Shown piece after piece: positions 1 through 42,891 of a DNA stretch of 42,891 nucleotides; the stretch's first letter is position 1, and every line of letters begins with the position of its first letter. The notes under the pieces were generated by a model, which was not told the DNA's origin, made no database searches, and worked only from the letters and a program-made list of their open reading frames with translations. A program made the translations under genes and the position numbers. Source of the DNA: Aliivibrio sifiae (lineage in GTDB: Bacteria > Pseudomonadota > Gammaproteobacteria > Enterobacterales > Vibrionaceae); assembly GCF_002954705.1 (NCBI RefSeq), contig NZ_MSCO01000001.1:1094994-1137884 (forward strand), in the 5' to 3' direction.

Positions 1-1524
1 TTAATGGAGGGGTGCCGTAGAACGGTCGGTTGGGTAATGCTCCTTATCGCGGCATTATTTTTGTTCTACAGTGCATTTGGTGATTTATTACCGAGTGGCT
101 TTGCAATTAAGTCGTACTCTCTGCAAGAACTGATTCAATTTCAAATATTTTCGGCTAACGGTGTTTTTGGTTCTGCCTTAGGTATCGCGGCAACAACAGT
201 GTTTATCTTTGTTTTATTTGGGGCATTCTTAGAAGTCACAGGAGCAGGGAAATTCTTCATTGATTTAGCGTTTTCTATTGCAGGTAAATATCGTGGTGGT
301 CCCGCGAAAGCGGCAGTATTAGCCTCAGCAGGCCTAGGGTCTATCTCAGGTTCAGCGATAGCAAATACAGTCACCACTGGCTCAATCACCATTCCTATGA
401 TGAAGAAGTTGGGTTATAAACCAGAACAAGCAGCAGGGATTGAAGCTGCAGCTTCTACTGGTGGACAAATTATGCCACCAATTATGGGGGCTGGCGCGTT
501 TGTTATGGCTCAATTTACAGGGGTGCCTTATAGCGAAATCATGTTGGCCTCGATTGCGCCTGCTATTTTGTATTTCTTTTGTACTTTGCTTTATGTGCAC
601 TTAATGGCGTGTAAATTAAACCTACAAGCGGTGAGTAGAACCGAAGCGGTTATTAGCGTTATGAAAGATGGCGCACACCATTTAATACCACTGGCTCTAA
701 TTACCACGTTGCTTATGATGGCGTATTCACCATTATTGGTTGGTGTTGCTGGTTGTGCAGCTATTTTAGTGACGGCAGCGCTGCGAAAACACAGCCGAAT
801 TGGATTGAAAAAATTCATTGAAGGCATGAAAAATGGTGCCTTAATGGCATTACCTATTTCTGCAGCGTGTGGTGCTGCCGGTATTATAGTTGGTGTGGTT
901 GGACAAACGGGGATAGGCTTACAGTTCACTCAATTTGTGATGGATTTCTCTGGCGGCTACATGCTAATCGCATTAGGGTTAATAAGCCTTGTGGCTTTAG
1001 TGTTAGGTATGGGGCTTCCTGTTACTGCAGCCTATATTGTATTAGCAGTAATGGCAGTGCCAATGTTAAGTGATTTTGGTTTACCGTTATTAACAGCACA
1101 TCTCATCGTTTTTTGGTTATCGCAAACCTCAAACGTAACGCCTCCAATTGCATTAGCCGCTTTTGCTGGTGCTGGTGTTGCCAATGCCAACCCGATGAAG
1201 TCCTCAGTCGAAGCATTTAAATTAGCAGGAGGGTTATTCATTATTCCAATTATGATGGCGTATACCAACCTTGTTAATTCAGAGGCAGGAGTGGTTGCTC
1301 TAACGTATTCAATTATTCAGACGTTAACTATTATTATTGCGATTGCAGTGGCTATTGAAGGGTATTTATTACGCTCATTAACTGGGATAGAAAGGCTATT
1401 GGCATTTTTTACTATACCACTAATTATGTTGAACCCTTTTGGTGTCGGTTTCTTAGGTATTGTAATCATGCTTGGTTTAATTTTGGTTCAGTGGAAGGGT
1501 AGAGGGCAGATCAGTCAGAGTTAG
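1..1524 (+). CDS. TRAP transporter fused permease, TAXI type (3' part)
   Basis: This is the inner-membrane permease of a TAXI-type TRAP transporter, which takes up organic anions or amino acids using an ion gradient and a periplasmic binding protein. The visible part covers the large DctM-like subunit: many hydrophobic helices, the segment LFGAFLEVTGAGKFF (about residues 71-85), GGPAKAAVLASAGLGSISGS, and STGGQIMPPIMGAGAF, all hallmarks of the fused TAXI permease family. The reading frame is open from base 1 (the codon before the first ATG is TTA). Family members carry a further small-subunit region at the N terminus, so the gene almost certainly begins upstream of the window. The TAXI binding protein is not visible and may lie upstream. 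A strong terminator follows the stop. The substrate cannot be told from the permease. Confidence 0.92.
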   Translation, partial: LMEGCRRTVGWVMLLIAALFLFYSAFGDLLPSGFAIKSYSLQELIQFQIFSANGVFGSALGIAATTVFIFVLFGAFLEVTGAGKFFIDLAFSIAGKYRGGPAKAAVLASAGLGSISGSAIANTVTTGSITIPMMKKLGYKPEQAAGIEAAASTGGQIMPPIMGAGAFVMAQFTGVPYSEIMLASIAPAILYFFCTLLYVHLMACKLNLQAVSRTEAVISVMKDGAHHLIPLALITTLLMMAYSPLLVGVAGCAAILVTAALRKHSRIGLKKFIEGMKNGALMALPISAACGAAGIIVGVVGQTGIGLQFTQFVMDFSGGYMLIALGLISLVALVLGMGLPVTAAYIVLAVMAVPMLSDFGLPLLTAHLIVFWLSQTSNVTPPIALAAFAGAGVANANPMKSSVEAFKLAGGLFIIPIMMAYTNLVNSEAGVVALTYSIIQTLTIIIAIAVAIEGYLLRSLTGIERLLAFFTIPLIMLNPFGVGFLGIVIMLGLILVQWKGRGQISQS

Positions 1525-1554
1525 TCTTTTATCATTAAACAACTCACCTTAATT

Positions 1555-1593
1555 AAAATCCTCTTTGGTAATGAGAATCAAAGAGGATTTTTA
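1555..1593 (+). terminator. Rho-independent terminator after the TRAP permease
   Basis: A 13-bp perfect stem (AAAATCCTCTTTG at 1555-1567 with its complement at 1579-1591) has an 11-nt loop and ends in a T run. It lies 31 bases after the permease stop and separates that gene from the receptor-like gene downstream. Confidence 0.85.
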
Positions 1594-1708
1594 GTATTTA
1601 TTCACGAATATTAAGTCTTATAATTCGAAGAATCATCATTCAACTGCTACCTTTTAATAAGAGAATCAATTCAATAGGGTATTTTCGACATATAGGTGGG
1701 AGAGTGCT

Positions 1709-2809
1709 ATGTATGATGAGAAAAGGGTTTTCCGTCATTATATTATTTCAATGGTTATCTTTGTGGCAGCTATGTTTGTAGGGATAGAAAAAAGTAGAGC
1801 GAATACCGAACTTAAAGTCGGAACCTATCATTGTCCCCCCTTTATTTTCCACACCGAAGGTCAAGAGTTCGACGGTCTTAGTATGACGTTATGGGAACGA
1901 ATTGCAGAAATAATGGGCGTGACTTATACATTACAAAATTACGAATTAGACGATTTATTACTAGCGTCAGAAAAAGGTGATATTGATGTAGGTGTTTCTT
2001 GTATTTCGATCACGCCAGATCGTGAAGAACATGTCGATTTCTCTCATTCATTTTATGAAACACACCTTGCTATAGCAGTAAAAAGCCGCAGTTACCTAGA
2101 TACTTTTATCAGTATTATTACGAATAAAACCTTATGGAAAGCCATTGGAATTTTCTTTGCTGTCGCGATTAGTGTCGGTGGTTTTTTCTATCTGTTAGAA
2201 CGGAAAAATAATGATAAGTTATATTCAATGCCAACTAAAAAGGGGCGTATCGCAGAAGCTTTTATTCTTGGGGTGTTATTTATTACCAAAGGCCCTTTTA
2301 ATTACTTTGAATTTAAAACCTTATCAGCACGAGTGATGACAGTATTGATCGCCATGTTCTCCACGGTATTCATTGCCAGTATTACGGCTATTTTAACCAG
2401 TTCACTTACATTAGAGCAGTTACGATTTGATGTGAAAAATGTAAATGATTTATCCAAGTTAAGAACAGGCGCAAAACAAGCGACAACAGCATCCCTATTG
2501 TTGGCTGACCACAGTATTGCTCATGAAAATTATCAAACGATGGATGAGTTGTTATTGGCATTAGAGAATGATCAAGTTGATGCTATTGTCGCAGATGATG
2601 CCGTATTACGATACATGATAAAACAAGGTAAAAATAAGCAATTATTTAATGAGCTTGTTGTGCTTCCTTATCAGCTAGAAAAACAAAATTATGGCCTAGT
2701 TTTAGTCGAAAATAGCGAGTACGAAGAAGAAATTAACCGTGCTTTACTGCAAATACGTGAAACAACAGAATGGCATCAGATCTTGTTAGAATATTTTACT
2801 GAGAAGTAA
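1709..2809 (+). CDS. Bacterial ionotropic glutamate receptor-like protein (binding lobes split by a pore region)
   Basis: The 366-residue protein has the topology of prokaryotic ionotropic glutamate receptors such as GluR0. An N-terminal signal/anchor (about 10-26) is followed by the first lobe of a family-3 solute-binding domain (34-128) with the motif TPDREEHVDFSHSFYE, whose Arg105 should hold the ligand alpha-carboxylate. Then come a membrane helix (141-162), a re-entrant pore-like segment (182-200), a second helix (205-231) with an FIASITAILTSSLT stretch reminiscent of the iGluR gating helix, and the second lobe (235-366) with VDAIVADDAVLRYM near 290-303. A potassium-type TVGYG filter is absent; the equivalent place reads FITKGPFNYF. 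Start ATG has GGGAG about 6 bases upstream. Plain binding proteins lack the internal helices. Being an amino-acid-gated channel or sensor is inference from architecture. Confidence 0.8.
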   Translation: MYDEKRVFRHYIISMVIFVAAMFVGIEKSRANTELKVGTYHCPPFIFHTEGQEFDGLSMTLWERIAEIMGVTYTLQNYELDDLLLASEKGDIDVGVSCISITPDREEHVDFSHSFYETHLAIAVKSRSYLDTFISIITNKTLWKAIGIFFAVAISVGGFFYLLERKNNDKLYSMPTKKGRIAEAFILGVLFITKGPFNYFEFKTLSARVMTVLIAMFSTVFIASITAILTSSLTLEQLRFDVKNVNDLSKLRTGAKQATTASLLLADHSIAHENYQTMDELLLALENDQVDAIVADDAVLRYMIKQGKNKQLFNELVVLPYQLEKQNYGLVLVENSEYEEEINRALLQIRETTEWHQILLEYFTEK

Positions 2810-2847
2810 GTGTAACGATTGGATGAAGTGATTAAGTTTGGTTACAC

Positions 2848-3711
2848 CTACATCTCAAACATATTAACAGAACGCTGATAAAGCCATGCATGTGCTTGTC
2901 CAGCGTTTTTGTTTTTTCCTACCACGCGATCAATGTGTAGTAACCAACTTTTCTCTTCTGAATCGACATCGATTACTTTTAAAGACGTATTATTCTGAAT
3001 TATGTGGTTTGGGGTGAATCCCCAACACTGATCTAATTGTAATAATGATTGTAACGTATTTAAATTATTGGTTGTGGTGACAGAGGATGAGAAATGGGTA
3101 TTCCAAGGACTGTGCATATTAGTAAAGAGTATTTGACGAAACGATTTCAACTCTTGTAATTGAATTGATTTTTGAGAATGTAAAGGGTGGTTATGTGCTG
3201 CTGCAATAGTAACGGGTAAATAACCAACTAAGCCTAATTCAACGTCTTTTGGAAGAATATCTCCGCACAACATGAACCCAATTGATGCTTTTCCTTTTGA
3301 CACTTGTACGCTTATTTCTTGGTTTTCAACGGTATTAATGTGTAATTCAGTGTGTGGAAAATGCTGATAAAACTCATTGACTACCTTATAAAAAGCAGGA
3401 GTTAGCAATATTTCATTAATTGCGATGGTTAAGGTGTCTTCTACGCCAGCACTAAAAGAGTGAATCATGGTTTCAATGTCTTTTGCTTGTGAGAGTAGGT
3501 TAAGAGACTGAATATACAAACGCTTACCGTGAGGTGTCAGTGTAGGAATACGAGTTGAGCGATCAAATATCTCCACGCCGGTGTCTATCTCTAAGTTAGC
3601 AATAGCAGTACTAATGGCGGATTGTGCTTTTCCCAATTTTCGTGCTGCAGCAGAGAATGAGCCACATTCGACACAAAAAATAAGCGTTTCAAGTTGCTGG
3701 AGATTAAACAT
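2848..3711 (-). CDS. LysR-family transcriptional regulator
   Basis: This 287-residue protein has an N-terminal winged helix-turn-helix (residues 1-60, including LETLIFCVECGSFSAAARKLGKAQSAISTAIANLE) and a LysR effector-binding domain (about 88-280). It should act as a cytoplasmic DNA-binding regulator responding to a small ligand. It converges with the receptor-like gene (38-bp gap) and diverges from the next LysR gene across 247 bp. Neither neighbour gives a certain target; the receptor-like gene or the shared intergenic region are the simplest candidates. The effector domain is weakly conserved, with many Asn and His residues near the C terminus, so no ligand class can be named. Confidence 0.9.
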   Translation of the reverse strand: MFNLQQLETLIFCVECGSFSAAARKLGKAQSAISTAIANLEIDTGVEIFDRSTRIPTLTPHGKRLYIQSLNLLSQAKDIETMIHSFSAGVEDTLTIAINEILLTPAFYKVVNEFYQHFPHTELHINTVENQEISVQVSKGKASIGFMLCGDILPKDVELGLVGYLPVTIAAAHNHPLHSQKSIQLQELKSFRQILFTNMHSPWNTHFSSSVTTTNNLNTLQSLLQLDQCWGFTPNHIIQNNTSLKVIDVDSEEKSWLLHIDRVVGKNKNAGQAHAWLYQRSVNMFEM

Positions 3712-3958
3712 ATTAAACCATCTATTATTCAGATAATAACTAAGTAGATTGTATCAAAATACCACATGATAATGCATGAACTTAATGAGAAGTTTTTACT
3801 ATTCATGATTAAAAATTCGTCTAATCTAAGGTTAATCATTTATGTGGTTGGGATTATCTCATTTTAAATGCAGTATTTTTACTATCATTTATTTTAACTA
3901 CTCAAGTAAGTGTTATTATCCGCCGCCCGTATTCCCTTTGAAATAAAGGACAAGAGAG

Positions 3959-4894
3959 ATGCATGATCGTGCCAGTCAAATGGTGATATTTTACGCCCTA
4001 GCCAAGGCAGGCAGCTTTACTGCAGCCGCAAAACAAATGGGTGTGTCTACCTCTCATGTCAGTAAACAACTGGGGGTGCTAGAGTCGAATTTGAATGTGA
4101 AATTAGTTCAAAGAACGACACGTTCACTTATTCTTACGGATGCAGGGCAACAGTTTTATGTGTACTGCGAAAAAATGTACAGTGCGATGAGCGAAGTCAG
4201 TGCCATTATGGATAATGAGCGTGACGGTGTTGCTGGTATTTTGCGATTAGGGCTATCGCAGTCTTTTGGCACCATGCATATTATTCCTGCGATTGATAAA
4301 TTACGTCAGCAATATCCTGAATTACAAGTGGAAGTTCGTTTGTTTGATCACCGAGCAGATATGCTTAAAGAGGGATTGGATTTATGGGTGACAAACTTTG
4401 AAGATTTACCTGAGGGGTATGTTGCTCAACGTTTAGCTGATTCGCATTTTGTGCTAGCGGCTTCTCCTGATTATTTAATAAATAGGGAAGTTCCTCATCA
4501 TCCGCAAGATCTTATTAAACATAACTGTTTAACTTATCAAAGTCGTCACCGTGATTACAGTAATTGGGATTTTAGCAAAGGTAATGAAGCATTGTGTGTC
4601 AAAGTCTCTGGAAACTATCGTGTTGACTTAGCTGAAGCAGTAAGAGATGCGGCTATTTCAGGGTGGGGCGTCGCCTATTTAGCCAGTTATTTATTAACCA
4701 ATGAGTTTAATGATGGCAAACTTATTCAGCTCTTACCCGATTGGAAAGCGAGTCAAAAAATGCCAATTTATGCGGTTTATCCAAGCCGTAAACACCTGCC
4801 AAGAAAGATAATTGCTGCCATTGATTTCTTACGTCAGCATATTGGTCAAAAGCCATATTGGGATAAAGCGTTAATGAAACGGGTTAAGTTATAA
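3959..4894 (+). CDS. LysR-family transcriptional regulator
   Basis: The 311-residue protein has a typical LysR winged helix-turn-helix (MVIFYALAKAGSFTAAAKQM through residue 65, with RTTRSLILTDAG) and an effector domain from about 90 to 300. The RTTRSL/LTDAG wing and the short C-terminal tail place it with the large CrgA/AaeR-like subgroup common in vibrios. The start at 3959 has AAGGA about 9 bases upstream. It is divergent from the preceding LysR gene. The nucleoside transporter lies 286 bp downstream on the same strand with its own CRP-type promoter region, so it need not be a target. No effector is identifiable. Confidence 0.92.
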   Translation: MHDRASQMVIFYALAKAGSFTAAAKQMGVSTSHVSKQLGVLESNLNVKLVQRTTRSLILTDAGQQFYVYCEKMYSAMSEVSAIMDNERDGVAGILRLGLSQSFGTMHIIPAIDKLRQQYPELQVEVRLFDHRADMLKEGLDLWVTNFEDLPEGYVAQRLADSHFVLAASPDYLINREVPHHPQDLIKHNCLTYQSRHRDYSNWDFSKGNEALCVKVSGNYRVDLAEAVRDAAISGWGVAYLASYLLTNEFNDGKLIQLLPDWKASQKMPIYAVYPSRKHLPRKIIAAIDFLRQHIGQKPYWDKALMKRVKL

Positions 4895-5077
4895 TCAAAG
4901 CATTATATGGCCGATATTGGTATTGATTAAATTAAATACAATGTAATGATGTCTTTTTAATCAATGACTTAAATTCATTATCAGCCTTGAAATAAATATA
5001 TTTTCCATATGGCAACAATACCCTTTCCATACTCTTCTCTTATTTTATAAATCAATAAGTTAAGAGTGCCTACAAAG

Positions 5078-5093
5078 TGTGACCTAAATCACC
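5078..5093 (+). promoter_or_regulatory. CRP binding site upstream of the nucleoside transporter
   Basis: TGTGACCTAAATCACC matches the CRP consensus TGTGA-N6-TCACA at nine of ten specific positions. It lies 87 bases before the transporter ATG, a usual position for activation. In E. coli nupC is CRP-activated and CytR-repressed, which fits the neighbour. Apart from this site, the 286-base gap 4895-5180 holds only a 9-bp inverted repeat (4923-4931 and 4956-4964) that may end the LysR transcript. Confidence 0.7.
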
Positions 5094-5180
5094 ATTAACA
5101 GGGTGTTAGCAACCTCGACTTGCGCGGAACCCTTTGCGCATTAGAATGCAGGCTCATTTTCGATAGCACAGGTTTCTATC

Positions 5181-6386
5181 ATGACATCGTTACTTGGTAT
5201 TTTTGCCATTTTACTATTTGCTTACTTATGTTCGACTGATCGCCGTAATATCCCTTTAAGAACTGTTTCTTTGGCGTTTGGCTTACAAATCCTATTTGCT
5301 CTATTGGTACTTTACGTTCCTGCAGGTAAAGAAGTTCTAAACTCAGTAACCGCAGGTGTTTCAGGGGTTATTGATTACGGACAGCAAGGTATTGCCTTTT
5401 TGTTTGGTGGCCTAGCAACAGGCAAAGTAGGCTTTGTCTTTGCTATTAACGTACTGGGTATTATTATTTTCTTCTCAGCACTTATTTCTGCTCTTTATCA
5501 TCTTGGTATTATGCCTAGAGTCATCAATTTTATTGGTGGTGGATTACAACGTTTATTAGGCACAGGACGCGCAGAATCACTTGCAGCGACGGCAAATATC
5601 TTTGTGAGCATGGTAGAAGCCCCTCTTGTTGTAAAACCTTATTTAAAGCACATGAGTGATTCACAGTTCTTTGCTGTCATGACTTGTGGTTTAGCGTCAG
5701 TGGCTGGCGGTACTATGGTCGGTTACGCATCTCTTGGTGTGGATCTTAACTTCCTTATTTCGGCAGCATTTATGTCGGCACCTGCTGGCTTATTAATGGC
5801 GAAGATGATGGTTCCACCAGGTGATGAGGCCAATAACGACGATGAAATTACTTCGGTAGAAATCGATCACGCAACTAATGTATTTGAAGCACTAGCGGAT
5901 GGCGCAATGTCTGGTTTACGTATTGCAGTAGCAGTAGGTACGACGTTACTGGCGTTCGTGAGTGTCATTGCTTTATTAAATGGCTTACTTGGTCATGTCG
6001 GTGATTTCTTCGGCTTAAAACTAAGCTTTGAATTGATCCTTGGTTACCTATTTGCACCAGTTGCATTCTTATTAGGTGTTCCATGGAATGAGGCGATTCT
6101 TGCAGGCTCACTGATTGGTAATAAGATCGTAGTGAATGAGTTTGTCGCCTTTATTCAATTGATGGAAGTTAAAGACCAACTAAGCCCACACTCTATTGCG
6201 ATTGTTACCTTTGCTTTGTGTGGTTTTGCCAATATCTCAACCATGGCGATCTTGATTGGTGGTTTAGGAAGCCTTGTTCCTGAGCGTCGTCCATTCATTG
6301 CTAAAATGGGTTTCAGAGCGATTACTGCAGGCGTATTAGCAAACTTGATGAGTGCGGCGATTGCCGGTGTGATTTTGTCGCTATAG
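5181..6386 (+). CDS. Concentrative nucleoside transporter family protein (NupC-like)
   Basis: This 401-residue inner-membrane protein belongs to the CNT family, which couples nucleoside uptake to sodium or protons. It has the family layout: an N-terminal helix bundle, the HP1 hairpin region near 131-165 (ANIFVSMVEAPLVVKPYL), NEFVAF on the TM7 side, and the HP2 segment CGFANISTMAILIGGLGS near 350-367. The family's HP1 signature GQTEAP, whose Gln and Thr contact the nucleobase in V. cholerae CNT, reads SMVEAP here; the Glu is kept. The substrate may therefore differ from classical nucleosides. An AGG lies just before the ATG. A CRP site lies upstream and a bidirectional terminator downstream. 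Uptake of a nucleoside-like solute under catabolite control is the likely role. Confidence 0.9.
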   Translation: MTSLLGIFAILLFAYLCSTDRRNIPLRTVSLAFGLQILFALLVLYVPAGKEVLNSVTAGVSGVIDYGQQGIAFLFGGLATGKVGFVFAINVLGIIIFFSALISALYHLGIMPRVINFIGGGLQRLLGTGRAESLAATANIFVSMVEAPLVVKPYLKHMSDSQFFAVMTCGLASVAGGTMVGYASLGVDLNFLISAAFMSAPAGLLMAKMMVPPGDEANNDDEITSVEIDHATNVFEALADGAMSGLRIAVAVGTTLLAFVSVIALLNGLLGHVGDFFGLKLSFELILGYLFAPVAFLLGVPWNEAILAGSLIGNKIVVNEFVAFIQLMEVKDQLSPHSIAIVTFALCGFANISTMAILIGGLGSLVPERRPFIAKMGFRAITAGVLANLMSAAIAGVILSL

Positions 6387-6429
6387 ACGATAATAAATTT
6401 AAATATTAGATAGTTAATAGTTAATAGTT

Positions 6430-6462
6430 AAAAGGTTGCGATGATAAGTCGCAACCTTTTTT
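6430..6462 (+). terminator. Bidirectional terminator between the CNT and Bax-like genes
   Basis: A perfect 12-bp stem (AAAAGGTTGCGA at 6430-6441 with 6449-6460) has a 7-nt loop, A-run and T-run flanks, and sits between convergent genes. Just before it the heptamer TAGTTAA is repeated three times (6411-6431). Confidence 0.9.
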
Positions 6463-6466
6463 GTTT

Positions 6467-7375
6467 CTAGTGGGTAAATCGAATACGTATCGGAGCTGCA
6501 TTATTGAACGTAACGTTATCAAAGCTATCAAGTTGATGGTGCTTGATTAGAGATTGTAAATTTTCAACATAAGCGTCGCCACGAGTAGAGTAGTGAGATA
6601 AAGACTCGACTAACTCATACCCTGATAATTTACCTTCACTACTTAGTTTTTTACGTAAAATCCAAAGATCTTTATAAGCCGCTGTTGTATTTAAGTTATA
6701 CATATAACGAGCAGTTCCAGCGAACAGGTTATCAAATGCAGCCACTTTTACATGCCCACCAGGAGTACTTAAGTACTTTCCACCTTTAGAAGATAAATGC
6801 TCTCCATACAATCCATTACCTTTAACTGCGAAATAACTGGTTCCCCAGCCACTTTCATCAATTCCTTGAGCGAGAACCATACCGACAGGAATAATATTTA
6901 GGCGTAAAAGCAGGTCATCAATGTTGTTTGGTTTAATATCATAAGACGCCATTAAATCATTTAGCCATACTGTTTCTTCTTTCGACCATTCACTTTTAGG
7001 CTGCTTCGATAGCGTAATTACGTCATTTCTAACCGCACTTATGCGTTTATTCACCTCAATAATGGTAGGCAGTAATAAACGAATAAACCCTGAAATTTTC
7101 TCTTGAACAGGTAACGAATTTAAATCACTAGGAAGATTCTCAACAAAAAACGGCGGGATTTTATCTGTACTGCTAACGTTAGCTAATTGATATTGATGCA
7201 GTTCAAATTGCTTGATAAGTGATTGAGCTGAGTTAAGCGTGGTGACTTTTACTTCAGGGTAGGGATTGTGAATCTTCTCTGGTGAAATAGGCAGTTGAGT
7301 ATCCGCAAGAGTGCTAGAAGATGCGGTGAGAAGTAAAGAGGCAGAGATATGTTTTAACTTTTTAGATAAAGACAT
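6467..7375 (-). CDS. Bax-like glucosaminidase-domain protein, probably secreted
   Basis: The 302-residue protein resembles E. coli Bax and the glucosaminidase (GH73-related) domain, which cuts the glycan strands of peptidoglycan. A signal peptide is seen at 1-24 (hydrophobic LLLTASSSTLA). The catalytic-domain motif LAQGIDESGWGTSYFAVKGNGLYGE runs from about 168, with Glu174 as the expected general acid, followed by the YSTRGDAYVENLQSLI motif near 267-282 that is typical of this domain. It is periplasmic or surface-exposed and may act in wall turnover; the MurNAc catabolic genes lie 9 kb away, but no operon links them. It stands alone on its strand, with a hairpin between it and ppiB. The precise bond cleaved is not shown. 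Confidence 0.88.
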   Translation of the reverse strand: MSLSKKLKHISASLLLTASSSTLADTQLPISPEKIHNPYPEVKVTTLNSAQSLIKQFELHQYQLANVSSTDKIPPFFVENLPSDLNSLPVQEKISGFIRLLLPTIIEVNKRISAVRNDVITLSKQPKSEWSKEETVWLNDLMASYDIKPNNIDDLLLRLNIIPVGMVLAQGIDESGWGTSYFAVKGNGLYGEHLSSKGGKYLSTPGGHVKVAAFDNLFAGTARYMYNLNTTAAYKDLWILRKKLSSEGKLSGYELVESLSHYSTRGDAYVENLQSLIKHHQLDSFDNVTFNNAAPIRIRFTH

Positions 7376-7408
7376 AAATGGAGTTCCATTTTTATATTAA
7401 TAGGATCG

Positions 7409-7437
7409 AAAACGGCGCTATATTCAGCACCGTTTTT
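7409..7437 (-). terminator. Hairpin downstream of ppiB
   Basis: AAAACGG (7409-7415) pairs with CCGTTTT (7430-7436) around a 14-nt loop, between ppiB and the Bax-like gene. The T run on the minus strand is short, so this is a weak call. Confidence 0.4.
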
Positions 7438-7467
7438 AGTGTTTATATGGAGTTAACAGTCGCTCTG

Positions 7468-7965
7468 TTATTCTTCTACAATAGTCACTTTCTCGATCAC
7501 AATACTCTCTTTTGGAACATCGTCAAACTCACCGATAGATTTAGTTTTAATTTTTGCAATTTTCTTAACTACATCCATACCAATAGTTACTTCACCAAAT
7601 ACCGCATAACCCCAACCAGCGTTAGTGGTGGCAGTGTGATCAAGAAAAGTATTGTTAGCGATGTTGATAAAGAACTCACTGGTTGCAGAGTGGGGTGCAT
7701 CAGTACGCGCCATAGCGATAGTACCGTTTAAGTTTTTCAAACCACGGTTCGCTTCATTCACAATCGGTGCGCGCATTTCTTTTTCTTGCATGTCCGCAGT
7801 AAAACCACCGCCTTGGATCATAAAGCCTTTGATAACACGGTGAAAAATAGTGCCTTCGTAAAAACCATCTTGGCAGTATTTTAAGAAGTTTTTTGAGCTT
7901 ACGGGCGCTTTTTCTTTGTTAAGCTCAATGTGAATGTCGCCAAAATTGGTGGTTAAAATGATCAT
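7468..7965 (-). CDS. ppiB: Peptidyl-prolyl cis-trans isomerase B (cyclophilin)
   Basis: This is a cytoplasmic cyclophilin of 165 residues, the normal length for bacterial PpiB, which speeds cis-trans isomerisation of Xaa-Pro bonds. The core motif [13 protein letters not shown] (about 41-53) contains the catalytic Arg, followed by [21 protein letters not shown] (about 84-104) and the WGYAVFGEV segment with the active-site Trp/Phe. No signal peptide is present, which separates it from periplasmic PpiA. It lies 49 bp downstream of the beta-lactamase gene on the same strand and could be read from that gene's transcript, although it more likely also has its own promoter. Confidence 0.96.
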
Positions 7966-8014
7966 ATAGTTAAGTCTATTTAAAAGTTAATTGAGAAAGA
8001 TTATACGTAGTTTC

Positions 8015-8866
8015 TTAGTTTATGTTGAACTCTTTAAATATCGCGTTACCCACTTCCACAATCACTTGATTACGTGAAGCCATGTCTAAATTCGTTTGAG
8101 TCAAGTAAATAGAGATAATGATAGGTGCGCGTTTGTTATTCCAAACAATGGCCGTGATCCCACGCGATCCAAATCCACCTGCGCCAGAGCGATCAGCAAT
8201 TGACCACTTAGCAGGTAAAATAGAACGTAATAGAGGATCAGATACTTTGTTATCGACCATCCAGGCCTTTAGCGTGCGTTTGTCTTTGGTATTAAGTGTT
8301 TGACCAAATAACAATTCGTTGAGTGTATTTGTCATCGCATTTGGGGTAGTAGTATCTCTAATGTCTCCCTTTTGAGCTTCATTTAATGCAGGTTCAATAC
8401 GGTCCAATCGAGTAATATTGTCTCCAATTAAACGTAAGAAAAGCGTGAGAGAGGTAGGGCTGCCAATCTTTGTTAGTACAATATTTGCAGCGGTATTGTC
8501 ACTCATTAGCATGGTGGCTTGGCATGCGCTTTCAGTGCTAATGGTTTCACCGATTAATTTTTCAGTGATAGGAGACCATGGAATAATGGATTCTTTGGTG
8601 ATCCTTGTTAGCGAATCTTTATCCAAGAGGTTATTGCTTGAGTTATAAAGCATTTGAGCACAAGCAAGAGTTTTAAAGGTACTCATCATCGGAAAGCGTT
8701 GGTCGCCTTTATAGCTCCATGATTGATTGTTTGATGTATCAAGAACTGAAACCCCAATCTGACCAGAACTAGCAAGCTCAATCGCTTCAATTGATTTGGT
8801 TAGTGATGTTGCTTGTGCAATATGAGAAAGCAAAGTTAAACAAAAAAGAAAAGTGATACGTTTCAT
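8015..8866 (-). CDS. Class A beta-lactamase, CARB/PSE-like
   Basis: This periplasmic serine beta-lactamase hydrolyses beta-lactams through an acyl-enzyme. All class A elements are present in the 283-residue protein: signal peptide 1-19, STFK with the nucleophile Ser62 and Lys65, SDN at 122-124, the omega-loop motif EPALN at 158-162 with general base Glu158, and DRSGAGG from 225. The last replaces the usual KTG by RSG, a mark of carbenicillinases of the CARB/PSE group, which are intrinsic to several Vibrio species. Nothing is truncated. No integron, transposon or ampR-like regulator is adjacent, which suggests an old chromosomal gene. It sits between an ACC-deaminase-like gene (40 bp) and ppiB (49 bp) on the same strand. 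The substrate range is inferred. Confidence 0.95.
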   Translation of the reverse strand: MKRITFLFCLTLLSHIAQATSLTKSIEAIELASSGQIGVSVLDTSNNQSWSYKGDQRFPMMSTFKTLACAQMLYNSSNNLLDKDSLTRITKESIIPWSPITEKLIGETISTESACQATMLMSDNTAANIVLTKIGSPTSLTLFLRLIGDNITRLDRIEPALNEAQKGDIRDTTTPNAMTNTLNELLFGQTLNTKDKRTLKAWMVDNKVSDPLLRSILPAKWSIADRSGAGGFGSRGITAIVWNNKRAPIIISIYLTQTNLDMASRNQVIVEVGNAIFKEFNIN

Positions 8867-8906
8867 TATAAGCCCTAAAGAAGGTTTTTTTGTATGCGAT
8901 TATGGA

Positions 8907-9824
8907 TTAATCAAATTTTCGTTGGTAGCGAGGGAGCATACTTTCATTACCTAACAAACCACCTTGGTGAATATAAACCAAAGTTTGAGTAGGGTTGTTT
9001 GCCATCCAATCATTCAAGCAGCGCCACATTAACGGGTCGTACAGCAGTTCAAATTCAACGTCAGTTTGTAAGAGAAGTGTTTTCCATATTTCGTAATCAT
9101 GGCGATATAACTTACCAAAATGGTGTTTTGTCGTTGGAGTTAAAATCTCAGGGTGATCCGTTTCTCCAAGTTCTAAAAATTGATCGGTAAGATAAGAGTT
9201 CCCGCCAACACATGCGCAGGTAATGACTTTTATATCGTGAGCTTTTAAATGTTTATGAAGAAATAGTGCGGTCGTTCCTGTACCAGAAGGCAAAGCCACG
9301 GTCAGAGAGGTGAGTTTTTGTTCTTCCTTCCATTCAATAAGCTCAATAGCCAGTTGCTTTACGCCACTTTCAGCTAAACCACAGCGACCCCCTTCAGGCA
9401 CAAATAACTCATGCTTTTTTGATTGCCTAATTTGTTGAATGTAATCCAAGCAGCCTAACGTGCTACCGTTATTTAGTTTGGCATTTTCAGTGTCATTTAA
9501 GGCAATAATATTAACCCCAAGATCTAACGCAGCGCGATAGTTTCCTTTTGGGTTTTCTTGTAAAAACGACGGGATATGGTCGACATAAAAATCTAATTGC
9601 CAACCTTTTAGTTGTGCCAGAGCTGCTAACGAGTAAAGAGAGTTTGCTTGTGGTGAGCCATAACCAATAATCGTGGTAATCGCAGGGAAATCACCGTCTA
9701 ACAATCCCATAAACTTACGAGCTTTGTTGCCAGAAAATTGAGGATGGAGCTGGTCATCGCGCTTTAAATAGAAATCGACACCATTAAATTGATGCTGAGT
9801 TACTGGGCTGTTTTGGATTTTCAT
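8907..9824 (-). CDS. PLP-dependent ACC deaminase / D-cysteine desulfhydrase family enzyme
   Basis: The 305-residue protein belongs to the tryptophan-synthase-beta-like PLP fold. Members either open 1-aminocyclopropane-1-carboxylate or release H2S from D-cysteine. The N-terminal motif LKRDDQLHPQFSGNKARKF (20-38) carries the PLP-binding Lys34, and a glycine-rich phosphate-binding loop reads LPSGTGTT near 208-215. YGSPQANS near 55-62 corresponds to the segment that contacts substrate carboxylate in this family. True ACC deaminases need further residues that cannot be assigned here, so D-cysteine desulfhydrase or a related amino-acid lyase is equally likely. It is cytoplasmic and is the first gene of a closely spaced minus-strand run with the beta-lactamase and ppiB. 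Confidence 0.85.
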   Translation of the reverse strand: MKIQNSPVTQHQFNGVDFYLKRDDQLHPQFSGNKARKFMGLLDGDFPAITTIIGYGSPQANSLYSLAALAQLKGWQLDFYVDHIPSFLQENPKGNYRAALDLGVNIIALNDTENAKLNNGSTLGCLDYIQQIRQSKKHELFVPEGGRCGLAESGVKQLAIELIEWKEEQKLTSLTVALPSGTGTTALFLHKHLKAHDIKVITCACVGGNSYLTDQFLELGETDHPEILTPTTKHHFGKLYRHDYEIWKTLLLQTDVEFELLYDPLMWRCLNDWMANNPTQTLVYIHQGGLLGNESMLPRYQRKFD

Positions 9825-9906
9825 GATGAGGTTTGAATGTTTGTGGGGTAAGAAGAGAATAATGACCTTACCGTGAGTGGAAAGGCCATCTTTGTTGTAA
9901 TGATAA

Positions 9907-10251
9907 TTACTTTTTCATCATCGATTTTAAAGCAGCAAACGGGTTGTGAGTTGCACCTTGGTGATCATCTTCACCTGCTTTAATTTCAGAGCCAAACTGA
10001 TCATGCTCTGTGTATTTTGAATGCTCATGATCATGACAGAAAAGACACAAAAGCTCCCAGTTGCTACCATCATTAGGGTTGTTTGTGTGGTCATGATCTT
10101 TATGGTGAACCGTTAATTCACGTAGGTTTGAGTACACAAATTCACGCGCACAATTACCACAGACCCAAGGATACAATTTTAATGCTTTTTCGCGGTAACC
10201 ACTTTCTTGACGGGCATAGGCGGCACTAGAGCCATAAAAATCAGATGACAT
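9907..10251 (-). CDS. yajD: HNH nuclease-fold protein YajD
   Basis: This small HNH-fold protein matches the YajD type (E. coli YajD is of similar size). From the start chosen here it has 114 residues. Zinc-knuckle pairs are visible at C31-x2-C34 and C69-x2-C72, with the HNH-type core VHHKDHDH at 48-55 and an Asn-rich loop before the second pair. An upstream in-frame ATG would add 34 residues rich in Lys and Arg, but only the start at 10251 has a clear ribosome binding site (AAGGA about 10 bases before) and the family N terminus. Nuclease activity of YajD is not well established. It stands alone, 82 bp upstream of the PLP enzyme gene. Confidence 0.88.
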   Translation of the reverse strand: MSSDFYGSSAAYARQESGYREKALKLYPWVCGNCAREFVYSNLRELTVHHKDHDHTNNPNDGSNWELLCLFCHDHEHSKYTEHDQFGSEIKAGEDDHQGATHNPFAALKSMMKK

Positions 10252-10420
10252 AATAATTAATTTCCTTTGTAACCTTTTAATTTTAAAGGCTTTTCTTTGA
10301 AGATAACAACTTGGCATATTAGTTTTGCGTATATATAAACATATAAATACCAATAACGGTATTGTTTTGAGTCACAATATAGTCATTTTTTAAAGTAAGG
10401 AATGTATTTAGATTGATGAA

Positions 10421-10870
10421 TTATTTCTGATTTATGTTGTTGTTTTTCTTTAAAAGCCATCCAATTGCCAACATAATTATACTTCCCTTAATGATGTTGA
10501 CAAAAGCAGTATATTGACTAAAAAATGTCAGTGGAACAAAGAGAAATATGATTAATAAAATAATGATGAATTCATAGCGGGCAAGATTTCTTATCTCCCA
10601 TCTTTTTAGATCCAGAGACTTTTCTTCAGCTGTTTTGATTGGTTCATTATGATTTTTAGTTGATAAGAAGAATAAAGGAAACATAATAACTAATATGAAG
10701 GGACGAAACTCAATGAACCCGAAATAATTACGATGTTGTAATAATGAATCTATACAAAAAGTAATAAGGGCGGCAGCAATTAAGTATCGCCAAAAGTTCT
10801 TCGACGTGAGGATATTTTTAACCTCTTTAAGCGATATATTTTTTAAATTATTCGTTTTCATTTTTCTCAT
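10421..10870 (-). CDS. Unknown inner-membrane protein behind a Fur box
   Basis: The protein is not recognised. It has 149 residues and about four hydrophobic segments (roughly 29-45, 55-70, 97-115 and 121-140), a Lys-rich N terminus and a Lys/Asn-rich tail, so it should sit in the inner membrane. Two starts three codons apart are possible (10870 or 10861); the second has GAGAAAA directly in front. A perfect 7-1-7 Fur box begins 8 bases upstream of the first start, which implies repression by Fur in iron-rich cells. No iron-uptake gene is adjacent. The codons are strongly AT-rich compared with neighbours. A role in iron or metal homeostasis is only suggested by the promoter. Confidence 0.7.
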   Translation of the reverse strand: MRKMKTNNLKNISLKEVKNILTSKNFWRYLIAAALITFCIDSLLQHRNYFGFIEFRPFILVIMFPLFFLSTKNHNEPIKTAEEKSLDLKRWEIRNLARYEFIIILLIIFLFVPLTFFSQYTAFVNIIKGSIIMLAIGWLLKKNNNINQK

Positions 10871-10877
10871 TAATGCG

Positions 10878-10896
10878 ATTGATAATTATTATCAAT
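10878..10896 (-). promoter_or_regulatory. Fur box, perfect 19-bp palindrome
   Basis: ATTGATAAT-T-ATTATCAAT is a perfect inverted repeat whose inner 15 bases match the Fur 7-1-7 consensus TGATAATnATTATCA exactly. It lies directly before the unknown membrane protein gene, where a bound repressor would cover the promoter or start region. The gene on the other side begins 190 bp away and is less likely to be controlled. Confidence 0.8.
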
Positions 10897-11086
10897 TAAT
10901 TGTACGGAAGAAATATAAAAAAAGATATTATTTTGTTAAACTTTTTTGAAATAAATAGAAAAGAAAGAAGGGTTGGCGGTTATTAGCTTGTAGGTATTTA
11001 ATAACCTAAAAGGTCAGTGACATTGTCATTTGGACTGCTTATAGTAAAAATTATATGGATGGTAATAATCGCTTTAAGGAGAATAA

Positions 11087-11553
11087 ATGTTATCAAAATT
11101 AGAACTGAGAATTCCACCGCCCTTAGTCATGTTGTTATTTATGGCGACAGTATTTGTTTTGACTACATTACCCCCTTTAATTTATTTTATTTGCCTTGGT
11201 TAAGCTATGTTCTCGTTATTATTTTGATTGTTTTAGGTGGGGTAATTGCTTTATGGGGGGTAAAAGAATTTCGAGAAGCTAAAACAACAGTGAATCCACT
11301 TAAACCTGAGAGTAGCTCATCTTTAGTTAATTCTGGTATTTATCAATACACTCGTAACCCTATGTACCTTGGATTATTACTGGCTTTGCTAAGTAGCGTT
11401 GCTTATACCCAACAGCCATTGGGTTTAGTGAGTGCATTAGGTTTTGTTCTTTATATGAATCGCTTTCAAATTGAGCCTGAAGAGAAAATGCTGACTACCT
11501 TATTTGGAGATGAATTTGTTGAATATACCAATCGAGTAAAGCGTTGGTTTTAA
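11087..11553 (+). pseudogene. Isoprenylcysteine carboxyl methyltransferase-family protein, frameshifted
   Basis: The ATG at 11087 has a strong AAGGAG 5 bases upstream and encodes MLSKLELRIPPPLVMLLF, the normal N terminus of bacterial ICMT/PEMT-family membrane methyltransferases, but it meets TAA at 11201. The rest of the protein lies in the -1 frame: LPWLSYVLVIILIV helices, FREAKTTVNPLKPE, SGIYQYTRNPMYLGLLL (the SAM-binding signature) and the RFQIEPEEKMLTTLFG motif. Joining the two frames near 11173-11179 gives about 155 residues, the family length. A single lost base in the CCCCCTTT run explains it, as mutation or sequence error. The shift point is also a slippery heptamer, so programmed frameshifting cannot be excluded. 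Reading only the longer frame would give a false start far upstream. Confidence 0.8.
11173..11179 (+). other. Possible -1 slippery heptamer in the methyltransferase gene
   Basis: C CCT TTA, read in the frame set by the ATG at 11087, fits the X XXY YYZ pattern for -1 slippage. Slipping here continues as Asn-Leu-Phe-Tyr-Leu-Pro-Trp into the rest of the methyltransferase. The motif is not among the efficient A-rich bacterial heptamers and no strong downstream stem is evident. Confidence 0.3.
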
Positions 11554-11854
11554 TTTATAAATAACTATGATTCCGTGACAGTTTGGGTGTTTTTGTCTCG
11601 GTATAACCAAGCAGATACCCATTCTATACTTACTCCTCCCATTCTTATTGCTGACATTGATCCCGATATCATAAAGAGCGTAAATTTCAGCCTAAAGCGT
11701 TAACTATTTTGGTTGAGCGTATTGTTCATACTATGGCTAGAACTTGACATTATCTTGACAGAGATTTGCCATTTTTAGTCTTAGAGGTCACGATTTAATC
11801 ACAATAAATCCATTAAAATATGTTCATAAATCAAACATCATGGCTGGGTGTATT

Positions 11855-12631
11855 ATGAAAAAGAAAATCAAAGTTATTATTAAGATCGCACTATTTATTG
11901 CATTTTTCGGCGTTGTTGGGCACGTTTTTGCTGCCGATTCATTAACTGCAAATGCAATAGTGAAAAAGTCAGATCAACAAATGCGTGGCGATTCGAGCTA
12001 TACCGAGCTGACCATGAACATCATTCGTCCTGACGGGACTCGTAGCATGAGCATGAAAAGTTGGACGAAAGAACAAAACCTTTCTTTAGTGTTAATTACA
12101 GGACCAGCAAAAGAACGAGGAAGTGCTTCATTAAAGCGTGATAAAGAGATGTGGGGGTGGATCCCGAATATTGAACGAGTGATCAAAATAGCGCCTTCAA
12201 TGCTCGGGCAATCATGGATGGGTTCGGATTTCACTAATGATGATTTGATTAACCAATCTTCCATTGTGGTGGATTATGATCATAAAATCATTAAAGAAGA
12301 CGTGATAGATGGAGATAAAACATGGGTGATCGACGCTATTGCTAAACCAGATGCTCCTGTTGTATGGAGTAAAGTACGCTTGTGGATTTCAAAAAAGACA
12401 TTTTTACAGCGCAAAGTTGAATCTTATGATGAGTTTGATGAGTTAGTTCATACTATGACGACCTATGATGTGCAGAACTTGAGTGGAAGAATGGTTGCAA
12501 CTCGAATGGAAATGGTTCCAGCCGATAAACCGGGTAATAAAACAGAAGTGATCACACATAAAGCCCATTTTAATTTCTTGATAAATGATGAGTTCTTTTC
12601 TCAGGCGCAGATGAAATCATTGCGTAATTAA
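11855..12631 (+). CDS. LolA-like periplasmic protein (outer membrane lipoprotein-sorting type)
   Basis: From the ATG at 11855 the 258-residue protein has a signal peptide (Lys-rich start, hydrophobic IALFIAFFGVVGHVFA). The mature part belongs to the LolA/LolB-like fold family annotated as outer membrane lipoprotein-sorting proteins. MRGDSSYTELTMNIIRPDGT, KERGSASLKRDKEMWGWIPN and SWMGSDFTNDDL are its typical conserved segments. Such proteins usually sit in operons with ABC or RND-type exporters and are thought to carry a lipid or lipoprotein across the periplasm. Here the partner is a wreck: 19 bases on lies the remnant of the ABC permease and ATPase genes. The protein itself shows no damage. 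An earlier in-frame ATG at 11840 would add five residues before the signal. The 286-base gap 11554-11839 upstream holds nothing I recognise. Confidence 0.82.
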   Translation: MKKKIKVIIKIALFIAFFGVVGHVFAADSLTANAIVKKSDQQMRGDSSYTELTMNIIRPDGTRSMSMKSWTKEQNLSLVLITGPAKERGSASLKRDKEMWGWIPNIERVIKIAPSMLGQSWMGSDFTNDDLINQSSIVVDYDHKIIKEDVIDGDKTWVIDAIAKPDAPVVWSKVRLWISKKTFLQRKVESYDEFDELVHTMTTYDVQNLSGRMVATRMEMVPADKPGNKTEVITHKAHFNFLINDEFFSQAQMKSLRN

Positions 12632-12650
12632 TAATGATTAGGCAGTAAAC

Positions 12651-12938
12651 ATGCTTACTCAATTAGCCTGGCGAAACCTATGATGACAAAAAAGACGTAC
12701 TTTATTAACGGCGTCTGCCTTAGCATTAGCCCCACAACCACGTTTTATTATGGCGGATGAACCTACCGTCAACCTTGATGTAAAAAGTACCTCAGAACTG
12801 CTTGATATAATGGAAGCATTGAACCAAGAAGAGGGGACGACTTTCATTTTTTCAACTCATGATTCATGGGTATTTAATCGAGCCAAGCGTATTATTGTGT
12901 TTGAAGATGGGCAGTTAAAAGAAGATAAAGCACAATAA
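12651..12938 (+). pseudogene. ABC exporter remnant: permease N terminus fused to ATPase C terminus
   Basis: The ATG at 12651 reads MLTQLAWRNL, the usual first residues of a MacB/FtsX-type permease of LolA-linked exporters. Two adjacent TGA codons follow (12681-12686), where such permeases have Trp-Arg. The same frame goes on as QKRRTLLTASALALA, permease-like up to about 12730. It then passes without a break into APQPRFIMADEPTVNLD, the Walker B region of an ABC ATPase, and on to the H-loop STHDSW and the normal ATPase end (about 70 residues). The middle of the permease and the Walker A and signature parts of the ATPase are gone. A deletion between similar GCCTTAGC-like stretches would explain the in-frame junction. 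No functional transporter can come from it. Confidence 0.8.
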
Positions 12939-13013
12939 GTTACCGCTTTATGTGAGATAGATCTTGACCTTAATCTGATAGGACATAAACTTCACTGATT
13001 AGATTTATTCAAT

Positions 13014-13047
13014 AACAGGCGTTTGAGCCCTCTCTTACGCCTGTTTC
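13014..13047 (+). terminator. Terminator upstream of the cbpA-like gene
   Basis: AACAGGCGT (13014-13022) pairs perfectly with ACGCCTGTT (13037-13045), followed by TTCTATT. It would end transcription from the ABC remnant before the DnaJ-like gene. Confidence 0.65.
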
Positions 13048-13069
13048 TATTCATTGACGAGGTTAAGTC

Positions 13070-13969
13070 ATGTCTAAACGTGATTATTATGATGTCCTTG
13101 GTGTGCCAAAAAGCAGCACAGAAAAAGAGATCAAAAAAGCATATAAACGTCTTGCGATGAAATACCACCCAGATAAGAATCAGGGTGATGCTCAAGCAGC
13201 AGACAAATTTAAAGAAATTAAAGAAGCGTATGAAATCCTAACCGATGCAGATAAGCGCGGCCAGTATGATGATTACGGTCATGCTGCATTTAAAAATGGT
13301 GGTATGGGCGGCGGCGGCTTTGGTGGTCAAAGTCAGGGTTACGGCGGTTTTGAAGATATTTTCGGTGGTGCATTTGGCGGCGGCGGTCGTAGCCGTGGTG
13401 GTTTCGGTGGCGGATTTGAGGACATGTTCTCTCAACAGCGTCAACCTCGTCCTAAAAAAGGACAAGATCGTCAATTCAATTTAACCGTTGAGTTTGCTGA
13501 AGCGATTAATGGTTGTGAGCAAATCATCGAGTTACCGATTAATGGCGTAAATAAGAAAATCAATGTTAAAGTACCTGCTGGTATTGAAGATGGTGAAAAG
13601 ATTCGTTTTGTTGGTAAAGGTGAAGCTGGAGCTTTTGGTGGTCCTGCGGGTGATTTGCTTATTCAAATTAATACTCGTCCACATACGCATTTAAAACGTG
13701 ATGGTAATGATTTAATTTGTCCCGTAACGACTGATTTTGTTACCGCAGCATTGGGTGGTGAGGTCGAGATCCAGACACTAGAAAGTCGTTTTAAACTTAA
13801 AGTTCCAGCAGGAACTCAAAGTGGTCGTAAATTCCGAATGAAAGAAAAAGGCGTGAAAAGTCGTAAAGGAATGACCGGAGACTTAATGGTTGAGATTATC
13901 GTGGCTACACCGACAAATCTGAGTGAAAAACAGAAAGAATTATTGATGGAGTTTAAAGAGTTAGCGTAA
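13070..13969 (+). CDS. DnaJ-family co-chaperone lacking the zinc finger (CbpA-like)
   Basis: This 299-residue J-domain protein stimulates the ATPase of DnaK. It has a J domain (1-70) with the HPD motif at 33-35 in [10 protein letters not shown], and a Gly/Phe-rich linker (about 76-125) coded by GGC/GGT repeats. Two beta-barrel substrate-binding domains follow (about 135-290), with [24 protein letters not shown] and [21 protein letters not shown], the paired VPAG motifs of the family. The four CxxCxGxG zinc repeats of true DnaJ are absent, and there are only two scattered cysteines, so this is a class B protein related to CbpA or DjlA-like paralogues rather than DnaJ itself. The cbpM partner gene is not next to it. 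GAGG lies 8 bases before the ATG; a terminator follows. Confidence 0.9.
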
Positions 13970-13997
13970 GCTTATTAAGTCAATATATTCTAATAGG

Positions 13998-14043
13998 AGG
14001 CATGAACGATGAATAAATTATTCACAGCGTTCGTGCCTTTTTT
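13998..14043 (+). terminator. Terminator after the cbpA-like gene
   Basis: AGGCATGAACG (13998-14008) pairs with CGTTCGTGCCT (14028-14038) with one wobble, followed by T6. It lies about 30 bases after the stop codon. Confidence 0.8.
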
Positions 14044-14233
14044 ATGGTTCTAAATTATACTCAAGAATATGAAAATATGTTGCCTAAACCTTTAGGTAAA
14101 TTACTCTATTTTCCAGTTAGAATAACTTTGTATTGATGTTGGCGATCAAAATTTATGTCAGATGAATATATTTAATTTTAACGGTTGATTCCTCTCCACT
14201 GAATAGAGCAAGGAGGAGAAATGGAGGTTGATG

Positions 14234-15217
14234 CTAATAAACAGTGCACCATTCATTTTTCATGTCGATTAGGTGCCAATTATCACGTTGATTCGCTTCA
14301 TCCATTGCTTTATCTAAATGACCAAAATTTGATTTACGATCGTATTTCCACTCACGATCTTCGTCAGTGTGATGGACGATCATTGCCATTGAGTTCGGCT
14401 GGCTTGTTGCCCATTGCATCATAGCCTGATCTCCATCAGAGTTACCAATCGCTAATACTGGCTTCTTACCGATGATATGCTGAATATTCTCCACTTTACC
14501 TGCTTTGTCATCGATAGTTAGGATCTCACCTTGTTTCGTTACTGTTGGATTACCATTATTGTAATCGTATTTGTATTTCAATGCGCTGCCGATGATTTGC
14601 TCTTCAGGAATACCATAGACTTCTGGTGCCCATGCACGCATAAAGTCAACGCCACCGCCAGAAACGATATAAGTTTTAAATCCATTATCTTGTAGATACG
14701 TGATCATCTCACGCATTGGCTTATACGTTAGCTCGGTATATGCTGTGTCGAAATGTGGGTCTTTTGCCACTTTTAACCATTGAGTTACTGTCTGTTCGTA
14801 TTCTTCAATCGTCATACCACTGTGAGTTGCCATTACGATGTCGAGTAGCGCTTTTTCTCCTCCTGCAAACACACCTTTAATGTCGTTATTTAAAACAGAT
14901 TTAAATGGTTCTTGTGTTTTCCATTCTGGATGTTCTTTTGCCATGCTTTTTACTTGGTCTAACGCAAAGGCGACTTGAAAGTAGTAAGGCTGTTCTGACC
15001 ATAATGTTCCGTCATTATCGAATACAGCAATGCGATCTTGCTTTGGAATAAAGGTTTTTTGTGAGGTGTTGGTTGATTGTTTAACATAGTTCACAATTGC
15101 TGTTTTGCTGGTACCATCTTTCCATGAAGGCAGTAAATTTTGATCGCAATCCAAAGCCATCGTTGAAAAGGATAGGCTTGATAAGACTACTAGGGCACAG
15201 ATTTTTTTCTTATTCAT
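14234..15217 (-). CDS. Periplasmic HAD-superfamily phosphatase
   Basis: The 327-residue protein has a signal peptide (KKKICALVVLSSLSFSTMA, about 2-21) and a haloacid-dehalogenase fold. Motif I is FDNDGTLW at 66-73, with nucleophile Asp67 and acid/base Asp69. Motif II is TYIVSGGG near 189-196. The acidic motif IGNSDGDQAMM, near 263-273, holds the Mg-binding aspartates. It resembles the phosphoserine-phosphatase-like HAD proteins exported by many gammaproteobacteria, so it should remove phosphate from small compounds in the periplasm. The substrate is not known. It stands alone, with no close partner on its strand. A plus-strand ORF with a very good Shine-Dalgarno overlaps its 3' end in antisense. 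Confidence 0.88.
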   Translation of the reverse strand: MNKKKICALVVLSSLSFSTMALDCDQNLLPSWKDGTSKTAIVNYVKQSTNTSQKTFIPKQDRIAVFDNDGTLWSEQPYYFQVAFALDQVKSMAKEHPEWKTQEPFKSVLNNDIKGVFAGGEKALLDIVMATHSGMTIEEYEQTVTQWLKVAKDPHFDTAYTELTYKPMREMITYLQDNGFKTYIVSGGGVDFMRAWAPEVYGIPEEQIIGSALKYKYDYNNGNPTVTKQGEILTIDDKAGKVENIQHIIGKKPVLAIGNSDGDQAMMQWATSQPNSMAMIVHHTDEDREWKYDRKSNFGHLDKAMDEANQRDNWHLIDMKNEWCTVY

Positions 15218-15416
15218 ATAATTATTTACCTAAAGTTTGTATATATTTAAGGCTAAGCGCAAAGCTATATTGGTCTATTTGCAATATAACTATAGACTGG
15301 CTATAAAGCCGTTATGAAGATTAGCAATAAATATTATAAAAAAAGGTTATAAATGCCATTACGATCACACTGATCTTTGTTCCTCTCATTCATGCTCCCT
15401 GCTTTGCACGGACTTC

Positions 15417-16268
15417 TTAAATTCTATCCATGGTTGATGATATTTCATCAATCAATAGTTTTGCTGTATCGCTTTTTATTTGCAGTAACGTCATAAACAA
15501 TAAATCGGTAATAACATTCTGAGCGGTTCTTGACGATATTGATGAACTGCGGAATTGCCTTTCATCTGCAATGGTATCAATACAGAAATTAGCGATTTTA
15601 CGTAAAGGGCTTCTCTTTGTACTGGTTAACGCAATCACTATTGCTCCTTTATCTAGGGCTGTTTGTGCAGCCATTAAGCTCTCCTTTCGACTGCCAGAAT
15701 ACGAAATGACAATTTGAACGTCATTTTTGGTTAAGGCATTGGCCGTTGCAATTTGGACATGGCTATCTTGCTCAGCTAAGGCTGTCATGCCTATTTTTAA
15801 CAGTTTAAAGGCGAGGTCTTTAGCGGTTAATGCTGAGCCTCCAATACCAACTATTTGAATTCGTTGTGCTTGATTAAGCAGGGTGGTGATGGTTTCAAAC
15901 TCTGAGAAATCAATAGCATTGGTTGTTGCAATAAGCGCGTGGTTTTTTTCTTGTACTAGCTTTTGTGCGATTGTTAGAGAAGAGTCGTCACTATTTATTT
16001 TGTTATGAATTGGACGCTCAGGTTCTAGTATTGCGTGTTTTCGCCCTATATCTTCAATAATCGCCAGTTTAAAAGCAGTAAACCCTTTGAATCCAAGTCG
16101 TTGTGCCAGTTTTACAATACTTGATTGAGATACACCGACTTTTGCGGCAAGCGCTTGGCTTGAATATGAGCTAATTTCGGCAGGTTCATCAAGAATAAAA
16201 TCCAAAATCTTTATTCCATTAGCAGATAAGCTGCTTCTTTGGTTTTGTATCTTTTCTAAAATACTCAT
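15417..16268 (-). CDS. murR: RpiR-family regulator of MurNAc catabolism
   Basis: The 283-residue regulator has an N-terminal RpiR helix-turn-helix (1-77, with YSSQALAAKVGVSQSSIVKLAQRLGF) and a C-terminal SIS sugar-phosphate-binding domain (about 125-260, with IQIVGIGGSALTAKDLAFKL and VQIVISYSGSRKE). It is divergent from murQ-murP, exactly the arrangement of E. coli murR, which represses those genes until MurNAc 6-phosphate binds. The identification as MurR rests on this context, since RpiR proteins for other sugars look similar. It probably also represses itself from the shared 260-bp intergenic region, which has repeated TTATTCCA/AGAATAA half sites. Confidence 0.88.
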   Translation of the reverse strand: MSILEKIQNQRSSLSANGIKILDFILDEPAEISSYSSQALAAKVGVSQSSIVKLAQRLGFKGFTAFKLAIIEDIGRKHAILEPERPIHNKINSDDSSLTIAQKLVQEKNHALIATTNAIDFSEFETITTLLNQAQRIQIVGIGGSALTAKDLAFKLLKIGMTALAEQDSHVQIATANALTKNDVQIVISYSGSRKESLMAAQTALDKGAIVIALTSTKRSPLRKIANFCIDTIADERQFRSSSISSRTAQNVITDLLFMTLLQIKSDTAKLLIDEISSTMDRI

Positions 16269-16405
16269 AGTACCTATCTTTTTTGAATTAATTATTCCAA
16301 ATTAATCGTTATTATTCTTTATGAATTTATTTTATTTAAGTTATTGATATTAAGTCTATAGTTTTATTTTTGGTGTCAGGCTCTTCTTATTGTTAATTTT
16401 ATTTA

Positions 16406-16432
16406 TTCCACCTATTCTGGAAGTTTAGAATA
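16406..16432 (+). promoter_or_regulatory. Candidate MurR operator (overlapping inverted repeats)
   Basis: TTCCA-N7-TGGAA (16406-16422) overlaps TATTCT-N8-AGAATA (16413-16432) just upstream of the CRP site. A further ATTATTCCAA lies at 16291-16300 next to the murR start. These are the only clear symmetric repeats between the divergent genes, so they are the best operator candidates. The assignment to MurR is inference. Confidence 0.45.
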
Positions 16433-16440
16433 ACTTTTGT

Positions 16441-16456
16441 TGTGATTTTGGTCACT
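16441..16456 (+). promoter_or_regulatory. CRP binding site upstream of murQ
   Basis: TGTGATTTTGGTCACT fits TGTGA-N6-TCACA in nine of ten positions and lies 72 bases before the murQ ATG. In E. coli the murQP operon is CRP-dependent, which agrees. Confidence 0.72.
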
Positions 16457-16528
16457 AAATGGAATTTTTTATTCTTTATGATGACAACCATTGAAATTAA
16501 GAATTTATCTTTTTAAGAGAACCTAATA

Positions 16529-17431
16529 ATGAAAATTGATTTAACTACATTAGTAACAGAAAGCCGTAATCAAGCCAGTGAGCAAATTGATGTGTTATCA
16601 ACCGTTGATATGTTGACTGTGATTAATAAAGAAGATCAAAAAGTGGCGTTAGCGGTTGAAGTTATTTTGCCTCAAATCGCGGAAGTGGTTGATGCAATTG
16701 CAGCGGCCTTTCAATCTGGTGGGCGTTTGATTTATACCGGTGCAGGCACATCTGGTCGTTTGGGTATTTTAGATGCGAGTGAATGTCCTCCAACTTATGG
16801 CTCTAATCCTGATTTGGTTGTTGGCTTAATTGCTGGCGGTCACAAAGCCATTTTAAAGGCAGTAGAAAATGCAGAAGATAACCGTGAACTCGGTGCTTCA
16901 GATTTACAAGATCTAGGCCTTAATGAGAAAGACGTATTAGTAGGTATCGCAGCGAGTGGTCGTACACCTTACGTTCTTGGTGCAATGGAATACGCGAAAT
17001 CAGTTGGGGCGACAGTTGCAGCATTAAGCTGTAATCCAAATAGCCCAATGACAGAGCTTGCCGATATTAACATGACCCCAGTGGTTGGCCCTGAAGTGGT
17101 GACGGGTTCTTCTCGTATGAAGGCAGGAACCGCACAAAAGTTAGTGTTAAATATGCTAACAACAGGTGCGATGATCCGTACAGGTAAAGTATTTGGTAAC
17201 TTAATGGTTGATGTAGAAGCAACCAACGCAAAATTAGTACAGAGACAAAAAAATATTGTAATTGAAGCGACGGGCTGTGCAGAAGAAGAAGCCTCTACTG
17301 CGTTATCTCAATGTAATAATCACTGTAAAACCGCAATTCTTATGGTGTTGTCAGGACTAGACGCAAAAAGCGCGACAGAAAAACTAGCGCAACATAATGG
17401 ATTTATTCGCGACGCTCTCGCTAACAGCTAA
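16529..17431 (+). CDS. murQ: N-acetylmuramic acid 6-phosphate etherase
   Basis: MurQ removes the D-lactyl ether of MurNAc 6-phosphate, giving GlcNAc 6-phosphate and D-lactate in the cytoplasm. The 300-residue protein has the usual length and the SIS-fold signatures: [23 protein letters not shown] at about 69-91, with Glu85 matching the catalytic Glu83 of E. coli, then the GLIAGG loop, AASGRTPYV, and [17 protein letters not shown] with the second catalytic region, followed by a helical CUE-like C terminus. It is the first gene after the divergent promoter region, 53 bp ahead of murP. The product GlcNAc 6-phosphate would feed into the NagA/NagB route, which is not in this window. Confidence 0.96.
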
Positions 17432-17484
17432 TCAGACTGGGCAGATCTTCGTGGTCTGCCGCAGCATCTAGAAAGGAAAATGGC

Positions 17485-18939
17485 ATGGCCAAGATAACAA
17501 CATCAATGATACAAGAGATCTTAAATGCAATCGGTGGCAAAAATAATGTCATCAAATGCGGAAACTGTATGACACGTCTACGCTTAACGCTACATGATGA
17601 CAGTCTTGCCAATCGAGATACTATCAAACGTATTTCAGGCGTAATGGGTTTAGTTGAAAGTGACGATCAATTTCAAATCGTTTTAGGTCCAGGTAAAGCA
17701 CAAACTGCCGCTGAAATGATGAACGAGATGATGGAAGGGGATGAAGAAACTTCTGCGCCTATTACTGCTGAAAATAAAAACTTAAAAGATGTAGCTTCTG
17801 AACATAAACAGAAGATGAAAAAGAAACAAACCAGTGCGACTCAGCGATTTTTAAGTAAGTTCGCGACCATTTTTACCCCGTTAATTCCGGGTTTCATTGC
17901 TGCTGGTCTGTTGTTAGGTTTTGCGACACTGTTAGATCAAGTCTATGTAATGGGTAGTGAGTCACCAAATGCTAATTTGGTTGATTTGATCCTCTACATG
18001 AAAGTGTTTAGTAAAGGCTTATTTAGCTTTCTTAGTATCTTGATTGGTTACAACGCACAGCAAGCTTTTGGTGGTTCTGGTGTGAACGGGGCGATTTTAG
18101 CATCATTGTTTGTATTGGGTTATAACCCAGAAGCAACGACAGGCATTTATTCTGGTATGACGGATTTCTTTGGCCATGGTATCGACCCTAGAGGAAATAT
18201 CATTGGAGTATTAATCGCTGCCATTATTGGTGCAGGTGTTGAGAACAAAGTACGTCAATACATGCCTGATAACCTAGATATGATCTTAACGTCGGTTGTT
18301 ACGCTGTTGATTATGGGTGCGGTTACCTTTGTTGTGATCATGCCACTAGGCGGTGTGTTATTCCAAGGTATGTCTTGGTTGTTCATTAACTTGAATGGTA
18401 ATCCATTTGGTAGTGCAATTTTAGCGGGTCTGTTTTTAATCTCGGTAATGTTTGGTATTCACCAAGGTTTTGTTCCTGTGTATTTTGCTTTAATGGATGC
18501 ACAAGGGTTTAACTCATTGTTCCCAATCCTAGCAATGGCAGGTGCTGGTCAAGTTGGAGCATCATTGGCTCTTTATGCTAAAGCGGGTAAAGATGCGTTA
18601 TTGCGTACTCAAGTTAAAGGCGCGATTATTCCCGGCTTCTTAGGTATAGGTGAACCATTAATTTATGGTGTGACATTACCAAGAGTTAAGCCATTTATTA
18701 CGGCATGTATTGGTGGCTCAGCTGGGGGCTTCTTTATTGGATTAGTGTCGTACATGGGATTACCTGTTGGTTTGAATACGGTATTTGGTCCATCAGGTAT
18801 TGTGGCTTTACCTCTAATGACATCAAGTGCAGGTATATTCGCCGGTATGATGGTGTTTGCTGCTGGTCTTGTGATTGCTTACGCTGTTGGTTTTATTGCA
18901 ACGTGGTTCTTTGGTACAAAAAATGTAGATTTAAGCTAA
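17485..18939 (+). CDS. murP: PTS MurNAc transporter, EIIBC
   Basis: This PTS enzyme imports and phosphorylates MurNAc at the inner membrane. The 484-residue protein has an EIIB domain (1-90), with the phosphorylated Cys28 in [13 protein letters not shown] charged linker (about 90-122) follows, then an EIIC domain with about ten membrane spans, including [24 protein letters not shown] and the conserved [22 protein letters not shown] near 377-397. No EIIA domain is present, as in E. coli MurP, so it must borrow EIIA-Glc (Crr). Identification as MurP rather than a GlcNAc or sucrose permease rests on murQ being next to it. The ATG is preceded by AGAAAGGAAAATGGC. A strong terminator follows. Confidence 0.92.
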
Positions 18940-18988
18940 ACTTATTAAGTTAATTCATTAAATTAAGTACTTTCCCCTATAAGTACGT

Positions 18989-19024
18989 AAAGACCTTTCT
19001 GGTACCACAGAGAGGTCTTTTTTT
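18989..19024 (+). terminator. Terminator of murQ-murP
   Basis: AAAGACCTTTCT (18989-19000) pairs with AGAGAGGTCTTT (19009-19020) with one wobble pair, and a T run continues to 19024. It lies 50 bases after the murP stop. Confidence 0.88.
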
Positions 19025-19029
19025 GTTTT

Positions 19030-19071
19030 TTGTCTTGTCCTAAATGTGTAAACACATTTAGGACAAGACAA
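19030..19071. repeat. Perfect 20-bp inverted repeat with 2-nt spacer
   Basis: Bases 19030-19049 are the exact reverse complement of 19052-19071, with AA between, giving a 42-base near-cruciform around TGTGTAAACACA. It lies between two ordinary terminators but lacks a T run of its own. The arms are long and mismatch-free for an intergenic site. It could be an additional processing hairpin, a repeat family member, or paired ends left by a small mobile element. I cannot decide from one copy. Confidence 0.85.
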
Positions 19072-19084
19072 TGTATTAAAGATG

Positions 19085-19115
19085 AAAAGCCAATGAGAAA
19101 TTATTGGCTTTTTTA
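19085..19115. terminator. Terminator hairpin upstream of yaeQ
   Basis: AAAAGCCAAT (19085-19094) pairs with ATTGGCTTTT (19103-19112), with TT following. With the preceding two hairpins it makes three consecutive stem-loops between murP and yaeQ. Confidence 0.7.
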
Positions 19116-19177
19116 TGCCTAGCTAACCAACAAGAATCGCGTACAATGCTTGCAATTCTCAATAGTTAGGAAAGCCA

Positions 19178-19717
19178 GTGGCTATCAAACCAACCATCTA
19201 TAAATTTCGTGTTGCTCTAACGGACATGAACCGTGACCATTATGATTCAGTAAACTTAACCATCGCTCAGCATCCTTCAGAAAATGTAGAGCGTATGATG
19301 GCTCGAGTATTAGCATTTTGTTTGAATGCAGAAGAGCGCTTAACATTTACTAAGGGATTATCAGCGGTTGATGAACCCGATATTTGGGTTCGTGAATACG
19401 ATGACACTATCTCATTGTGGATTGATGCTGGTGAGCCAGATCCTGAGCGTATGAAAAAAGCCTCACGTCAATCTAAAGTGACTAAAGTGTATAGTTTTAA
19501 CTCAAAATCGGATGTGTGGTGGAAACAAAATCAAAGCAAATTTAGACAATACCCAGTTGATGTTGTTCGTTTTGATTGGGAGCAGATACAAGAGTTTTCT
19601 ACATTCTTAGAAAGAACAATGGAATTCTCAGTGATGATTACTGGTGATTCGGCGTTTATTTCTACAGTGAAAGGTGATTGTGAAGTGACATGGGAAACAT
19701 TGCAATCTGTTGACTAA
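19178..19717 (+). CDS. yaeQ: YaeQ family protein
   Basis: The 179-residue protein matches YaeQ throughout: KPTIYKFRVALTDMNRDHYDS at the start, SENVERMMARVLAFCLNAEE, DEPDIWVREYDDTISLWIDAGEPDPERMKKASR, and the VVRFDWEQIQEF region. The structure of this family is a variant of the PD-(D/E)xK nuclease fold, with the acidic core around DEPDIW and the WIDAGEPD strand; its activity is not settled, despite early links to RfaH-type haemolysin expression. The start codon is GTG with AGGAAA about 7 bases before. It is probably transcribed alone, with terminators on both sides. Confidence 0.94.
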   Translation: MAIKPTIYKFRVALTDMNRDHYDSVNLTIAQHPSENVERMMARVLAFCLNAEERLTFTKGLSAVDEPDIWVREYDDTISLWIDAGEPDPERMKKASRQSKVTKVYSFNSKSDVWWKQNQSKFRQYPVDVVRFDWEQIQEFSTFLERTMEFSVMITGDSAFISTVKGDCEVTWETLQSVD

Positions 19718-19772
19718 TATAGAAAGGGTAAAGAGTGTAATACTGCTATTTCCTTTTTAAAATCTAGTTCAT

Positions 19773-19810
19773 AATGCCTTCTGTTATAACCATAGCAGAA
19801 GGCATTTTTT
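19773..19810 (+). terminator. Terminator of yaeQ abutting the next gene
   Basis: AATGCCTTCTG (19773-19783) pairs perfectly with CAGAAGGCATT (19796-19806), extendable inward, and is followed by T6 ending at 19810. The next possible ATG starts at 19811, directly after the T run, so the TSUP gene must start its transcript inside or upstream of the hairpin, or depend on readthrough. Confidence 0.88.
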
Positions 19811-19825
19811 ATGGAGTTTACTTTA

Positions 19826-20539
19826 ATGGATTTTGGTTTGTTATTTGCGATAATCTTGATTTTCATTGGCTCATTTATACAAAGTGCGATTGGCTTTGGT
19901 TTGGCGATTGTAACCGCTCCTTTATTATTTCTAATCTCTCCTAATTATGTTCCTGGACCTATTGTTATTGTTGGGTTATTTCTTTCCATTATTAATGCTT
20001 ATAAATATAAAGCGAATGTCTCTTTTCGTGGTTTAGGTTATGCTTTTTTAGGTAGAATTCCGGGGTCGGTATGTGGTGGTTTTTTACTTTATTATGTTGA
20101 CTCAAAACTCTTGTCACTTTGGATTGGGGTTGTTGTATTACTTGCCGTTGCGGTGAGCTTATTGTCATTTCGTATTGAACCGAATAACTCAAGAATGACG
20201 GTTGCCGGGTTCTTTTCAGGTTTGTTTGGGACAAGCTCTGGTATTGGTGGCCCTCCAATGGCGTTATTATTACAGCATCAAGAGGCTAACCTGATTCGAG
20301 CTAATTTGTCGGCGTTTTTTGTTGTGAGTAGTGTTGTCTCATTAGCGATTCAAGTGCCTGCTGGGTACATGAGTCTGAATCACCTGTATCTTACTCTACC
20401 ATTACTTCCCGCTTCGTTTATTGGCTATTTAGTGGCAATGAAAGTGGTCGACAAAATCGACAAAGATACGATAAGAAAAGTATCTCTAGTGATGTGTTCG
20501 ATCTCTGGTATTGCTGCGATTTTATTGGCGCTAACATAA
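19826..20539 (+). CDS. TSUP (TauE/SafE) family membrane exporter
   Basis: This is an inner-membrane protein of the TauE/SafE family, which moves sulfite, sulfoacetate or other small anions. It has about eight hydrophobic segments and the two family repeats: FIGSFIQSAIGFGLAIVTAPLL near residues 13-34 and FFSGLFGTSSGIGGPPMALLLQHQ near 133-156. I prefer the ATG at 19826 (237 residues), because GGAG lies 9 bases before it; an ATG 15 bases earlier touches the preceding terminator. It converges with a LysR gene with a gap of only 10 bp. The substrate is unknown and the LysR may or may not control it. Confidence 0.9.
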   Translation: MDFGLLFAIILIFIGSFIQSAIGFGLAIVTAPLLFLISPNYVPGPIVIVGLFLSIINAYKYKANVSFRGLGYAFLGRIPGSVCGGFLLYYVDSKLLSLWIGVVVLLAVAVSLLSFRIEPNNSRMTVAGFFSGLFGTSSGIGGPPMALLLQHQEANLIRANLSAFFVVSSVVSLAIQVPAGYMSLNHLYLTLPLLPASFIGYLVAMKVVDKIDKDTIRKVSLVMCSISGIAAILLALT

Positions 20540-20549
20540 GGGTTAATCA

Positions 20550-21467
20550 TTAAGACAACATTGATTTCTGACTTTGCCAATATGAGGATGATTTCATGCT
20601 CTCCGTTAGGAAATCAATGAATGCTCTCTGCAAGGGAGTAACTTGTTTTCGAGTTGCGTAAATAGCATAAACACTCAAGGTTTTTGGCTGCCACTCTGGT
20701 AATAATTGAATTAACTCTCCACGTTCAATTAAAGGTTGAACCGTCGGGAATGGTTGCTGGCTGATCCCATTGCCACGCAGTGTTGCAGAAAGTAAGATTT
20801 CAGAGAGATTTGCACTAATATTGCCTTGAATCGGAACGGACTCTGCTCCGTTTGGACCATCAAATACCCACGCAGAACGTCCAAAATAAGTATAAGAAAG
20901 GCAGTTATGCTGACTCAACTCTTGTACATTTTGAGGGACTTGGTGTTTTTCTAGGTATTTTGGTGAGGCACAAATGACAGATCTGCATTCACCTAATCGT
21001 TTAGCGACGACATTGGGTTCTAAATCATTCGTAATACGAATAGCCAAATCAATTCGAGATTCAACGATATTTACAGATTCATCAGTAGAAAGAATATCAA
21101 CGGATGTTTCTGGCCACATTGTGACAAAACCATCGATAATATCAATTAGAAAACTGTCTATTAATGAATAGCTTGCTGTGATTCGGAGCTGGCCTTTTAG
21201 CTGTACTGTATTTTGGTTTCTAATTCCGTCCAAAGTGCCAGCCAATGCGAGTAGATTACGTGCTGCTTCAAGAGTTTCCTCTCCAGGGGTGGTTAAGCTC
21301 AGGCTTCTGGTTGTTCGATGAAGTAATCTTACGTCCATCCAACTCTCTAATTCAGCTAAATAACGTGACACTTTTGCCCGTGACATACCAAGATGCTCAG
21401 CCGCTGAGCTTAGGCTCTTCTGTTCAACAATAGTGACAAAAACATGTAATGCGGTCAGCCTATCCAT
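20550..21467 (-). CDS. LysR-family transcriptional regulator
   Basis: This 305-residue LysR protein has a helix-turn-helix at 1-60 (LTALHVFVTIVEQKSLSSAAEHLGMSRAKVSRYLAELE) with the RTTRSLSLTTPGEE wing. An effector domain from 90 to 295 contains the RLGECRSVICASPKYL segment of the CrgA/DsdC-like subgroup. It is divergent from the MBL-fold gene (145 bp between starts) and convergent with the TSUP gene. By the usual LysR rule the divergent MBL-fold gene is the more likely target. Confidence 0.93.
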   Translation of the reverse strand: MDRLTALHVFVTIVEQKSLSSAAEHLGMSRAKVSRYLAELESWMDVRLLHRTTRSLSLTTPGEETLEAARNLLALAGTLDGIRNQNTVQLKGQLRITASYSLIDSFLIDIIDGFVTMWPETSVDILSTDESVNIVESRIDLAIRITNDLEPNVVAKRLGECRSVICASPKYLEKHQVPQNVQELSQHNCLSYTYFGRSAWVFDGPNGAESVPIQGNISANLSEILLSATLRGNGISQQPFPTVQPLIERGELIQLLPEWQPKTLSVYAIYATRKQVTPLQRAFIDFLTESMKSSSYWQSQKSMLS

Positions 21468-21612
21468 AACAACCTACTCAATATTTATATGTTCGAAAAA
21501 TGAAACAGTGAAAGTCAGATTATCGGGTATTTCAACGAAATACAATCTAATAACATGGTCTTTTAACAGCGACATATTTATTAAAATAATCTTAATTATA
21601 CGTAGGTAATTT

Positions 21613-22470
21613 ATGACTAAACTTTCTGCTATCACTTTAACGAGTACTTTTTTATTGATGAGCTATGCCTCGGCAGCTGATTTGCAATTGTCACCGTATA
21701 ACCCAGGTAAAGAGGGGGTTTTTCCAACTACATCGGTTCTTGTTAGTGGAGAAAAGAATGCAATTTTATTCGATGCACAATTCAGTACTAACGATGGCTT
21801 CGCGTTAGTCAATAAGATTAAAGATCAGGATAAAAAGCTCAGTATGATTTATATCAGTGGTGGCGATCCAGATTATTACTTTGGACTACAACCGCTAGTA
21901 AAAGCATTTCCCGACGTAAAAGTAGTCGCAAGTGAATCTGTTGTTGAGCACATTAAGCAGACAATGGACATGAAATTGGCGTATTGGGGACCAATTTTAG
22001 GTGATGGTGCGCCAGCAGAGATTATCGTGCCAGAGGTATTAAACGATACAACGCTGATGCTTGATGGTAAAAAGATAGAAGTGAAAGAGATAAACACACA
22101 CCAAGCTTATTTGTGGGTACCATCAGCGAAGGCTGTGTTTGGTGGTGTATCGGTTTCTTCTGGAATGCACGTTTGGACAGCAGATTCACAAACAAAAGAA
22201 GCAAGAAATGAGTGGTCACAATCATTAGAGAGAATGATGGCATTAGAGCCGGAGGTAGTTATTCCGGGGCACTATCTTGGAGATATACCGAAAAAGACTG
22301 AGGCCGTTTCGTTTACGCTTAACTATTTAAAACACTTTGAAGAGGCGTTATCTCAATCAAATAAATCTAAAAATGTCATTAAAACAATGAAAGGTCATTA
22401 CCCATTGTTAGCTGGTGAAGAGGATTTGTCATTAAGCGCGAAAGTAAATACAGGTGAGATGGAATGGTAA
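21613..22470 (+). CDS. Secreted MBL-fold protein with degenerate zinc motif
   Basis: The 285-residue protein has a signal peptide (1-22, ending YASAA) and a metallo-beta-lactamase fold of the large COG0491 type. The zinc motif HxHxDH/HxDxDH should lie at 83-88 but reads G-G-D-P-D-Y in ISGGDPDYYFGL; the first and last ligands are gone. The later bridging Asp region also reads FGGVSVSSG where a GD is usual, whereas His163 and the PGH motif near 246 remain. It may bind one metal, use other ligands, or be a non-enzymatic relative. It is divergent from a LysR gene and 147 bp upstream of the arylamine N-acetyltransferase gene. True beta-lactamase activity is unlikely. Confidence 0.82.
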   Translation: MTKLSAITLTSTFLLMSYASAADLQLSPYNPGKEGVFPTTSVLVSGEKNAILFDAQFSTNDGFALVNKIKDQDKKLSMIYISGGDPDYYFGLQPLVKAFPDVKVVASESVVEHIKQTMDMKLAYWGPILGDGAPAEIIVPEVLNDTTLMLDGKKIEVKEINTHQAYLWVPSAKAVFGGVSVSSGMHVWTADSQTKEARNEWSQSLERMMALEPEVVIPGHYLGDIPKKTEAVSFTLNYLKHFEEALSQSNKSKNVIKTMKGHYPLLAGEEDLSLSAKVNTGEMEW

Positions 22471-22538
22471 TTTGAATGATATTTTTAGGGATTTATGATG
22501 CTATTTCATATTTATGATATTTAACGTAAAAAAGGCTT

Positions 22539-22560
22539 TACCTAAAGTTAGCTTTAGGTA
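22539..22560. repeat. 22-bp palindrome upstream of the NAT gene
   Basis: TACCTAAAG-TTAG-CTTTAGGTA is a perfect 9-bp inverted repeat with a 4-nt spacer, about 58 bases before the next ATG. It lacks a T run. It may be an operator or a weak hairpin end for the MBL-fold transcript. Confidence 0.5.
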
Positions 22561-22617
22561 TTAAGCTTGATTTCAAGTTTTGAATAATCACATTTAAATA
22601 TGAAATAAGGTCATTGT

Positions 22618-23409
22618 ATGAACCCAGAAAAACTAACGGCATACTTCAATCGAATAGGCTTTGTCGGTGAGACGGCAATAACTGAAGAGATCCTGAAAAA
22701 GATTCATCGTGCCCAGCATCGACATATTCCGTTTGAAAATATTGATGTAATCGACGGTAAAACCATTCTTTTATCGGACGACGCGATATACGACAAACTT
22801 GTTGTAAACAAACGAGGAGGCTATTGTCATGAGGTGAACGGTTTACTTCACACAGTGTTGAATATATTAGGCTTTGAAGTAAGAGCGTTGCTGGGCCGAG
22901 TTCATTTATCAGAAACACCGACAGGGCGTGGACATCGCGTTACATTAGCCGTTATTAATAATCAACACTGGTTGGTAGACGCGGGTTTTGGTCTTTTTAC
23001 ACCAAGGTCGCCATTACCTATTGTTTTTTATAAAGAACTGACGACGGACCTTCAGTGTTTCCGTTTTGTTCGTGATGAACGTTATGGTGTGATGCTGCAA
23101 ATTAAAGATGAAGGTGAGTGGAAAAATACCTACAGTTTTGATATAGAGCATGTGTGCATGGGGGATTTAGAGTATGCAAATCACTATTCTTCAACTCATC
23201 CGAACTCTGTTTTTACGTCAAAATTAGTTATTGTTTTAGCGACTGAAGTCGGCAGTAATGTAATGGTAAATCAACAGTTGAAAATCAGAGTAGGCGATAC
23301 GATTAAAGAAACGATTCTTGACGATGAGCAGGCGTATTTTTCAGCATTGAAAGAATACTTTGGTTTAAAGCCTAATATATCTTATCAAAAAGTTGAGCAG
23401 TATTTTTAG
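22618..23409 (+). CDS. Arylamine N-acetyltransferase
   Basis: The enzyme transfers an acetyl group from acetyl-CoA to arylamines, hydrazines or related acceptors through a Cys thioester. The 263-residue protein has the family Cys-His-Asp triad: Cys70 in RGGYCHEVN, His106 in GRGHRVTL, and Asp121 in LVDAGFG. The N-terminal HIPFENIDV (36-44) is also typical. It is cytoplasmic, without a signal. The motif after the Cys is HEVN instead of the common FELN, so acceptor binding may differ. AAGG lies about 10 bases before the ATG. It may be transcribed together with the MBL-fold gene, though a palindrome separates them. Confidence 0.92.
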   Translation: MNPEKLTAYFNRIGFVGETAITEEILKKIHRAQHRHIPFENIDVIDGKTILLSDDAIYDKLVVNKRGGYCHEVNGLLHTVLNILGFEVRALLGRVHLSETPTGRGHRVTLAVINNQHWLVDAGFGLFTPRSPLPIVFYKELTTDLQCFRFVRDERYGVMLQIKDEGEWKNTYSFDIEHVCMGDLEYANHYSSTHPNSVFTSKLVIVLATEVGSNVMVNQQLKIRVGDTIKETILDDEQAYFSALKEYFGLKPNISYQKVEQYF

Positions 23410-23522
23410 GCTAACTCTAATCATATTTGAGTTGGAGGTAGCTATGTTTATTCTGTTATGTTTTTTATAGCACCTTGAACCATATTCTGATCAAAAGATT
23501 GATAATATGTGGATGAATAAGC

Positions 23523-23553
23523 AAAAAACCGCTCTTAGATTGAGCGGTTTTTT
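23523..23553. terminator. Bidirectional terminator between NAT and BCCT genes
   Basis: AAAAAACCGCTC (23523-23534) pairs perfectly with GAGCGGTTTTTT (23542-23553) around a 7-nt loop. It serves both convergent genes. Confidence 0.9.
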
Positions 23554-23613
23554 GTATTTAGTGTTCGAGTTAATATCTGCGTATTTACAGGAAATATTAA
23601 CTACAAAACTAGG

Positions 23614-25566
23614 TTAATTTGGCGAGTTCAGCCTTGTTTTAATCGCCGATTTAACATCTTCATTTGCTTGTAAAGTTTCTTCTTCGATCTTTTGGCGCAT
23701 CAATGCATCAAAAGAAACACGGGCTTCTTGAGCAAGCTCAGACGCGGCTAGTTTTGCTTCTTTAGCTGTCATTGAGTCATCCGTTAATTGACGTAACTTC
23801 TCAATGATCTCATCAGGCGCATCGCCTAAATCAACGCTTGATTCTCCACGTGCTAATGCCTCTTTACGTAATTGTTTTTTCAGCATCCAAATTGCGTCGT
23901 TTGCTTCACGTTCTAGATCTGCCGCTTCAATTGCGTTATCACGTAGTTGTTCAAAGCGAGCCAATGCTTGGCCTTCTTTGCTCCAAGGGTCAACATCTGG
24001 TAAATCAGAGATATTGATTACTGGATCCACATAATTATCTTGGTGAGATAAGTCTAGCATTGCCGCTTTAACACCAGAGATCATTAGCATTACAGCGATA
24101 ACCAATAGCGGTAAACCACCAACAATTGCTGCTGTTTGTAATGTAGCCAAACCACCCATAAACATTAATGCTGATGGCATAAATGATAGAGTGAAAGCCC
24201 AGAACAGACGGTTCCAACGCATTGGGTCTTCAGTCACGTTCGTTTGTACTACTGAGGCTAAAATATAAGAGATAGAGTCAAACGTGGTCGCGGTGAAAAT
24301 CACACATAACAAGGTAAACAAAGCAATGACGAAAGTACTAAACGGCAGTGTTTCTAAAGTTGCGAAGATAGCACGAGTTGCGCCCTCAGAATTCAGAATT
24401 CCCACTACATCTAGCTCACCTGATAACTGCAGAGATAAACCGTAGTTACCTAGAATGATGAAGTACATTGAACAGCCTAAAGAGCCGAAGAATACCGCAC
24501 CAGAAACCATTTGCTTAATTGTTCTACCGCGTGAAATACGTGCAACGAATAGACCCATGCTTGGTGCAAATACTAACCACCATGCCCAGTAGAAGATCGT
24601 CCAATCTTGTGGGAAATGAGTATCCTCAAATGTGCCCATACCACCAAAAGGTTCAGCCCAAGTTGCCATCACAAAGAAATTAGACAACATACGACCGATT
24701 GAATCTAAGCCTGTTTCCAGCATAAAGATGGTAGGGCCACAAACTAATACAAACAGCAGTAAACCTAGCGCACCCCAGAAATTAATGTTACTTAAAATCT
24801 TAATGCCTTTGTCCATACCCATGTAAGATGAGTAAGCAAAGATAGCGGTACATACCATCAATACTAAAATCTGGCTGCCAGTTGTTGCCGGAATACCAAA
24901 TAAGTAGCTAATACCTTCGTTAATCAGTGGTGCTGCTAAACCTAAGGTTGTAGCCGCGCCGCCTAATAAACCAAAGATAAATAGTACATCAATGACTTTA
25001 CCTAGTTTACCAAAGCTGTTTGCTTCGCCAATAACAGGCATTAAAGCAGCAGATACTTTGAGTACAGGTTGTTTACGTACATAGAAGAAGTAAGCAATTG
25101 GAATTGCAGGGATCATATAGATACACCACGCAATTGGACCCCAGTGGAACAAGCCATAAGTTGCCGCCCAGCGTACCGCTTCTTCACTGCCTGCTTCTAG
25201 TTGAAACGGGGGATTTTGATAGTAGTATGCCCATTCAATCGTACCCCAGTATAAAATACTGGCACCGATACCGCCACAAAATAGCATTGCAGCCCAAGAC
25301 GCTAATGCAAATTCAGGTTTTTCATCTGGATCACCCAGCTTGATTTGACCGATATCAGAGAACACGATGTAAATCATGAAGAAAAATGCCGCTAAACCTA
25401 GAGCTAAATAAGCAAAGCCTAGTTTGTCGGTCATAAATGTTTTAGCTACGGCAATCCACTCAGCGCCTTCCGCTGGAAATACCAGTAAAGGAATAACAAC
25501 CGCACAAAGCAGTAATATTGCGCCGAAAAAAGTGGGTTTATCGATAAGCTCGAAGTGTTTTTTCAT
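23614..25566 (-). CDS. BCCT family transporter with long C-terminal tail
   Basis: This carrier of the betaine/choline/carnitine family has 650 residues and about 12 membrane spans up to residue ~510. The signature WTIFYWAWWLVFAPSMGLFVARISRGRT lies near 321-348, with the substrate Trp box. The glycine stretch that holds sodium in BetP (GMGIG) reads CGGIGASILYWGTIEW here, which suggests different coupling or substrate. The last ~130 residues are charged, Ala/Glu/Lys-rich and likely coiled coil, similar in placement to the regulatory tails of BetT and BetP. Likely solutes are choline, carnitine, betaine or DMSP. No bet or cai genes are adjacent. The 474-base region upstream holds its promoter. 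Confidence 0.92.
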   Translation of the reverse strand: MKKHFELIDKPTFFGAILLLCAVVIPLLVFPAEGAEWIAVAKTFMTDKLGFAYLALGLAAFFFMIYIVFSDIGQIKLGDPDEKPEFALASWAAMLFCGGIGASILYWGTIEWAYYYQNPPFQLEAGSEEAVRWAATYGLFHWGPIAWCIYMIPAIPIAYFFYVRKQPVLKVSAALMPVIGEANSFGKLGKVIDVLFIFGLLGGAATTLGLAAPLINEGISYLFGIPATTGSQILVLMVCTAIFAYSSYMGMDKGIKILSNINFWGALGLLLFVLVCGPTIFMLETGLDSIGRMLSNFFVMATWAEPFGGMGTFEDTHFPQDWTIFYWAWWLVFAPSMGLFVARISRGRTIKQMVSGAVFFGSLGCSMYFIILGNYGLSLQLSGELDVVGILNSEGATRAIFATLETLPFSTFVIALFTLLCVIFTATTFDSISYILASVVQTNVTEDPMRWNRLFWAFTLSFMPSALMFMGGLATLQTAAIVGGLPLLVIAVMLMISGVKAAMLDLSHQDNYVDPVINISDLPDVDPWSKEGQALARFEQLRDNAIEAADLEREANDAIWMLKKQLRKEALARGESSVDLGDAPDEIIEKLRQLTDDSMTAKEAKLAASELAQEARVSFDALMRQKIEEETLQANEDVKSAIKTRLNSPN

Positions 25567-25994
25567 TTTTATTGTCCGTAATAAAAACAGATTTAATTAA
25601 GTGCGCGCACCAATAATTCCCCGTGCTGAGGGGATCAGACGGGTTCAACTTAAATTAATAGAGTATAAATATTGTATGCGGACGGTTTTTTTGTGAGTAA
25701 TGTAATGCTCGAAAGTTATCCAGATCACCATTAATGTGGATTGAAGATAAAATAGTGCTAATTGGTTCATCTGTCGACAAACTTATTTCTTTAATGTGTC
25801 AGAAATGTGATAAAGGTACCATAAATATTTCAGCTAAAAATCAGCAGTTTAGTAAGCATTCTAAACGGACTAAAAATCGTAATGCATTTATTTAGATATG
25901 ACTTAATATTTTAGGTATTAATTTCAGGAATGTAAGCGTTTTTATTGGTTGGTGAAGAGTGTTATTTTTTGCGTAAACTTAATAGTGATCTAAA
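25567..25994. other. Non-coding region between BCCT and DUF1254 genes
   Basis: Between two same-strand genes I see no ORF with a ribosome binding site and no clear repeat. It should hold the promoter of the BCCT gene. TGTGATAAAGGTACC near 25808-25822 is only a CRP half site. Confidence 0.5.
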
Positions 25995-26026
25995 GAAAAA
26001 TTGGCTTTACTACCGAGTAAAGCCAA
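25995..26026 (-). terminator. Terminator of the DUF1254 gene
   Basis: TTGGCTTTAC (26001-26010) pairs perfectly with GTAAAGCCAA (26017-26026). On the minus strand the stem is followed by TTTTTCTTT, just after the DUF1254 stop. Confidence 0.8.
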
Positions 26027-26040
26027 ATTTATTATTTCAG

Positions 26041-27453
26041 TTATTGTAATGAATTGACACTTGGAGCTTTCCAAAAACCATTTAAAATATCTTCATCTGG
26101 GCCGTAAGTTCTAATTACTGTCCAAAATGGTCCTTCTGGTGCAGGTAACCAATTTGTTTTTTTATTCTCAGGTTTTTTACTTGATATATGGAATGTGATC
26201 GACCCGTCGTCATTTTCTATTAAATCAGGAGTATCATTGTTGAATGAGTACCGGTTATCTGGATTTTCAACCAATAAACGTTCCGGTAATTTATACATAG
26301 TAAATGACCAGAAATATTTGACTGGAGGCATATTATTCGCGGGTAAGGTCAATTCATATTCATTCTTAGTGGCATCTAATAAATTTCCTTTATTGTCTTC
26401 TGCTATCGTGAAATAAACGGCTTGGTCTTTAGTATTACCAAATATACCGACGTAAACGCCCATTGCTCGACTGATATAATCATCTTTTAAATTTTCACGA
26501 GTTTGGAATAATTTGGATGGTTCAATAGGCTCATTACTTATTTCTTTCATTTGCAATCTAGCTAAAAGCAATCCTTTTTGCATTGCGTTTAGTTGTTCAT
26601 TTGATAAAGATTCTTTCTGCCAAGGTTTACCTGGTTCAATACCGAGTAATTCTAACTTTGCATAAATATCTTTATCTAACGAGTTAGGTTTTACATACTG
26701 AAGGATGAATGCAACATAATTCCAATATTGTTCAGTGTTTTCTATTCCTTCTTTCCATTCAGGATATTCAATTTTAGGAGCATCTTGTGGCGCTTCTTTA
26801 TTTAGGTATTGGCTAAGTGGTTGAAGTTTTAGCTTATCTTTAATTTCTTTTACTCGATCTATATCATTATCTTCGCCCATTAACTGAACGCGAGTTAATG
26901 TACCTAGAAACTCTGATTCACCTTGGATCACACGGTCGATATTTGGTGGAGTGTCACCTTGCCAGTTTGGCCCTGCGAGCATCACGACTTCACCGTCGTT
27001 TCCATCATTTACAGAGCCAACATTATCTAATACAAAACCCCACATATCGTCCCATTGACTAGTGAAAAATCGGTCTTTTTCTATTTTAGGGATCGTTAAT
27101 ACCCAAGGTTCAGTTCGTAAATCAACCCAAGCATAGGAATATGGAGTATCTAAATTTGGGGTTACGATATCTTTATCTTCAGGGGTCGCTAAACCAAGAT
27201 GTAACCATTGCCCCATGCCTCCCGTCTTTATTGCTTGCATATACATGGTGCGATAATTCATGACTAAAGGAAAAGTGAATGTATAAGCTTCTTTAGCAAA
27301 CTGAGCTGTTAATTGATTTTGCAATTGGTTGCTTAATTGTTCGATGCTTTGAGCCGATGAAGAAACTCCTTGTGAGGTAGTAGTAGCAAAGCTGGAAGGG
27401 GAAAAACTAATCATACCTAACAGTATGGAGGCAGTTAACCATTTAATTTTCAT
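26041..27453 (-). CDS. DUF1254/DUF1214 domain protein, secreted
   Basis: From the ATG at 27453 (GGAG 8 bases before it) the protein has 470 residues. It has a signal peptide (KIKWLTASILLGMISFSPSSFA), a DUF1254 domain (about 40-180, with FPLVMNYRTMYMQA and VTPNLDTPYSYAWVDLRTEPWVLTIPKIE), and a C-terminal DUF1214 domain with YFWSFTMYKLPERLLVENPDNRYSFN and the final GPFWTVIRTYGPDEDILNGFW. The function of this widespread two-domain family is not established. Its expression is often under regulators, and here a LysR-type gene is divergent across about 200 bp. An ATG seven codons earlier overlaps the ribosome binding site and is less likely. Confidence 0.88.
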   Translation of the reverse strand: MKIKWLTASILLGMISFSPSSFATTTSQGVSSSAQSIEQLSNQLQNQLTAQFAKEAYTFTFPLVMNYRTMYMQAIKTGGMGQWLHLGLATPEDKDIVTPNLDTPYSYAWVDLRTEPWVLTIPKIEKDRFFTSQWDDMWGFVLDNVGSVNDGNDGEVVMLAGPNWQGDTPPNIDRVIQGESEFLGTLTRVQLMGEDNDIDRVKEIKDKLKLQPLSQYLNKEAPQDAPKIEYPEWKEGIENTEQYWNYVAFILQYVKPNSLDKDIYAKLELLGIEPGKPWQKESLSNEQLNAMQKGLLLARLQMKEISNEPIEPSKLFQTRENLKDDYISRAMGVYVGIFGNTKDQAVYFTIAEDNKGNLLDATKNEYELTLPANNMPPVKYFWSFTMYKLPERLLVENPDNRYSFNNDTPDLIENDDGSITFHISSKKPENKKTNWLPAPEGPFWTVIRTYGPDEDILNGFWKAPSVNSLQ

Positions 27454-27650
27454 TATGTATCTCCAAAATAACATTGTTTGAGTTAAGGGGGCGAAGAGGC
27501 ACCATTAATTTATAGTCGCGATTCAGACTAGTTTCAATAAGATGAAGTAGAATATAAAGACAGGTTACAGGATTTTTTCGGAAAGAAAGTTGACTGTTGA
27601 ATGAAAATAATTCATTTTGCTCGTGTGGTCTTTATTTCAGGGAATTAGGT

Positions 27651-28535
27651 ATGTATAAGAATGTGGATTTAAATTTATTACGGACGTTAATACTTATTCA
27701 TGAGCACAAAAGTTTAAAGCTAGTGAGTAGAAAATTAGGTAAGTCAGAAAGTGCAGTAAGTAAACAATTAACTAAATTAAGAGAGCAGTTAGGAGACATT
27801 TTATTTGAACGTTCTCATGCGAGTTTAGAGCCTACTCATTATACGTTAACGGTTATTCCTCAGATCAAAGTATTATTAGAATCGATTGATAATGTACTTG
27901 AAATAAAATCTTTTGACCCTTTAAATTATACGGCTGAAATTAATATAGCCATCCCATCTGTTTTGAATGGAAAAGACGGAGCTGAAATTTATCAAAAAAT
28001 TAAAGCAAGCTTTCCGAATGCTTATTTAAGAGTCATTAATTGGGATTCTTCAACAATAGAAAAACTAGCATTAGGAGAAGTAACCCTTGGGATGCACTAT
28101 TGGAATGACGATAGAGCGTCTGATGTTTACCAACAACACATAATGACAGATACGATGGTTATTGCGATCGCAAAAGGTTACTCGAATCATTGGGAAAGCG
28201 TAAAAAACAAACCGTTTATTAAGTTAATTAGTCATGGTTGGAATGATCAACGCTTTCGCTATATCGAGCATATAAGAAAACAAGGAATAAAGCTTAATTT
28301 TGATTATGAGGTTGATAATATTAATTTAGCTAAAGAACTATTATTGAATAATGATATTGCTTGGATTTTACCAAGTAGGCTTTTATCTGATGATTTAGAG
28401 ATTGTTGATATGCCTGAGCAGATGAAATTAGATTTACATTTAGCAACGAGTGTAAGGTTAAGTGATCGTTCAAACCCTTTACACCGCGAGCTCTTAAGCA
28501 TTATTAGATCTATTTTTATTAACGAGCTACATTAA
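27651..28535 (+). CDS. LysR-family transcriptional regulator
   Basis: From the ATG at 27651 the protein has 294 residues. A LysR helix-turn-helix (1-62) starts with the characteristic VDLNLLRTLILIHEHKSLKLVSRKLGKSESAVSKQLTKLR of the NodD/LeuO/TdcA-like group. A divergent effector domain follows. An in-frame TTG 54 bases earlier gives a Cys-rich extension and has no ribosome binding site, while the ATG is preceded by AGGGAATTAGGT. It is divergent from the DUF1254 gene, which is its most likely target. Many AT-ending codons and a poorly conserved effector domain leave the ligand open. Confidence 0.88.
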   Translation: MYKNVDLNLLRTLILIHEHKSLKLVSRKLGKSESAVSKQLTKLREQLGDILFERSHASLEPTHYTLTVIPQIKVLLESIDNVLEIKSFDPLNYTAEINIAIPSVLNGKDGAEIYQKIKASFPNAYLRVINWDSSTIEKLALGEVTLGMHYWNDDRASDVYQQHIMTDTMVIAIAKGYSNHWESVKNKPFIKLISHGWNDQRFRYIEHIRKQGIKLNFDYEVDNINLAKELLLNNDIAWILPSRLLSDDLEIVDMPEQMKLDLHLATSVRLSDRSNPLHRELLSIIRSIFINELH

Positions 28536-28670
28536 AAGATGACGCTGTATATTTAGATGCATTAACCGTATTCTTGGTTAGAATCTACTGTGATTTATCA
28601 AACAGTTGCATTTTTGTTTTTAATGAGCGTATTCTACGAATAGATAACTAATTATAAATAGGGATGTATC

Positions 28671-30707
28671 ATGATTTATCCTTTCACAAAAAAAGACTCA
28701 ACGGTTTATAACTATTTCTCTGATGTTATTGCTGACCCGTATCGTTGGTTAGAAGACGACAGAAGCGAAGAAACAGAAGCGTGGGTAAATAAGCAAAATG
28801 ACGTCACCTTTGATTATCTTTCTCATGTCGGTTTTCGTGATGATATTCGCGCTTTAATCGCAAAAGGTCAGGATTACCAAAAAACCTCACAGCCATTCAA
28901 GCGTGGTGATGATACTTACTTCTATCAAAATGACGGTTTACAAAATCAGAGTGTTTTGTATCGCTCTAAAGAAGGCGGAGAGATAGAAGTCTTTCTTAAT
29001 CCAAATACCTTCTCAGAAGAGGGGACAACGTCATTAGGCTCGGTAAGTTTCTCTAAAGACGCATCACTTGTGGCGTATTCGATATCAGAAGCAGGGAGTG
29101 ATTGGCGTAAAATTTTCGTATTAAATACCGAAACCAAAGAACAAATTGAAGCACCGATTATAGATACGAAATTTACTGATATCTCATGGTTAGGATCTAA
29201 AGGTTTTTATTACTCTAGCTATGATAAACCGACCGGCAGTGAGTTATCAGCACGGACTGATCAACATAAACTCTATTTTCATGAAATCGGTAAACCTCAA
29301 TCTCAAGATGAAATCATTTTTGGATCTAAAGAAGAAGAGAAGCACCGTTACGTCAGTGGGTATACAACAGAAGACGATGCGTATTTGATCATTACGGCTG
29401 CAACATCGACATCAGGTAACAAGCTGTTTATTGAGCGATTAGGCGTTAATAATCCAACACGAATTACCGTTTTAGCTCATACTAATTCAGATACGTATGT
29501 GATAGAAAATGAAGATTCTCAGTTATTAATGTTTACTAATTTAGATGCACCAAATGGCAAGGTGGTTTCTTATAATGCAATAACCTGTGATTGGAAGGAT
29601 ATTATCCCAGAACAATCACAGCCTCTTGAGGTAAGCGCTGGTGGTGGAACGCTGTTCGCAAGTTATATGGTCGATGTGTTAAGCCAAGTGAAACAATATG
29701 ACTTCTCAGGTAATTTATTAAGAGAGATTGAATTACCTGGTAAGGGACAAGTAACGGGATTCTCAGGTAAAAGAGAGCAAACTGATCTGTTTTTTACTTT
29801 CACTAACTATGTAACCCCACCTACGATTTATCAATTTGATGCAAAGACAGGCTGTACTGAATTGTATTTGGCTTCGGCATCACCGTTTGATAATGAGAAG
29901 TTTGAGTCAACTCAAGTGTTCTACACATCAAAAGATGGCACTCGAATTCCTATGATTATCTCGCATAAAAAAGGGATAGTTTTAAATGGTAAAAATCCAA
30001 CTATTCTTTATGGTTACGGTGGCTTTAATGTCAGTCTAACGCCGAGCTTTAGTGGGGTAATGGCCAGTTGGTTAGAGCTTGGCGGTGTTTATGCAATCCC
30101 AAATATTCGCGGTGGCGGTGAATACGGAAAAGAATGGCACAATGCCGGAACACAACAGAAAAAACAGAATGTATTTGATGACTTTATTGCAGCGGCAGAA
30201 TATTTGATTGAATCTGGTTACACCGATTCAGAGCATTTAGCTATTCGTGGTGGATCAAATGGTGGGCTATTAGTCGGTGCCTGTATGATTCAGCGACCTG
30301 AGTTATTTAAAGTCGCCTTGCCTGCGGTAGGTGTGTTGGATATGCTTCGTTACCATACCTTCACATCTGGAGAGGGGTGGGCGTATGATTTTGGCACCTC
30401 AGCCCAAAGTGAAGAAATGTTTAATTATCTACTAGACTATTCACCCGTTCATAACGTGAAAGAGGGCGTTGAATATCCAGCGACCTTGGTGACGACAGCG
30501 GATCATGATGATCGCGTTGTTCCTGCGCACTCTTATAAGTTCATTTCAGAGTTGCAAGCCAAGCAATTGGGTGAGAACCCTGTATTGATCCGCATTGATG
30601 TTAATGCTGGTCATGGAGCAGGAATGCCAATTTCAAAATCGATCGACTTAATGGCGGATGTTTACGCATTTACCTTGAGTAATATGAAGGTGAATCCGTT
30701 TGAGTAA
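28671..30707 (+). CDS. Prolyl oligopeptidase family serine peptidase (S9A)
   Basis: The 678-residue enzyme cleaves short peptides after proline. An N-terminal segment (YRWLEDDRSEETEAWVNKQN, 21-40) and a seven-bladed propeller (about 70-400) gate the active site. The alpha/beta-hydrolase domain (about 410-678) has the nucleophile Ser529 in RGGSNGG, Asp613 in DHDDRVVP and His648 in NAGHGAG, all in the order of porcine prolyl oligopeptidase. No signal peptide is visible, so it is probably cytoplasmic and degrades imported peptides; a POT peptide carrier is encoded 3.6 kb downstream. An AGGGATG precedes the start region. A terminator follows the stop. Confidence 0.95.
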   Translation: MIYPFTKKDSTVYNYFSDVIADPYRWLEDDRSEETEAWVNKQNDVTFDYLSHVGFRDDIRALIAKGQDYQKTSQPFKRGDDTYFYQNDGLQNQSVLYRSKEGGEIEVFLNPNTFSEEGTTSLGSVSFSKDASLVAYSISEAGSDWRKIFVLNTETKEQIEAPIIDTKFTDISWLGSKGFYYSSYDKPTGSELSARTDQHKLYFHEIGKPQSQDEIIFGSKEEEKHRYVSGYTTEDDAYLIITAATSTSGNKLFIERLGVNNPTRITVLAHTNSDTYVIENEDSQLLMFTNLDAPNGKVVSYNAITCDWKDIIPEQSQPLEVSAGGGTLFASYMVDVLSQVKQYDFSGNLLREIELPGKGQVTGFSGKREQTDLFFTFTNYVTPPTIYQFDAKTGCTELYLASASPFDNEKFESTQVFYTSKDGTRIPMIISHKKGIVLNGKNPTILYGYGGFNVSLTPSFSGVMASWLELGGVYAIPNIRGGGEYGKEWHNAGTQQKKQNVFDDFIAAAEYLIESGYTDSEHLAIRGGSNGGLLVGACMIQRPELFKVALPAVGVLDMLRYHTFTSGEGWAYDFGTSAQSEEMFNYLLDYSPVHNVKEGVEYPATLVTTADHDDRVVPAHSYKFISELQAKQLGENPVLIRIDVNAGHGAGMPISKSIDLMADVYAFTLSNMKVNPFE

Positions 30708-30774
30708 CTGGTTAGTTTATCGTTTTAATTATCCCTCTATGAATTAACGATATATATCTTTAGTCATTAATATT

Positions 30775-30806
30775 AAAACCGTATGCAGATTTGTGTGCGG
30801 TTTTTT
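30775..30806 (+). terminator. Terminator after the prolyl oligopeptidase gene
   Basis: AAAACCG (30775-30781) pairs with CGGTTTT (30798-30804), with further inner pairing and T6. The rest of the 304-base gap up to 31011 shows no other gene and should hold the promoter of the lipoprotein gene. Confidence 0.75.
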
Positions 30807-31011
30807 GAATTTATCTTTATTATTCAAATTGTTAGGATTTGTCTGTGAGCAGGTTTTTATTACAGAAAAATAAAGTTCGAGTGACATAACAGTAATTAAC
30901 ATTATGATGTGTTGTCGATCGCATGAATGTTTGTTTTATGTTGGTAATGTTATCCAATTGATAAAGAATAACTCCGATAAATATAACCAATTAAATATAT
31001 ACGGAGATATT

Positions 31012-33555
31012 ATGAACTTTCCAAAAACGTTGCTGGCTAGTGTTATCGCCTTGTCATTATCGGCATGTGGTGGTGATTCTTCATCGGATAATGACGCAAC
31101 CACGCCAAATGAAACTAATATTACTCATGTAGGTAAAGCAGCAGATGGTTACTTACAATATGCAAATGTCTGCTTAGACTTAAATAACAATAAATCTTGT
31201 GATAATGAGGAACCCTCTGCAGCCACTGATGAAAATGGTTCATTTAGTCTTGATGTCACTCAAGAACAATTAGATCTTCATCATTTACTTGTCGAAGTCA
31301 TTGCTAATCAGACCATTGATAGCGATGCTCCTGGTGTTTTATTAACCAAAGGCTATTCATTGACTGCTCCAGGTGGTTCTGATTTTGTCAGTCCAATAAG
31401 TACTTTTATTCAAAATCAAATTGAAAAGGGAAATTCTGTTGAAGAGGCTATTCAATTTGTTCAAGCTCAACTAGGTACAGATCTCGATATTACAAAAGAC
31501 TACATTGCAGAAAAGCAAAACACTTCATTAAGTGATGCAGAAAAAGCAGAGTTTGAAAAACTACATAGAGTTGCTCAAGTTACTGCGACAATTTTGGCGG
31601 ATAAATTGGATGAATTAAAAGATTCAGCCGCACAAAATGGTATTTCAGACAAAGATCTAATAAATGTTATTACTGAAGAAGTGAGCAACGCTGCCTCGAA
31701 TATTGCTTCAAGTATTCAATCTTCGGGTGATGCTTTTGATGTAAATAATGTGGCTAGTAATGTGAAAAATGATCATATAGAGATCACTAGCGATAATCTT
31801 CAAGATAAAATCGATGTGAATAATGCAGATAGAGATTCGAAGGACGCAAGTGTAGCTGCTCTTGCTGAGAACGGAGGCTTACTCTGGCTAGGAAGTGAAA
31901 CAGGAAATTCGCCACGATTAGAGTACGGTGTTATTACGATGGATCGCGATAATGATGTTAGCGAAGAAATATATTTCTCTAACGCCGATTTTGATGGCTT
32001 TGATTTACAAGTTTCAGATTCGTCAGTGAACCTTCAACGTGCACTAGTTGCGGATGGTTGGGTTACAGCTGATGATACTATCGTTACTATTGAATCAAGA
32101 CCAGATGGAACAGAGACATTAGTTACGGCAACACGAGATTTATCCCTTAAAGCCAGCATGAAGAAGGTGGATGTATCAGGTCTTAATGTTAAAAAAATCT
32201 TAGCGAAAACTGCCGATGATGCTGTTTGGACAAGTCTCTACGCAGATACTCTCGATTTCCCTCAAAGTACTTACGCGTATAACTTAAAAATTCAGCCCGA
32301 GATTGAGTCTTATTTCACATTTAATGAAGGCAATTGGTGTACTGAAGAGCAAAAAGAAGAGCGTGGTGGAATGTGTAACTCGGTTGCCGTGGAGACTGGG
32401 GTTGGCCCGGGAGCGCCAGCTACTGCGCTTGAGCAAATTTTCAAAGACGTGGCTGATGGTGACGTAAATGCGACGGCAATCATGGCTGGTATTTCAAACG
32501 GAGGTATCCTTGCTGAAATCGTTGCCGGTGGTGTCGTTAATTTTTATACATGGGACTACATGAATCCAGTTTCAGATGTTGTGGCCATTGGACATTGGGA
32601 AGATATGAATTCTTACGGAAAAGTAATCAGAAAGGTTACGGCTCCTGAAGCGTTAATGAATCGAGATGATATTACATGGAACAACTTTAACCGAGAAGAT
32701 GGAACTCTTTATCTAACGGTAGTTGAAGGATTTGTACGTGTTGCAGGGGAAGTATCACTTGAACTTGAAGAAGAATACGTCTTTGGCGCTAATACGCTTC
32801 AATTTTTGAAGGACAATTTACCAAAAGCACTCACTTTTAATGCCTGTTTAGCAAGCTTAGAAGATGCAAGTTATGTATTAGAATCAGGCCATACAATCAC
32901 TTATAGTGCACAAAAATCTGTTGCTTGGGTTAATGATGGTGCGTTAACTGAGTATATTGAAACAAAGGAGTACATGGGGAACGATTTCTCATGGGCGACA
33001 GCGTATAATAATGTATATGACATGCCTGCTTGGGTTGCGGCTACAAATGAAAGTTTAGAGAAAACCCGATTTAAATCTCATGATGCTGATTTTACGTTAC
33101 TTTCAATGGAAGATTTCTATTACGACGCAGATTACTATTATGGTGCAGAGGGGTTAAATGCTGATGGATATTTTGGTGGATGGGGTAGTCTAACTGCTAC
33201 TTTACCAGTGAAAAAATCAAGCTCGTCTAAGCTTCTTAATTACGTTTATGCTAACTCGTATGAGAAAGTGTCACTAGCTTCAATTAAAAACTTGAATCTT
33301 AACGGTGGCTCTTTTAATGAGCTTGAGCGCAATATAATTAGTTACTCTGAAACCTTTGAAGGGAAAGAATCTATTACGGTTGAAGCGGGTACATTTGATG
33401 CTTGTAGAGTAACAGAAAAGGTATTTGTTGGTGATTTGGTTGATGTAAATACTCGTTGGTACATTAATCGTGGTTATATTAAGCAAGAAATGGCAGCTCC
33501 ATCATGGGCACCAATTTATAATCGCGAAGCTCTGTATATTCCATTATTAGATTAG
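31012..33555 (+). CDS. Large lipoprotein of unknown function
   Basis: The function is not recognised. The ATG at 31012 has CGGAG 6 bases before it and starts a lipoprotein signal with lipobox LSAC (Cys19) followed by GGDSSSDND. The upstream 36 codons of open frame are not used. The mature protein (about 829 residues) starts with an adhesin-like domain (GKAADGYLQYANVCLDLNNNKSCDNEEP, about 40-70), seen in Vibrio and Shewanella surface lipoproteins with Ca-binding-like Asp/Asn repeats. A helical region (150-290) and a beta-rich C-terminal half follow, containing four to six cysteines that could form disulfides. Asp after Cys is absent, so outer-membrane sorting is expected. It is transcribed alone with a terminator behind it. 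Confidence 0.8.
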   Translation: MNFPKTLLASVIALSLSACGGDSSSDNDATTPNETNITHVGKAADGYLQYANVCLDLNNNKSCDNEEPSAATDENGSFSLDVTQEQLDLHHLLVEVIANQTIDSDAPGVLLTKGYSLTAPGGSDFVSPISTFIQNQIEKGNSVEEAIQFVQAQLGTDLDITKDYIAEKQNTSLSDAEKAEFEKLHRVAQVTATILADKLDELKDSAAQNGISDKDLINVITEEVSNAASNIASSIQSSGDAFDVNNVASNVKNDHIEITSDNLQDKIDVNNADRDSKDASVAALAENGGLLWLGSETGNSPRLEYGVITMDRDNDVSEEIYFSNADFDGFDLQVSDSSVNLQRALVADGWVTADDTIVTIESRPDGTETLVTATRDLSLKASMKKVDVSGLNVKKILAKTADDAVWTSLYADTLDFPQSTYAYNLKIQPEIESYFTFNEGNWCTEEQKEERGGMCNSVAVETGVGPGAPATALEQIFKDVADGDVNATAIMAGISNGGILAEIVAGGVVNFYTWDYMNPVSDVVAIGHWEDMNSYGKVIRKVTAPEALMNRDDITWNNFNREDGTLYLTVVEGFVRVAGEVSLELEEEYVFGANTLQFLKDNLPKALTFNACLASLEDASYVLESGHTITYSAQKSVAWVNDGALTEYIETKEYMGNDFSWATAYNNVYDMPAWVAATNESLEKTRFKSHDADFTLLSMEDFYYDADYYYGAEGLNADGYFGGWGSLTATLPVKKSSSSKLLNYVYANSYEKVSLASIKNLNLNGGSFNELERNIISYSETFEGKESITVEAGTFDACRVTEKVFVGDLVDVNTRWYINRGYIKQEMAAPSWAPIYNREALYIPLLD

Positions 33556-33591
33556 AACCATCATATCGCAATAGTTAAACTTTACTTCAAG

Positions 33592-33613
33592 CGCTCCTAT
33601 TTGGAGCGTTTTT
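33592..33613 (+). terminator. Terminator after the lipoprotein gene
   Basis: CGCTCC (33592-33597) pairs with GGAGCG (33603-33608), followed by TTTTTA. It lies about 40 bases after the stop. Confidence 0.8.
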
Positions 33614-33788
33614 ATTGGGCTTCTTAAAGCATAAGTTAAACATCCCACTTGAAAGTCTATTGGGGAATATCAATACACCAAGTAATTACATATTTAGGCG
33701 TAATCGTTATTGCTAGTTGTACTTGAGATAGTATTTTGCTAAAAAACGCGCATAATCTTGCTATACAACACTTAAAGAGAAATTACTC

Positions 33789-34163
33789 ATGACTGATTTT
33801 CAATATTACTTTCATCAATTACCTTGTTTTAAGTGTAAAAAAGCTAAAGTAAACACCGATCTTGGTTGGTTAACTGCCGCGATGAAAGATGATGTCGTAG
33901 CACAAATGACAGCTATTATTGCTCAAGATAACGTTGAGTCTGAGCTTTCAGTCAACGTAACTTGTACTAAAGACGAAGCTCGTGATTACTTGCTACTGAA
34001 TTTCTATGGTTACTCAGAAGAAAAACTAGCAGATCAAGTTAAAGCGGAAGATGAGAAAGAAGTAGCGAATGAAATCACCGAGTTACTGGAAGAAGGTAAC
34101 GATAGTGTAGTGTTTGAGCACGAGATCGTTCTACAAAGCTGTACTGATTGTGACGTTGATTAA
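33789..34163 (+). CDS. Conserved-looking small protein with paired cysteines
   Basis: This 124-residue acidic protein is not recognised. It has a CxxC at 13-16 (PCFKCKKAK), an isolated Cys near 59, and CTDCD at its C terminus. The two Cys pairs at opposite ends suggest zinc binding or a redox role, perhaps with the ends brought together. The middle is helical and rich in Glu, Asp and Lys. No signal or membrane segment is seen. AAGAGAAATTACTC precedes the ATG. It is a single-gene unit, followed by a 93-base repeat-like element and a terminator. The reading frame has vibrio-like codon use and is likely real. Confidence 0.75.
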   Translation: MTDFQYYFHQLPCFKCKKAKVNTDLGWLTAAMKDDVVAQMTAIIAQDNVESELSVNVTCTKDEARDYLLLNFYGYSEEKLADQVKAEDEKEVANEITELLEEGNDSVVFEHEIVLQSCTDCDVD

Positions 34164-34180
34164 GCGTTAAATCAGGTCTA

Positions 34181-34273
34181 ATACCAATTAGAGTCATTAT
34201 CTGTTCATTATTACTGGTTAAATTACTTAATGATTGTGTAATAAATAGACCATCTAATTAATTACATTGGTAT
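34181..34273. repeat. 93-bp element bounded by ATACCAAT inverted ends
   Basis: ATACCAAT (34181-34188) and ATTGGTAT (34266-34273) are exact inverted ends. Between them lie imperfectly symmetric AT-rich segments (ATTATTAC on one side, AATAATGA-like on the other). It sits between a stop codon and a terminator. The shape fits a small non-autonomous palindromic element, but only one full copy is in the window; an ATACCAATA also occurs near 10351. Confidence 0.5.
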
Positions 34274-34286
34274 AAAAGCTATAATA

Positions 34287-34322
34287 AAAAGCAGAATGAG
34301 CATCAAGCTTCATTCTGCTTTT
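34287..34322. terminator. Bidirectional terminator
   Basis: AAAAGCAGAATG (34287-34298) pairs perfectly with CATTCTGCTTTT (34311-34322). It separates the small Cys protein gene from the convergent POT transporter gene. Confidence 0.88.
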
Positions 34323-34355
34323 GGGTTTAAGTCAGATGATTCTTATTAATTGAAC

Positions 34356-35843
34356 TTAATGTTGCTTAATCAATTCAGGAGCTTCAGATTGTGAACTTGT
34401 CATCATGCGATTCAGTTTTGGTGCTGTGATTGCCATTACAATAGCAACCGCTAGAGTAATAAAGCCAATGTTTTGGAATAACTCAGTGTAAACAGGCAAT
34501 GTATCTAGAGGATCAGTAAGATGCTCTGGTGTCGCGCTAAACGTAGCAACATAGCCACCAATAATAAATGAGGCCGCTTGAGTTAAGAACCATGCTCCCA
34601 TAGTAAAGCCCATCAAGCGTTGTGGTACTAAGCTAGCAACCATCGCAAGGCCAAGACCACTGATCATTAGTTCACCTAAACTTTGGAATAAATAAACTAG
34701 AACCATCCACCAAACAGAGACCATACCTGCTTGGTCTGCAAACCAGTTCCCCGCAGCTGCTACAGATAAGAAACCGAATGCGCTCATAAACATACCAACC
34801 GTAAATTTACCTGGCATGGATAAGTCTTTATTTTTATTTCCATAATATGTATATAAGTAAGCCAAAATAGGACTACAAAATACAACCCAAAATGGATTTA
34901 GTGCTTGTAAACTAACAGGGTTAATATCTATACCGAACAGTTCAGTATGAACGTTATTAATTGCAAAGAAGTTTAATGATGTTGGCATTTGTGCGTATAA
35001 CACATAGAAAATAATCGCTTGTAGCATAAGAATGAAAGCGACGATCATTTTGTTACGTTGTTCACCTGTTTCTTTGAATGTTTCTTTTAAGAAGAAGCCA
35101 ACGACACCAACACCGATCACACCTAATGCTAAGTTTGCCATCATAATATTTTGCAACAACCATGCACAAACTAGGGTAGAGGCAACAGTGCCGATCAAAA
35201 CAATTAACGCTTTGATTTTATTCAATGGTTGAGAATCTGGTTCTGAACCTATCCCTTGTACAGTACTACGAAGAGAAAAATAGCTAAATAGACTAGCGAT
35301 TAATCCTAAACCACAAAGAAGAAAGGCATATTCATAACCGTAATTATTCGCAATAACAGGGCTTAAAGAAAGAGAAACAAGGGAGCCAATGTTGATAGAC
35401 ATATAATAAAGAGTAAATGCACCATCTAAACGGGAATCACCTTTTTCATAACACTTAGCTAATAGGCTCGATGGGTTTGCTTTGAATAACCCATTACCAA
35501 CAGCAATAGCACCAAGGGCTAAATAGATAAAGTTAGGATTTAAAATCGAAAATCCCATTAAAAAATAGCCGAGAGCAAGAACGACAGCACCAAAGACCAT
35601 GGTGCGTTTAGTTCCTAGAACATAATCTCCGACGTAGCCACCGACAGAGACAAGTCCATATACTAAAGCTGCAAAGGCACCAAAAGTAACAAAAGAGTCT
35701 TGCATACTAAAGCCGAGTTTATCGACAAAGTAGACAGCGAGTATGCCTTGAAGTCCGTAGTAGCCAAACCGTTCCCATAATTCAATGAAAAATATCATCT
35801 TAAATGGTTTTGGTTGGTTTAATATACTTGTTTTGTTGTCCAT
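34356..35843 (-). CDS. POT/PTR family proton-dependent di- and tripeptide transporter
   Basis: This inner-membrane carrier imports small peptides with protons. The 495-residue protein has 12-14 membrane spans and the POT signature ExxERFxYYG on helix 1 ([10 protein letters not shown], 21-30), with Glu21, Glu24 and Arg25 that couple proton and peptide. The second family motif [15 protein letters not shown] lies near 68-82, and a conserved [11 protein letters not shown] near 146-156. Length and motifs agree with DtpA/DtpB-type carriers of enterobacteria and vibrios. A CRP-like site lies about 100 bases upstream. Together with the prolyl oligopeptidase gene it suggests peptide use, though they are not in one operon. 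Confidence 0.94.
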
Positions 35844-35940
35844 ATTAGTTATTTCACCTGGCTGTTTATTATTGTGAAGGCATTAAAGACTAATTTTGGT
35901 GGTTAGAACGTGATATTAGTTTGCTTTGTGATTTTCTCTC

Positions 35941-35956
35941 TGTGATTCATATCGCA
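35941..35956 (-). promoter_or_regulatory. CRP-like site upstream of the POT gene
   Basis: TGTGATTCATATCGCA matches TGTGA-N6-TCACA in nine of ten positions, 98 bases upstream of the POT start. A second TGTGATT lies 14 bases to its left. Strong match, moderate certainty. Confidence 0.5.
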
Positions 35957-36281
35957 TTAGATTAAATATTTTAATAATTAACGATTAGATAAATTTAATT
36001 GAGCAGGATAATTAGGTATCTATTAGGTTAAGTAAGTTGCTGAAAGGTTAGGGTTTAACGTTAATTGTGTAATCTTATTCTGTTTAGATGCCATAAAGTG
36101 CATTAGATTTGCTAATTAATGTCGGTTATTTTTTTAACGCGTATAAAGATTGAGCTCTGACCGTACAAGGGTTTTGGTCTTTAGAATGAAATAAATGTTG
36201 GTTAATTTATAGATTGTCTTGTCTATTTTTGTGGTAAGACACAGAAAACCCGCTTACAGGCTTTCTGTGCTTATGCAAATA
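35957..36281. other. Non-coding region between POT and hydrolase genes
   Basis: No ORF with a ribosome binding site is visible. The only structure is a hairpin at 36241-36268, ACAGAAA with its complement TTTCTGT, which may end the hydrolase transcript on the minus strand but has no T run. A TGTCTT/AAGACA pair lies at 36215-36241. Confidence 0.45.
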
Positions 36282-37166
36282 TTACTTGAAAAATTTAATA
36301 ATTATATCAATCGCTTGGTTAACATACTCATCCACATCATAAAGACCTATATGATTAGAGCCTTCAATACGCGCTAATTTTTTGGGTTCATTAGCAGCAT
36401 CAAACATTTTTTCGCTTTCATAGGCCGAATCAGCTTCAGTTCCAACAATCATTAGTAGTGGTGTTGGAGATAATCTATCTGCGATATCCAAAGCTGAAAA
36501 ATTAACAAGGCTCTCATATGACCACGGTAAAAACTTACTTTCATATAGACCTTTCGCTCCACGGTCGGTCATATAGTATTCGTAGAACTCGCGAAATAGG
36601 CGAGGCATCTCAAGATGATCAGATTCGGGAGCATGAGGCAGATAGTTTATTTCGCCTGTAGTTAAGTAGTGTTCTCTGGCCTTATTCGTCTGTGTTAGAA
36701 GATCTAAGATACCATCACGGCCCATAATATTGTGGTAAAAGCCTCTATGATCAAAATAGGCGCTTACTGTTGCGAGTGACTTTACTCGACGATCTGAAGC
36801 AACTGCATGAGCCAAATAGCCTCCACCAGAGCAAATACCTAGACCATGAATCTCATCGACATAGTGAAGAGTTTGTAAAAATGTGATTGCATTGCGGCAG
36901 TCTTCGGCTTTATTAAATGGATTCTCGTGGAACCGAGGCTCTCCTTCACTAGCACCGAAACTCGAGTGATCAAAAGTTAAGGCGATAAAGCCTTTCTTCG
37001 CAAGTTTTTCTGCATAGATCTGAACTGTTTGTTCTTTTACCCCAGCTTGTGGTGCTGCAATTATAACAGCAGGACACTTGTGCTTAATTTCTTTTGGTTG
37101 GTGAAGTTCAGCGGCAATACGGTTACCGTTGCTAATAAAATAAACGCTTTTTTTCGTAATCGTCAT
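36282..37166 (-). CDS. Alpha/beta hydrolase, YcjY/dienelactone-hydrolase-like
   Basis: The 294-residue cytoplasmic protein has the alpha/beta-hydrolase fold with AAPQAGVKEQTVQIYAEKLAKKGFIALTFDHSSFGASEGEPR (38-78). The nucleophile elbow at 110-114 reads G-I-C-S-G, with Cys112 at the position of the nucleophile as in dienelactone hydrolases (GxCxG), rather than GxSxG. MIVGTEADSAYESEKMF and IEGSNHIGLYD supply the acid and His near 240 and 270. The family includes YcjY and related uncharacterised enzymes. The divergent LysR gene 137 bp away probably controls it. The substrate is not known. Confidence 0.85.
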   Translation of the reverse strand: MTITKKSVYFISNGNRIAAELHQPKEIKHKCPAVIIAAPQAGVKEQTVQIYAEKLAKKGFIALTFDHSSFGASEGEPRFHENPFNKAEDCRNAITFLQTLHYVDEIHGLGICSGGGYLAHAVASDRRVKSLATVSAYFDHRGFYHNIMGRDGILDLLTQTNKAREHYLTTGEINYLPHAPESDHLEMPRLFREFYEYYMTDRGAKGLYESKFLPWSYESLVNFSALDIADRLSPTPLLMIVGTEADSAYESEKMFDAANEPKKLARIEGSNHIGLYDVDEYVNQAIDIIIKFFK

Positions 37167-37303
37167 AGTAAATTATCTCTTTTGTTCGTGATATAGAGGT
37201 CGACTTAGAGAGGCTATTTGCTAACGCCCTAAGTATTTGACTATGTTAAGTTGACGTATTGTTTTAATATATAGTGCCATTCTTAAAACACTGTTAACTA
37301 AAA

Positions 37304-38188
37304 ATGAACAATATATCTTGGAGAGGAATTCGAGCATTTATCTATGTTGCTGAGCATGGCAGTTTTACAGCTGCAGCTAATGCATTAGGTGGCTCCAAAG
37401 CCAACGTCAGTCAATTAGTTACTGAGTTAGAGGGGGCTTTAGGCGTTCAATTACTTTTTCGTACAACTCGACAGTTACGTTTGACGGATATTGGGAGTGG
37501 TTATTATCAACGATGTAAAGTAGCGATGCTGCAACTTGACTCTGCGGCTGAGTGGGCGACTGAGTCGAGAAGTGAGTTAAAAGGGCGTATACGAATGAAC
37601 TCTGTTGGTGGGCCTATTGGTGAAGACTTAATTGCTCCACTAGTGATGAGTTTTCAAAAGCAATACCCTGATATAGAGGTCGAGTTGGATTTTTCAAATC
37701 TTCAAGTTGATCTGCTTGGAGAGCAATATGATTTAGTGTTAAGAGTTGGTGCGTTACCTGATTCTACTTTAGTTGCACGTCACTTATGTAATCTAACAAC
37801 ATATTACGTTGCTAGTCCTGACTTCCTAAACCAGCATGGTCCAATCACTAATCCAGAAGATTTAGAACGACTTCCTTTGATTCATGGAAGTGTAGAGCAC
37901 TGGATACTAAAAAAAGGCTCAGAACAGAGAATCATTCACACTAACAGGGGTGTGAAAGCTGCGACAGGAAGGACGATGCGACAAGCGGTAATTGCAGGTT
38001 TGGGGGTGACAAGACTTACTGATGTGTACTGCCATACTGATATTCAAAATAACAAGCTTGTAGATGTATTACCTGAATGGTCAGAAGAGACACCACTGTC
38101 ATTGGTGTGTCCACCCACAAAATATCACTTACAACGTGTTCGAACTCTAATCGATTGGATCATAGAACGATTTGATAAAGGGTACTAG
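37304..38188 (+). CDS. LysR-family transcriptional regulator
   Basis: The 294-residue protein has a helix-turn-helix at 1-62 (IRAFIYVAEHGSFTAAANALGGSKANVSQLVTELEG with RTTRQLRLTDIG) and an effector-binding domain (about 88-290). Its recognition region GGSKANVSQLV and the CrgA-like C terminus suit the large LysR group found beside hydrolase genes. It is divergent from the alpha/beta hydrolase gene, its probable target. No leaderless or weak-start issue is seen. A terminator lies 62 bases downstream. Confidence 0.93.
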   Translation: MNNISWRGIRAFIYVAEHGSFTAAANALGGSKANVSQLVTELEGALGVQLLFRTTRQLRLTDIGSGYYQRCKVAMLQLDSAAEWATESRSELKGRIRMNSVGGPIGEDLIAPLVMSFQKQYPDIEVELDFSNLQVDLLGEQYDLVLRVGALPDSTLVARHLCNLTTYYVASPDFLNQHGPITNPEDLERLPLIHGSVEHWILKKGSEQRIIHTNRGVKAATGRTMRQAVIAGLGVTRLTDVYCHTDIQNNKLVDVLPEWSEETPLSLVCPPTKYHLQRVRTLIDWIIERFDKGY

Positions 38189-38249
38189 TTTTTCATAAAT
38201 TGCTAATTTAGAATTATTCAAAGATCATTCGACTCATAATGAACACATT

Positions 38250-38276
38250 AAAAAAAGTCGTTATTAACGGCTTTTT
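38250..38276 (+). terminator. Terminator after the LysR gene
   Basis: AAAAAGTCGTT pairs with AACGGCTTTTT across a 3-nt loop with one wobble, about 62 bases after the stop. Confidence 0.8.
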
Positions 38277-38379
38277 GTGTGTCACGTTATGACAGCATAA
38301 CGTCATCTAATAACTAGTGCTTTAGCCTCAGCAAAACCCTCCGAGATGCTCCAATCACCAATAACGACCTCATTTGTGT

Positions 38380-38550
38380 TATAATACGTCAATTGGGATT
38401 GAGAAAAAGAGCAATTAATCACCTATGGTGGTGATTCTTATCATGTTTATTTATATGGTACCGCTACTCAATCAAATAGTAATTGGATAAGGAGTTGTCC
38501 TTATATTCGTCTAGCTGTTCGCTTAGCCGGATATGTGAACATTATCGTTT
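38380..38550 (+). promoter_or_regulatory. Promoter -10 and structured leader of the second BCCT gene
   Basis: A consensus -10 TATAAT lies at 38380-38385, giving a leader of about 160 bases. Two clean hairpins follow: AATCACC/GGTGATT (38417-38436) and ATAAGGA/TCCTTAT (38487-38504). The second masks an AAGGAG. The BCCT ATG itself has no good ribosome binding site. This could be a regulated leader; it does not match a riboswitch class I know. The stretch 38277-38379 shows nothing further. Confidence 0.45.
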
Positions 38551-40155
38551 ATGGGTTTTAAATCAGAAAAGTACAGTATTGAATCGACAGATTATCAAGT
38601 CGGTCAAGATAACATTAGTAAATGGGGCATGGATGTCCATAATACCGTTTTTATAGCCTCAGTCGGCTTGTCTCTTCTCTTCATTATTACACTTCTCGCA
38701 CTACCTCCTACAGATGCAAAAGCCGCCATTGATTCCCTTAAAGGTTCAGTGTTAGCAAATTTTGACTTCCTCTTTATGTGGGGAGCCAACATCTTATTAA
38801 TCGTTGCCATTATTATTGCTTTTTCACCGTTAGGTAAAATTCGCTTAGGTGGTGATGATGCGAAGCCAGATTATTCAAAAGCCTCTTGGATCTCGATGCT
38901 ATTTGCCGCAGGTATGGGTATTGGGCTTATCTTCTGGGGTGTTGCAGAGCCAACCGCGTTCTTTACCAACTGGTTTGGAACTCCGCTTAATGTAGAACCT
39001 TTTACAGAAGCAGGGCGTGAACTTGCACTGGGTGCAACGGTCTTCCACTGGGGGTTACACGCATGGGCTATCTATGGCATGACAGCACTTTGCCTTGCTT
39101 ATTTTGTTTATAACAAAGGGCTGCCATTATCAATGCGCTCGGTGTTTTATCCATTGTTAGGTGATCGAGTCTGGGGTAAAACGGGTGATGTGATTGATAT
39201 CTTAACCGTGTTAGTTACCTTGTTTGGTCTTGCAACGTCTCTTGGTTTAGGCGGCTCGCAAGCGGCTAGTGGTATTAGCCATGTTTTCGGAATGGAAAAT
39301 AACATCTATCTTCAACAGGCTATTATCGTATTGATCATGGGTCTTGCGATTATTTCTGTTCTACGCGGTATGGATGGGGGCGTTAAATTTCTTAGTAACC
39401 TGAATATGGTTATCGCCTTTGTCTTCCTTGGTTTGATTGCTGTGTTGAATTTCACAACAGTATTGGATTCATTAGTTACGGCATTAACTGGTTATGTGAA
39501 AAACATTATTCCGTTAAGCCAAAGCTCTGGCCGAGAGGACACGACTTGGCTGCATGGTTGGACTGTGTTCTATTGGGCGTGGTGGGTAGCGTATGCACCT
39601 TTCTTTGGTATGTTCGTAGCTCGTATATCTAAAGGTCGTACTGTTCGCGAATTTCTTCTTTGCGTAATGCTTATACCGACAATGGTAACTACAGCTTGGA
39701 TGTCAATCTTCGGTGGTGTGGCTATTCAACAAGTTATCGATAAAGTGGGTCTATTAGGCGCTCAACAAGGTATTAGTGATGTATCTCTAAGCTTGTTCCA
39801 TATGCTAGATGCTTATCCGTTTGGGGATATTCTATCCTTTATTGCCGTAGCACTGATCATCGTTTTCTTTGTGACCACGTTGGACTCAGGCTCTATCGTT
39901 ATTGATGGCATGACTGCGGGTGGTAAATTAGAAGTACCAGTTAAACAGAAGGTAGTTTGGGCGGTTATCTCTGGTGCTATCGCCATGATTATGTTGTGGA
40001 TTGGTGGCACTGAATCTATTCAAGCGTTGCAATCCATCACCATTATTGCTGCAATGCCGTTCACCATTATTCTCTTGCTAGGTTGTGTGAGTTTACTTAA
40101 AGGACTATTGACGGAAGTTGATAAGCCAAAGGTAGCCACTAAGCGAGTTAACTAG
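38551..40155 (+). CDS. BCCT family transporter (sodium-motif type)
   Basis: The 534-residue inner-membrane carrier has 12 membrane spans and the full BCCT signature WTVFYWAWWVAYAPFFGMFVARISKGRTVREF. In contrast to the other BCCT protein in the window it has the glycine motif AAGMGIGLIFWGVAEPTAFF (near 114-133), typical of sodium-coupled glycine betaine, choline or DMSP carriers such as OpuD, BetL and BetP. The C-terminal tail is short (about 15 residues). The ATG is the first possible start after an in-frame TGA at 38536; it lacks a strong ribosome binding site. An osmoprotectant role is likely but unproven. A terminator follows. Confidence 0.93.
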   Translation: MGFKSEKYSIESTDYQVGQDNISKWGMDVHNTVFIASVGLSLLFIITLLALPPTDAKAAIDSLKGSVLANFDFLFMWGANILLIVAIIIAFSPLGKIRLGGDDAKPDYSKASWISMLFAAGMGIGLIFWGVAEPTAFFTNWFGTPLNVEPFTEAGRELALGATVFHWGLHAWAIYGMTALCLAYFVYNKGLPLSMRSVFYPLLGDRVWGKTGDVIDILTVLVTLFGLATSLGLGGSQAASGISHVFGMENNIYLQQAIIVLIMGLAIISVLRGMDGGVKFLSNLNMVIAFVFLGLIAVLNFTTVLDSLVTALTGYVKNIIPLSQSSGREDTTWLHGWTVFYWAWWVAYAPFFGMFVARISKGRTVREFLLCVMLIPTMVTTAWMSIFGGVAIQQVIDKVGLLGAQQGISDVSLSLFHMLDAYPFGDILSFIAVALIIVFFVTTLDSGSIVIDGMTAGGKLEVPVKQKVVWAVISGAIAMIMLWIGGTESIQALQSITIIAAMPFTIILLLGCVSLLKGLLTEVDKPKVATKRVN

Positions 40156-40207
40156 TTAGGTTAACTTGTAGCTAGATTAAGAGCCAAAGTAAAAGTTAGA
40201 TCTACAA

Positions 40208-40244
40208 TAAAACTCTCTGGTACTTTGTGTTGGGGAGTTTTTTT
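40208..40244 (+). terminator. Terminator after the second BCCT gene
   Basis: AAAACTCTC (40208-40216) pairs with GGGGAGTTTT around a long loop, with T7 after it. It closes the core region just before the accessory module. Confidence 0.75.
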
Positions 40245-40266
40245 ATAGAATTCACAAACACTAAAC
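40244..40266 (+). repeat. Direct repeat, left copy, flanking the Sir2-like module
   Basis: The 23 bases starting TATAGAATTCACAAACAC are repeated at 41793-41815 with two A/G differences (21 of 23 identical). The copies lie 1549 bases apart and bracket the small membrane ORF, the Sir2-like gene and the 42-codon gene. Confidence 0.7.
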
Positions 40267-40277
40267 ATGCAATAACA

Positions 40278-40424
40278 ATGCAGCTATGGCTCGTATCAGT
40301 GAGCTTACTAGCTGTGATTCTGATGCGTTACTTGAAATTGAGTTTGATTGGCGAGGGGATTAACCTCTTGTTATTACTTTTAATATCATATACGTTACCC
40401 ATAAGCATTATATCGTTATACTAA
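40278..40424 (+). CDS. Possible small membrane protein upstream of the Sir2-like gene
   Basis: A 48-residue ORF (start MQLWLVSVSLL) has two hydrophobic stretches split by a short loop with Arg, Lys and Glu. It ends 22 bases before the Sir2-like ATG, so the two could be cotranscribed. No good ribosome binding site precedes the ATG; an in-frame GTG at 40227 lies inside the terminator and is less likely. The call is uncertain: it may be a chance hydrophobic frame in AT-rich DNA. Confidence 0.35.
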   Translation: MQLWLVSVSLLAVILMRYLKLSLIGEGINLLLLLLISYTLPISIISLY

Positions 40425-40446
40425 CTTCAAATATTTAAGAGTAAAA

Positions 40447-41481
40447 ATGAAACTAGTTGTACTATCTGGAGCCGGTCTTTCTAGTCCATCGGGTATGCCT
40501 ATATACGATGAAATCAAGTTAGACAGTGATTATCTACTTCTTCATTCAGCACAAGCAGAAGATATTGTGATAGGCGCTATCTCTTCTTTGAAATCTAGGT
40601 TTTTGCATATAAAGCCCAATTCTGTACATCGCGAGTTAGTTAAACTGCACCATTATTGTCAGGCACACGGTGTAGAGATGACCCACTATACTTTGAACGT
40701 CGACGATCTTATTGAACAAGTAGGAGGAACAGTTCACCACCTCCATGGCAACATTAAGGATCCTAAGAGTATTTTCGATCATAAAGATGTGGCATCTTTG
40801 GACCTAAATTCTATTACTTGGGCTTCTGGTGATTTAATGGTTGTACTTGGTGTTAGTAATAATGGTTATCCGCTTTCTTATCTAGAGAGTGAAGTACTTG
40901 CATGTGGTGGAAGCTTTCTAAACTTTAATATTGTAAACAACGACGACTTATTATCACAGACAACTGTTGGAGATCTTTCAGATACATTTTCTGTTCTTGA
41001 ACTGAGTCAAAATTTACATAGTGAGTTTAACATAATTGACTTAGGGGATTATGAAATTGATATTAAAACATTTTCTATCAATGAGCGAACATATGAGGTT
41101 TACTTTACTCCTACACAGTTTGTAGTAACCTCTGAGGAAGAACAGAAAGAATTAGAAGAACTTGTCGGACAAAAACTCGATCATACTGCTTATGAGATTA
41201 AGTTTGATCTACAGTCTAATAGAGAAAGTGAGTCACCCTTCGAACAGCCTGACAATAATTTTACTTTGAGAGAGCTTAACTTACTTGGCATGATCATAGC
41301 GTCTACTATCAAAGCTCATTCATCTTTAAGACAAGTCACATTATACACTGCATCGGCAGCTGAAGATAATCTTGTGCTATTCTACAATCGACTTGCCAAC
41401 GTTTATGCAAGTAGATTACAATATGACCATTGGTGTGGTTTTGGGTTAGAAGGAGTCAACTATGCGTTCAAAAAACAGTAA
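40447..41481 (+). CDS. Minimal sirtuin-like (SIR2-fold) protein with unknown C-terminal domain
   Basis: The first ~185 residues of this 344-residue protein follow the sirtuin order: the NAD-binding GAGLSSPSGMP (8-18), TLNVDDLIEQVGG (82-94) with Asn84 and Asp86, LHGNI (99-103) with the catalytic His100, then MVVLGVSNNGYPLSYL (131-146), where sirtuins have the GTS..VYP segment, and FLNFN (157-161). The Cys4 zinc module is missing. Residues 190-344 form a separate domain with no family I recognise (YEVYFTPTQFVV, LYTASAAEDNLVLFYNRLA). SIR2-fold proteins in defence loci deplete NAD; that role here is inference from the neighbourhood. The 42-codon gene overlaps its end, so the two are probably translated together. 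Confidence 0.8.
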   Translation: MKLVVLSGAGLSSPSGMPIYDEIKLDSDYLLLHSAQAEDIVIGAISSLKSRFLHIKPNSVHRELVKLHHYCQAHGVEMTHYTLNVDDLIEQVGGTVHHLHGNIKDPKSIFDHKDVASLDLNSITWASGDLMVVLGVSNNGYPLSYLESEVLACGGSFLNFNIVNNDDLLSQTTVGDLSDTFSVLELSQNLHSEFNIIDLGDYEIDIKTFSINERTYEVYFTPTQFVVTSEEEQKELEELVGQKLDHTAYEIKFDLQSNRESESPFEQPDNNFTLRELNLLGMIIASTIKAHSSLRQVTLYTASAAEDNLVLFYNRLANVYASRLQYDHWCGFGLEGVNYAFKKQ

Positions 41482-41590
41482 GACTACAGCGCAACGTAAA
41501 ACAGAAGGTTTACGTAAGTTATCTCAAGCATATTCTGATGCAATTAAAGCTGGTACGGTAAGAAAAGTTTTGACTGTTGCAAAACCATAA
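41462..41590 (+). CDS. 42-residue basic protein overlapping the Sir2-like gene
   Basis: The ATG at 41462 lies inside the last 20 bases of the Sir2-like gene and has AAGGAG 7 bases before it, the best ribosome binding site in this region. The protein starts MRSKNSKTTAQRKTEGLRKL and is rich in Lys, Arg, Ser and Thr, with a likely helix in the middle and no membrane segment. A terminator follows 22 bases after the stop. Overlap, strong Shine-Dalgarno and shared terminator argue for a real gene made in step with the Sir2-like protein. A nucleic-acid-binding or partner/antidote role is possible, but no family is recognised. Confidence 0.7.
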   Translation: MRSKNSKTTAQRKTEGLRKLSQAYSDAIKAGTVRKVLTVAKP

Positions 41591-41612
41591 TAAAACAATT
41601 GATTTAAAAAAT

Positions 41613-41636
41613 AGCCGCGTTCATCGCGGCTTTTTT
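41613..41636 (+). terminator. Terminator of the Sir2-like module
   Basis: AGCCGCG (41613-41619) pairs perfectly with CGCGGCT (41625-41631) around a 5-nt loop, followed by T6. Confidence 0.9.
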
Positions 41637-42040
41637 GTGCGTGTGGTTTTAGAAACTATTGTCCAAAATGGCTGCCCTGTATCTCATGCAACCATTTAAA
41701 CTTCAGCCTTATCGAATTAAAGTAAGGATTATGGATAAAAAAGTACTTGAAGTGTTTTTCCTACGATAAAGTATATTCAATGCTTATTCCTATATAGAGT
41801 TCACAAGCACTAAACCAGATATTGAGTTTGATGAATTATAAATTTTAACCACTTTAGCTGAAGCATACGAAAGTGAATTTTCTGTGTAGTCGTTGATTAT
41901 ATTCTTGAGTTTTGATGATTATTTATCGATTTATCAATAGTTTATTTCCATTTTAAACTGGACTTATATTGATCTTAACTAGAGCTGTATTCAATATGTA
42001 TGATACATTAAGCCTAATAATGATTATGGCAAGTTAAATA
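41637..42040. other. Gene-poor spacer with scraps
   Basis: About 400 bases without a supported gene. It holds the right copy of the direct repeat, and a 12-codon ORF (ATG near 41731, with AAGGATT directly before) that is too short to call. It must also contain the promoter of the MBL-fold gene. Confidence 0.5.
41793..41815 (+). repeat. Direct repeat, right copy
   Basis: The copy starts TATAGAGTTCACAAGCAC and matches 40244-40266 at 21 of 23 positions. After it comes ATTGAGTTTGATGAATTAT, which shares ATTGAGTTTGAT with bases around 40338 inside the module. Confidence 0.7.
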
Positions 42041-42891
42041 TTGAAAACGTCAAACTCCACAAAAAAACTTAAATGTAGTTTTTACTTCCTACCAGCTGGT
42101 AATGGTGATTGTGTCCTTATTCAGTATCAAGATGATGATTCTGCATACCGTAATATTTTAATTGATGGTGGTAATCGTAACCAGCTTGAATTTCAGCAAC
42201 AGAAGAGGAAAATTTTAGAAATTCTCGATGAGGGGCGGAAAGGTCGTTTAGATCTTGTAATCGTCACTCATAGTGATGATGATCATATCAAAGGTATCCT
42301 TAAACTAGTCATGGATAAACAGTTGGAGGGTTATGTGGACAAGTTCTGGTTCAATTCAGAGAAGACTATTAGCGAGTTGCTCTTTTCTCCTTTTCAACAT
42401 ACGCAACCTTACCTTGTTGATGAGCAAGCTAGTGGTGCTGAGCGCTCGTCAAGAAATCAGGACCACGACCTGTATCATGAACTCGATAAGAATAATAAAT
42501 GGGATCATGAGGTTATTTCTTTTCCTAAAGAAGAAGTTATAGGTAACTTAAAGCTAACCGTTCTTTCTCCTACAATTGAAAAACTACAAAAACTAGATGA
42601 GCACTGGCCTCAAATGCCTTTGAATGCCAAGAATGTGAGTAGATCAGCAAAATGCGTATCAGACCATAATCAAAGTCTGAATCAACTGATGAAAGGTTTG
42701 GACTCTTTTGAAGAGGACGTATCTCCAGTAAATGGGGCAAGTATTGCGCTTATGTTAGAGTGGTGCTCCAGACGCTATTTATTGTTATCGGACTCACATC
42801 CAAGTGTTATAGTCGATAGCCTTGCTGATTTTATCCCAGAGAATAAAGAAGCATTAGATTTTGATTTGGTGAAAGTGTCTCATCATGGAAG
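42041..42891 (+). CDS. ComEC-like MBL-fold hydrolase (5' part), AVAST type 1-like
   Basis: The open frame starts after a stop at 42035 and has only TTG (42041) as a plausible start; it runs off the window after 283 codons. The protein begins with FYFLPAGNGDCVLIQY (14-29) and LIDGGN (40-45). The zinc motif THSDDDHIKG lies at 76-85 with His77, Asp79, Asp81 and His82, and further on come ASIALMLEW, RYLLLSDSHPSV and VSHHG at the window end, all marks of the MBL domain seen in ComEC and in defence proteins. Type 1 AVAST systems open with such an MBL protein, followed by a protease and a STAND ATPase; the next genes lie outside the window. No ribosome binding site stands out before the TTG. Confidence 0.75.
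   Translation, partial: MKTSNSTKKLKCSFYFLPAGNGDCVLIQYQDDDSAYRNILIDGGNRNQLEFQQQKRKILEILDEGRKGRLDLVIVTHSDDDHIKGILKLVMDKQLEGYVDKFWFNSEKTISELLFSPFQHTQPYLVDEQASGAERSSRNQDHDLYHELDKNNKWDHEVISFPKEEVIGNLKLTVLSPTIEKLQKLDEHWPQMPLNAKNVSRSAKCVSDHNQSLNQLMKGLDSFEEDVSPVNGASIALMLEWCSRRYLLLSDSHPSVIVDSLADFIPENKEALDFDLVKVSHHG

Follow-up and report, generated by a model that had tools for sequence, protein, structure and literature searches.

A conserved pair of overlapping genes encoding a predicted GNAT-fold domain, optionally fused to a Sir2-like half, and a small basic protein

The chromosome of Aliivibrio sifiae carries two overlapping genes, both of them real and conserved together: the first encodes a Sir2-like half fused to a C-terminal domain of predicted GNAT-type fold, the second a basic protein of 42 amino acids. 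They lie in the window, that is the whole stretch of 42,891 nucleotides analyzed here (contig NZ_MSCO01000001.1, positions 1,094,994 to 1,137,884). In relatives the Sir2-like half is optional and the unit that persists is composed of the core domain and the small protein, a conserved pair that is very probably carried mainly at defence loci. Together they form a rare two-gene family that has no label in the libraries searched and whose observed locations are chromosomal hotspots, P2-like prophage settings and a plasmid. We tentatively read it as a mobile two-gene defence-type module acting as a toxin–antitoxin or abortive-infection unit, and we place the probability of this reading at roughly 0.4.

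The gene pair in Aliivibrio sifiae

The large gene (40447..41481, forward strand) is an open reading frame for a 344-aa Sir2-like/GNAT-fold protein, with two full-length homologues (L002, 34% identity; L015, 44%) and others restricted to the core domain. Its Sir2-like half, residues 1-195 (40447..41031, forward strand), is recognized by profiles and contains GAG at residues 8-10, N84/D86, H98 and H100-G101, and no zinc module. The GNAT-fold half, about residues 196-344 (41032..41478, forward strand), was delimited by AlphaFold models, structure comparison and alignment and is free-standing in Halomonas-type contigs. The partner gene (41462..41590, forward strand) begins with an ATG embedded in the codons for YAF at the end of the preceding gene, giving an overlap of 20 nt, and the sequence GAAGGAG ends 6 nt 5' of this ATG. 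On the 3' side of the pair, a Rho-independent terminator-like site graded as strong was predicted at 41613-41631 on the forward strand; the whole stretch contains three such sites versus 0.6 expected. The original prediction had proposed both the overlap with a tiny basic gene and the terminator after the two genes, and it was right on both counts.

In the window, the small protein has a computed pI of 11.2 and a charge of +8.5 and the large one a pI of 4.8 and a charge of -24, a contrast that also holds for the homologues computed. In simulations, about 7% of downstream sequences offered an ORF of at least 42 codons with its start within the final 40 nt, so that the window alone is weak evidence for the small gene. 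We consider it a real gene because it is conserved in 10 further contigs, as expected from the earlier proposal that it accompanies the large one. A scan of positions 40100-42891 at Rfam gathering thresholds returned no RNA element, and promoter calls were left unused since their number was near expectation (10 found versus 6.9 expected).

Relatives carrying the Sir2-like half

The window protein compared by tblastn with 72,556 plasmid records produced one match, on the Alteromonas mediterranea 615 plasmid, where the large protein is 34% identical over its full length and is followed by a gene for a 42-aa protein (31% identity) with a 23-nt overlap. When 394 genomes of the order were searched with a profile, two proved to contain the gene, the window's own and G561. 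In the latter the large proteins share 44% identity over the full length, the small proteins share 56% and the overlap is again 20 nt. The G561 pair and a CRISPR array with 28-nt repeats and 32-nt spacers, which we take to be of type I-F, are some 150 nt apart. In the L016 record (15649-16577 and 14253-18845), where an array of 28-nt repeats is near the pair, inspection by eye of 20 kb revealed no cas-like ORF of at least 100 aa, and two similar antirepressor-like ORFs flank the region.

Among 14 genomes of the genus, a single one carries the gene, and in the samples of the class (369 genomes) and of the phylum (398) the window's genome is the sole accepted match. These few carriers across genus, order, class and phylum samples point to a rare accessory gene. 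One extra row in each of the class and phylum samples was judged spurious; G319 was discarded for 34 positions with stops and G1091 as a TilS-like frame by eye. When the small protein was searched in 335 genomes of the order, strong scores were obtained only in the two genomes encoding the large protein; the marginal rows in G586 and G595 (E 0.001 and 0.006), lying within long frames of 227 and 450 aa, are not believed.

Relatives devoid of the Sir2-like half

In viral contigs, a scan revealed a 167-aa protein consisting of the C-terminal domain alone, and a second scan of genome contigs found the free-standing core in Vreelandella massiliensis and in a Halomonas MAG. The resulting Sir2-less set comprises eight contigs (L003, L005-L009, L012 and L013), of which two come from Halomonas-group genomes and the others are prophage contigs of Halomonas type; L004 duplicates L003, and the pair is identical DNA in L006, L007 and L008. 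We infer that the viral contigs are of Halomonas type; L005 matches Halomonas phage vB_HboP_4908 with 25% coverage and 83% identity. All eight contigs lack the Sir2 half and carry an overlapping gene for a basic protein of 56-57 aa at the same place, and in the copies examined the start codon of the small gene falls within the conserved AF codons ending the core gene. Since both genes are kept in the eight contigs, the conserved unit is the core domain with the small protein, and Sir2 is optional.

Among the Halomonas-type copies the pair is under purifying selection. Across five of them, dN/dS ranges from 0.08 to 0.15 for the core domain in 10 of 10 comparisons, and from 0.05 to 0.20 for the part of the small gene outside the overlap in the eight of 10 comparisons in which dS is finite. 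In the prophage-type copy of L009 (7953-8519), the core gene is frame-broken and the small gene intact.

Other searches returned no match: those of the viral contigs with the window protein, the three-sequence fused alignment, the 57-aa partner, and the L015 and L002 proteins; the first scan of genome contigs; that of E. coli genomes; and that of phages and plasmids with the 167-aa L003 core protein.

The GNAT-fold core domain

Two AlphaFold models and structure comparison place the C-terminal domain in the GNAT (acetyltransferase) fold. The modelled elements follow the order beta2-beta3-beta4-alpha3-beta5-alpha4-beta6-beta7, which we take to be that of GNAT proteins, and AtaT is among the structural matches. 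The primary sequence is more divergent. No Pfam GNAT model was detected at E <= 10 for any of eight members, and the acetyl-CoA loop reads NxLGx[G/I/V], with the first N in 8/8 and the last G in 5/8, where the GNAT motif is presumably [QR]xxGx[GA]. Y313 is invariant in all eight and aligns by pattern with what we assume to be the general acid tyrosine of GNAT enzymes.

Profile searches of solved structures gave chance-level rows only (best E 0.49 for the core and 0.29 for the small protein). In a viral structure library, eight matches were found at E <= 0.001, none named acetyltransferase; the best of them (E 2.5e-5) is a protein of an Agrobacterium phage that bears the name of a zeta-toxin domain. 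Neither the core domain nor the small protein has a convincing match in Pfam, PHROGs, PADLOC or, for the window copies, NCBIfam; a match to a characterized system, which would have spoken against a new one, was thus sought in these libraries and not encountered. PADLOC-DB 2.0.0 yielded 0 hits for the large and small window proteins and seven core-domain members. At E <= 1, the eight small proteins matched no RHH, DUF1778 or DUF4065 model in Pfam, proteins this short being hard to detect; five chance-level Pfam families (best E 0.023) and weak PHROG rows (best E 0.049) are not believed. The C-terminal domain had initially been left unassigned, which is still accurate for the libraries and is amended by the models predicting a GNAT-type fold. 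No description of a Sir2–GNAT fusion was found in the literature searched, the wider searches being judged by the listed titles and beginnings of abstracts.

The Sir2-like half

The closest profile to the N-terminal half is PHROG 2162 (E 2.5e-12), followed by an NCBIfam subfamily of NAD-dependent deacylases (E 4.5e-9, 35.6 bits, far under the cut-off of 243) and by Pfam SIR2 (E 0.0017, under its cut-off). This half was modelled poorly (pLDDT mostly <50) and its fold is therefore assigned from sequence profiles only. C71 and C153 are the only cysteines of the window protein, making a Cys4 zinc module impossible in this copy, in agreement with the zinc-less SIR2 half originally recognized. The complete set of NAD and His motifs claimed at the same time is only partly present: GAG, NxD and HG are found, together with TLN where TQN is usual and GMPIYD at a position where we take GIPDFR to be the usual sirtuin motif, and the HG histidine is not conserved in the family. 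GAG and NxD occur in the three fused proteins, and HG in the window copy only, where the sequence is HLHG as opposed to HVYG and HLYG in the two others (YG in 2/3).

A phmmer alignment superimposes His100 of the window protein on the HG histidine of solved sirtuins, and the residue is Tyr in the Alteromonas and G561 copies. The His100 position presumably corresponds to that of H363 in SIRT1. A His-to-Tyr change at this catalytic position, H363Y, is described as inactivating SIRT1 (PMC2605257). Likewise, changing the matching N or H is reported to lower the activity of the zinc-less NADase DSR2 (PMC10981675). Both DSR2-like catalytic residues (N133/H171) are kept in the window copy only, and the tyrosine in the two other fused proteins indicates that the NADase-type N/H pair is not a family feature. 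Given this replacement and the inactivity of SIRT1 H363Y, NAD consumption is unlikely, as judged from the sequences, to be the common function; binding of NAD or ADP-ribose by this half is possible.

Insertion site and defence settings

The pair is bordered on the left by a BCCT transporter gene (38551..40155, forward strand) that was identified by profiles and orthologues and lies outside the module. It is followed by the left part of a higA-like antitoxin-gene remnant, named by eye (40260..40348, forward strand); the right part (41814..41873, forward strand) is found beyond the pair. The first 19 nt of the right part (41814-41832) repeat the last 19 nt of the left part (40330-40348), with 16 of 19 positions identical. 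In four of eight relatives (L057, L059, L061 and L063), both parts align to a single uninterrupted stretch and overlap there by exactly 19 nt; in L058 their matches are close to each other but do not overlap, in L060 the right part alone is matched, and L062 and L064 match neither part. The higA-like ORF is intact in L057 and L059, where it is accompanied by a higB-like gene, and in L061, where it is alone. The window unit hence splits a decayed antitoxin-like gene. A membrane peptide had been suspected in front of the pair (ORF 40227-40424). This frame overlaps, in another frame, the decayed stretch that belongs to the higA-like gene in relatives and has no family match better than E 0.14, so it is not a credible gene.

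A BCCT orthologue (at least 95%) is present in nine of the 14 genomes of the genus, the other five having matches of only about 60%, and the stretch following it was compared in all nine. The content between the BCCT gene and a conserved kinase-like gene, identified by eye, varies among genomes. PADLOC was applied to proteins from seven of the eight relatives and returned hits in five (none in L059 and L062), namely PDC-S06, an Argonaute-associated REase N-terminus, an LmuB/PtuA-type ATPase, a SAVED-associated nuclease N-terminus and a ThsA-like SIR2; the eighth relative, L061, has a protein 97% identical to that of L057. In the window, the 5' part of an MBL-fold, LmuA-like defence gene (42041..42891, forward strand, E 1.7e-62) runs past the window end and is followed, outside the window, by a HamB (Hachiman) helicase frame (E 4.6e-209). 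The unit is therefore located in a chromosomal hotspot that harbours other defence-like genes in relatives, and the defence setting advanced in the original prediction is substantiated.

This hotspot contains other proteins of interest. The ThsA-like SIR2 of L064 (9992-12793, reverse strand) is the N-terminus (E 2.9e-31) of a 933-aa protein whose long remaining part has no PADLOC assignment. Adjacent genes of L062 (594-1940 and 2008-4593, forward strand) encode proteins of 448 and 861 aa without PADLOC hit and are possibly another unlabelled system; an NTPase-like AGAGKT motif is discernible by eye in the 448-aa protein. A 387-aa protein of L059 (1526-2689, forward strand), also without PADLOC hit, is encoded beside the higBA-like genes. 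Elsewhere in the window, an HNH endonuclease-like protein (9907-10353, reverse strand) has weak PADLOC matches to ZorE2 (E 1.2e-6), and a 283-aa protein (8015-8866, reverse strand) displays by eye the serine beta-lactamase-type motifs STFK and SDN.

P2-like phages of E. coli are described as carrying defence hotspots (PMC9122126). In L003, genes for a cytosine methylase and a restriction enzyme come after the pair, and an Eco29kI-type restriction–modification system fills the slot behind gene D of the sister phage vB_HboP_4908. PADLOC gave no hits for one scanned neighbour of L002 and one of L005. Beside the pair of L006, an ATPase and further genes (5777-10060, reverse strand) resemble by eye another multi-gene defence operon.

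Proposed function and alternative explanations

In the proposed module, the effector role would fall to the GNAT-fold domain, which is predicted to use acyl-CoA to modify a cellular target; by analogy, charged tRNA or the ribosome would be the best-precedented targets. The basic protein of 42-57 aa would bind the acidic effector and keep it inactive, thus acting as an antitoxin, and would be translationally coupled from its start codon within the last codons of the effector gene. Where a Sir2-like domain is fused in front, as in the window copy, it would bind NAD or a derivative and gate or anchor the effector; binding is more likely than consumption since the histidine is Tyr in two of the three fused copies. 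An acidic effector, a basic downstream partner, coupled translation, a terminator of its own, rarity, apparent mobility and location in defence slots all fit a toxin–antitoxin unit, which may be toxic when released and may act against phages. The degenerate acetyl-CoA motif counts against such a mechanism. A more elaborate version, in which the GNAT-fold toxin is held by its antitoxin and gated by a catalytically dead sirtuin serving as NAD or ADP-ribose sensor, so that NAD depletion caused by a phage, or by a neighbouring NADase, releases the toxin, is improbable in this full form.

The GNAT-fold protein and its basic partner could instead constitute a non-toxic modifying or regulating complex, with the small protein as substrate, adaptor or nucleic-acid binder. 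It might modify DNA, RNA polymerase or ribosomes to the benefit of a phage or plasmid, as do the phage GNATs Rac or Mom, and phage GNATs of such sort are described (PMC7824862). The minimal form resides in P2-like tail-gene settings, one fused form is on a plasmid and the partner is basic enough for nucleic-acid binding; however, the window copy is lodged in a defence hotspot of the chromosome, and inspection by eye of the long ORFs in the window and in the next 18 kb revealed no phage structural gene. We regard this explanation as rather unlikely.

The original prediction favoured an NAD-consuming effector with a C-terminal sensor domain and the small protein as partner or antidote. The window copy does retain N84, D86 and His100, changes of the matching N or H in DSR2 are reported to lower its activity (PMC10981675), and the same hotspot contains a ThsA-like SIR2 protein in L064. 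These points are opposed by the tyrosine of the two other fused copies and by the eight Halomonas-type contigs that keep the small partner and miss the Sir2 half, the core there being the GNAT-fold domain and the small protein. An NADase effector is distinctly unlikely, and the effector–sensor layout was probably read the wrong way round.

A non-catalytic role of the GNAT fold is quite improbable. The domain would then be a binding platform that, in the manner of ornithine decarboxylase antizyme, titrates a protein of the host or phage, and the small protein would be its release factor; the invariant Y313 speaks against this idea. Finally, a chance origin, with a 42-codon ORF that is not a gene behind an ordinary divergent sirtuin, draws on the 7% simulation rate and is refuted by the conservation of the partner in ten other contigs and the purifying selection among Halomonas-type copies.

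With about 0.7 kb of DNA, the minimal phage form allows a direct test of the core function. The fused protein joins two domains whose classical chemistries are opposite, acetyl transfer and NAD-dependent deacetylation. Sirtuin domains with a natural His-to-Tyr change would be an unusual instance of this fold serving defence by sensing and not by catalysis.

Comparison with known systems

Phage Sir2 proteins (PHROG 2162, jumbo phages) provide the closest profile to the N-terminal half, but none matches the full length: of the 23 phage records with a match, none reaches 80% coverage of the query. The defence sirtuins ThsA, DSR1/2, Sir2-HerA and short pAgo-Sir2 share with the window protein a zinc-less Sir2 half, a defence hotspot and the conserved N84/D86. 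They differ from the present family, in which the histidine is Tyr in two of three fused copies, the C-terminal half is GNAT-like, Sir2 is dispensable and PADLOC models give no hits. Sofic-AS1 similarly associates a single-effector defence protein with a tiny antitoxin gene, described as encoding 47 aa and located downstream (PMC12249575). The effector is a Fic AMPylase in that case and a predicted GNAT fold here, so the likeness is one of layout and no sequence relation is claimed.

The GNAT type II toxin–antitoxin systems (TacAT, AtaRT and KacAT, with DUF1778 or DUF4065 antitoxins) likewise pair a GNAT-fold protein with a small partner encoded by an overlapping gene. For KacAT, overlap and cotranscription are described (PMC9431474), recalling the overlap of the window pair. 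GNAT toxins are reported to acetylate charged tRNAs and to be able to change antitoxin families (PMC9177977). The classical gene order places an RHH antitoxin upstream (PMC9431474), whereas the partner is here downstream, measures 42-57 aa and has no RHH, DUF1778 or DUF4065 match. The present family is further set apart by its degenerate acetyl-CoA motif, by Sir2 fusion in three places and by a GNAT half below Pfam detection. It would work like a GNAT toxin–antitoxin system, but because its sequences lack a GNAT profile match, the usual acetyl-CoA motif and a match to the known antitoxin families, we do not class it as one. A dead sirtuin gating a GNAT toxin, if true, may exceed a variant of the known GNAT toxin–antitoxin systems.
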